In this document: positions 1 through 32,966 of the stretch, one piece after another
Layout: the number at the start of each line of letters is the position of its first letter
Numbering within the stretch: position 1 is the first letter of the stretch
Virus record (IMG/VR): IMGVR_UViG_3300034106_005167
Coordinates: 1-32,966 of that record
Direction: 5' to 3' (one strand)
DNA: 32,966 bases
Source: a virus
Program-made: the position numbers and the translations under genes
The notes under the pieces: generated by a model
Database searches by the model: none
What the model saw: only the letters and a program-made list of their open reading frames with translations
Told to the model about the DNA's origin: nothing

Positions 1-244
1 TTTCTGGTCTAAATGAAAGCATCTTGCCTACTGCAAGTGGTGTGTGCATTTCACGAATGTTTCCACGGAAACTTTCAAATGCTTTTAAGCTTGCTTCTGA
101 TGTAACTACATCATTTGTCTGGTCAATGTTATCAAGTGTTGCAAAACCAGAAACTGTTCTCTTCTCACGATTTACTTTTGTGAAAGGAACTGTAAGGCTT
201 ATGTTTTCTCCATTGGACGACCAATGTGACTTTTCAATGTTCAT
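1..244 (-). CDS. Prohead (capsid maturation) protease-like protein, 5'-partial view (N-terminal 81 residues)
   Basis: The gene begins at the ATG at 244 and runs off the left edge, so only the N-terminus is visible. The readable protein starts MNIEKSHWSS and contains VSGFATLDNIDQTNDVV, then FRGNIREMHTPLAVGKML. This pattern (an early 'sGxAt..n.D..gDvv' strand followed by an 'iREMHxp.AVGk' segment) is typical of phage prohead proteases of the HK97/XkdF-like type, which clip scaffold and capsid subunits during head maturation. It lies 54 nt downstream of the portal gene, the usual neighbour of such a protease. No good Shine-Dalgarno (SD) sequence precedes the ATG. Instead a TAAAAT box sits 7 nt upstream, suggesting a leaderless mRNA. 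The catalytic residues lie beyond the window, so the family call rests on the N-terminus and position. Confidence 0.72.
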   Translation of the reverse strand, partial: MNIEKSHWSSNGENISLTVPFTKVNREKRTVSGFATLDNIDQTNDVVTSEASLKAFESFRGNIREMHTPLAVGKMLSFRPE

Positions 245-251
245 ATGGTTA

Positions 252-280
252 ATTTTATCTATTTGTAGATAAAAAGGCAA
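252..280 (-). promoter_or_regulatory. Sigma70-like promoter for the protease gene, probably leaderless
   Basis: On the minus strand TTGCCT (275-280) is followed after exactly 17 nt by TAAAAT (252-257). The ATG starts 7 nt further on, so the predicted transcription start falls on or one base before the start codon. It lies in the 54-nt gap between portal and protease and could give the head-maturation genes their own transcription. Confidence 0.55.
255..272. repeat. Perfect inverted repeat inside the protease promoter (operator-like)
   Basis: TTATCTA and TAGATAA form perfect 7-bp arms around a 4-base centre. The repeat covers most of the spacer and touches the -10 box of the promoter at 252-280, the position of a repressor operator. 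A short RNA hairpin is the alternative, but a transcript starting at this promoter would not contain it. Confidence 0.4.
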
Positions 281-298
281 ATAACTAGTTGAGCAGTA

Positions 299-1879
299 CT
301 ACTCTACTGTTCTGCCATCCCCCTTAGCATTGCGGCCTTCTCCAGAATTATCGGGAGAATTACTTTGTCTTTCTTGTGATCTGGCTCTAGTATTTCCAGC
401 CTGAGATCTAGCTTCCGCCGCTGCTTGGGGTTTTAATTCAATAACATCGTCTCCTCCGTCTAGAGGAATCATGCCTTTTCGAATACGAACTTCATTAGGG
501 GTAATTACCTGCATACGCAAATATCTCTCATCAATTTTAGACTGAGTATCTTCGTCTGTAAGCGTTAATTCATTAAATTTAAGAGAAAGAGCATCTGTCT
601 TTTCTGCAAATATTTGATTTAATCTTTTCTCTAATATCATCTGAGCTGGTCTACAAACCTGCTCTTTAAATGTCTTGTCTGCATCACGAGCATTTGCAAG
701 GGATACTCCTTCTGGGACACCGATCTTATTAATAGGGACTCTGTGAGCCAGTAGGATTTCGTCTCTATTAGCCTGACGATATTTATTAAATGATGACTCT
801 TGGGTTCCCGCCTCAATAGGCTCCATCTTAAATTCAACCTTTGAGTCTGGTGTATCTGCTGGAAGTGGAACATAAAGGGATCTATGGTTTTTGCCCTTTA
901 GTCCAACCTGGAAAAATTCAAGCAGTTTTCTTTCTGAGTCTGGTGAAAGCTTTGCGCCCTTTACCGTAATAATATAACGAGGTACCGCTTTATTTTCAAA
1001 GTAGTCTAGGTTATAACGACCAGCAAATTCATTTCCAGCCAATGCATTCTGTGCAGCAATAATATCTGGAATGCCATAATAGTTATTCATTGGAGTATAC
1101 TTCTTCAAATGAATTACTTCGTTTGGCCGATCTTCCTGAGATGTAATCGGACTTGGTGTGTCCATATCTCCAAAGTTTCTGAAGTAAACGGCCTTGCCAT
1201 AGAGTAGCTGAATGAATCCATCACGCAGACGACGCACACGCATTGTCTTAGCTGGGATATGTCCAATATATCCGATGTTTCCTGCTGTGGTTCTGCTGAT
1301 TTCAAGGAATCCATTTCCTGTTGCCTCTAAATCTGTATAAACCTTTTTAAGAGTTTCTGTAAAGGTATCTTCATCATTTGTTGAATCAAGCCAAGCATTC
1401 AAATCTTGACGAAGCTTATTTAATTTTCTACGTGCTCTTTCTAATTGCTTATCGTCTGTAATTGAATCGAAGGCATCATTTGTTTTCTTTGTTTCAACGA
1501 AGTCATATCCGAGACCGATGATGTTTGAAACCTTAGCATTAATTGCTGCGTAGTTGTATGTTGATATTTCATAAATTTGTGATAGGTATTCTAGGTTATA
1601 TGGTGGCTGTACAAGATCGAACATTGAGTATCCGCTGATTGCTTGTGCCAAAAGATTTTGTTGTGTTGCCGCACCGTCAACTCCAGTAAATGATTTACTT
1701 AATTCTCTTGACATCTTACGACGGAATGCTGGACTGAGGCCTCTTACTTTTGCAAGGTCGTCTTTTCCAATATCAAATGGGTCATTGCTTGAAGATTCTT
1801 TTTTAAATGAAAACCAATCAGAAGAATTGTTAATTCTGATTTCGTTTACTTGTTCTGTCTCTTCTTCAATAAATTCCAT
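299..1879 (-). CDS. Phage portal protein
   Basis: A 526-residue protein with the hallmarks of the phage portal family (PF04860/PBSX-like). A charged N-terminal arm is followed by a helical region (YNYAAINAKVSNIIGLG) and an EVIHLKKYTPMNNYYGIPDIIAA segment read in parts as 'iHlk.y.p...yyGiPdi.aa'. Next comes NEFAGRYNLDYFENKAVPRY and a C-terminal wing ending in a polar, disordered tail. Portals form the dodecameric ring at the capsid vertex through which DNA is packaged and the tail attached. The length is normal. The start is supported by an AAGGGG ribosome-binding site 5 nt upstream. The stop of the preceding 114-residue ORF is only one base away, so the two are translationally linked. The protease-like gene follows, a standard head-gene order. 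Confidence 0.92.
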   Translation of the reverse strand: MEFIEEETEQVNEIRINNSSDWFSFKKESSSNDPFDIGKDDLAKVRGLSPAFRRKMSRELSKSFTGVDGAATQQNLLAQAISGYSMFDLVQPPYNLEYLSQIYEISTYNYAAINAKVSNIIGLGYDFVETKKTNDAFDSITDDKQLERARRKLNKLRQDLNAWLDSTNDEDTFTETLKKVYTDLEATGNGFLEISRTTAGNIGYIGHIPAKTMRVRRLRDGFIQLLYGKAVYFRNFGDMDTPSPITSQEDRPNEVIHLKKYTPMNNYYGIPDIIAAQNALAGNEFAGRYNLDYFENKAVPRYIITVKGAKLSPDSERKLLEFFQVGLKGKNHRSLYVPLPADTPDSKVEFKMEPIEAGTQESSFNKYRQANRDEILLAHRVPINKIGVPEGVSLANARDADKTFKEQVCRPAQMILEKRLNQIFAEKTDALSLKFNELTLTDEDTQSKIDERYLRMQVITPNEVRIRKGMIPLDGGDDVIELKPQAAAEARSQAGNTRARSQERQSNSPDNSGEGRNAKGDGRTVE

Positions 1880-1880
1880 T

Positions 1881-2225
1881 TTATCCCCTTAAATTCTTTA
1901 AGTTCTTCATCTCGTCTTTATAGCTTCCAATATCTAATGGATCTGGCACAAGGCCTAGGTTCAATCTTGACTGTTGGTATGAGAACTCTTCGTCGTCAAT
2001 TTTTCTTCTTCCTGAAAGAAATTTAGGCCCGCCCTCATATATACCATATGAGCGAACTTCTCTAGCCAGAGCATCGACTTTGGATCTATTTCCTTTTGTC
2101 GACGTGATAGAAAGAAAGTTACCATCATCGTCTCCAATCCATCTACCATCTGGCATTTCCCAGACATAAATACCTAGTCTTGTTTCTTCTTCCAAAACTT
2201 TTGAATTAACCTTGTTAATATCCAT
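1881..2225 (-). CDS. Small conserved-looking protein before the portal, function unknown
   Basis: A 114-residue acidic/basic mixed protein (MDINKVNSKVLEEE...) with a G-IYVWEMPDGRWIGDDDGNFL stretch near residues 18-37, then a charged helical part (KVDALAREVRSYGIYEGGPK). It has no signal peptide or membrane segment. I do not recognise a family. It sits directly upstream of the portal with a one-base gap, so it is very probably co-translated and may be a head-assembly or connector accessory. It has no clear SD; a TAAAAT box lies 8 nt before the ATG, so this may be the first cistron of a near-leaderless head operon. Confidence 0.75.
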   Translation of the reverse strand: MDINKVNSKVLEEETRLGIYVWEMPDGRWIGDDDGNFLSITSTKGNRSKVDALAREVRSYGIYEGGPKFLSGRRKIDDEEFSYQQSRLNLGLVPDPLDIGSYKDEMKNLKNLRG

Positions 2226-2233
2226 AGGCTTTT

Positions 2234-2262
2234 ATTTTACCATTCTTTGCTGTTTAAGTCCA
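2234..2262 (-). promoter_or_regulatory. Promoter upstream of the portal operon (extended -10)
   Basis: On the minus strand TGGACT (2257-2262), 17 nt, then TAAAAT (2234-2239) preceded by TGG (extended -10). The predicted start is about 2227, two bases before the ATG at 2225. It would uncouple portal and head genes from the long fibre array upstream. Confidence 0.55.
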
Positions 2263-2266
2263 GCTT

Positions 2267-2287
2267 TTTGTCAGGCAGTCTGACAAA
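2267..2287. repeat. 8-bp-arm inverted repeat between LamG gene and portal operon
   Basis: TTTGTCAG (2267-2274) and CTGACAAA (2280-2287) are perfect complements around a 5-base loop. The hairpin begins immediately after the LamG gene's stop codon on the minus strand. No T-run follows on that strand, so it is not a standard intrinsic terminator. It may stabilise the mRNA 3' end or act at the adjoining promoter. Confidence 0.45.
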
Positions 2288-4066
2288 TTATCTGTTTTGG
2301 ATTACGATCCAGTCATTATTATAGAAGTTAACTGCATTTTCTGTCAAAGCCACAGACGAATCGTCTGCTACAGACGAGGTTCTGCCTATATGCATGTTGT
2401 AATGGTCTACAGCATTTTGAGAAGTAAATGCTTCTGGGTAGTATGACAAATACTGATATAGGGAAGATGGGCCGCCTGAGCTTAAATAGTTGAACCTAAT
2501 TGGTCCAGTAATTGGACCAGATGTCACTATCACTATATGATACAGCTCGTCTGCTGTAAACACCGTACTAATATTTGTTGCAGACGTCTTGTCGATACCA
2601 TTGACATGTATTGAAGATATGTTTGTTTTATCAATAGTTCCAGTATTTCCCCAGGCAAACTTAGAGGCAACATAGGTTCCATCTGCGCTACTAAATAATA
2701 TACAATTTGCGGTGAGGGCTGATAGCGTCAAAAAGAACTCTACGGTTCTAATTGATTCTGATGTATTTACTTTAAAGCCAGATGCCGATCCAGTTCTTAG
2801 GCCATTATTTTTATGGCGGGAAAGAATAGGATGACTAATTCTACCCGTCGTAATTTCTTTTATTGTAGCCCCAGATAGTCCATCTAAAGTATTTAAATAG
2901 TCGCCATTAGTTTGAGAATACAATATCTGGTCATTATAAAAACATAGAATTAAGCTATAAAGCCTTGGTAGATATTTAGATGCATCTGATGAGGCTAAAG
3001 TTATCTCAAGATAAAGGGTTCTTTCTGTGCTAAATGAAGAATCATCTAATTTAAATTGAGGAATAGATCTTCCATTAATACATGGTTGCCATGTTGTACC
3101 ATCTGTAGAGGCTCTTACAGATACCCCGTTATCGCCGTTCCACTCTATCTTAGACGAGTCTAGATTGAATCCCGAAGGTATTGCTATAGCATCTGTGATT
3201 ACGACGCTCTTAGAGGCTGCTGTGGCCGTTTTTTTAATTTCTATATATTGTTCTTCGCCATTATATATTAAGTCTTCAGTTAAGAAATATTCCCATGGTC
3301 TATTTGCGGGGTACATAAATGCATATTGTCTTGAAACACCATCGTCATATATATCAAATAAAGTTCCGTTTTCTGGATAGGCTACCTGCAAAGGAGATAT
3401 GCCACTTGAAATAGAATAATGTTCTGCCGCCAAATTTAAATCTAATCCGTATCTATATACGGCAGGAGCATCTACAATAAATGAATCTGATGCACTAGTT
3501 GTTGGACCGACTTTTAATGTGATAGATGGGTTTGTAAATTTAAAATTATCCAGAGCCTTGCTTGATCCAAACTTTCCATTTACATACAAAGACATACTTG
3601 ATTTAGAATATACAGCAACGATGTGTATGGATGAGCTAATTATTGGAAGTGTATAGTCTATTCTTTCCGCTTCAAGTTTAAAAACAATGTTTCCTTTTTC
3701 ATAATATATTCCAACATCTGCTGAGCTGTCTGCAAATATCGGAGTTAATGAGGAGGTTGTAAATTTAGGGTATATCCAAACCTCTAATGAAAAATCATTG
3801 TCAGATGAATTTTCATCTGCAAAGCCGCCGTCGGCGGTAGATCCATAATAATCTTTAGTTACTGGTAAGGTTATATATTTTGTATTATTAATTAAAGACC
3901 CGTTTAGGCCTCCAGAAACTAATGGGATTAAGCCAGTAGATAATCCTCCAGTATATGTTCCATTGTTTCCGCATCCTGAAATATCAGCAGCGGTAGTTCC
4001 AGAAGACTCATCCAATGGCCAAAAACCAATTGGGTAATCCTTGATTACCTTAAGCTGATATGACAT
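2288..4066 (-). CDS. Virion protein with LamG/concanavalin-A-like domains (minor tail or adhesin)
   Basis: A 592-residue protein that starts with a classic LamG-type jelly-roll pattern: IGFWPLDESSGTTAADISG at about residues 12-30, FSLEVWIYPKF around 92-102, and 'iVAVYSKSSMSLYVNGKFG' as a carbohydrate-binding-like edge further on. A second similar module (RTVEFFLTLSALTANCILFSS ... YHIVIV) occupies roughly the last 180 residues, with a central beta-rich region between. LamG folds bind glycans; in phages such proteins are tail-tip or minor tail proteins contacting the cell surface. It follows the 54-residue ORF with a short gap and a weak SD (GCGGAA). It lies between the fibre array and the portal operon, which fits a virion role. 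The glycan target cannot be inferred. Confidence 0.8.
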   Translation of the reverse strand: MSYQLKVIKDYPIGFWPLDESSGTTAADISGCGNNGTYTGGLSTGLIPLVSGGLNGSLINNTKYITLPVTKDYYGSTADGGFADENSSDNDFSLEVWIYPKFTTSSLTPIFADSSADVGIYYEKGNIVFKLEAERIDYTLPIISSSIHIVAVYSKSSMSLYVNGKFGSSKALDNFKFTNPSITLKVGPTTSASDSFIVDAPAVYRYGLDLNLAAEHYSISSGISPLQVAYPENGTLFDIYDDGVSRQYAFMYPANRPWEYFLTEDLIYNGEEQYIEIKKTATAASKSVVITDAIAIPSGFNLDSSKIEWNGDNGVSVRASTDGTTWQPCINGRSIPQFKLDDSSFSTERTLYLEITLASSDASKYLPRLYSLILCFYNDQILYSQTNGDYLNTLDGLSGATIKEITTGRISHPILSRHKNNGLRTGSASGFKVNTSESIRTVEFFLTLSALTANCILFSSADGTYVASKFAWGNTGTIDKTNISSIHVNGIDKTSATNISTVFTADELYHIVIVTSGPITGPIRFNYLSSGGPSSLYQYLSYYPEAFTSQNAVDHYNMHIGRTSSVADDSSVALTENAVNFYNNDWIVIQNR

Positions 4067-4070
4067 ATTT

Positions 4071-4235
4071 TTATTCCGCTGCTTCTGCTTCTAGTTGTAA
4101 CTTAAAAGCTTCATATGCAGGGTTTCCATCAACGGCGGGAAACGAAGTAAACTCATCATTTCCACGATCTATAATAATATGATCTGTTGTAGTTTCATCC
4201 ATGTTTGTAGTTGTTATTCTTTCATAGTTTAGCAT
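4071..4235 (-). CDS. Small acidic protein (54 aa) closing the third fibre unit
   Basis: A short ORF starting MLNYERITTTNMDE and ending KLQLEAEAAE. It has a strong SD (AAGGAG) 7 nt before the ATG that overlaps the stop region of the upstream fibre gene, and it ends 4 nt before the LamG start. Its C-terminal part (DGNPAYEAFKLQL) recalls the 'NS.Y..YLRWVE' tails of the 53- and 69-residue ORFs elsewhere in the array. All three may be small tail-fibre-associated or assembly proteins. No membrane segment or signal peptide is present. Function unknown; reality is supported by the SD and tight packing. Confidence 0.7.
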   Translation of the reverse strand: MLNYERITTTNMDETTTDHIIIDRGNDEFTSFPAVDGNPAYEAFKLQLEAEAAE

Positions 4236-4246
4236 TTTATTTCTCC

Positions 4247-5461
4247 TTATAGTTCTGCGTTAAACGCAAGGGATGAGTTACTGTTATTCATCATCCAATA
4301 ATTTCTAAATACTGTAAATCCAGATCCATTAACATTAACAGAGCCCAGGCTTGATGAAGCATCTCCCAAAATTAAAGATGTTGCAGTTGATACGTTTGCC
4401 CCATCAGAAACTCTTGGATTTGTATACTCAATAGATGTTGGCTTAACACGCATTATTTGAGGGAAAGGAAATGTAACAATTACTTGAGTAGTAGCATTAG
4501 CCATTCCCAATGGTGAATATAAAAATGATGAAGAAGATCCATCGGATGGACCTATTTTATAATAATATCTTTGGCATGCAGCGAGCTCTCCCTGAATAGT
4601 TCCTGTTGCTGTGCTAAATGGGGTTGCTACTGATCCTTCTTCTAATTGAATCCCCCAAATATCAATTGTTTGAGCAATATTAAATGTCGGAGCTAAAATC
4701 ATTTGCAAAGTATGATCAGATGAAGATATTGTTTTGCCAGCTAAAGACGGAATAAAAAATGTTGAGGAATATCTTTGCCATGATGTAGTTAATGTTATTG
4801 GTGCTGGATTTATTCCTTCTGCGGAAGAAGGGCTTCCTGTTCCATAAAATCTATATGCTATAGGGGCAATAGTTCTTCCAGTTGTGTCTGCTTTTGCCCA
4901 AAATGAGAAAGTTACAGTTTTTCCAGCCAACGTTCTAACATCTTCAATTGGCTGAATTAATATATTTTGATATGTTGCTCCAGAACCAGCCACAGATTGC
5001 TGAAATCTCATATAGTATTGAGATTCATATCCAGGAATTTCTCCTGGAGTAAATGCTTGTCTACTCCAAATTCTTGTGCCCTTTGTTCCGTCACCATTTT
5101 GTCTCCAGCGATCTGCTGTAAATACATTATCTGATGGGCTTGTAAAAGAAGATCCACGTTGCCAAACTGAAAAATCTCCATTGATTATTTTATTTTTTCC
5201 TGCAACAACTTGTGGAGCATATGGCTGCCAAGCTAATCCTGTTGAAGTTGTGGAGTCTGCAACTAATACTGTTCCGTCCGCTCCTTTTGCTAAACGGGCA
5301 GGAACGTTATCGGCGGTGGCGGTAATAAGATCTCCCTTAGCATCTACCAATGTATTTGGTATATCGCTATGAGTATGTGCTCCTACTCCGACGGGAACCC
5401 AAGTATCTGTCTCTGTATCATATACATAAGCTGGTCTTGGTGTATTTCCTAATGTTGGCAT
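4247..5461 (-). CDS. Fibre/adhesin-like protein, unique N-terminus plus CBM-like module (unit 3, X gene)
   Basis: 404 residues. The N-terminus (MPTLGNTPRPAYVYDTETD) differs from its neighbours and runs into a linker (AKGDLITATADNVPARLAKG) common in phage fibres. At about residue 87 the shared adhesin module begins: AGKNKIINGDFSVWQRGSSF, then ADRW and 'VTFSFWAKAD' strands. A WGIQLEEGSVATPF motif lies near residue 265, followed by the QGELAACQRYYYK signature and the C-terminus FNAEL. The jelly-roll-like pattern suggests a carbohydrate-binding (galactose-binding-like) fold; this is inferred from motif spacing. An SD is fused to the stop of the previous gene (TATAAGGAG). It is the fourth large gene of the third C-B-A-X unit. 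Confidence 0.82.
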   Translation of the reverse strand: MPTLGNTPRPAYVYDTETDTWVPVGVGAHTHSDIPNTLVDAKGDLITATADNVPARLAKGADGTVLVADSTTSTGLAWQPYAPQVVAGKNKIINGDFSVWQRGSSFTSPSDNVFTADRWRQNGDGTKGTRIWSRQAFTPGEIPGYESQYYMRFQQSVAGSGATYQNILIQPIEDVRTLAGKTVTFSFWAKADTTGRTIAPIAYRFYGTGSPSSAEGINPAPITLTTSWQRYSSTFFIPSLAGKTISSSDHTLQMILAPTFNIAQTIDIWGIQLEEGSVATPFSTATGTIQGELAACQRYYYKIGPSDGSSSSFLYSPLGMANATTQVIVTFPFPQIMRVKPTSIEYTNPRVSDGANVSTATSLILGDASSSLGSVNVNGSGFTVFRNYWMMNNSNSSLAFNAEL

Positions 5462-5471
5462 TTATATCTCC

Positions 5472-6653
5472 TTATAATTCCGCTGAAAATCCTAGAAAGC
5501 ATGGTCCGTTATTTCCTTCAAGGTAGCCTGAGTGAAAGGCTACCCATGTTCCGCTACTGATTGATCCTCCACCACGAGCTAATGTCGGTGTTGATAGCGA
5601 AGATGCAAAGGTCAAATTCCCCATAGTGTATCCAGATCCGTTGTTAGCACTTCTAAATGCTATAGCTCCAGATCCTGAAAAATCTAGAGACGTTGGCGCT
5701 ACACGCATTGAAACTGGAAGCGGGACCCACCAAGCTAAATCAGTAGTGCTTTGAGTATATCCTCCTACAGTTAATGGAGTGTATGTTGTTCCAGATGTTC
5801 TATAATAATATCTCTGACATGCTGCTAATTCTGTTTGTTGATTTGGAGTAGCAGTATGAAATGGAGTTGCTTGACTGCCTAATTCTATTTGAATTCCCCA
5901 TAAATCTACAGTCTGTGCGGATGTATTTGCCCAGTATATAAAAAAGTCTAAATAGGATGAAGGCCCAATCGTTTTTCCAGAAATTGAAGATAATGCAAAT
6001 GTCGCAGACCTTCTTTGCCATGTAGTAGAAACTGAAACTCCAGAACCTCCATTAGCAACTCTAGAACTTCCGCCAGAACCAAAATCTTGATCAGATCTTA
6101 CATATATTGTAGTTGCAGTAGAAGCTTTTGCCCAAAATGAAACAGTGACATTTTGACCTGCCATACTTCTAACATCTTCTATTCTTTGTATAAATAATGT
6201 ATTTGCAGATCCAGCTGAAGCATTTGAAATTCTAATATAAGACTCTGAATCATATCCAGCAATTTCTCCACCAGACAAGACTTGTTTTGATACAGAGCTA
6301 TTTACTCCTTGACTTTGAACTATCCATCTGTCGGCGGTAAATACATTTGAATTACTTGTGCCAGTAAATGATGTGCCACGCTGCCAAATTGAAAAATCAC
6401 CATTTAATAAATTATTACGTCCAACAATTGGTCCACTATTTATAGAAGGAGTGTTTAAATTTCCTGTCATTGTTCCACCAGCTAATGGAACAAAATCTTG
6501 TCCCGCCAAAGTTCCATCTGTGTCTAGCCAAACTTGCCCATCTACGCCAGTCAATGGCATTGATGCTTGTGCAGAATGAATGGCGGTATAAGGCAATGAT
6601 GGTGCTACATCTTGCCACGCTGTTCCATCCCATACTCTTATTTTTTTACCCAT
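5472..6653 (-). CDS. Fibre/adhesin-like protein, A-type N-terminus plus CBM-like module (unit 3)
   Basis: 393 residues. The A-type N-terminus (MGKKIRVWDGTAWQDV) resembles those of three other array genes and probably forms the attachment or trimerisation end. A 'GQVWLDTDGT' segment follows. The adhesin module starts at about residue 78 (GRNNLLNGDFSIWQRGTSF). It continues through ADRW, QRIEDVRSMAGQNVTVSFW and WGIQIELGSQATPF (around 245) to the C-terminus LGFSAEL. The predicted role is a virion surface protein binding cell-envelope glycans. Its stop is joined to the SD of the next gene and its own SD overlaps the preceding stop, so it is part of a continuous translational chain. Type assignment is certain by sequence comparison; function is inferred. 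Confidence 0.82.
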   Translation of the reverse strand: MGKKIRVWDGTAWQDVAPSLPYTAIHSAQASMPLTGVDGQVWLDTDGTLAGQDFVPLAGGTMTGNLNTPSINSGPIVGRNNLLNGDFSIWQRGTSFTGTSNSNVFTADRWIVQSQGVNSSVSKQVLSGGEIAGYDSESYIRISNASAGSANTLFIQRIEDVRSMAGQNVTVSFWAKASTATTIYVRSDQDFGSGGSSRVANGGSGVSVSTTWQRRSATFALSSISGKTIGPSSYLDFFIYWANTSAQTVDLWGIQIELGSQATPFHTATPNQQTELAACQRYYYRTSGTTYTPLTVGGYTQSTTDLAWWVPLPVSMRVAPTSLDFSGSGAIAFRSANNGSGYTMGNLTFASSLSTPTLARGGGSISSGTWVAFHSGYLEGNNGPCFLGFSAEL

Positions 6654-6663
6654 TATTTATCTC

Positions 6664-7695
6664 CTATAATTCCGCACTAAATGCCAAGTATCCGTTAGCA
6701 TTATTATTTGTTGTTATCATGTAAGGTCTATATTGAGTTGTACCAGATACAGTTGCAAACAAGAATGCTCCGTTTCTTGTTGGTCTATCTAAAATAAGAT
6801 TGCTGACTACAATTGCATTTGGTCCGTCGTAGGCTGCCAATGAAGCAAACTCAATTGATGTTGGTCCAACTCTCATTGGAACTGGATTATTTATAAAATA
6901 ATACACTCCGCTAGTTGATGGGGCAAGTCCGTTACCAAAAAATTGATAGACATTTTCTCCACCATATCGCCAGTAATATCTTTGGCATTTAGAAAGTTCT
7001 CCTTGAATATCTCCACCTGCTCTAGAAAAATCTGTAGCAACAGATCCAATTTCTAATTGAACTCCTGTTAAATCAAACATAGATGTGTTTAAAACATTGT
7101 TTGTTGTTTGAAACTGTATAGCAAGGGAAGTTGCATTTGCAGGAACTGTAAATGTTTTTGTATACCTTTGCCATGCCGCTGTGCCACTTAAATTTTCAGC
7201 AAAAATTCCTGTGGATGAAGCTGGATAATGCAGATTAGCATCTGTGCCAGTAGAAAACGATACAGCCGCACTCCATGTTCCAGTAAATGCAAACGGCATT
7301 CTGTGATAGAAAGATAATGTTACTTGTTTACCAGCAAGCCTTATAACTTCATGAGTTTCTAAAGATTGGCTAATCCAAAAATTTTGATTATTTGATGTAG
7401 TAGGAGCAACTCTCATATAATATCTAAGACCTGGAATTAATGTAGATATTAAAAATTGACCTACTGATATATTTGAATTTGTTCCAAATCCGTTAACTAG
7501 CCATCTATCTAACGAGTAACCATTTACTCCAGTTAAAGATGTTCCTCTCTGGGCTATATCCATTCCGCCATTAATTACAAAATTCTTACCCGCGACATTT
7601 GTAGGAATTTGAGCGGATACAGCAGAAACTTCAGTATCAGTAGCCATACTAGATGATGCTGTTAATATACTTGCTAGATCTCTAACTCTAGACAT
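6664..7695 (-). CDS. Fibre/adhesin-like protein, B-type N-terminus plus CBM-like module (unit 3)
   Basis: 343 residues, beginning MSRVRDLASILTASSS, the B-type start shared with the genes at 12387-13454 and 18412-19401. A short helical linker leads to the AGKNFVINGGMDIAQRGTS box (35-53), SLDRW, then beta strands. LTGVQLEIGSVATDF lies near residue 210, followed by GGDIQGELSKCQRYYW and the C-terminus LAFSAEL. The start overlaps the last 8 nt of the 53-residue ORF and has GGAGG upstream. Like its paralogs it is probably a tail-associated receptor-binding or decorating protein. The box has AQ where most paralogs have WQ, a small deviation. Confidence 0.82.
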   Translation of the reverse strand: MSRVRDLASILTASSSMATDTEVSAVSAQIPTNVAGKNFVINGGMDIAQRGTSLTGVNGYSLDRWLVNGFGTNSNISVGQFLISTLIPGLRYYMRVAPTTSNNQNFWISQSLETHEVIRLAGKQVTLSFYHRMPFAFTGTWSAAVSFSTGTDANLHYPASSTGIFAENLSGTAAWQRYTKTFTVPANATSLAIQFQTTNNVLNTSMFDLTGVQLEIGSVATDFSRAGGDIQGELSKCQRYYWRYGGENVYQFFGNGLAPSTSGVYYFINNPVPMRVGPTSIEFASLAAYDGPNAIVVSNLILDRPTRNGAFLFATVSGTTQYRPYMITTNNNANGYLAFSAEL

Positions 7696-7849
7696 TATTT
7701 TCCTCCACCCACCTTAAATACTCTTGATATTCAGAATTCTTTGGCTCTATTGGAATCCAAGATACCGAACCGTCTTCATTTGTTCTGCTAATATGCTCTA
7801 TAATCATATTTTCTAGATCTTCATTTATATGTTCATATATTATTGTCAT
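7688..7849 (-). CDS. Small protein (53 aa) with EDG...WIP...YLRWVE motif, fibre-associated
   Basis: Starts ATG at 7849 right after the stop of the 654-residue fibre gene (TAAAATG) and ends with TAG inside the next gene, an 8-nt overlap. Residues 21-50 (SRTNEDGSVSWIPIEPKNSE then YQEYLRWVEE) are clearly related to the 69-residue ORF at 15359-15568 (RTDEDGKVWWIPTDPANS..YLRWVEAGN). Such short 'IP.dp.N..Y..YL.W...gN' proteins are frequent next to phage fibre genes; a role as chaperone, cap or connector peptide is plausible but unproven. Overlap at both ends argues that it is real. Confidence 0.75.
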   Translation of the reverse strand: MTIIYEHINEDLENMIIEHISRTNEDGSVSWIPIEPKNSEYQEYLRWVEENNV

Positions 7850-7850
7850 T

Positions 7851-9815
7851 TTACAGCTCCGCATTCATTGTTAAATAATATGTTGTATTACTATGAAAAT
7901 AAAATTGTCCTGTAGCAGTTGATGTTGCTCTTAAAGAAATTGTATGTGGAAATGTTGCTTGAATTACTGGTTGTCCTGTATTAAATACTGCCCAACCTCC
8001 AACTAATGTTCCGACTGGAGTAGTTCTCATAGTTACTGGGAATGGAAAAGATATGTAGGCAACAGTTCCTGAAGTCATGTAGCCGCCATAAATTAATTCA
8101 TAGATATTGTCTCCAAGTATTTGGAAATATCTTTGGCATGCAGCAAGTTCACCTTGAGTAGTTCCTGTTGCACGAGAAAAAGGTGTTGCTATTGAACCTT
8201 CTTCTAATTGAATTCCAGTAATTTCCATAAAATCATTTGCCCCTGCAGTACCTGTTGGTGTATGGAACATTTCTAAACCAATTTGAGTAACATTAGATGC
8301 GGCAGTTCCAGTAAGAGTAAATCTTTGCCAGTTATCTGTAAGAGTTACATTTTGATCTACGATATAAGCAAATCCAGTAAATGAATGAACTACTTGATCT
8401 GTTCCAGTTCCAGTTGCAACTGTTGCTCTAAATGTATTGCTTGATCCGCTATAGTTTGCACCTTTTCTCGCCCAGAATGATAACGTAACTTGTTTTCCTG
8501 CAAATCTTACAGAGTCTGCAGTTTCTGCAGTATATCTTAATCCTAATGCTTGAGTAGAAGTATTTCCAGAGTTTCTTTGCATTCTAATACAATATTGAAA
8601 TCCAGCAAGTCCAGCAGACTGTCTAGTTAAAGTTGCTCCTGAATCATTTCCGCCTCTGTACCAGTGCCATCTATCTGCAGAATAAACTGTTGCAGATCCA
8701 AGACCGACTCCGCTTGGAAAAGAAGTACCTCTTTGCCAGATATCCATCGCTCCATTAATTATTACATTCTTTCCAGCATATGAGCTGTTAGCAAATGATT
8801 GATTGAATAATGAGCTTATATTTCCACTAGAATTAATCCGAAGTCTTTCTACGCCAGACGTAGCAAAAACTAATCTTCCTGGAATAGATCCACTACTTAC
8901 TGCACCGTCTACCCAACCAGATATTGATGTTGCAACAGTTCCGTATGCTGATCCATCATAACCAACAGACCTCATATCAAACAGTTTGCTATCTAAAGCT
9001 ACGGCAGCATCAGTATCTAAAGTAGCACTATTTGATTTTATAAAATCTATACCTGCGCTTGCCTGATCTATTCCATATCTTGTTAATGAAAGAGCTGGGA
9101 ATGTATTAGTTTTTAAATTTAAAGTTGATCCGTTATGGTTTGCTAAAATTTGTCCAGAGCTGTTTGTAAGTCTAAGCAAGTCAGCTGTTTGAGATGCTGC
9201 GCCTTGTATTGTTAATGGTATTGTAGATGCACTAGTTGATGTTATTGTATTTGCACCAGTTGTTGTGACGGTGTTAATAGAATTTAAATTAGTTATTGTT
9301 ACTACTTCTACTACATCGTTTACTGCCGCCCCTGTTGTTAAAACAACAGTAGTATCATTTGTAGTTGTATAGTCATTATTACGAACAAGTAGCATTCCAT
9401 TAAAGAATACCTGCTCATATCCCTGAATAAATTCAACATCTGTTGTAAATGTTGTCTGTCCTGCAGTTGCGGTAAATGACTTGCGTCTAATAATATTAGG
9501 ATCAAATGAATCTGAGGTTGTATCTGACTCTACCCAGATTTGCCCAATAACTGGGCTAGATGGGGCATCTGCAGAATATGTAGCACCCTTTACATCTAAT
9601 GTATTTAGGGCTGTTGGGTTATATGATGTTCCGCCTGCTGAATATAATACTTGACCTGCAGAAGGAGATGTTGTTGTTCCTGTTCCGCCCTGCAATGTAG
9701 TTAGGAATGCTACTGAATCTATTTCTTTATTTGAGTTGGCAATAAGCGGGCCAGCACCGCCAGTAAGTCCATTGACTACAAGTTTATTCTTTACTTTAAA
9801 ATCTTTATCTGACAA
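7851..9815 (-). CDS. Long fibre protein, C-type N-terminus plus CBM-like module (first gene of unit 3), TTG start
   Basis: 654 residues. The start codon is TTG: a stop lies in frame three codons upstream, and the paralogs at 15325 and 21021 begin at the same point (MADKNFKVK versus MSDKDFKVK here). The N-terminal region has a QGGTGTTTSPSAGQVLYSAGG linker. Then comes a beta domain shared by C-type genes (IIRRKSFTATAGQTTFTTD, then GYEQVFFNGMLLVRNNDYT, about 100-170). The adhesin module begins at about 345 (AGKNVIINGAMDIWQRGTSF), with TGIQLEEGSIATPFSRATG near 530 and a LTMNAEL end. An AGGGGA SD lies 13 nt away, unusually far. A TATAAT box in the 42-nt gap upstream suggests a separate promoter for this unit. 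Confidence 0.85.
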   Translation of the reverse strand: MSDKDFKVKNKLVVNGLTGGAGPLIANSNKEIDSVAFLTTLQGGTGTTTSPSAGQVLYSAGGTSYNPTALNTLDVKGATYSADAPSSPVIGQIWVESDTTSDSFDPNIIRRKSFTATAGQTTFTTDVEFIQGYEQVFFNGMLLVRNNDYTTTNDTTVVLTTGAAVNDVVEVVTITNLNSINTVTTTGANTITSTSASTIPLTIQGAASQTADLLRLTNSSGQILANHNGSTLNLKTNTFPALSLTRYGIDQASAGIDFIKSNSATLDTDAAVALDSKLFDMRSVGYDGSAYGTVATSISGWVDGAVSSGSIPGRLVFATSGVERLRINSSGNISSLFNQSFANSSYAGKNVIINGAMDIWQRGTSFPSGVGLGSATVYSADRWHWYRGGNDSGATLTRQSAGLAGFQYCIRMQRNSGNTSTQALGLRYTAETADSVRFAGKQVTLSFWARKGANYSGSSNTFRATVATGTGTDQVVHSFTGFAYIVDQNVTLTDNWQRFTLTGTAASNVTQIGLEMFHTPTGTAGANDFMEITGIQLEEGSIATPFSRATGTTQGELAACQRYFQILGDNIYELIYGGYMTSGTVAYISFPFPVTMRTTPVGTLVGGWAVFNTGQPVIQATFPHTISLRATSTATGQFYFHSNTTYYLTMNAEL

Positions 9816-9828
9816 TCTGGTTCACATA

Positions 9829-9855
9829 TCCCCTAATTGGTATGACTTAATTATA
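9829..9855 (-). promoter_or_regulatory. -10 box and distant SD before the TTG-start fibre gene
   Basis: On the minus strand a perfect TATAAT (9850-9855) lies in the only sizeable gap of this part of the array, followed by AGGGGA (9829-9834) and TTG at 9815. No convincing -35 box is seen. It may allow internal transcription of the third fibre unit. Confidence 0.4.
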
Positions 9856-9857
9856 GC

Positions 9858-10121
9858 CTAGTTAGCGTTCAAAGCCGCCAGAATTTGATCCATCTTGGCT
9901 TCCATATCAGCCATGCGATCAGTTGGCTCAGGCTGTGCTGCAAGAATCGCTGCATGTGCTATTGCCCATGTCATTGCCTCTTCTTCAGTTGTCCATGTTG
10001 GACTTCCAGATACTTCTGGATTAAATGGCTGTTCAATACAAATTGAGCCATCTCTATCTACCCAGGCGGTGATAAAGCTATCCTCATTTGATGTTACTCT
10101 AGCGCTAAAATTTGCTGCCAT
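9858..10121 (-). CDS. Small protein (87 aa), paralog of the upstream 150-aa protein
   Basis: Starts MAANFSARVTSNEDSF and has AAGGAG 7 nt upstream; the first 28 nt overlap the 3' end of the 150-residue gene in another frame. Residues 18-60 (AWVDRDGSICIEQPFNP ... WTTEEEAMTWAIAHAAIL) match the neighbour's VWIDKDNEICIKQPMRP ... WKSEEEALQWAEEHRYML, so the two are duplicated copies. The C-terminus (DRMADMEAKMDQILAALN) is a predicted amphipathic helix or coiled coil. Compact 'W.D.dG.I.I.QP' proteins beside fibre genes could be assembly chaperones or fibre caps; this is inference. It closes the second fibre unit. Confidence 0.75.
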   Translation of the reverse strand: MAANFSARVTSNEDSFITAWVDRDGSICIEQPFNPEVSGSPTWTTEEEAMTWAIAHAAILAAQPEPTDRMADMEAKMDQILAALNAN

Positions 10122-10546
10122 GATTCTATCTCCTTATAGTTTGATTTAATTCCTTCAATTGCCGCCTGATGTTTATCCCCAAGCATGTTTAAATTTATTA
10201 AGCTTTTTTTGGCTTCCCCTAAAAACATTTCCGAGAATTCCTCATTTTGTTTTGCGGCAAATACAGATAAAGCTGCTGCTTGTAATATTGTAGCACGATT
10301 TGCTTGTCTTTCTAATTCTTCATTTACTTGCTTATTTAATTCAGTAAACTCTGTATGAGCCGCTGAATTCAATAGCATATATCTATGTTCTTCTGCCCAT
10401 TGAAGAGCTTCCTCTTCTGACTTCCAGCCTTCTTTTTCAGTGCGGCCAGGTCTCATTGGCTGCTTAATACAGATTTCATTGTCCTTGTCTATCCAGACAA
10501 TAATCTTACCCTTTTGATTGGTTATTCTAATTTGATATGTTGTCAT
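10094..10546 (-). CDS. Fibre-associated protein (150 aa) with W-D-D-x-I-C-I-x-QP domain and helical tail
   Basis: I place the start at the ATG at 10546 (MTTYQIRITNQKGK), which overlaps the previous stop as TAATG. An ATG five codons upstream lies inside the upstream gene and has no SD of its own. The N-terminal half (IVWIDKDNEICIKQPMRP, WKSEEEALQWAEEH) is shared with the 87-residue ORF. The C-terminal half is helical and rich in E, K and N (FTELNKQVNEELERQANRA ... FAAKQNEEFSEMFLGEAKKS), probably a coiled coil. No family is recognised. Position after the propeller-like fibre gene suggests a partner or chaperone for it. Confidence 0.75.
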   Translation of the reverse strand: MTTYQIRITNQKGKIIVWIDKDNEICIKQPMRPGRTEKEGWKSEEEALQWAEEHRYMLLNSAAHTEFTELNKQVNEELERQANRATILQAAALSVFAAKQNEEFSEMFLGEAKKSLINLNMLGDKHQAAIEGIKSNYKEIESWQQILALE

Positions 10547-11469
10547 TATGCATACTTCCAAGTTATATTAAATCCAGTTCCATAGGTGGCTTTTCCACTT
10601 ATGTCGTATGATGTATATGTACTTCCATAACCTATTGCAATTCTTGCCGACCATGTTCCGCCCGTTCCGCTATATTCATAAACATTTGAAACTGCTTCTC
10701 CACCCAACTGTAAAATTTTACCATCTAGGTTGGACCCATAAGTTCTTCGTGTAGCAACTGGTTGAGATGTTTCTACTGTCCAAGATGCTCCTCCAACTGT
10801 TGATCTAACGGTTGTTTGATTTGATTCTGATCCAGGACCTCCAGTATAGTATGTTCTTGACGGGGTGTCAATAAGCATTCCAAAACCAAGGCTGGATTGG
10901 GCTGTTCTATTTGTCCATGCAGAACCATTGAAACTTTCTACTGTACTATTAAATCCGCCTGCTTTTAATATTGCACCACTTAGTTGAGCACAACCATTTG
11001 CTGTTGTAACATGCCAATATGAAGATGAGCAAGATGCACCTGTTGTCCAAGATGACCCTAGATTGCTAGTTCCATATACGCTTGTTGTATTTGGATATCC
11101 TGCCGTTCCCCAAATTGTTGAGCCGATCACTCCTCCAAATGCTCCTTGTGATGCAACTGGATAATTTGTAACCTGAGTCCATGTTGTTGTATTTGTATCT
11201 GTATCGCATTTGTATGCTAAGTTTGTAAAGGGGGATTCTCCAGAAAATCTTAGTAAGGTTGTGCCAATTACACCCAAAGTAACAGCACCTTTGTTATCTG
11301 GATAATTTGTAGATAATGTAGTAAATGCTCGGACGGTAGTAAAAAACTGTCTCCATGTTCCAGCAACTTTAACCCATATAGAAGAAACAGTTCTCCATGT
11401 TCCTGATACTTTTACATAATTAGCAGATGTTGCTCTCCATGTTCCGCCGACCTTAACATTGTATGGCAT
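10546..11469 (-). CDS. GTWR-repeat protein with Kelch/propeller-like repeats (unit 2, X gene)
   Basis: 307 residues. The N-terminus carries three 14-residue repeats of the form VKVxGTWR, with Trp at 11, 25 and 39, a probable attachment stalk. The rest is Gly/Ser/Thr-rich with recurring motifs: TWTQVTNYPVASQGAFGGVI, FNGSAWTNRT, GGASWTVETSQPVATRRTYG, LDGKILQLGGE and GTWSARIAIGYG. These look like Kelch or sialidase-type beta-propeller blades. It lacks the AGKN..WQRG module and the -SAEL end of its neighbours, so it is a different head on the same array position. Predicted virion adhesin. The start has a modest TAGGATT SD partly made by the upstream stop. Confidence 0.72.
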   Translation of the reverse strand: MPYNVKVGGTWRATSANYVKVSGTWRTVSSIWVKVAGTWRQFFTTVRAFTTLSTNYPDNKGAVTLGVIGTTLLRFSGESPFTNLAYKCDTDTNTTTWTQVTNYPVASQGAFGGVIGSTIWGTAGYPNTTSVYGTSNLGSSWTTGASCSSSYWHVTTANGCAQLSGAILKAGGFNSTVESFNGSAWTNRTAQSSLGFGMLIDTPSRTYYTGGPGSESNQTTVRSTVGGASWTVETSQPVATRRTYGSNLDGKILQLGGEAVSNVYEYSGTGGTWSARIAIGYGSTYTSYDISGKATYGTGFNITWKYA

Positions 11470-11477
11470 TTATAATC

Positions 11478-12377
11478 CTATACATAAGTTGCCCACATAT
11501 CTCCATCATTTCCGCCTGATGGGTTAGAGGTTGATGTGTAAATATTTCTATATCTTCCGTCAGAAACGCTTTGTGCCACATTTGCTCTTGCTGAAGAAAC
11601 TGTAAGACCTGTTCCAAAATTTAAAACGAAGTGATCTGTAGACCCTCCAGACCAACCACCAATTTTAAATTGATTATCTGTGTCCAATCCCATGTTTACT
11701 GCATAAATTCCTGGTCTATGGAAAGACATTGATGCTGCATTTGCTCCAGTTGATCTAACAGAAAAAGATCCAGTATCATTTGAAGCATAAACGGATCCTC
11801 CTAAATTTTCTTTTCCAACTAACAAACCAGTCAATACTGTAACTCCAAGACTTGTTGTTCCAGCGGTAGCGGTTAATGCTCCAGAAACTGTAAGAGCACC
11901 TGCAAATGTTGCGGCCCCATTTGAAGCAATTGTTAATCTTTCAACATTACTTGTTGCTAATGAAAGTGATGATGCTTCTCTATTGCTTAAAATTAAAGCT
12001 GAATTAGATATGTATAAAGCAGAGCCATCAGTATCCGCAGAACCAGTAGAAGAATTTGTTAAGAGAATTCCAGCATATTGACCTGATCCAGAATTAATAT
12101 ACATTCCTTTATTAAATGTTCCAGATGGTGACATTCCTATTCCAACGTTTCCATTTAAATCAATTACAAATGGGCTAGAGTCAGGATTTGTTTCATCTTC
12201 TACTCTTAGTGCTTCTCCTGTTCCCCGCTGTGTTATTCTAAGGGCGGCTACTGAAGTAGATGTATCAATAACCTGATTAGTAGTAAATGCATTTGTTACA
12301 GCTGTATTAGGAGGAGTGATTGCAAATGTAACATCTTCCCAAGATGCTCCATTCCATATTTTAAGTTTCTTTGCCAT
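11478..12377 (-). CDS. Fibre-like protein, A-type N-terminus, no CBM-like module (unit 2)
   Basis: 299 residues starting MAKKLKIWNGASWEDV, the A-type N-terminus. The body is a phage-fibre beta-prism pattern: VAALRITQRGTGEALRVED, then VIDLNGNVGIGMSPSG and NVERLTIASNGAATFAGAL. It then has repeated 'LTVSGALTATAGTTSLGV' strands. The C-terminus (VSDGRYRNIYTST, then GGNDGDMWATYV) is common in fibres; SDGRYR resembles the first residues of a peptidase S74 domain but the rest of that domain is absent. A GGAGATAAT SD overlaps the preceding stop. It is the shortest member of the A group and the only one of its slot lacking the adhesin module. Confidence 0.8.
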   Translation of the reverse strand: MAKKLKIWNGASWEDVTFAITPPNTAVTNAFTTNQVIDTSTSVAALRITQRGTGEALRVEDETNPDSSPFVIDLNGNVGIGMSPSGTFNKGMYINSGSGQYAGILLTNSSTGSADTDGSALYISNSALILSNREASSLSLATSNVERLTIASNGAATFAGALTVSGALTATAGTTSLGVTVLTGLLVGKENLGGSVYASNDTGSFSVRSTGANAASMSFHRPGIYAVNMGLDTDNQFKIGGWSGGSTDHFVLNFGTGLTVSSARANVAQSVSDGRYRNIYTSTSNPSGGNDGDMWATYV

Positions 12378-12386
12378 ATTATCTCC

Positions 12387-13454
12387 TTATAGTTCTGCTG
12401 ACGCAGCCCACATTACTCCAGCAAAAACAATTGAAGATGAAGCTGACACTGTTTGAAAAGAAATAGATTTATCTGATACCCCAAAACCACCGAATGCATC
12501 TACCGAAAGGTTGTCGCTGCTTCTTGATCCATCAAAATTTCCTCCAGAATATTTTGAAATGTTTCCCACCCAATCCCAATATATTGCGCTAGGAGTTGAT
12601 CTTTTTTGAACCGCAAAAACTCTTGCCTCTGATCTAGACCTGTTTGATCCAGTTGTGCCAGTAACGCCCATTTTTGCAGACAAAGAGAGGCTTGCAAAAT
12701 CTAAACCAGCGTTTGGCATATTAAACCCTGGCGTAATTCCAGCTGGGTAATTTGTTTCGTAATATCTTTGGCACTTTGCAAGCTCTCCTTGAATGTCTCC
12801 GCCCGCTCTAGAAAATTCTGTAGCAGACGAACCCTGTTCTAATTGAATTCCAGTAATTTCATAAAAGTCAGCAGCTCCAGCTGTTCCAGTTTGTGTTCCA
12901 ACAAAAATCAAACCGATCTCGTTTGTGTTTGCAGCCAGGGTTGCGGTGTAAATAAAACGCTGCCAAGTTGTTGTTAAAACTGCCGTTCTACTTATTGCAG
13001 CAACTGAACCTGTATAACCAACTGTGTAGGCATTTTGGTCTGTTCCTGTTCCTGTAAACAACTGAGCCGTAATGTCTGAGTTGGTAGCTGAGTAGTTTGC
13101 TCCTTTTCTGGCATAAAAAGAAAGAGTGACAGTCTTTCCAGCAAGAGGAACAGAATTGATTGATTCAAAACTTTGGGCAATGTTCATGTTATTAGTGTTA
13201 GTTGAACCAGCTGTGCGTTGAAGTCGCATACAATACTGAATAAAAGGTAAATTAGTTGTGTCGTTTGTTGTTTGACGGCTAAAAGTGGCAGCTGGTGCAG
13301 ATGACAATAGCCAACGGTCTGCAGTGTGATATGAGTTTGCACCGTCTAATTTTGAAGTGCCTCTTTGCCAAATGTCCATACCGCCATTTATAACAAAATT
13401 CTTTCCAGCGGCGGAGGAATTAATTAATGATCCTAAATCTCTAGCTCTACTCAT
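12387..13454 (-). CDS. Fibre/adhesin-like protein, B-type N-terminus plus CBM-like module (unit 2)
   Basis: 355 residues. MSRARDLGSLINSSA leads straight into AGKNFVINGGMDIWQRGTS (16-34), making this nearly a bare adhesin module. Following motifs are TADRW, FARKGANYSATNSDI, TGIQLEQGSSATEFSRAGG (about 197-215) and DIQGELAKCQRYYE; the end is WAASAEL. The start codon overlaps the stop of the C-type gene upstream (TAATG), so translation is coupled. The N-terminal 15 residues are probably the anchoring segment common to B-type genes. Likely virion surface, glycan-binding role by family resemblance. Confidence 0.83.
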   Translation of the reverse strand: MSRARDLGSLINSSAAGKNFVINGGMDIWQRGTSKLDGANSYHTADRWLLSSAPAATFSRQTTNDTTNLPFIQYCMRLQRTAGSTNTNNMNIAQSFESINSVPLAGKTVTLSFYARKGANYSATNSDITAQLFTGTGTDQNAYTVGYTGSVAAISRTAVLTTTWQRFIYTATLAANTNEIGLIFVGTQTGTAGAADFYEITGIQLEQGSSATEFSRAGGDIQGELAKCQRYYETNYPAGITPGFNMPNAGLDFASLSLSAKMGVTGTTGSNRSRSEARVFAVQKRSTPSAIYWDWVGNISKYSGGNFDGSRSSDNLSVDAFGGFGVSDKSISFQTVSASSSIVFAGVMWAASAEL

Positions 13455-15325
13455 TAGAACATCCTCTTAGCTTTTATTTGAACAAATCCGCCAGCAGCAA
13501 CAGATATGGTGCTTGAAAAATTAACAGAAATAGTTGCGGTTCCGTTTCCAATTTCTGGTCTAATGCTTACGTTTATTGAATCTTCAGCATGCCTATCTAA
13601 TGGAATTGTAATTGTTGGAAGTGTTCCTCCAAATTTCCATTGAACTATTCCTAATACGCATGCCCCTGCATAGCTATGCCATTGGTTTTCATTATACTGA
13701 ATAGTTATTTGCAAAAAATATGAGCCAGAAGATGGTGGTCTCAATAAAGTTCCTGGCAATGTATACCACGTATTTGCAGAATAAGTTCTAGCTGTTGAAT
13801 CAGTTAAAGTGTGGTTCGGGCTAAAGGCTCCCATATCAACTAAGCCATCTGCAGTAATACGCATTCTTTCTATATTATTTGTAATAAATCTTAGTGGGTG
13901 ATTAGATTCCATTCCTAACTCAAAAGATGTAAATGAGTCAAAGTCATTACCTCCGCGAATTCTAAATGTTCTTACGGATTGCGAGTTAGCAATTGAATTT
14001 CTAATTAATCTAAAGTCAGTTCCTCCTGCTCCAGTAAAGTTTCCTATAAGTGCAGAATTAACATCTGATCCACTGTTAAATGATAAATGCAGTTGTGCTG
14101 TAGGAGAAGCTATTCCTATACCAACTTTTCCTCCAGCAAGTCCTAGGATTGTATTCCCTCCTCTAGAGTTAATTGCTATATCTCTCCAAGCAACACCGCC
14201 CGAAAGGGCATCAAAAACGGCACGGTTATTTGTTGCATCATAATGAATGCCTACATAAGTATTTGGGCTTGAAGCACTAGCAGCATCGCCACCAGCAATA
14301 AAAAATTGATTAGTTCCAATTCTAAATGATCCTGGAGAAACAGTTTCAAGAATAAAATTAACTGGTGTAAGTCCAATACCTACTCTTCCTGCAGAGTCAA
14401 TACGCATTCTTTGGCTTCTAGAAATAGATCCTGATGCAGTTGTTCCAAAGTCTATGTAGGTTGGTTGAGATGAATCTGTGAAATTTTCTTCTGCATTTAA
14501 CAAAATAGCTGCTACGTTATTTGCTCCAAATCCTGTTGAGCCGTAACCTCTTCCAATAAATGCATTTAGTCCATCGCCTGCTTGAGTAGCAGAAGGAGAA
14601 ACAATTGTTCCCCTAGATCTTCTTCCTAAATAAGCTGGTCCTGCAGTAGATGAATATGTATCTGCTGCAATATTTGGAGCAACTGTTCCAATTTGATGAA
14701 CTGGAAATGATGGACTTCCACCAATTCCTTGATTTCCAATAAATGTGTTTGTACTTAATGTTGCAGCATTAATTAAATTAATGGGAGTAGATGAAATAAT
14801 CTCAACTGTATCTCCAGCAGATGCTCCTTGTAATAGGGTAACTGTATTGGTTCCGCCGCTTGTTGTATAATCAGTTGTTCTTACAAGCAGTACCCCATTG
14901 TAATAAATTTGCTCATACCCATCTGTAAATACTACATCTGTAGTAAATACAGTTTGTCCAGCAGTTGCTGTAATTGTTTTTCTTCTGATGATGTATGGGT
15001 CTAGTGAATCACCAGTCTCATCAGAATCCACCCACAATTGTCCAGTAACTGGATTATCTGGGGCTGAAGTCTGATATGCAATTCCTGGAGATACCCAGGA
15101 TGCAGATGTACCATCTGTTCCTAGAAGTTTATTAGCATTATTTGTTTGAGTTGGAAGAAGGGCATCAAATGCAGCTGATGCGCTTGTTTGCCCTGTTCCG
15201 CCCAAATTTACTGCAAGGGCAGAAGATGAGGCAAGAACGCCAGATGAGTCTACAGTAACTGGGCCAGCAACGGCCAAGTCTGTAACCTGGATATTCTTTT
15301 TTACCTTAAAATTCTTATCTGCCAT
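13454..15325 (-). CDS. Long fibre protein, C-type N-terminus, different C-terminal domain (first gene of unit 2)
   Basis: 623 residues. MADKNFKVKKNIQV is the C-type N-terminus. It is followed by LGGTGQTSASAAFDALLP and the C-type beta domain (IIRRKTITATAGQTVFTTD, GYEQIYYNGVLLVRTTDYT, about 110-165). The centre has repeating 'RMRIDSAGRVGIGLTP' and 'NSRGGNTILGLAGGKVGIG' fibre strands. The C-terminus (PPSSGSYFLQITIQYNENQW ... GFVQIKAKRMF) replaces the AGKN module found in the other two C-type genes, so receptor-facing ends have been exchanged while the base is conserved. The start has TAGGAG 4-5 nt upstream, overlapped by an extended -10-like TGGTAAAAT. Confidence 0.85.
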   Translation of the reverse strand: MADKNFKVKKNIQVTDLAVAGPVTVDSSGVLASSSALAVNLGGTGQTSASAAFDALLPTQTNNANKLLGTDGTSASWVSPGIAYQTSAPDNPVTGQLWVDSDETGDSLDPYIIRRKTITATAGQTVFTTDVVFTDGYEQIYYNGVLLVRTTDYTTSGGTNTVTLLQGASAGDTVEIISSTPINLINAATLSTNTFIGNQGIGGSPSFPVHQIGTVAPNIAADTYSSTAGPAYLGRRSRGTIVSPSATQAGDGLNAFIGRGYGSTGFGANNVAAILLNAEENFTDSSQPTYIDFGTTASGSISRSQRMRIDSAGRVGIGLTPVNFILETVSPGSFRIGTNQFFIAGGDAASASSPNTYVGIHYDATNNRAVFDALSGGVAWRDIAINSRGGNTILGLAGGKVGIGIASPTAQLHLSFNSGSDVNSALIGNFTGAGGTDFRLIRNSIANSQSVRTFRIRGGNDFDSFTSFELGMESNHPLRFITNNIERMRITADGLVDMGAFSPNHTLTDSTARTYSANTWYTLPGTLLRPPSSGSYFLQITIQYNENQWHSYAGACVLGIVQWKFGGTLPTITIPLDRHAEDSINVSIRPEIGNGTATISVNFSSTISVAAGGFVQIKAKRMF

Positions 15326-15334
15326 GATACTCCT

Positions 15335-15343
15335 ATTTTACCA
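15335..15343 (-). promoter_or_regulatory. Extended -10-like element before the second fibre unit
   Basis: TGG-TAAAAT on the minus strand, the same nonamer as in the portal-operon promoter. Transcription would begin about 3 nt before the ATG at 15325. No -35 was found and the box overlaps the TAGGAG SD, so this may be chance. Confidence 0.3.
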
Positions 15344-15358
15344 TTTAAGGTATGCTAA

Positions 15359-15568
15359 TTACTCTGTTGGTGCTACATAGGCTTCTGCAGTATTACCCGC
15401 TTCAACCCAACGAAGATATCTTGCATAATCAGAATTGGCGGGATCAGTAGGAATCCACCATACTTTACCATCTTCATCTGTTCTTACAATTGTTGTACCA
15501 AAATCTGTAGTATTAATCTTATAATCTGAATTATCTACAAACTCAGGCATTGTCATTTCTTCTGTCAT
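15359..15568 (-). CDS. Small protein (69 aa) with EDG...WIP...YLRWVEAGN motif, closing unit 1
   Basis: A 69-residue acidic protein with AAGGAG 6 nt before its ATG, formed over the stop of the S74 fibre gene. The core RTDEDGKVWWIPTDPANSDY followed by ARYLRWVEAGNT matches the 53-residue ORF at 7688-7849. This type of short C-terminal-like motif is often found beside phage fibre genes, where it may be an assembly factor or small virion component. It has no membrane segment or signal. It ends the first of the three fibre units. Confidence 0.8.
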   Translation of the reverse strand: MTEEMTMPEFVDNSDYKINTTDFGTTIVRTDEDGKVWWIPTDPANSDYARYLRWVEAGNTAEAYVAPTE

Positions 15569-15578
15569 TTTATTCTCC

Positions 15579-17108
15579 TTAGTTGTTTATTTGAGCTTTT
15601 AAAGTATTTACTTCTGCTCGTAATTCTTTTACTGCCGCCACAAGAAGCGGAATAATATTAGACTCTGCAATTCCTAAGAACTCTTCTGCTGGAGTAATTT
15701 CGTTACCCTCTTCATCAAGAACTGCCTCTGTAGCATTAGTCTTAATTATATTGTCTACCCACTCGTAGTCTTTGAGCGCCTCTTTAACCTCTTGAGCGAT
15801 AAAGCCTACTGTTTTACCCTCAACAAAGTTATGGACTGGGTGCTCTTTCCAATCAAATGAGACGGGGTTAAGAGAATCAATTATATCAAGTCCTGAAGAT
15901 ATAGGCAATACGTTGTCCTTAAATCTTCCGTCAGATGTTGCAATTGATGAAGATGTAGCAAATATCTGAGAATTAACTTGAAGACGATATGCTCCATTAG
16001 AAGATGTATATCCTACTAACAAATACTGGTTTTGTGCTAGTCTCATTCCCTCTATGCTATAACTTGCAAATGCTAATGGTGCGGAGTTTGTGTGGACTAA
16101 AGCTGAGTTAACATTTTGAAATCCTACTTCTCCAAGGCTTGCAAATGGTATACCAGTAACTCTATTTCCAGCAACTGCTGTTCCCCAATATCTTAGTCCT
16201 ACTCCAGTATATGTTGGAGTTTCCCAGAAATCATGTGCTTGTGCCCAAACCTCTGTATTACCACCCGTACCTGATGTTCTTGCTGAAATAAGTCCAGTAG
16301 TTTCCAAAGTATTATTAAAGTGGGGAGTTCTTCCAATTCCAACGTTTCCTGAAGAAAGAATACGCATTCTTTCTGTCCATGTTGCAGAACTTGATCTTGA
16401 TTGAAATACTAAATCTGGATTATTTGCTAATGAAGATATTCTCCAGCCAGAGCCATTTGAATCTGCTCTAGTTTTAAATTCTAATCCCATTACCCCATCT
16501 AATGTATTGCTATATTCATTTATTACTAAACTTCCGCCCCATGTAGGATTTCCAATATTTTCATTAGAACCATTATTTACATATACCTTAGCTGAAGATG
16601 GTGGAGTTCCTGTTGCGACTCCACCAAATACAGATGTTCCTAAAGAAGTAATACGCATTCTTTCTAAAAGAGTTCCAGAAGAATTTACTGTTGAAAATGA
16701 TATCTTTCCAGGAATAACATTTGTTGATACAGTTCCGTCTGCTTCAAAAAGTATCTGTGAAGAAGTTACAAAATTTGTTCCGTCTGAACCCATTCCAGTT
16801 AATCTTCCAATAGGTGCCGTAGAAGATATTGCAGAATGTGCTCCTACTGTATCAGATAAAGATTTTTTAAATTCTATTCCTGGGATAGCTCCAGTATTTG
16901 AGGTATATCTATGAAGGTCTAAAGTGAAAGAAGTTCCTCCAATTGTTACTCTATTTGCTCCAACTGGGGCAAGGCCAAATCCGTTTTGTCCAGTAAATGT
17001 ATTTGTATTTGCTATCGATGCCGCACCAATTGCAGATGGGCTGGCGGTTCCTGGGGTACCTACTAATTCCCATTGACTTGTACTTGCATTCCATCTTTTA
17101 ATTGCCAT
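15579..17108 (-). CDS. Tail fibre with C-terminal peptidase S74 intramolecular chaperone (unit 1, X gene)
   Basis: 509 residues. The A-type N-terminus (MAIKRWNASTSQWELVG) is followed by repeating beta-prism fibre motifs (LERMRITSLGTSVFGG, TERMRILSSGNVGIGRTP). From about 391 comes an S74 (chaperone of endosialidase) domain: TSDGRFKDNV with Ser392 and Lys397 as the expected autocleavage pair. It continues SGLDIIDSLNPVSFDWKE, GFIAQEVKEAL, then LVAAVKELRAEVNTLKAQI, a terminal coiled coil. Such domains trimerise and fold the fibre, then cut themselves off. It is the only intact S74 domain in the window. It has a good SD, and the 69-residue ORF follows it. Confidence 0.92.
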   Translation of the reverse strand: MAIKRWNASTSQWELVGTPGTASPSAIGAASIANTNTFTGQNGFGLAPVGANRVTIGGTSFTLDLHRYTSNTGAIPGIEFKKSLSDTVGAHSAISSTAPIGRLTGMGSDGTNFVTSSQILFEADGTVSTNVIPGKISFSTVNSSGTLLERMRITSLGTSVFGGVATGTPPSSAKVYVNNGSNENIGNPTWGGSLVINEYSNTLDGVMGLEFKTRADSNGSGWRISSLANNPDLVFQSRSSSATWTERMRILSSGNVGIGRTPHFNNTLETTGLISARTSGTGGNTEVWAQAHDFWETPTYTGVGLRYWGTAVAGNRVTGIPFASLGEVGFQNVNSALVHTNSAPLAFASYSIEGMRLAQNQYLLVGYTSSNGAYRLQVNSQIFATSSSIATSDGRFKDNVLPISSGLDIIDSLNPVSFDWKEHPVHNFVEGKTVGFIAQEVKEALKDYEWVDNIIKTNATEAVLDEEGNEITPAEEFLGIAESNIIPLLVAAVKELRAEVNTLKAQINN

Positions 17109-17118
17109 TTATATCTCC

Positions 17119-18399
17119 TTAAAACTCTGCTGAAAAATCTAAATAATCATTTGCACCTACTAATGATATCATTACAGGAGTATTATTAGTAAGTCCAGAT
17201 GGAACCCAGCAATCTAAATTTAAAATATTTTGCGATACTTGGTATACGTTAGAAAATGGTCCTACAGCAGTATTCCAATAGTAATTTGATCCTTGATTAT
17301 ATAAGGCTACACCTGATGTTTTAGTAAGACTTGGAATAGTACGTAAATTTACTGGAACTGATACAGAAACCATTGCTCTAGTTGTAGATATTGTATTTCC
17401 TGATGCAAAATACATTGTATTTCCTAATGCTGAGCTTGGTGTATATCTAATAAAATATCTTTGACATGCAGCAAGCTCCTGCTGAGGGTTTGCAGTATTT
17501 GTAGTAAATGGAGTAGCAATACTTCCTGCCTCTAGCTGAACCCCCCAAATATCTAAAGATAATCCAGCTGTTGGTACATAAGCAAAATATGGATTTAAAT
17601 AGTTTCCAGCGCCTATTGTTTTTCCAGAAACTGATGGCATGTTAAATGTGGCAGAGTATCTTTGCCACCCAGTTGTTATATTAAAACCTGAAATAAATGT
17701 GCCAACGGTTGTAGACCCACCAGTTCCAAAACTTTGATTTGCTGCAACTTGAACATTTACTGCCGAACTTGCTTTAGCCCAAAATGAAAATGTTGCAGTC
17801 TGTCCTGCAAGTGTTCTTACATCTTCAATTTGAGTTCCAAGGTAGGCATCATTATTGCTTCCGAGAGTTGTTGTAGTTCTTCTTAAAAAGAATTGGCCTT
17901 CATATCCTGCAACTGGGGCAGAGCCTGGGGTAAATGTTTCTCTTGTAATGCTATGTGTTGTTGGAGGTGTCGAATAAGTTATATACCATCTGTCCGCTCC
18001 AAAACCTGCTCCAGGAAATGATACACCTCTTTGCCAAATATCGAACCCGCCATTTAGAATCTTATTTTTACCTGTATTAAAATCACCTTGCCATCTTAAT
18101 CCTGTACTAGTTGATGAATCTGCAAATAGGGATTCTCCATTGTTTCCCGCCGCTAATCTTGTATAAGCAGCATTTCCAGTTGCAACAAATGTATCGCCTT
18201 TTGTTGTTAATGCTGTTGGAACAACTGCATTTGTAGTTGTATCTTGATCAATCCAAATATCTCCATCAACTTGTCCTGTAGGAGATGTAGCACCAATGAA
18301 TGTAGTTTTACCTACTCTACCGTCGGTAACTTTGACGGGAGCTAGGTCGGCACCAGCATAGACTTCCCATGCCGTTCCATTCCATCTTTTTACTGCCAT
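17119..18399 (-). CDS. Fibre/adhesin-like protein, A-type N-terminus plus CBM-like module (unit 1)
   Basis: 426 residues starting MAVKRWNGTAWEVYAG (A type). A 'GDIWIDQDT' segment and the linker TKGDTFVATGNAAYTRLAAG precede the adhesin module (GKNKILNGGFDIWQRGVSF, about 109-127). Later motifs are ADRW, QIEDVRTLAGQTATFSFW and IWGVQLEAGSIATPF (about 280). The protein ends LDFSAEF, one residue off the usual SAEL. The stop is fused with AAGGAG of the next gene. Role as in its paralogs: predicted surface adhesin of the virion. Confidence 0.82.
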   Translation of the reverse strand: MAVKRWNGTAWEVYAGADLAPVKVTDGRVGKTTFIGATSPTGQVDGDIWIDQDTTTNAVVPTALTTKGDTFVATGNAAYTRLAAGNNGESLFADSSTSTGLRWQGDFNTGKNKILNGGFDIWQRGVSFPGAGFGADRWYITYSTPPTTHSITRETFTPGSAPVAGYEGQFFLRRTTTTLGSNNDAYLGTQIEDVRTLAGQTATFSFWAKASSAVNVQVAANQSFGTGGSTTVGTFISGFNITTGWQRYSATFNMPSVSGKTIGAGNYLNPYFAYVPTAGLSLDIWGVQLEAGSIATPFTTNTANPQQELAACQRYFIRYTPSSALGNTMYFASGNTISTTRAMVSVSVPVNLRTIPSLTKTSGVALYNQGSNYYWNTAVGPFSNVYQVSQNILNLDCWVPSGLTNNTPVMISLVGANDYLDFSAEF

Positions 18400-18411
18400 T
18401 TTATATCTCCC

Positions 18412-19401
18412 TTATACTTCCGATGACGCATAAACACTAAGAATTTCAAAATATCTATACTCTCCACTAACGTACATCCTTAATCCTCCTGCTGAAGCTT
18501 GAACTACTGGACTTAAATTGTGGACTGGGCCTCCAGCTAGATAACCAGTTACCTTTAAGCTATTGGAGTTAAGGTCTATAAATGTAAGCGATGGAGATGT
18601 TCTCATATTTATTTTAAAAGGTATATTTTGAGTATATGAGTTTGTATATGCAGACAAATAATTTGTTGTAACATTTAAATAGTTAGAAAATGTTTCCAAT
18701 TGTTGAAAATATCTGTGACATAATGAAAGCTCTTGTCCTATTGTACCACCTGCACGAGAAAATGTTGTTGGGATTGATCCTACTTCCAGCTGTGCTCCAG
18801 CAATTTCTAAATATTCATTTTCAGGAGCTGTTCCAGAGCAGGTAGCGTTTATAGAAACTCCCAGTCCTCTGGCATTTACTGGTACTGTTGCAGTTATTGA
18901 ATATCTTACCCAAGATAAAGATGGATTTACATAAATTTCATTATTAACTAAACCAGGAACTCCGTCTCCTGGTCCAAATTGCGATGTTCCAGTTAATAAG
19001 CTCAAAATAATAGCAGTTCCAGTATATGATGAGCTTTTTCTGGCATAAAAACTAAATGTTACAGTTTGACCTGCTAGCGCAACCACCATGCTTTCTTCTA
19101 GGCATTGGGTCATAGCATATGAAGAGGTATTTGAATTTCCTTGAATTCTGCTTATTCTACATCCATAGTTAACAGATATTGGAAGCTCAGATTTATTTAT
19201 ATCTATTCTTTCTGTTTTTTGTCCTGCTGCCCATCCACCTCTTACTGCACCCCATCTATCAGCAGTATACTTATTAGATGCACCTGTATTAGAAAATGTT
19301 GTGCCTCTTTGCCAAAAATCAAATGCTCCATTAATCAATATATTTTTACCAGCGTATTGGTTGTTGAATGGGTTGAATGCATTATCTCTAGCTCTTGTCA
19401 T
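18412..19401 (-). CDS. Fibre/adhesin-like protein, B-type N-terminus plus CBM-like module (unit 1)
   Basis: 329 residues. MTRARDNAFNPFNNQY (B type) runs into AGKNILINGAFDFWQRGTTF (17-36). It continues YTADRW, YARKSSSYTGTAIILSLLTG, IAGAQLEVGSIPTTFSRAGG (around 198) and IGQELSLCHRYFQ. Its end is ASSEV rather than SAEL, making it the most diverged copy of the module. GGGAG lies 7 nt before the ATG, directly on the preceding stop. Predicted virion adhesin by similarity to its paralogs. Confidence 0.8.
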   Translation of the reverse strand: MTRARDNAFNPFNNQYAGKNILINGAFDFWQRGTTFSNTGASNKYTADRWGAVRGGWAAGQKTERIDINKSELPISVNYGCRISRIQGNSNTSSYAMTQCLEESMVVALAGQTVTFSFYARKSSSYTGTAIILSLLTGTSQFGPGDGVPGLVNNEIYVNPSLSWVRYSITATVPVNARGLGVSINATCSGTAPENEYLEIAGAQLEVGSIPTTFSRAGGTIGQELSLCHRYFQQLETFSNYLNVTTNYLSAYTNSYTQNIPFKINMRTSPSLTFIDLNSNSLKVTGYLAGGPVHNLSPVVQASAGGLRMYVSGEYRYFEILSVYASSEV

Positions 19402-19410
19402 AGTTCTCCC

Positions 19411-21021
19411 TTATAACTCCGCCGAAAATCTTAAATAATCTGTTACGTTTCCTGCAAATCTTAAGAAATAAGTTGTTCCAGTCGACATGCCAGTCCTATA
19501 AGCATTTACAACAGCCATTGATGCATTTGTCATATTATCAATTGATATTGATGTTACAGACAATACTCCTGCTGATCCTAATATATAATAATTTGCTGCT
19601 GTTGGCGCTTGTAACGTAGGAGATGTTCTCATTGTAACTGGAAACTGAACCACACCTCTAGCCCATCCAGTTTGGTCTGCAGTATTCATAATTAAAAAAT
19701 CAGTATAGGGATTTGCTCTTTCAGCATTGTAATTATAGGGCAAAGTATAAAAATATCTTTGGCATTTTGCAAGTTCTCCCTGAATATCTCCACCTGCACG
19801 AGAAAACGGTGTTGCAACTGATCCTAATTCTAATTGAAATCCACCAATAGTTTGAAATTGTGCATTAGTTAATAAACCAGTTGTCCACTGTACACGTAAA
19901 CTTTTTGCGGTATTTGGAACTACAAATGTAGCGATATGTCTTTGCATTGTTCCAGTCATTGCTGGATAGGATAACGTTGTGCCGCTGCAATTTGTCCAAC
20001 CAGCATCAAATAAACTAGCGTCGACATTATTAGAATACTGAAGATTCATATAGTGTCCTGTAGTTCCCGTAGTTCCTGCAGCATAAAGAGATAAACAAAC
20101 AGTTTGGCCTGCTAGGGCAATTGCATTTGAAGTTTCAACCATTTGATACCAATTCTGTGCACTTGATGATACTGTAGATGTAAATCTAAGTCCGTATCTT
20201 GTTCCTGGTGCATATAAAGAAGTATCTTGTGTGATTGTTCCAGCGGCACCTGCATAACATGTCCACCTATCAACTGTATAAGCTGCATATCCTAATCCTG
20301 TAACTGCAAAAGAGGTGCCTCTTTGCCATACGTCCATTCCTCCATTAATTAAATAATTTTTTCCAGCTGCATCCAGTCCTGACTTAGACACATATAATGA
20401 ATTAGACTGTGATTGTGTATATGCATCTGTTACTGAGAATAGGGGGTTACCAAAGATTTCTATTGTATCTCCGACTTCCGCCGCCTGTGTTAAAACAACA
20501 GATGTACCATTTGTAGCAGTATAATCTTGGCCTCTTGTAATTAATACACCATTAATGTATACCTGCTCATTTCCAGATGTATATGATAAAGTTAAGTTAT
20601 TGTCATCTAGCCCAGTTACGGTTGTTGTTGCAGATGCAACAGTTTTACGCCATCTGACTAATTGGATTCCATTTCCAGTTGTCTGGTCTATCCAAAGATC
20701 TCCTGTGACTGGAGAGGATGGAGTAACTGTTCCGCTATACACTCTAGAACCTAGAACTCCGTCTGTTGCTGTGTGCTGTTGAGGAGTTGTCCATTGTGTA
20801 GTTACGCCATTAGTTTGTAAAAACTTATTGTCTTGGCTAGTCTGAAGAGGAAGTAATGCATTTAATGCATTGCCAGCGGTTGTCTGACCTGTTCCTCCCT
20901 GTGAAATTGGAAGGGTGGCAGAGGAAGTAACGTTACCAGCTGAATCTGTTGTTACAGGACCCGCTGTTGTAAGAGAGGGAACTTGTAAACCAGATTTTAC
21001 TTTAAAGTTTTTATCTGCCAC
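19411..21021 (-). CDS. Long fibre protein, C-type N-terminus plus CBM-like module (first gene of unit 1), GTG start
   Basis: 536 residues with a GTG start placed by GGGAGG 6 nt upstream and by alignment with the other C-type starts (MADKNFKVKSGLQV). The N-terminus contains ISQGGTGQTTAGNALNALLP, then VRWRKTVASATTTV and GNEQVYINGVLITRGQDYT, the C-type beta domain. The adhesin module starts at about 216 (AGKNYLINGGMDVWQRGTSF). It has GGFQLELGSVATPFSRAGG near 390, DIQGELAKCQRYFY and the C-terminus LRFSAEL. It begins the first C-B-A-X unit directly after the 1126-residue fibre gene. Confidence 0.85.
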   Translation of the reverse strand: MADKNFKVKSGLQVPSLTTAGPVTTDSAGNVTSSATLPISQGGTGQTTAGNALNALLPLQTSQDNKFLQTNGVTTQWTTPQQHTATDGVLGSRVYSGTVTPSSPVTGDLWIDQTTGNGIQLVRWRKTVASATTTVTGLDDNNLTLSYTSGNEQVYINGVLITRGQDYTATNGTSVVLTQAAEVGDTIEIFGNPLFSVTDAYTQSQSNSLYVSKSGLDAAGKNYLINGGMDVWQRGTSFAVTGLGYAAYTVDRWTCYAGAAGTITQDTSLYAPGTRYGLRFTSTVSSSAQNWYQMVETSNAIALAGQTVCLSLYAAGTTGTTGHYMNLQYSNNVDASLFDAGWTNCSGTTLSYPAMTGTMQRHIATFVVPNTAKSLRVQWTTGLLTNAQFQTIGGFQLELGSVATPFSRAGGDIQGELAKCQRYFYTLPYNYNAERANPYTDFLIMNTADQTGWARGVVQFPVTMRTSPTLQAPTAANYYILGSAGVLSVTSISIDNMTNASMAVVNAYRTGMSTGTTYFLRFAGNVTDYLRFSAEL

Positions 21022-21031
21022 TTAACCCTCC

Positions 21032-24000
21032 CTATAATTTAACTTTAGATAATTTAACTGCTACATTCGTGCTTGTTGCGTCTGTTATTGTTGCCTGCAG
21101 AACTCCGTCTGTTCCAGACACTGCTGCAGAAATTACCACACCAGAAATAACTCCGCCTGTTTCTGTAATTGCAAACTCTGTCATATCTACAGATGTTCCA
21201 TTATTTTGTACAATTACCTTAGAGGTTCTTACTTTTGAACCCTGCTTTAGAGACACCATATATTCAATACTTGTGAATGCTGACAATGCTGTTGTGTCTA
21301 CAGTTGTAGCAGTATTTGCTGTTACAGTTGCTGTCTTTGTTTCGATTGGTACAACTAGTGTTGCCCAAGAAGCTGTTGAACCGTCTGTGGTAAGGTATTT
21401 TCCTGAATTATCTGTTTGAGTAGGAAGGCTTACTGGTGCAGCCGCCCATTCAATTCCATTTGTTGCAGATGAATTTGCTGTTAGTAGATATCCATTTGTT
21501 CCAGCTGCTAATTTTACTGGGGTATTGTCCGCAGAAGCAACTAGAATATCTCCCTTTGTATCAAATAGAGACTCGTCAACTTTTCCGTCTAGTTGAGTTT
21601 GAATTGCTGAAGTTACACCGTCTACATAATTTAATTCGGTTGTAGAAAGTGTGGCTCCATCAAGAATATTTAATTCTGCTGCTGTAGAAGTGACTCCGTC
21701 TAGAATGTTTAGCTCTGATGTTGATGCAGTTACTCCGTCTAGAATATTCAACTCAGCTGCTGTGGAGGTAACTCCGTCTAGAATGTTTAATTCTGCAGTA
21801 GTTGAAGTTATTCCATCTAAAACATTAAGCTCTGTTGCAGTTGCTGTAAGAGCAACATCTTCATTAATTTTTGGAGATGTCAAAGTTTTGTTTGTTAGAG
21901 TATCTGTGCTTGAAGCAGAGATTTTACCATTAATTTGAGTCTGAATTGCCGAAGTTACACCATTAAGATACTGAAGTTCTGTATTTGAAACATCTCCAAT
22001 TGTAGCCTCTGCTGCATCAAGTGCTCCTATTTTAAGCCCAGAGTATGATAATCCAGCTTCTGCAAAGTTTGTTGTGCCAGATGGCTTTGTTGTTGCACCA
22101 TGGAATATCTTAACCACTCCATCAGATGCATCTCTTACAACTCCGCCAAATTTGCGTCTTGCGCCAACTGAGGCGGAGCCATTAGGAGTAACCGCAGCAC
22201 TTGTGACGTTTGTTGCAGTCTTAGCATATGTAAATGTTGTTGTGGTTGGAACATCAATAATATTAAATGTTCCGTTAAATGTTGCGTCTACACCTGTAAT
22301 TGTTACAACATCTCCATCTAAATATGTATGATTTGCTGATGTTGTAAGTGTAGCAATATTGTCAGTAAGTGCCTTATTTGTTACTGTAGCAGTAATTGCT
22401 GGTGACTGAGTAACAGCAAATTCTGTATAGATACCAAGATCTACAAGGTCTGCCTGATTATTTGTACCAACGAAAATTGCTGGGTCTGTAACAGCAAGGT
22501 TCTGTGTTTCTACGGTTGTTCCGCCACCGCCGAATGTAATAGTTCCTTGAATTGCTACGTCACCTTGAATATTAAGGTCTCCAGAGATACCGACTCCACC
22601 TACTACTGTAAGTGCTCCTGTTGTAGCACTTGTAGATGCTGTAGGAATTTCAATGTGAATATTTTGGTTTGGAGTAATTTCCATCTGTGTTGTACCAGTA
22701 CCGAAACCACCTGCCGCAAATATAATCTTGTTTGCTTCTCCACGGTTACCAGTTGCAATAACTAGATTTCCGTCTCCAGTTGTTCCTTCTGGTGCCTCAA
22801 AGAATAAGTATCCGTCGTTTGGTCCAGTAATTCCAAATTGTGGCTGGCTAAATTGGCTTCCAGTTACTCCAAGGTCGATCCATCCATGTGCATCTGTACC
22901 ATTATCTGTATAAATAATAAGATCGGCGGAAGAATCAGAATCTGGATTATGAACTGCAACCTGAGCATATGGATCTCCAGTAAGTGAAAATACTGCTGAA
23001 GGGTTTGTAAGTTGTGCTGTAGTTTCAAATGTTTCTGATGTTGCTCCAACGTATACTGTATCAGTAAGTCTAGCAATACCATTAATTGAAAGGTTTCCAG
23101 TGATTCCTGCTCCGCCTGCTACAGTAAGAGCTCCAGTTGTTGCAGAAGTTGAGTCTGTATCAATTTCAATATGAACATTTTGATCAGGGAAAATTGTCAT
23201 CTGAGTATTATCAGACTGTAATCCGCCTGCTGCAAATACGATTGCATTTTCTGCACCATTTGCACCTGTTGCTAATACTAAATTTCCATTACCTGTGTGT
23301 TGAGTTGCTGTGCCAACTGGAGAAACTGCAGCAGATGTAATATTTGAATTTGTTTTTGCATAAGTAAACGTAGTTGTTGTTGGGGTTCCAGTAATTGTAT
23401 ATATTCCATTAAATGGTGCACCTACTCCAGCAATTGTAACCTTTTTGCCAGTAGTAAATCCATGAACTGCAGCTGTAGTAAGAGTTGCAACGTTATCTGT
23501 TAATGCTTTATTATTAATTGAGGCTACTGTAGTAGCTGGGGCTTCCATAAATATGTATCCATCATTTTTACCAGTAATGGTAAACTCAGCATCACTAAAT
23601 GCGCTAGAAGCAATACCCATGTCAATCCAGCCAGCTGTATCGTTTCCATTATCAGCATATGCAATGATATCTGTAGATGAGTTTACGCCGTTTCCTGTAT
23701 TCTTGATAGCAAGTTGTGCGTAGTCTGAATCTGAATCAATTGAAAATACTGCCATTGGATTTGTGTAGGCATCAGTTGTTCTTAAGCCAAGGGACTGGGT
23801 ACCTACATTTAATCCATTTCCAAATGCTGGATCGGATACGGTAGCAATAGTTAAAGTATTAGCTACATCATCATAAGTCTTAGAAATGTTTGTTCCAGCT
23901 GTTAAAGCTAAATCAATTGCATCTTGAGCTCTTTCGTCTGTAAAATATTTATTTGTTGTTCCTTCTGCAACGTCATCTGTATCTAGTGTTGGAATGTCTG

Positions 24001-24412
24001 TTGTTAGCGCAACTGTTCCAGATGAATTCGGGAAGGTAATTGTTCTATTTGCTGTAGGCTGTGTTGCAGTCAATGTTGTTGTATATGTGTAGTCAGCGTC
24101 GTCCCACAAAATTATAGAATTTTCTGGAACAAGTAGGTCTCCATTTGAGTCTAGCTCTGCTGGTCCGCCTGGAACTCCTTGATCGGCCAACTCAATATAT
24201 GATGCAAGGCTACTTGCTAGGCCTGTTGAAGTTATATTTGCATAGGCTGAAATTGAATTCCATGCTGTACCAATTGCTGGTGCTGAAACTGTAGGCCCTA
24301 TTTTAAATTTAAGTGTGTCTGTTTCTACTCCAACCTCGCCTGGGCGAAGAATTGGATTATTTTGTGACCAATTTGCTGCCGTATCTCTACGTAATTGAAT
24401 TCTAACTGCCAT
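21032..24412 (-). CDS. Large tail fibre protein with tropism-determinant-like N-terminus and tandem repeats
   Basis: 1126 residues. The N-terminus AVRIQLRRDTAANWSQNNPI then LRPGEVGVETDTLKFKIG matches the N-terminal domain of phage major-tropism-determinant-type fibres, which attaches to the tail. The body contains two internal duplications. One is a DNG.D..GWID.G...F....F.ITG.NDGY.F.EAP domain (about 216-290 and 475-545). The other is a NKALTDN.ATLTT ... TTTTFTYAKT domain (about 300-370 and 680-750). Residues about 854-931 are six 13-residue ELNILDGVTSTxA repeats, a stalk pattern frequent in phage fibres. The end (about 1040-1126) is a compact beta domain, SKVKL at the tip. This is probably the main long fibre. 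A TAGG-type SD precedes the ATG. Confidence 0.88.
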   Translation of the reverse strand: MAVRIQLRRDTAANWSQNNPILRPGEVGVETDTLKFKIGPTVSAPAIGTAWNSISAYANITSTGLASSLASYIELADQGVPGGPAELDSNGDLLVPENSIILWDDADYTYTTTLTATQPTANRTITFPNSSGTVALTTDIPTLDTDDVAEGTTNKYFTDERAQDAIDLALTAGTNISKTYDDVANTLTIATVSDPAFGNGLNVGTQSLGLRTTDAYTNPMAVFSIDSDSDYAQLAIKNTGNGVNSSTDIIAYADNGNDTAGWIDMGIASSAFSDAEFTITGKNDGYIFMEAPATTVASINNKALTDNVATLTTAAVHGFTTGKKVTIAGVGAPFNGIYTITGTPTTTTFTYAKTNSNITSAAVSPVGTATQHTGNGNLVLATGANGAENAIVFAAGGLQSDNTQMTIFPDQNVHIEIDTDSTSATTGALTVAGGAGITGNLSINGIARLTDTVYVGATSETFETTAQLTNPSAVFSLTGDPYAQVAVHNPDSDSSADLIIYTDNGTDAHGWIDLGVTGSQFSQPQFGITGPNDGYLFFEAPEGTTGDGNLVIATGNRGEANKIIFAAGGFGTGTTQMEITPNQNIHIEIPTASTSATTGALTVVGGVGISGDLNIQGDVAIQGTITFGGGGTTVETQNLAVTDPAIFVGTNNQADLVDLGIYTEFAVTQSPAITATVTNKALTDNIATLTTSANHTYLDGDVVTITGVDATFNGTFNIIDVPTTTTFTYAKTATNVTSAAVTPNGSASVGARRKFGGVVRDASDGVVKIFHGATTKPSGTTNFAEAGLSYSGLKIGALDAAEATIGDVSNTELQYLNGVTSAIQTQINGKISASSTDTLTNKTLTSPKINEDVALTATATELNVLDGITSTTAELNILDGVTSTAAELNILDGVTASTSELNILDGVTSTAAELNILDGATLSTTELNYVDGVTSAIQTQLDGKVDESLFDTKGDILVASADNTPVKLAAGTNGYLLTANSSATNGIEWAAAPVSLPTQTDNSGKYLTTDGSTASWATLVVPIETKTATVTANTATTVDTTALSAFTSIEYMVSLKQGSKVRTSKVIVQNNGTSVDMTEFAITETGGVISGVVISAAVSGTDGVLQATITDATSTNVAVKLSKVKL
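21618..21851 (-). repeat. Six tandem 39-bp coding repeats (13-residue fibre stalk)
   Basis: Six in-phase 39-bp units start at 21618, 21657, 21696, 21735, 21774 and 21813. Most begin CCGTCTAGAAT or a close variant on the plus strand. They encode ELNILDGVTSTxA-like 13-mers. Units have diverged at third positions, so selection acts on the protein. Confidence 0.85.
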
Positions 24413-24417
24413 TTTAT

Positions 24418-24879
24418 TTAACCTACCCCTCCATCAATTATATCATCATTAGGTGTTGTGGTATAGTCTGTTGTTGCAGTTCCACCATCTAAAGAAACAA
24501 TATAATTTCCGTATTCTACATAATTTCCATAATCTAATGTTCTAACTCCACCCTCACCTGCAAAGTGTGTGTGGTCAAGTAATTCCTTTGGGCCAGCTAC
24601 ATCATACCATATTGTTCCGTTAAAAACTTTTATTGTATTTTCAGAAGAATCAAAATAGGTTCTTCCTTGTGCTGGTGCTGAAGGTGCTGTTGCTAAAACT
24701 TCAAATGAATTTGATGTACCAGATCCTTCACCAGAACCAGTAAGCAAACTCCAAGTAGTTCCATTAAAAATTTTTAAAGCGCCTGATACGGTATTATAAT
24801 ATATCTCACCCGCATAAGTTCCAGACGGATCTGAATTTAATGCTGGTGGGGCAATGGGCGTTTTAAATTGCTTTGCCAC
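24418..24879 (-). CDS. Virion structural protein with two G-x-x-Y-x...FNGTxW repeats, GTG start
   Basis: 153 residues starting at GTG (MAKQFKTPIAPPAL) two bases after the previous stop. There is no better start and the frame is open here. Two related segments, GEIYYNTVSGALKIFNGTTW (about 25-44) and GRTYFDSSENTIKVFNGTIW (about 72-91), are the 'labelled box' repeats often found in base regions of phage fibres. They resemble the A-type N-termini (K.W.G..W) of the array. The C-terminus is acidic and Gly-rich. Likely a small tail or fibre-base protein. Confidence 0.78.
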   Translation of the reverse strand: MAKQFKTPIAPPALNSDPSGTYAGEIYYNTVSGALKIFNGTTWSLLTGSGEGSGTSNSFEVLATAPSAPAQGRTYFDSSENTIKVFNGTIWYDVAGPKELLDHTHFAGEGGVRTLDYGNYVEYGNYIVSLDGGTATTDYTTTPNDDIIDGGVG

Positions 24880-24881
24880 GA

Positions 24882-26270
24882 TTACCCGCTAATAACTACT
24901 CGGTATGCTCCAGAAGATGGTGCGGTTGCAAATCTTATTGTTGCTGTTGTAGTTGATGTATGTTCTACATCTGTCTCAACAGAAGCATACGGTGATGCAA
25001 CCTCATAGACTTGAACTAATATGTCTCTGGTACCAAGATTATGTGTAATTGTATAACTTGTTGCTGATGTTGATAAAGTTTCTGAATACTTGCGTACTAC
25101 AGAGTGGAAATTTGTTCCATCATTTGTAAGCGTCCAAGCATCGTCTGCTTCATTCCATAGAACAGACACATTTGTTGAAGTTCCACGCTCTACTTCAATA
25201 CCAGCGTTTGCTACTGGTGAACCAGTAACATTGCTATTTAATACAACTACGTTATCTTCAATTGTTACTTGCTCTGTATTTAGAGAAGTAAGTGTTCCAT
25301 TAACTGTTAGGTTTCCGCCAACTGTTAAATCGTTTGTAATTGTTACATTGTCTGGTAAACCGATTGTTACTGCTGAGTTTTCTGAACCTGAACCTGAAAC
25401 TGTAATTTCGTCAGTTGTTCCAGCAATTGTTGCTATATAGTTTCCAGTGGTCTGTGTGGCAAGGTTAACATTTTTAATTGTTACTGCGCCATCTGTAACT
25501 GTAAAGTCTTCTGTAGCAAAGGATGCAACACCTCGGTTTGTGGTAGTTGCAATTTCTGCATCAATTGTTAATGATCCTGTATTGGCATCATCATATGTTA
25601 AATCAATTCCTTCTCCAGCAACAAGTTGAGCACCAACAATATCTTGTACTCTCTCAACATTTAATACTACGTTTCCAGTTGTTACTGTAAAGTCTGTTGA
25701 ATCAAATGAAGCAACACCCTTATTCGATGAGCTCGCATCTTCTCCAGCAATTGTAATCGTATTATCTGTTACAGTGGTATTGATTCCTTCGCCTGCGGCA
25801 AATGTCAAGGTGTCTGTTAAAAGATTTACTGTATCTGCTGTTCCAGATTCTGCAGCAATTGAAAGAGTTGTTGCTACTGTTACGGTTCCTGCGGCAGTCA
25901 AACGTCCTTGAGCATCTACTGTAAATGTAGGTATTGCTGTTTGTGATCCGTATGAACCAGCAGTTACTGCTGTGTTATCTAAATCTAATGTTGTGATTCC
26001 TGTTGAATCAACATATGTTGCTGTTAGGCCTGTTCCACCAGTTACAGATGACCCAATTACATCTTGAATAACTTCCGTTGAGCCAGACATTGGCATCCAT
26101 GGACCATTTGGTGATGAGAGTCCATTGTAGTAGTACATCGTGTTGTCTGATGTATCGTAGTAAATCTGACCTGTTACAGGATTTGGAACTGGTCCAGAAT
26201 TATGATGAATTCGTGCCTTGATTAACTCATTCTGATTGAGATCAATACTTACTAAATATTTTCTTGCCAT
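24882..26270 (-). CDS. Tail fibre-like virion structural protein (462 aa)
   Basis: The N-terminus (MARKYLVSIDLNQNELIKAR) leads to GQIYYDTSDNTMYYYNG, a variant of the repeat in the 153-residue neighbour. Then come repeated fibre motifs: GVASFDSTDFTVTTGNVVLN and GVASFATEDFTVTDGAVTIK are a clear internal duplication. A VGGNLTVNGTLTSLNTEQV segment precedes AGIEVERGTSTNVSVLWNE, a motif typical of phage structural fibre proteins. The C-terminal 80 residues (SYTITHNLGTRDILVQVYE, ATIRFATAPSSGAYRVVISG) form a fibre-tip-like beta domain. AAGGGAG lies 7 nt upstream. Predicted tail or baseplate component. Confidence 0.85.
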   Translation of the reverse strand: MARKYLVSIDLNQNELIKARIHHNSGPVPNPVTGQIYYDTSDNTMYYYNGLSSPNGPWMPMSGSTEVIQDVIGSSVTGGTGLTATYVDSTGITTLDLDNTAVTAGSYGSQTAIPTFTVDAQGRLTAAGTVTVATTLSIAAESGTADTVNLLTDTLTFAAGEGINTTVTDNTITIAGEDASSSNKGVASFDSTDFTVTTGNVVLNVERVQDIVGAQLVAGEGIDLTYDDANTGSLTIDAEIATTTNRGVASFATEDFTVTDGAVTIKNVNLATQTTGNYIATIAGTTDEITVSGSGSENSAVTIGLPDNVTITNDLTVGGNLTVNGTLTSLNTEQVTIEDNVVVLNSNVTGSPVANAGIEVERGTSTNVSVLWNEADDAWTLTNDGTNFHSVVRKYSETLSTSATSYTITHNLGTRDILVQVYEVASPYASVETDVEHTSTTTATIRFATAPSSGAYRVVISG

Positions 26271-26282
26271 TTGCTAACTCCC

Positions 26283-26723
26283 TTAAGACAGGTACGCTGT
26301 CCCTGAAAATGGTTGGGCCATTGTCAGTGTAATTTTATTAATACTATTATAATCTATTCCAGTTTCTAATATGTCACCAGAACTTGCCTTGATGGTCACG
26401 TTTGGGTTATATCCCATATTATGATTTATTTCTAAGGAATATGTTCCATTTACTGGACCTGTTACCTGAGAAAGCTCCCAAGGATAGGTCATTGTCATTG
26501 TGCTTAGTAAATAGTTTGTAGCGCCAGCCCAAGTTAGATCTGATAGCTTTGGTCCATAGAATCTAGTTGTGAGCTTGTCATAATAAAAGTCTCCTTCTAA
26601 ACCAAGGTTTGCGGAAGGAACTCCATTACCGTTTAATATAGACTTTCCTCTTGGGCCTTGTGGTCCAGGAGTAGAAACGATTACATCATTTCTTATTTCC
26701 GTTACTATTACTGTTTCAGACAT
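26283..26723 (-). CDS. Virion protein with short collagen-like segment
   Basis: 146 residues. An N-terminal beta strand (ETVIVTEIRNDVIVSTPG) is followed by the collagen-like triplets GPQGPRGKS at about residues 20-28. Next are GLEGDFYYDKLTTRFYGP and a C-terminal domain (LEINHNMGYNPNVTIKASSG ... FSGTAYLS). That domain resembles the C-terminal tip of the 462-residue neighbour (NLGTRDILVQVYE...). Short collagen-like stretches are common in phage fibres and help trimerisation. The start overlaps the previous stop as TAATG. Predicted minor fibre or baseplate protein. Confidence 0.8.
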   Translation of the reverse strand: MSETVIVTEIRNDVIVSTPGPQGPRGKSILNGNGVPSANLGLEGDFYYDKLTTRFYGPKLSDLTWAGATNYLLSTMTMTYPWELSQVTGPVNGTYSLEINHNMGYNPNVTIKASSGDILETGIDYNSINKITLTMAQPFSGTAYLS

Positions 26724-27070
26724 TAAATTGTCACCGATCTACTTAGAGTTAAAAATCCCTCTACGATTTTAATTTTATTTGCGTTTGAATCAGTCAACAT
26801 AATATCATATGAAGACTTTGGGTAGAACAGTTTATTTGTTTGAGTAGGAGTCATCTTCATGGTTAATTTACCATTAGGACCGTCTATAGTTATACCACCA
26901 GCTGGCGAAGTTAAAGTAAATGCAAGTTTAGTTCCGCCTTTTGTATCACGGACCTGCATTTTTGCGGTAGACCCAGTTAAGTTAATGGGTAAACCGTTAT
27001 TGTCTTTATATTCAACAATAAATGTAAAAGTGGCATTTTGATCCACTTCGAAATTTTTTTGTCCTGCCAT
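26723..27070 (-). CDS. Small virion (baseplate/tail-like) beta-sandwich protein
   Basis: 115 residues, first gene after the hairpin terminator. The sequence FEVDQNATFTFIVEYKDNNG, LPINLTGSTAKMQVRD, LTSPAGGITIDGPNG and QTNKLFYPKSSYDIMLTD follows a pattern widespread in phages, often annotated as BppU-like or Ig-like baseplate proteins. It is probably an all-beta scaffold joining fibres to the tail. The SD is AGGAG 9 nt before the ATG. That SD lies inside a small hairpin (27081-27092), so its translation may be structure-sensitive. The stop overlaps the next start. Confidence 0.8.
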   Translation of the reverse strand: MAGQKNFEVDQNATFTFIVEYKDNNGLPINLTGSTAKMQVRDTKGGTKLAFTLTSPAGGITIDGPNGKLTMKMTPTQTNKLFYPKSSYDIMLTDSNANKIKIVEGFLTLSRSVTI

Positions 27071-27080
27071 ATACTAGTAC

Positions 27081-27092
27081 TCCTAAATAGGA
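27081..27092 (-). promoter_or_regulatory. Small hairpin masking the SD of the first structural gene
   Basis: TCCTA and TAGGA are perfect arms around two bases; on the mRNA the second arm contains the AGGAG SD of the 115-residue gene. It directly follows the terminator hairpin's T-run. With only 2 loop bases one pair must open, so stability is modest. Confidence 0.35.
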
Positions 27093-27121
27093 AAACTCCT
27101 ATGCTTATTTTAGCATAGGAG
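27092..27121 (-). terminator. Intrinsic terminator/attenuator between holin and structural genes
   Basis: CTCCTATGCT and AGCATAGGAG are perfect 10-bp arms (27096-27105 and 27112-27121) around a 6-base loop. On the minus strand the stem is followed by TTTT then CCTATTT. It sits 29 nt past the holin stop and 22 nt before the next ATG. The downstream fibre operon has no room for a full promoter after it, so partial read-through seems necessary. Confidence 0.75.
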
Positions 27122-27149
27122 CAGTCCTAATCTGTTGTTATGTTTTTCT

Positions 27150-27377
27150 TTACTTTGGTGCCTTAAAGCCGAAGTCTTGATTGCTTGGGCTTAGGGCCTT
27201 CAAAATAACTGGCGCAACTGCTGCAACTCCACCCAGTAGAAGGTCCTTTGGATTTGTGTTTCCAGTCATATACAAAGCAATGGCTGCCGAAAGGAATGCA
27301 CGAGCATACGTTCCGAGAGCTGCAAGGATTTGTTCTGTCATTGTTATTACTCCATCATTATTAAGATCTTTTTTCAT
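27150..27377 (-). CDS. Holin-like membrane protein with N-terminal EF-hand-type loop
   Basis: 75 residues from the ATG at 27377 (MKKDLNNDG), which has GGAGG 5 nt upstream. An in-frame ATG four codons earlier overlaps that SD and is less likely. Residues 4-15 (DLNNDGVITMTE) match the EF-hand calcium loop D-x-N-x-D-G-x-I-x-x-x-E exactly. Two membrane-compatible stretches follow (ARAFLSAAIALYMTG and LLLGGVAAVAPVILKAL), then a polar tail (NQDFGFKAPK). The TYARAFL.A.IALYM.G.T.PK.LL pattern is typical of actinophage holins, which permeabilise the inner membrane at lysis. The lysozyme-like gene is about 3.2 kb away on the other strand. Confidence 0.78.
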   Translation of the reverse strand: MKKDLNNDGVITMTEQILAALGTYARAFLSAAIALYMTGNTNPKDLLLGGVAAVAPVILKALSPSNQDFGFKAPK

Positions 27378-27391
27378 TAGATCCTCCATCT

Positions 27392-27428
27392 TGGGCGGTG
27401 TGCCCAGGAATTTTGGGTTTTACCCCAA
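27392..27428 (-). promoter_or_regulatory. Two hairpins in the holin mRNA leader
   Basis: TGGGC/GCCCA arms at 27392-27396 and 27402-27406, and TTGGG/CCCAA arms at 27413-27417 and 27424-27428. Both lie between the predicted promoter and the SD and could tune holin translation. Neither is followed by a T-run, so they are not good terminators for the reductase gene. Confidence 0.35.
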
Positions 27429-27435
27429 TTCTATT

Positions 27436-27464
27436 ATTGTACTACTATTATGCAGAAATGTCTA
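27436..27464 (-). promoter_or_regulatory. Holin promoter inside the reductase 3' end
   Basis: On the minus strand TAGACA (27459-27464), exactly 17 nt, then TACAAT (27436-27441): five of six matches to each consensus hexamer. The predicted start near 27429 gives a leader of about 50 nt before the holin ATG. Confidence 0.55.
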
Positions 27465-29382
27465 CAAGCTCGCAATTTCCATCTGAGCTACAGGCTAAAG
27501 TAGCATTTGTAGAAGTTCCATCTTCTGTCTCATAAAAAGATAAATCTTCCCAACGAATATTGCTTGGCATCTTTGCAACAAGAGCATCATATTCTTCTTT
27601 GCTTACTTCTTGATAAGGAGCCTGCTTATATGTGTGATCTGAGTGTGGAAGGAATGAAATACCAGAGACTTCATCAAAATGCTTGTATACCCAAGCTCCG
27701 ACTTCCATCCACTCATCTTCTTTTACAGATACTGTAATTGATGGCTTATGTTCACACCATGCACGTTGATAAACTAACCAAATATTAAGATGTTCAATAG
27801 CAGTTAAATCATTTCTTACAATAGCACCGTCTGGTGCTTTTACTGGAAATGAAAATACGTATGTGTCTGCTGGCTTCATGACATCATCTTCTACTGGAAT
27901 TCCAACTTCCTTCAAAAATGTAGAGATTGGATCTCCCTTTGAACCACGAACTGTACGAATGTAATATGGTGAATGCCATGCATGCATTCCTGAAGATACC
28001 CCGACCAATTGAGACACTGTTCCAGAAGGTTTAACGCAAGTAATTGCGGCAGACTCAGGAATCCCAATTTTCCCAGCCTCTTCTTTATTTGTTGCTCTTG
28101 CTGATTCTCTAAGACTCATTAAAAATGCTTCTAGAGATACAAGGTCATCCTTGCCTGACATAAACTTATGCCCAAATTGTCCAGTTAAAGAAACTCCCAA
28201 TAGTCGTTCCTCTTCTGTGTTGTCTTTCCAAATCTTACGAAGATATTTAAAATCAGTTAGAGTTGCTTGCCATGTTCCAAGAATAGTTGCTAGTTCGACT
28301 TTTCTTTCAATATCCTTTTTTGTATCCTTTTCACGTAATACGACTTCTGAAAGATTACAAAACTGATAAGGACGTAAAATGATTTCTGAACATGGGTTCG
28401 TTCCATAATGTACTTCAGGGTCTCTGCGACCATACTTAGCTGCTTGCTTCTGCGCTGCTGCGACATTATAGATTCCACGTTCACCAGACTTTGAGTCATA
28501 AAGTGATTTCCACTCTGCAATAAATTGCTCCATCTCTGGTTTGCGTGAATACGCAACAGAGTTATTTGAAAGTGCACGTTGTGTATTATTCTCCCACCAG
28601 TTACCAGATTTTGCTGATGCCATTTCAATATCGTTAATGTTTGAAAGAGAAATCATAGCAGATCTGCGAACTCCACCTACAACAACTACTTCGCCAATCT
28701 TACACATAATATCATGTGCTTCGATAGGCTTTAGCTGACGACCAGCTGCATTTTTAAACTTTGCAATAGTAAAATCAAAAAGATTAATCAATGGCTGTGG
28801 ACCAGATGAGCGACCACCCATTGTCTTGAGTCTTGCGCCTGCGGGACGAACCTTTGAAACATCAACTGCAGGAATTTGTCCTGACCAAAGTAGAGCTAAT
28901 AGCTCACGGTATGCTTTTGCCCAGCCTTGCTTGGAATCTTCTACTGTAATAATTGTTGTTGACTTCTCAAATGATTCTGGAACGGCAGGAAGCTTGTTGA
29001 CATACTTGTATTCAACAGAAAACCCTACTCCAGTTCCGCACATAAGAATATACATTGTCTCATCAAATGAACGTGGTGAATCTACTGGGACAAATGAACA
29101 GTTATATCCAGCCACATTATCACGCTCTAATGCTGCACCTGCTGTCATCACAGAACGCATTGATGGCATTACATTTCGATTAAACACTGCGTCCTTTAAC
29201 TCTTTAAGAAGTTTATCGGACGGCTTATAGTTATGATTTTTATCTAGGTGCAATAGCATAAAGTCAAAATACCTATCAACAGTTTCACCCCAAGTTTCTC
29301 TACGGTTATCTTCAGAGATCCATCTTGCATATCGTGACAATGCAATAAAGTTTTCATATGGGTTTTCAATAGTTCTTGACAT
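27448..29382 (-). CDS. nrdJ: Adenosylcobalamin-dependent (class II) ribonucleoside-triphosphate reductase
   Basis: 644 residues, the monomeric class II type related to Lactobacillus RTPR (739 aa). It reduces ribonucleotides to deoxyribonucleotides using coenzyme B12, without oxygen or a separate small subunit. Visible active-site features are Cys95 (AGYNCSFV), and the NPCSEIILRPYQFC block with the thiyl Cys331, Glu333 and Cys342, the same 11-residue spacing as C408/C419 of the reference enzyme. Further features are CVKPSGTVSQLVG, and a C-terminal Cys631/Cys637 pair (ACSSDGNC) for re-reduction. It is shorter mainly between the first cysteine region and the GGVRRSA motif. An AAGGTG SD lies 10 nt upstream. 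It would supply dNTPs for phage replication, using host or environmental cobalamin. Confidence 0.97.
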   Translation of the reverse strand: MSRTIENPYENFIALSRYARWISEDNRRETWGETVDRYFDFMLLHLDKNHNYKPSDKLLKELKDAVFNRNVMPSMRSVMTAGAALERDNVAGYNCSFVPVDSPRSFDETMYILMCGTGVGFSVEYKYVNKLPAVPESFEKSTTIITVEDSKQGWAKAYRELLALLWSGQIPAVDVSKVRPAGARLKTMGGRSSGPQPLINLFDFTIAKFKNAAGRQLKPIEAHDIMCKIGEVVVVGGVRRSAMISLSNINDIEMASAKSGNWWENNTQRALSNNSVAYSRKPEMEQFIAEWKSLYDSKSGERGIYNVAAAQKQAAKYGRRDPEVHYGTNPCSEIILRPYQFCNLSEVVLREKDTKKDIERKVELATILGTWQATLTDFKYLRKIWKDNTEEERLLGVSLTGQFGHKFMSGKDDLVSLEAFLMSLRESARATNKEEAGKIGIPESAAITCVKPSGTVSQLVGVSSGMHAWHSPYYIRTVRGSKGDPISTFLKEVGIPVEDDVMKPADTYVFSFPVKAPDGAIVRNDLTAIEHLNIWLVYQRAWCEHKPSITVSVKEDEWMEVGAWVYKHFDEVSGISFLPHSDHTYKQAPYQEVSKEEYDALVAKMPSNIRWEDLSFYETEDGTSTNATLACSSDGNCELVDISA

Positions 29383-29474
29383 TTTTTAGTGACACCTTTT
29401 CTTCCGCCTTACGGATTAATTTAAAATTTGAATGAGATCTAAGTGTACCAAAAAATCTTTAGCGGGGGAAGGGG
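29383..29474 (-). other. Gap between glycosyltransferase and reductase
   Basis: A 92-nt A+T-rich gap. It contains a C-run (CCCCTTCCCCCGC) just after the glycosyltransferase stop, a GATTTTTTGG stretch, and the AAGGTG SD of the reductase. I see no convincing promoter, terminator or cobalamin-riboswitch core. Confidence 0.4.
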
Positions 29475-30470
29475 TTATTTAAATTTTTTAAAAATATGGT
29501 CGAAGGCTTTATTGGTCAACTGCAACCAATTATACTCTTCGTGTACCCTAGATGCCTGTGCAAAGTAATATCCTGAGTATGCGTTATAATTCATAGACAC
29601 ATCTCTCATAAGCTCAAGTAGGTGTTTATAGTTTGGTTCAAAAACTTTTCCTTCATGTGGGAATGGCCATGGAGAATCAATTACTTCCGATCTTAATTTG
29701 AGAGGACCTAAGTAATCTTTATAATGTGCCCAATCATAAGTTGATATAACTGGCATTCCAGTTGCAAGGGCTTGTAGTGGAATAAATCCAAAACCCTCTC
29801 CGTATGTTGGATAAATTAAAACATCATGGTCGTGATAGAGGTTTACCATTTGCTCATCTGATATAGGATCTGTTATTACTTTAATATTACTATACAAATT
29901 ATCTGGTAGCCCGATTATATTCTTTTCTATATAGTTATTATATATACGTGTTGTATTATGAGTATGCGCTTTAATAGTTAAAGAGTAAAAGGGATCATTT
30001 CCAAAAAGATGAACGAATGCATCAACTACCATCTGCCCAGCTTTTCTAGGTGCTGGTTCTCCAACATGCAAAAACTTTAATGGTCTTCCATGTCTGAGTT
30101 GTCTGCGCTTTGGTGACCATATAGGATCTATTCCATGTGGAAACACTCTTACATCAGAGTAACCGTTTTTTTCAAAAACTTCTTTACACCAATCTGAAGT
30201 TGTCCATATCTCATCTACTGCATCTAAGTATTCTTTCCAGTCTGCTGGGATTGTTGTTGATTCCCATGGAGTATAACCAATCTGATATTGGTTTCTATGT
30301 AACTTAAAGTTTGTTGGTTGAGAAAAATTTAATTGTACTGGAGCCTTAGCGTCTTGAAATGGAACTATATTTCCTAAGCTAGTCAACGACTCTACTATTT
30401 TTAATCCAGCATGACCGTACCCATTTGCCGTTCGTAAATTAACTTTAGGCGTAGAAAAGGATATATTCAT
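29475..30470 (-). CDS. Glycosyltransferase, GT4-like (GT-B fold)
   Basis: 331 residues. The N-terminal Rossmann-like half includes GYGHAGLKIVESL and GYTPWESTTIPADW ... EIWTTSDWCKEVFEKNGY. After the VFPHGID.IW junction, the C-terminal half has LKFLHVGEPAPRKAGQMVVD, DEQMVNLYHDHDVLIYPTYG and the nucleotide-sugar motif EGFGFIPLQALATG. The usual E-x7-E reads Glu225-x7-Gln233, a substitution I recall from other phage enzymes of this type. It probably transfers a sugar from a nucleotide donor to phage DNA, virion protein or a host surface glycan; the substrate cannot be read from sequence. No signal or membrane segment. It is divergent from the lysozyme gene, and its own SD is weak. Confidence 0.9.
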   Translation of the reverse strand: MNISFSTPKVNLRTANGYGHAGLKIVESLTSLGNIVPFQDAKAPVQLNFSQPTNFKLHRNQYQIGYTPWESTTIPADWKEYLDAVDEIWTTSDWCKEVFEKNGYSDVRVFPHGIDPIWSPKRRQLRHGRPLKFLHVGEPAPRKAGQMVVDAFVHLFGNDPFYSLTIKAHTHNTTRIYNNYIEKNIIGLPDNLYSNIKVITDPISDEQMVNLYHDHDVLIYPTYGEGFGFIPLQALATGMPVISTYDWAHYKDYLGPLKLRSEVIDSPWPFPHEGKVFEPNYKHLLELMRDVSMNYNAYSGYYFAQASRVHEEYNWLQLTNKAFDHIFKKFK

Positions 30471-30491
30471 CTTATCTTTCTTAGTTGACTA

Positions 30492-30512
30492 ACTTGACAC
30501 CTACTGTCAAGT
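30492..30512. promoter_or_regulatory. Palindrome at the divergent glycosyltransferase/lysozyme promoter
   Basis: ACTTGACA (30492-30499) and TGTCAAGT (30505-30512) are perfect 8-bp arms around 5 bases. Each arm contains a consensus TTGACA -35 hexamer, one facing each way. This is the layout of an operator that controls both genes, or of a paired -35 region. Confidence 0.55.
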
Positions 30513-30523
30513 AATGTTACTAT
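30494..30523 (+). promoter_or_regulatory. Promoter of the lysis operon
   Basis: Perfect TTGACA (30494-30499), 18 nt, then TACTAT (30518-30523) preceded by TGT (extended -10). Alternative TATTAT and TATAGT boxes overlap just downstream. The predicted start is near 30530, about 27 nt before the lysozyme ATG. Confidence 0.6.
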
Positions 30524-30556
30524 TATAGTTCGTTATCTCTAAAGGAGGAAATGCCA

Positions 30557-31108
30557 ATGGAGAATATAAAACAACAGTTAAGCGATGTTGTGCATAATAT
30601 GGTTACGATAGTAATGATAACATTATTTTTGTTTCCTGTACAGCCAGCAAATGCTTTAACAGTAAAACCTTTAGTGAAAACTGAAGCCCAATTAAAGCAA
30701 GAAGTCTTAGATAGTTTTAGTAAAGAGATTTACAAGCCATCTGAGATGCTTACAGACAAAGAGCTAAAACTATTGCTTGAGACTGTAGGATTCGAAGGAT
30801 TAGGCCTTAAAAAAGCCTGGTCAATAGCAAAGCGTGAATCTAACGGAAGACCGCTTGCATATAACGGGAATAAGCAAACTGGAGACAGTTCGTATGGAAT
30901 TTTTCAAATTAACATGATCGGGAATCTCGGTCCTGCAAGACTAGAAAAATTCAATCTAAAGAGTAACAAAGAGTTATTCGACCCAGTAACAAACGCAGAG
31001 ATAACGTACTACATGACTAATGGCGGTAAAAATTGGTCAGCCTGGAAAGGTTTAACCCCAAGGGCAAAGGAATGGCTTTTGCAATTCCCCACTGACACAG
31101 CGAAGTAG
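30557..31108 (+). CDS. Secreted lysozyme/transglycosylase-like muralytic enzyme (probable endolysin)
   Basis: 183 residues from the ATG at 30557, which has AAAGGAGG with an 8-nt spacing. The in-frame ATG at 30551 is only 2 nt from the SD. Residues 15-33 form a signal peptide (MVTIVMITLFLF ... ANA). A charged linker follows, then a lysozyme-like fold: AWSIAKRESNGRPLAYN with Glu94 as probable catalytic acid, GDSSYGIFQINM, and DPVTNAEITYYMTNGGKNW then SAWKG. It is expected to cleave the glycan strand of peptidoglycan. The signal peptide means the enzyme could be exported by Sec rather than wait for holin pores. It heads a plus-strand operon with three tiny ORFs. A virion-associated role is less likely. 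Confidence 0.85.
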   Translation: MENIKQQLSDVVHNMVTIVMITLFLFPVQPANALTVKPLVKTEAQLKQEVLDSFSKEIYKPSEMLTDKELKLLLETVGFEGLGLKKAWSIAKRESNGRPLAYNGNKQTGDSSYGIFQINMIGNLGPARLEKFNLKSNKELFDPVTNAEITYYMTNGGKNWSAWKGLTPRAKEWLLQFPTDTAK

Positions 31109-31113
31109 GAATA

Positions 31114-31329
31114 ATGAAGATACAGTATGTATCTAGATATATAGCCCTTTCAGAGGAAGGTCTTGTTCCAAGGTTACAATGCCCTATGGATCAAGGCCTT
31201 CTTCTCTGTAATCAGGACAATTTGGACATGCTATATCTATACTGTCTATCCTGTGAATATAAAAATTTTATGGGTAGCCAGTTTTACGACCAGATTGTAA
31301 CATCGGTAAAGAAAGTAGAATCTATATGA
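31114..31329 (+). CDS. Small protein (71 aa) with four-cysteine zinc-ribbon-like pattern
   Basis: The ORF begins 5 nt after the lysozyme stop with an AGGA SD overlapping that stop. The core LQCPMDQGLLLCNQ ... LYCLSCEYKNFMG has Cys pairs spaced C-x8-C and C-x2-C, suggesting a small zinc ribbon. Similar short cysteine proteins occur in actinophages without known function. Its TGA overlaps the next ATG (ATGA), so the following 50-residue ORF is coupled. Possible roles are nucleic-acid binding or regulation; unproven. Confidence 0.75.
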   Translation: MKIQYVSRYIALSEEGLVPRLQCPMDQGLLLCNQDNLDMLYLYCLSCEYKNFMGSQFYDQIVTSVKKVESI

Positions 31330-31478
31330 ACACAAATTGCAAAAACGGTAGCTGCTCATGCGAACAGGAAAATAACTTTTTCCACGTAAAAATTTTGCGG
31401 GATGGGCAGCCAATGATTGAAACAGACGCCATGGGGCGGGAAAAATTTTGGGAAGACCTAGGAAGAGAAAATGACTGA
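31326..31478 (+). CDS. Tiny cysteine-cluster protein (50 aa)
   Basis: ATGA overlap with the previous gene and an 8-nt overlap with the next one. The N-terminus TNCKNGSCSCEQ carries three cysteines (C-x4-C-x-C), followed by FFHVKILRDGQPMIETDAMG and a charged end. Tight overlaps on both sides argue for a real gene although it is short. Function unknown; a metal-binding site is possible. Confidence 0.62.
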   Translation: MNTNCKNGSCSCEQENNFFHVKILRDGQPMIETDAMGREKFWEDLGREND

Positions 31479-31680
31479 AGAAAACTTTGAGCCAGTACCA
31501 CTAGATCAAAATTTACCTATGGTAAATTATATTATGCTACACAGGATTTATGACCTATTGACGCTAATTGCGACAAAGATGGTCGGACCAGAAGATGTGT
31601 CTAAAATGGTTTCATACCATGACCAAGGATTCCTTCTGGGGCCTCAGCCATCATATACCCCATCGCCAGAAGAAGAATAA
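31471..31680 (+). CDS. Small acidic protein (69 aa), function unknown
   Basis: Starts MTEENFEPVPLDQNLPM with AGGAAGAG upstream. A helical, partly hydrophobic centre (NYIMLHRIYDLLTLIATKMV) is followed by a flexible Pro/Glu-rich tail. The centre is amphipathic rather than a clear membrane helix. It is the last ORF of the lysis operon, ending just before a new promoter. It could be a lysis accessory, but nothing in the sequence shows this. Confidence 0.7.
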   Translation: MTEENFEPVPLDQNLPMVNYIMLHRIYDLLTLIATKMVGPEDVSKMVSYHDQGFLLGPQPSYTPSPEEE

Positions 31681-31686
31681 AAGTTC

Positions 31687-31715
31687 TTGACTTTGAATGA
31701 TAGTTATCTTACAAT
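31687..31715 (+). promoter_or_regulatory. Near-consensus promoter of a candidate small RNA
   Basis: TTGACT (31687-31692), exactly 17 nt, then TACAAT (31710-31715): five of six matches in each hexamer. The predicted start is about 31722. No ORF with an SD follows before the terminator at 31777-31814. Confidence 0.65.
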
Positions 31716-31721
31716 TAAGTA

Positions 31722-31814
31722 GTACGGGTTGAGCATTTATGTTCCTCGTATAATGTATCTTAGGATACTAGAAAAGCCCATTCGGATCCGCCTCTGAATG
31801 GGATTTTTTCTTTT
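31722..31814 (+). ncRNA. Candidate phage small RNA (about 93 nt, three hairpins)
   Basis: Between a strong promoter and a strong terminator lies an uncoded stretch that folds on paper into three successive hairpins. (1) TACGGG, a 2-base bulge and GAGCA pair with TGTTC and CTCGTA around a TTTA loop (31723-31750), 11 pairs. (2) GTATC/GATAC (31755-31768). (3) The terminator stem. The size and architecture are those of a trans-acting small RNA. Alternatively it could be a leader for the 91-residue gene, but the terminator ends before that gene's own -10 box. A TATAAT at 31749-31754 may be a second start. Confidence 0.5.
31777..31814 (+). terminator. Intrinsic terminator after the lysis operon/small RNA
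   Basis: CCCATTCGGA (31777-31786) pairs with TCTGAATGGG (31793-31802), ten pairs including one G-T, with a 6-base loop, followed by TTTTTTCTTTT. A textbook Rho-independent terminator. Confidence 0.9.
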
Positions 31815-31821
31815 ATCGGTG

Positions 31822-31827
31822 TATAAT
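31822..31827 (+). promoter_or_regulatory. -10 box of a leaderless gene
   Basis: A perfect TATAAT 6 nt before the ATG at 31834 puts the predicted transcription start exactly on the A of ATG. No SD is present. No -35 is visible because the preceding bases are the terminator. Confidence 0.6.
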
Positions 31828-31833
31828 TAAACC

Positions 31834-32109
31834 ATGATAAAAACTAAATTAGTTACAGCAAATGCAACTCCAGTAGAGCTAAGCTTTGCCAGTCCAGTTA
31901 AAGGACATTATAAAATAATAATCACAAACACCAGCGCAAACAAACACGTACTAATTGGAGGAAGTGATCTTTCTTTAACTAATTATGGATTACGAGCCGA
32001 ACATGACGCCCCTCCAGTTATTATAGAAAACGTTCCTTTTCAAGATAGCATATACGCAATATCAGAAGACGGCTCAAATATTACTGTAGCCGTAATGGTA
32101 ATTGAATAA
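31834..32109 (+). CDS. Small beta-rich protein (91 aa), structural-like
   Basis: Starts MIKTKLVTANATPVEL. The pattern KIIITNTSANKHVLIGGSDL, NYGLRAEHDAPPVIIENV and DSIYAISEDGSNITVAVMVI is a compact beta sandwich. The 'vYvGGs.vt..nG..l......i.......lYAis..G...v.vl' motif is often seen in small phage virion proteins. It may decorate the capsid or tail, but it stands alone on the plus strand away from the structural cluster. It is probably translated from a leaderless mRNA and lies next to a non-coding interval. Confidence 0.72.
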   Translation: MIKTKLVTANATPVELSFASPVKGHYKIIITNTSANKHVLIGGSDLSLTNYGLRAEHDAPPVIIENVPFQDSIYAISEDGSNITVAVMVIE

Positions 32110-32112
32110 TTA

Positions 32113-32138
32113 GTGCGAAAAAAGTGCGAAAAAGTGCG
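32113..32138 (+). repeat. Short direct repeats GTGCGAAAAA
   Basis: GTGCG followed by six A, then GTGCG followed by five A, then GTGCG again, at 32113, 32124 and 32134. The 10-11-bp period puts copies on one face of the helix. Confidence 0.6.
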
Positions 32139-32197
32139 CCGACGAGAGAAGACCCATTTTCAAATCTTATCCATTTTCTAGAATACCCCTCATAAAT

Positions 32198-32270
32198 GCC
32201 CTACAGGGCTTCTAAGGCCCGAATAGGGTCTTTTGCTACCTTCGGTATATGATGACCCTTAAAAGGGCGG
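32198..32270 (+). ncRNA. Possible structured RNA element with nested helices
   Basis: A 4-bp hairpin GCCC/GGGC (32198-32209) is followed by three nested helices: GCCC 32217-32220 with GGGC 32265-32268, AGGGTC 32225-32230 with GACCCT 32254-32259, and TACC 32237-32240 with GGTA 32244-32247. The complement could fold similarly, so the strand is uncertain. No start or end signal defines a transcript. Confidence 0.35.
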
Positions 32271-32303
32271 GAGATAAAAAGATACGCTTTACGGATATAT
32301 ATA

Positions 32304-32336
32304 AGCCAATATAACAGCCAAGTAATATACAGCCAA
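32304..32336 (+). repeat. AGCCAA direct repeats (iteron-like)
   Basis: Three AGCCAA copies at 32304, 32316 and 32331; the last two are extended (ACAGCCAAG). They lie in A+T-rich DNA (ATATATATAAG). Possible binding sites; function unknown. Confidence 0.45.
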
Positions 32337-32364
32337 GATAGCTAGTATCGACCTAATGAAGATT

Positions 32365-32511
32365 TTAGAAGAGTTCCTCATCAATATCTTCTCCAAGGTC
32401 AAAGTCAAAGATATCATCTAGTCCCGCCTTTTTTAAAAATGAAAACATAGCATATCCAGAAAGGATTGCTGTTGCCAGCAATACCATTAGAGAAGTAAAT
32501 TTCTTATTCAT
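32365..32511 (-). CDS. Small single-pass membrane protein (48 aa)
   Basis: Starts MNKKFTSLMVLLATAIL; residues 6-25 form one hydrophobic segment after a short basic N-terminus. A LKKAGLDDIFDFDLGEDIDE acidic tail follows. Charge distribution suggests N-in with an acidic outer tail, or an uncleaved signal anchor. A perfect extended -10 (TGG-TATAAT) ends 6 nt before the ATG, so it probably has its own leaderless mRNA. No family recognised. Possible roles are superinfection exclusion or lysis control, but these are guesses. Confidence 0.62.
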   Translation of the reverse strand: MNKKFTSLMVLLATAILSGYAMFSFLKKAGLDDIFDFDLGEDIDEELF

Positions 32512-32517
32512 TATTGT

Positions 32518-32526
32518 ATTATACCA
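32518..32526 (-). promoter_or_regulatory. Extended -10 of leaderless membrane-peptide gene
   Basis: TGG-TATAAT on the minus strand with 6 nt to the ATG at 32511; the predicted start is the A of ATG. No good -35, as is usual with an extended -10. Confidence 0.6.
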
Positions 32527-32531
32527 TAATC

Positions 32532-32642
32532 CTAGTCAACTGCAATTCTATCTGCATGATCATCACAATAATAGATCTTGGTTCCATGTAGTGTTACTTT
32601 AGATGTATATGATAACTTATCGCAATATGTACAAAATTTCAT
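32532..32642 (-). CDS. Tiny zinc-finger-like protein (36 aa)
   Basis: MKFCTYCDKLSYTS ... IYYCDDHADRIAVD: a C-x2-C pair and a C-x2-H pair about 20 residues apart, the ligand set of a small zinc finger. It starts 2 nt after the HNH stop with AGGA inside the HNH gene's last codons (GCAGGATAG), so it is translated as the second gene of that operon. Function unknown; a DNA- or protein-binding partner is possible. Confidence 0.65.
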   Translation of the reverse strand: MKFCTYCDKLSYTSKVTLHGTKIYYCDDHADRIAVD

Positions 32643-32644
32643 TT

Positions 32645-32926
32645 CTATCCTGCCTTCCGTATTTTTCTTTCATGAGTTCTTGCCCTATGGCAATTTGAGC
32701 AAACTACTTCACACTTAGCTATTTCTGCATCTATTCGTTTCTTTGATAACGTACTTATGAGTTCTGCTACGTTTGCTTGCTTCCGCCCTCTTACATGATC
32801 AAAGTCCATCATATAATACGGATAGGATACTTTGCAGTCCATGCAAGGATTACGTTCTTTGATTTCTTTAATATACCGTGCCAAATACTCTTTTTGTTTC
32901 TTAACAGAAAGTTTTTCTGGAGACAT
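32645..32926 (-). CDS. HNH endonuclease-like protein (93 aa)
   Basis: A basic N-terminal helix (LSVKKQKEYLARYIKEIKER) is followed by NPCMDCKVSYPYYMMDFDHV and CEVVCSNCHRARTHER. The FDHV pair supplies the metal-binding His, and two C-x2-C pairs form the structural zinc site. The final N-C-H-R-x-x-T-H completes the beta-beta-alpha-metal motif. HNH proteins cut DNA; in phages they act as free-standing homing enzymes or in DNA packaging. It is complete and not inserted in another gene here. It is probably expressed from a leaderless promoter at its ATG. Confidence 0.85.
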   Translation of the reverse strand: MSPEKLSVKKQKEYLARYIKEIKERNPCMDCKVSYPYYMMDFDHVRGRKQANVAELISTLSKKRIDAEIAKCEVVCSNCHRARTHERKIRKAG

Positions 32927-32932
32927 AGCTTA

Positions 32933-32960
32933 ATTATATAGCACTATATTTATTAGTCGA
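32933..32960 (-). promoter_or_regulatory. Leaderless promoter of the HNH operon
   Basis: On the minus strand TCGACT (32955-32960), 16 nt, then a perfect TATAAT (32933-32938). Six nt separate it from the ATG at 32926, placing the transcript start on the start codon. No SD precedes the ATG. Confidence 0.6.
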
Positions 32961-32966
32961 CTAGGA

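Follow-up and report, generated by a model that had tools for sequence, protein, structure and literature searches.

A conserved three-hairpin RNA behind the lysis operon of aquatic phages, a candidate trans-acting regulator of phage replication genes

A predicted transcription unit behind the lysis operon

Does the short intergenic stretch that follows the lysis operon of this phage encode an RNA of its own and, if so, what would such an RNA act on? We analyzed the locus in the window, that is, the whole stretch of DNA under study (32,966 nucleotides), a 33-kb fragment of a tailed phage. The genes for a lysin, a 71-aa protein and a 69-aa protein are followed there by a sigma-70-like promoter starting at 31687, about 93 nt of sequence and a strong intrinsic terminator. 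The features of the locus are as follows.

30551-31108, + strand: lysin with an SLT_3 (lysozyme-like) domain, first gene of the upstream operon
31471-31680, + strand: 69-aa gene (phrog_12271, function unknown), directly upstream of the small RNA and its constant neighbour
31687-31715, + strand: predicted promoter of the small RNA, TTGACT-N17-TACAAT; hexamers and spacing recur in relatives
31722-31814, + strand: predicted small RNA of about 93 nt (fold z score -4.8, covariance model match of 105.6 bits, covariation)
31804-31814, + strand: T run of the terminator, read from the sequence
31834-32109, + strand: 91-aa gene downstream, a variable neighbour found in 17 of 117 relatives, outside the small-RNA unit

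An initial annotation of the window had pointed out this promoter, at 31687-31715, and the intrinsic terminator, which corresponds to a stem of 9-10 pairs (hairpin 3, below) followed by the T run. With a 5′ end predicted 6-7 nt past the -10 box and a 3′ end in the T run, 31687-31814 would form a separate transcription unit directly behind the lysis operon. The promoter is the sole intergenic site in the window that fits TTGAC[AT]-N16-18-TA[CT]A[AC]T, a pattern with just 5-9 intergenic sites per large related genome, and 102 of 110 distinct relatives fit TTGAC-N17. No terminator-like site was found in the window between the lysis operon and the promoter, so that read-through from the operon is also possible. 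The following gene has its own TATAAT past the terminator, as the initial annotation had stated; this box, at 31822-31827, is separated from the ATG by only 6 nt, suggesting that the mRNA of the 91-aa gene is probably leaderless.

Covariation of the three hairpins

The sequence from 31722 to 31814 folds at -33.5 kcal/mol (z = -4.8), a value that none of 200 shuffles equaled, into three hairpins.

31722-31751, + strand: hairpin 1, with outer stem 31722-31728/31745-31751 and inner stem 31731-31735/31740-31744
31755-31768, + strand: hairpin 2, with stem 31755-31759/31764-31768 of 5 pairs and the tetraloop UUAG
31777-31802, + strand: hairpin 3, the intrinsic terminator stem of 9-10 pairs; two-sided changes in 8 of 9 pairs
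31786-31793, + strand: loop octamer AUCCGCCU of hairpin 3, the proposed pairing site; invariant in 63 of 63

The initial annotation had already described the 5-pair hairpin and the terminator stem; its 11-pair first hairpin is replaced here by 7 + 5 pairs separated by a 2-nt bulge, UU at 31729-31730. Using a covariance model built from seven close sequences, we aligned 67 members of the family, in which 98.4% of the cells are standard pairs and 18 of 26 pairs show two-sided changes, including 6 of the 7 outer and all 5 inner pairs of hairpin 1 and all 5 pairs of hairpin 2, whose tetraloop is GNRA or UUCG in many relatives. Cells with two-sided changes number 234, against 58 in shuffles, and pairing falls to 29-51% when the partners are slid. 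Since many of these 67 members had been selected on hairpin 3, the count was redone on a set of 63, overlapping the first, that had been selected on the lysin, hairpin 1 or the polymerase: 99.2% of the cells are paired and 23 of 26 pairs carry two-sided changes, hairpin 3 being among them with 8 of its 9 pairs, a figure taken from this set because it was selected independently of the loop. Both counts come from alignments fitted to the structure, which biases them in favour of pairing, and the slid controls come nowhere near them.

At the level of sequence comparison, this covariation is proof that the small RNA is a structured family. The covariance search that the initial annotation had proposed gave the opposite of what was to speak against its reading, namely stems without conservation in relatives; its candidate small RNA now appears well founded, with three stems kept by compensatory changes and a promoter that recurs.

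Distribution of the family and its neighbours

A search with the lysin retrieved 80 related phage contigs, 63 of which contain the element (64 including the window's own), while the downstream gene has a DNA-level match in only 8 of them. Further members were collected with the exact hairpin 3 pattern, with a hairpin 1 pattern and by a covariance-model search of contigs selected on the polymerase, giving 148 distinct placements in all and more than 100 distinct sequences in related viruses; opposite-strand matches of the model were dropped as mirror matches of the same hairpins. The ten large contigs (81-116 kb) have a single copy each, and in G009 the small RNA is seen at both redundant ends, as part of a terminal repeat. 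Among the 126 placements with sufficient upstream DNA, the 69-aa gene precedes the RNA in 125 and the lysin in 117. The protein encoded downstream in the window occurs in only 17 of 117 relatives, and 35 of the 148 placements have opposite-strand tRNA genes at most 1.5 kb downstream. A variable downstream gene behind a constant upstream one argues that the small RNA is not a cis leader, in agreement with the initial annotation, which had held that it is not simply the leader of the next gene; a cis leader or riboswitch calls for a constant downstream gene, and 17 of 117 is far from constancy.

In the 17 lysin loci that lack the RNA, the sequence stops no more than 1.7 kb from the lysin; as the known distances are 0.6-1.9 kb, we do not conclude loss; likewise, incomplete polymerase contigs (18-81 kb) without the RNA were taken as fragments and not counted as losses. 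No Rfam 15 family reaches its gathering threshold in the window, and at relaxed thresholds the best matches for the small-RNA stretch are at chance level: judged by these searches, the family is absent from Rfam 15. Phage records contained no DNA similar to this region and no full match to the hairpin. Among 84,980 bacterial and archaeal species, the exact hairpin 3 pattern matched once, in a Mycolicibacterium coding region, a hit that we judged to be due to chance.

Absence of a conserved ORF

That the stretch has no plausible ORF, as first noted from the window, also holds across the family, where no ORF is conserved. In the window, ATG TAT ... CTC TGA does form a frame of 14 codons through the hairpin 3 loop (CGG ATC CGC CTC), and start and stop are in frame in 29 of 106 relatives. 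The frame is thereby missing in most of them, the stop is changed to CGA in L001, and within the loop each base is fixed, third codon positions included, so that all codon positions are constrained alike. A tiny protein encoded through the loop is refuted for most of the family, and we rejected this reading as having next to no probability.

An invariant loop on a variable stem

The loop of hairpin 3 is the sole invariant unpaired part of the small RNA. Since the first pattern search had selected on the loop, its constancy was re-tested on sets selected on the lysin, hairpin 1 and the polymerase. AUCCGCCU is identical in all 63 rows of the alignment not selected on the loop, and GATCCGCC is kept in 66 of the 67 members selected on hairpin 1, the last one (L268) having AATCCGCC, in which the closing pair G-C has become A-U. 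In the most divergent members, the stems of hairpin 3 are unrelated and the loop is retained. Two of these, L422 and L424, have the stem GUAA(A/G)CCCCUGG/CCAGGGG(U/C)UUAC and have lost the U run, their extended hairpin 3 being followed by the TATAAT of the next unit. Terminators do not need a fixed loop sequence. The fixed loop thus points to a second job, and its retention in L422 and L424 after loss of the U run suggests that it is kept for more than termination. As the loop never varies, joint change of loop and target is not something that this family can display.

Complementary sites at translation starts of phage genes

In three of six large genomes searched for the loop complement, AGGCGGAU, it occupies the Shine-Dalgarno position of the gene for DNA polymerase III alpha, GGGCGGAU being counted in one. 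Further candidates emerged when ortholog groups were ranked by duplex energy, namely ribonucleotide reductase, a 121-aa gene (the MGDRANFGF protein, phrog_31860), a gene of 89-141 aa and the DnaB helicase. In a wider set of distinct polymerase leaders, GGCGG occupies the Shine-Dalgarno position in 52 of 59 and GGAGG in 2, one exception being G012, which carries the small RNA and yet has GGAGG. Polymerase leaders with unrelated upstream DNA, a tRNA gene in L368 and a terminator-like hairpin in L362, keep GGCGGA. The 121-aa gene has GGCGGA in 46 of 49 leaders; DnaB is less strict, with GGCGG in 29 of 51. Coding may help to retain the site in the main polymerase context, in DnaB and in the 121-aa gene, because it overlaps there with the 3′ end of the preceding reading frame.

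Ribonucleotide reductase had seemed the best target, with the loop complement matched in 7 of 7 leaders of the first sample. The site in the window is:

29403-29409, - strand: AGGCGGA in the leader of the class II ribonucleotide reductase (ATG at 29382), loop-complementary, an ambiguous target

In a small hairpin formed in cis, this AGGCGGA doubles as the 3′ arm, and the wider sample showed that the hairpin covaries, upon which we demoted the reductase to an ambiguous target. Its stem, CCGC-nnn-GCGG, stays paired despite sequence change in L113, L278, L326 and L101, and the small RNAs of L113 and L101 have a normal loop although the reductase site has changed. The reductase site may thus be a cis element.

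As for the hairpin itself, CCGC-3 nt-GCGG is conserved directly ahead of the Shine-Dalgarno sequence (window 29382-29425, - strand; 116 distinct leaders in related loci). A few phages show compensatory changes in it, and Streptomyces phage Yaboi carries a different one; the hairpin is possibly a separate cis element.

Complementarity compared with chance

We asked how far the matches exceed chance. Counted across 955 genes, position N of AGG[N]GGA holds A in 24, C in 15, T in 5 and G in 3. A merely weak site would have C, T and G alike, while pairing with the loop G, to which U binds by wobble, predicts C followed by T. Among 840 permutations of the octamer ranked by mean duplex energy, the real one comes 1st for the polymerase, 5th for the 121-aa gene and 6th for DnaB, ranks that are not independent, as the leading genes had been picked partly by duplex score in the same six genomes. 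A fairer test covers 102 ortholog groups. For 7 of them, about 1 being expected, the real octamer falls within the top 1%, and 13 of the 840 permutations, itself included, reach this number. Ten permutations including the real octamer are equal in the number of strong groups (mean of -11 kcal/mol or better), all of them sharing the core CCGCC. By this measure of sequence, complementarity appears to exceed chance clearly but moderately, at about 1 in 65.

The RNA thus has what is expected of the trans-acting class: a promoter and an intrinsic terminator of its own, as read from sequence; a conserved structure with a conserved unpaired pairing region; and complementarity to unlinked translation starts beyond chance, to a degree that is moderate given the composition of ribosome-binding sites.

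Phages without the RNA, and the likely host

The nearest isolated relatives that we found are the Stanwilliamsviridae (Streptomyces phage Yaboi). Yaboi shows the same order of lysin, glycosyltransferase and ribonucleotide reductase, but lacks both the small RNA (best match E 0.25) and the GGCGGA site, its polymerase leader having AAGAAAGGTAACC before the ATG. Eight further records with this polymerase have neither the small RNA nor the site, and in all nine phages with the polymerase and without the RNA (best matches E 0.25 and 0.42) there is no GGCGG at that position. In evolutionary terms this contrast is one comparison, and the joint absence of RNA and site outside the family may go back to one ancestral event.

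A WhiB protein is encoded in each of the six large genomes tested; among 14 control genomes, this family had a match in Corynebacterium only. The reductase is most similar to that of Streptomyces phages. Together, these sequence similarities suggest that the host of these aquatic phages is likely actinobacterial.

A proposed function and its alternatives

Structure, promoter, loop, single copy, position and complementary sites are all conserved. With moderate confidence, we propose a trans-acting role for this phage-encoded small RNA: it would pair with ribosome-binding sites of the phage's own replication genes and limit their translation. The sigma-70-type promoter behind the lysis genes would yield a 93-nt RNA of three hairpins, ending at its own terminator, in which the hairpin 3 loop exposes AUCCGCCU. 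This octamer would pair with GGCGGA(U) at the Shine-Dalgarno position of phage genes, the chief targets being DNA polymerase III alpha, the 121-aa MGDRANFGF protein, the DnaB helicase and one further small gene, perhaps with the ribonucleotide reductase leader as well. Masking of a Shine-Dalgarno site usually represses, and pairing in the cell would hence be expected to lower translation rather than to activate it, such that replication proteins would be cut back as the separately transcribed RNA accumulates once its promoter is active. The position at the end of the lysis operon suggests action late in infection. A more specific and tentative version, which we hold possible only, is that a virulent lineage uses this lysis-linked RNA with one fixed loop to silence a replication-gene regulon jointly, GGAGG having been swapped for GGCGGA and the end of replication being tied to the lysis stage.

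A trans-acting RNA could also have a host RNA as its key target, a GGCGGA message or another, with the matches in phage leaders being secondary or accidental. Known phage small RNAs do act on the host, as lambda PreS does on dnaN (PMC12197685), and the invariance of the loop would fit with a conserved partner in the host; we nevertheless regard this as unlikely, since the phage sites are conserved in specific genes despite unrelated upstream DNA and are missing in relatives that lack the small RNA. The loop might alternatively be read by a protein, of phage or host, that recognizes it together with the bulged hairpin 1, the RNA serving as a sponge or scaffold. GGCGGA in the leaders would then be either a variant of the ribosome-binding site or a distinct site for a protein, and its complementarity to the loop coincidental. 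The hairpin 1 bulge and the hairpin 2 tetraloops are well kept and needless for pairing alone, and the reductase leader hairpin shows that cis elements with a GGCGGA-type sequence exist. This explanation strikes us as quite improbable, because a plain weak ribosome-binding site leaves the preference for C over G and T unexplained, as it does the rank of the octamer among the 840 permutations.

The RNA could, lastly, be nothing but the 3′-terminal part of the lysis operon message, which it would shield as a stable and conserved terminator region without acting in trans. That it follows the operon in 125 of 126 placements, with no terminator-like site in between, agrees with such a role; a conserved promoter, two additional covarying hairpins, an invariant loop that terminators do not need and the L422/L424 hairpins, which keep the loop without a U run, do not, and we give this possibility very little credence.

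Relation to known small RNAs

The phage small RNAs studied so far are mostly those of temperate enterobacterial phages and have one antisense target or act on host genes. If the pairing proposed here holds, the RNA would represent a family that is widespread among large, uncultured phages of aquatic habitats and whose predicted targets are the phage's own genes; it would explain the odd ribosome-binding site of these genes and offer a clear test, one loop against one site, in a gene as central as that of the replicative DNA polymerase. The present work also supplies an annotation model for an RNA named in no current database.

The nearest working precedent in actinobacteria is the mycobacterial B11/6C RNA, of about 93 nt, whose C-rich loops serve for pairing, whose reported targets include dnaB and whose overexpression stops growth (PMC8628891). 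Length and hairpin structure are common to both, as would be loop pairing and a dnaB-type target, which are proposed for the phage RNA; 6C RNA, however, is encoded by bacteria and has two loops of six C, whereas the phage RNA has three hairpins and one fixed loop, AUCCGCCU. The longest C run of the small RNA in the window is CCC, within a stem, and the 6C model is not among its Rfam matches up to E 10; the two are different families. Like PreS of lambda, a phage small RNA acting on the host replication gene dnaN (PMC12197685), the RNA described here would target a DNA replication gene, but PreS is set apart by its description, being Hfq-dependent and directed at the host, while the targets proposed here are phage genes. 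Control of the phage's own genes is known for Sar of P22, which blocks translation initiation of ant (PMC12197685), and for OOP of lambda; unlike these antisense RNAs, each with one opposite-strand target, the present RNA would reach several unlinked genes via one loop.

Further observations on leaders and junctions

Several features of these genomes were seen in passing. In G005 and G010, a tandem pair of GGCGGA lies directly before the start codon of a 123-141-aa gene (ortholog group 122). Across related loci, a TATAAT is often found about 6 nt from the ATG of downstream genes, as at 31822-31834 in the window, which suggests leaderless messages. L042 has two additional copies of the terminator end with the following promoter, at 4482 and 5258 behind neighbouring genes and with the remainder of the RNA absent, as if the terminator-promoter junction had been reused upon gene insertion. 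Finally, ACGAAAGGA / CGAAAGG is strongly enriched before start codons (955 genes, six genomes and the window): CGAAAGG precedes 34 genes against 1 expected, and is apparently a second common form of ribosome-binding site.
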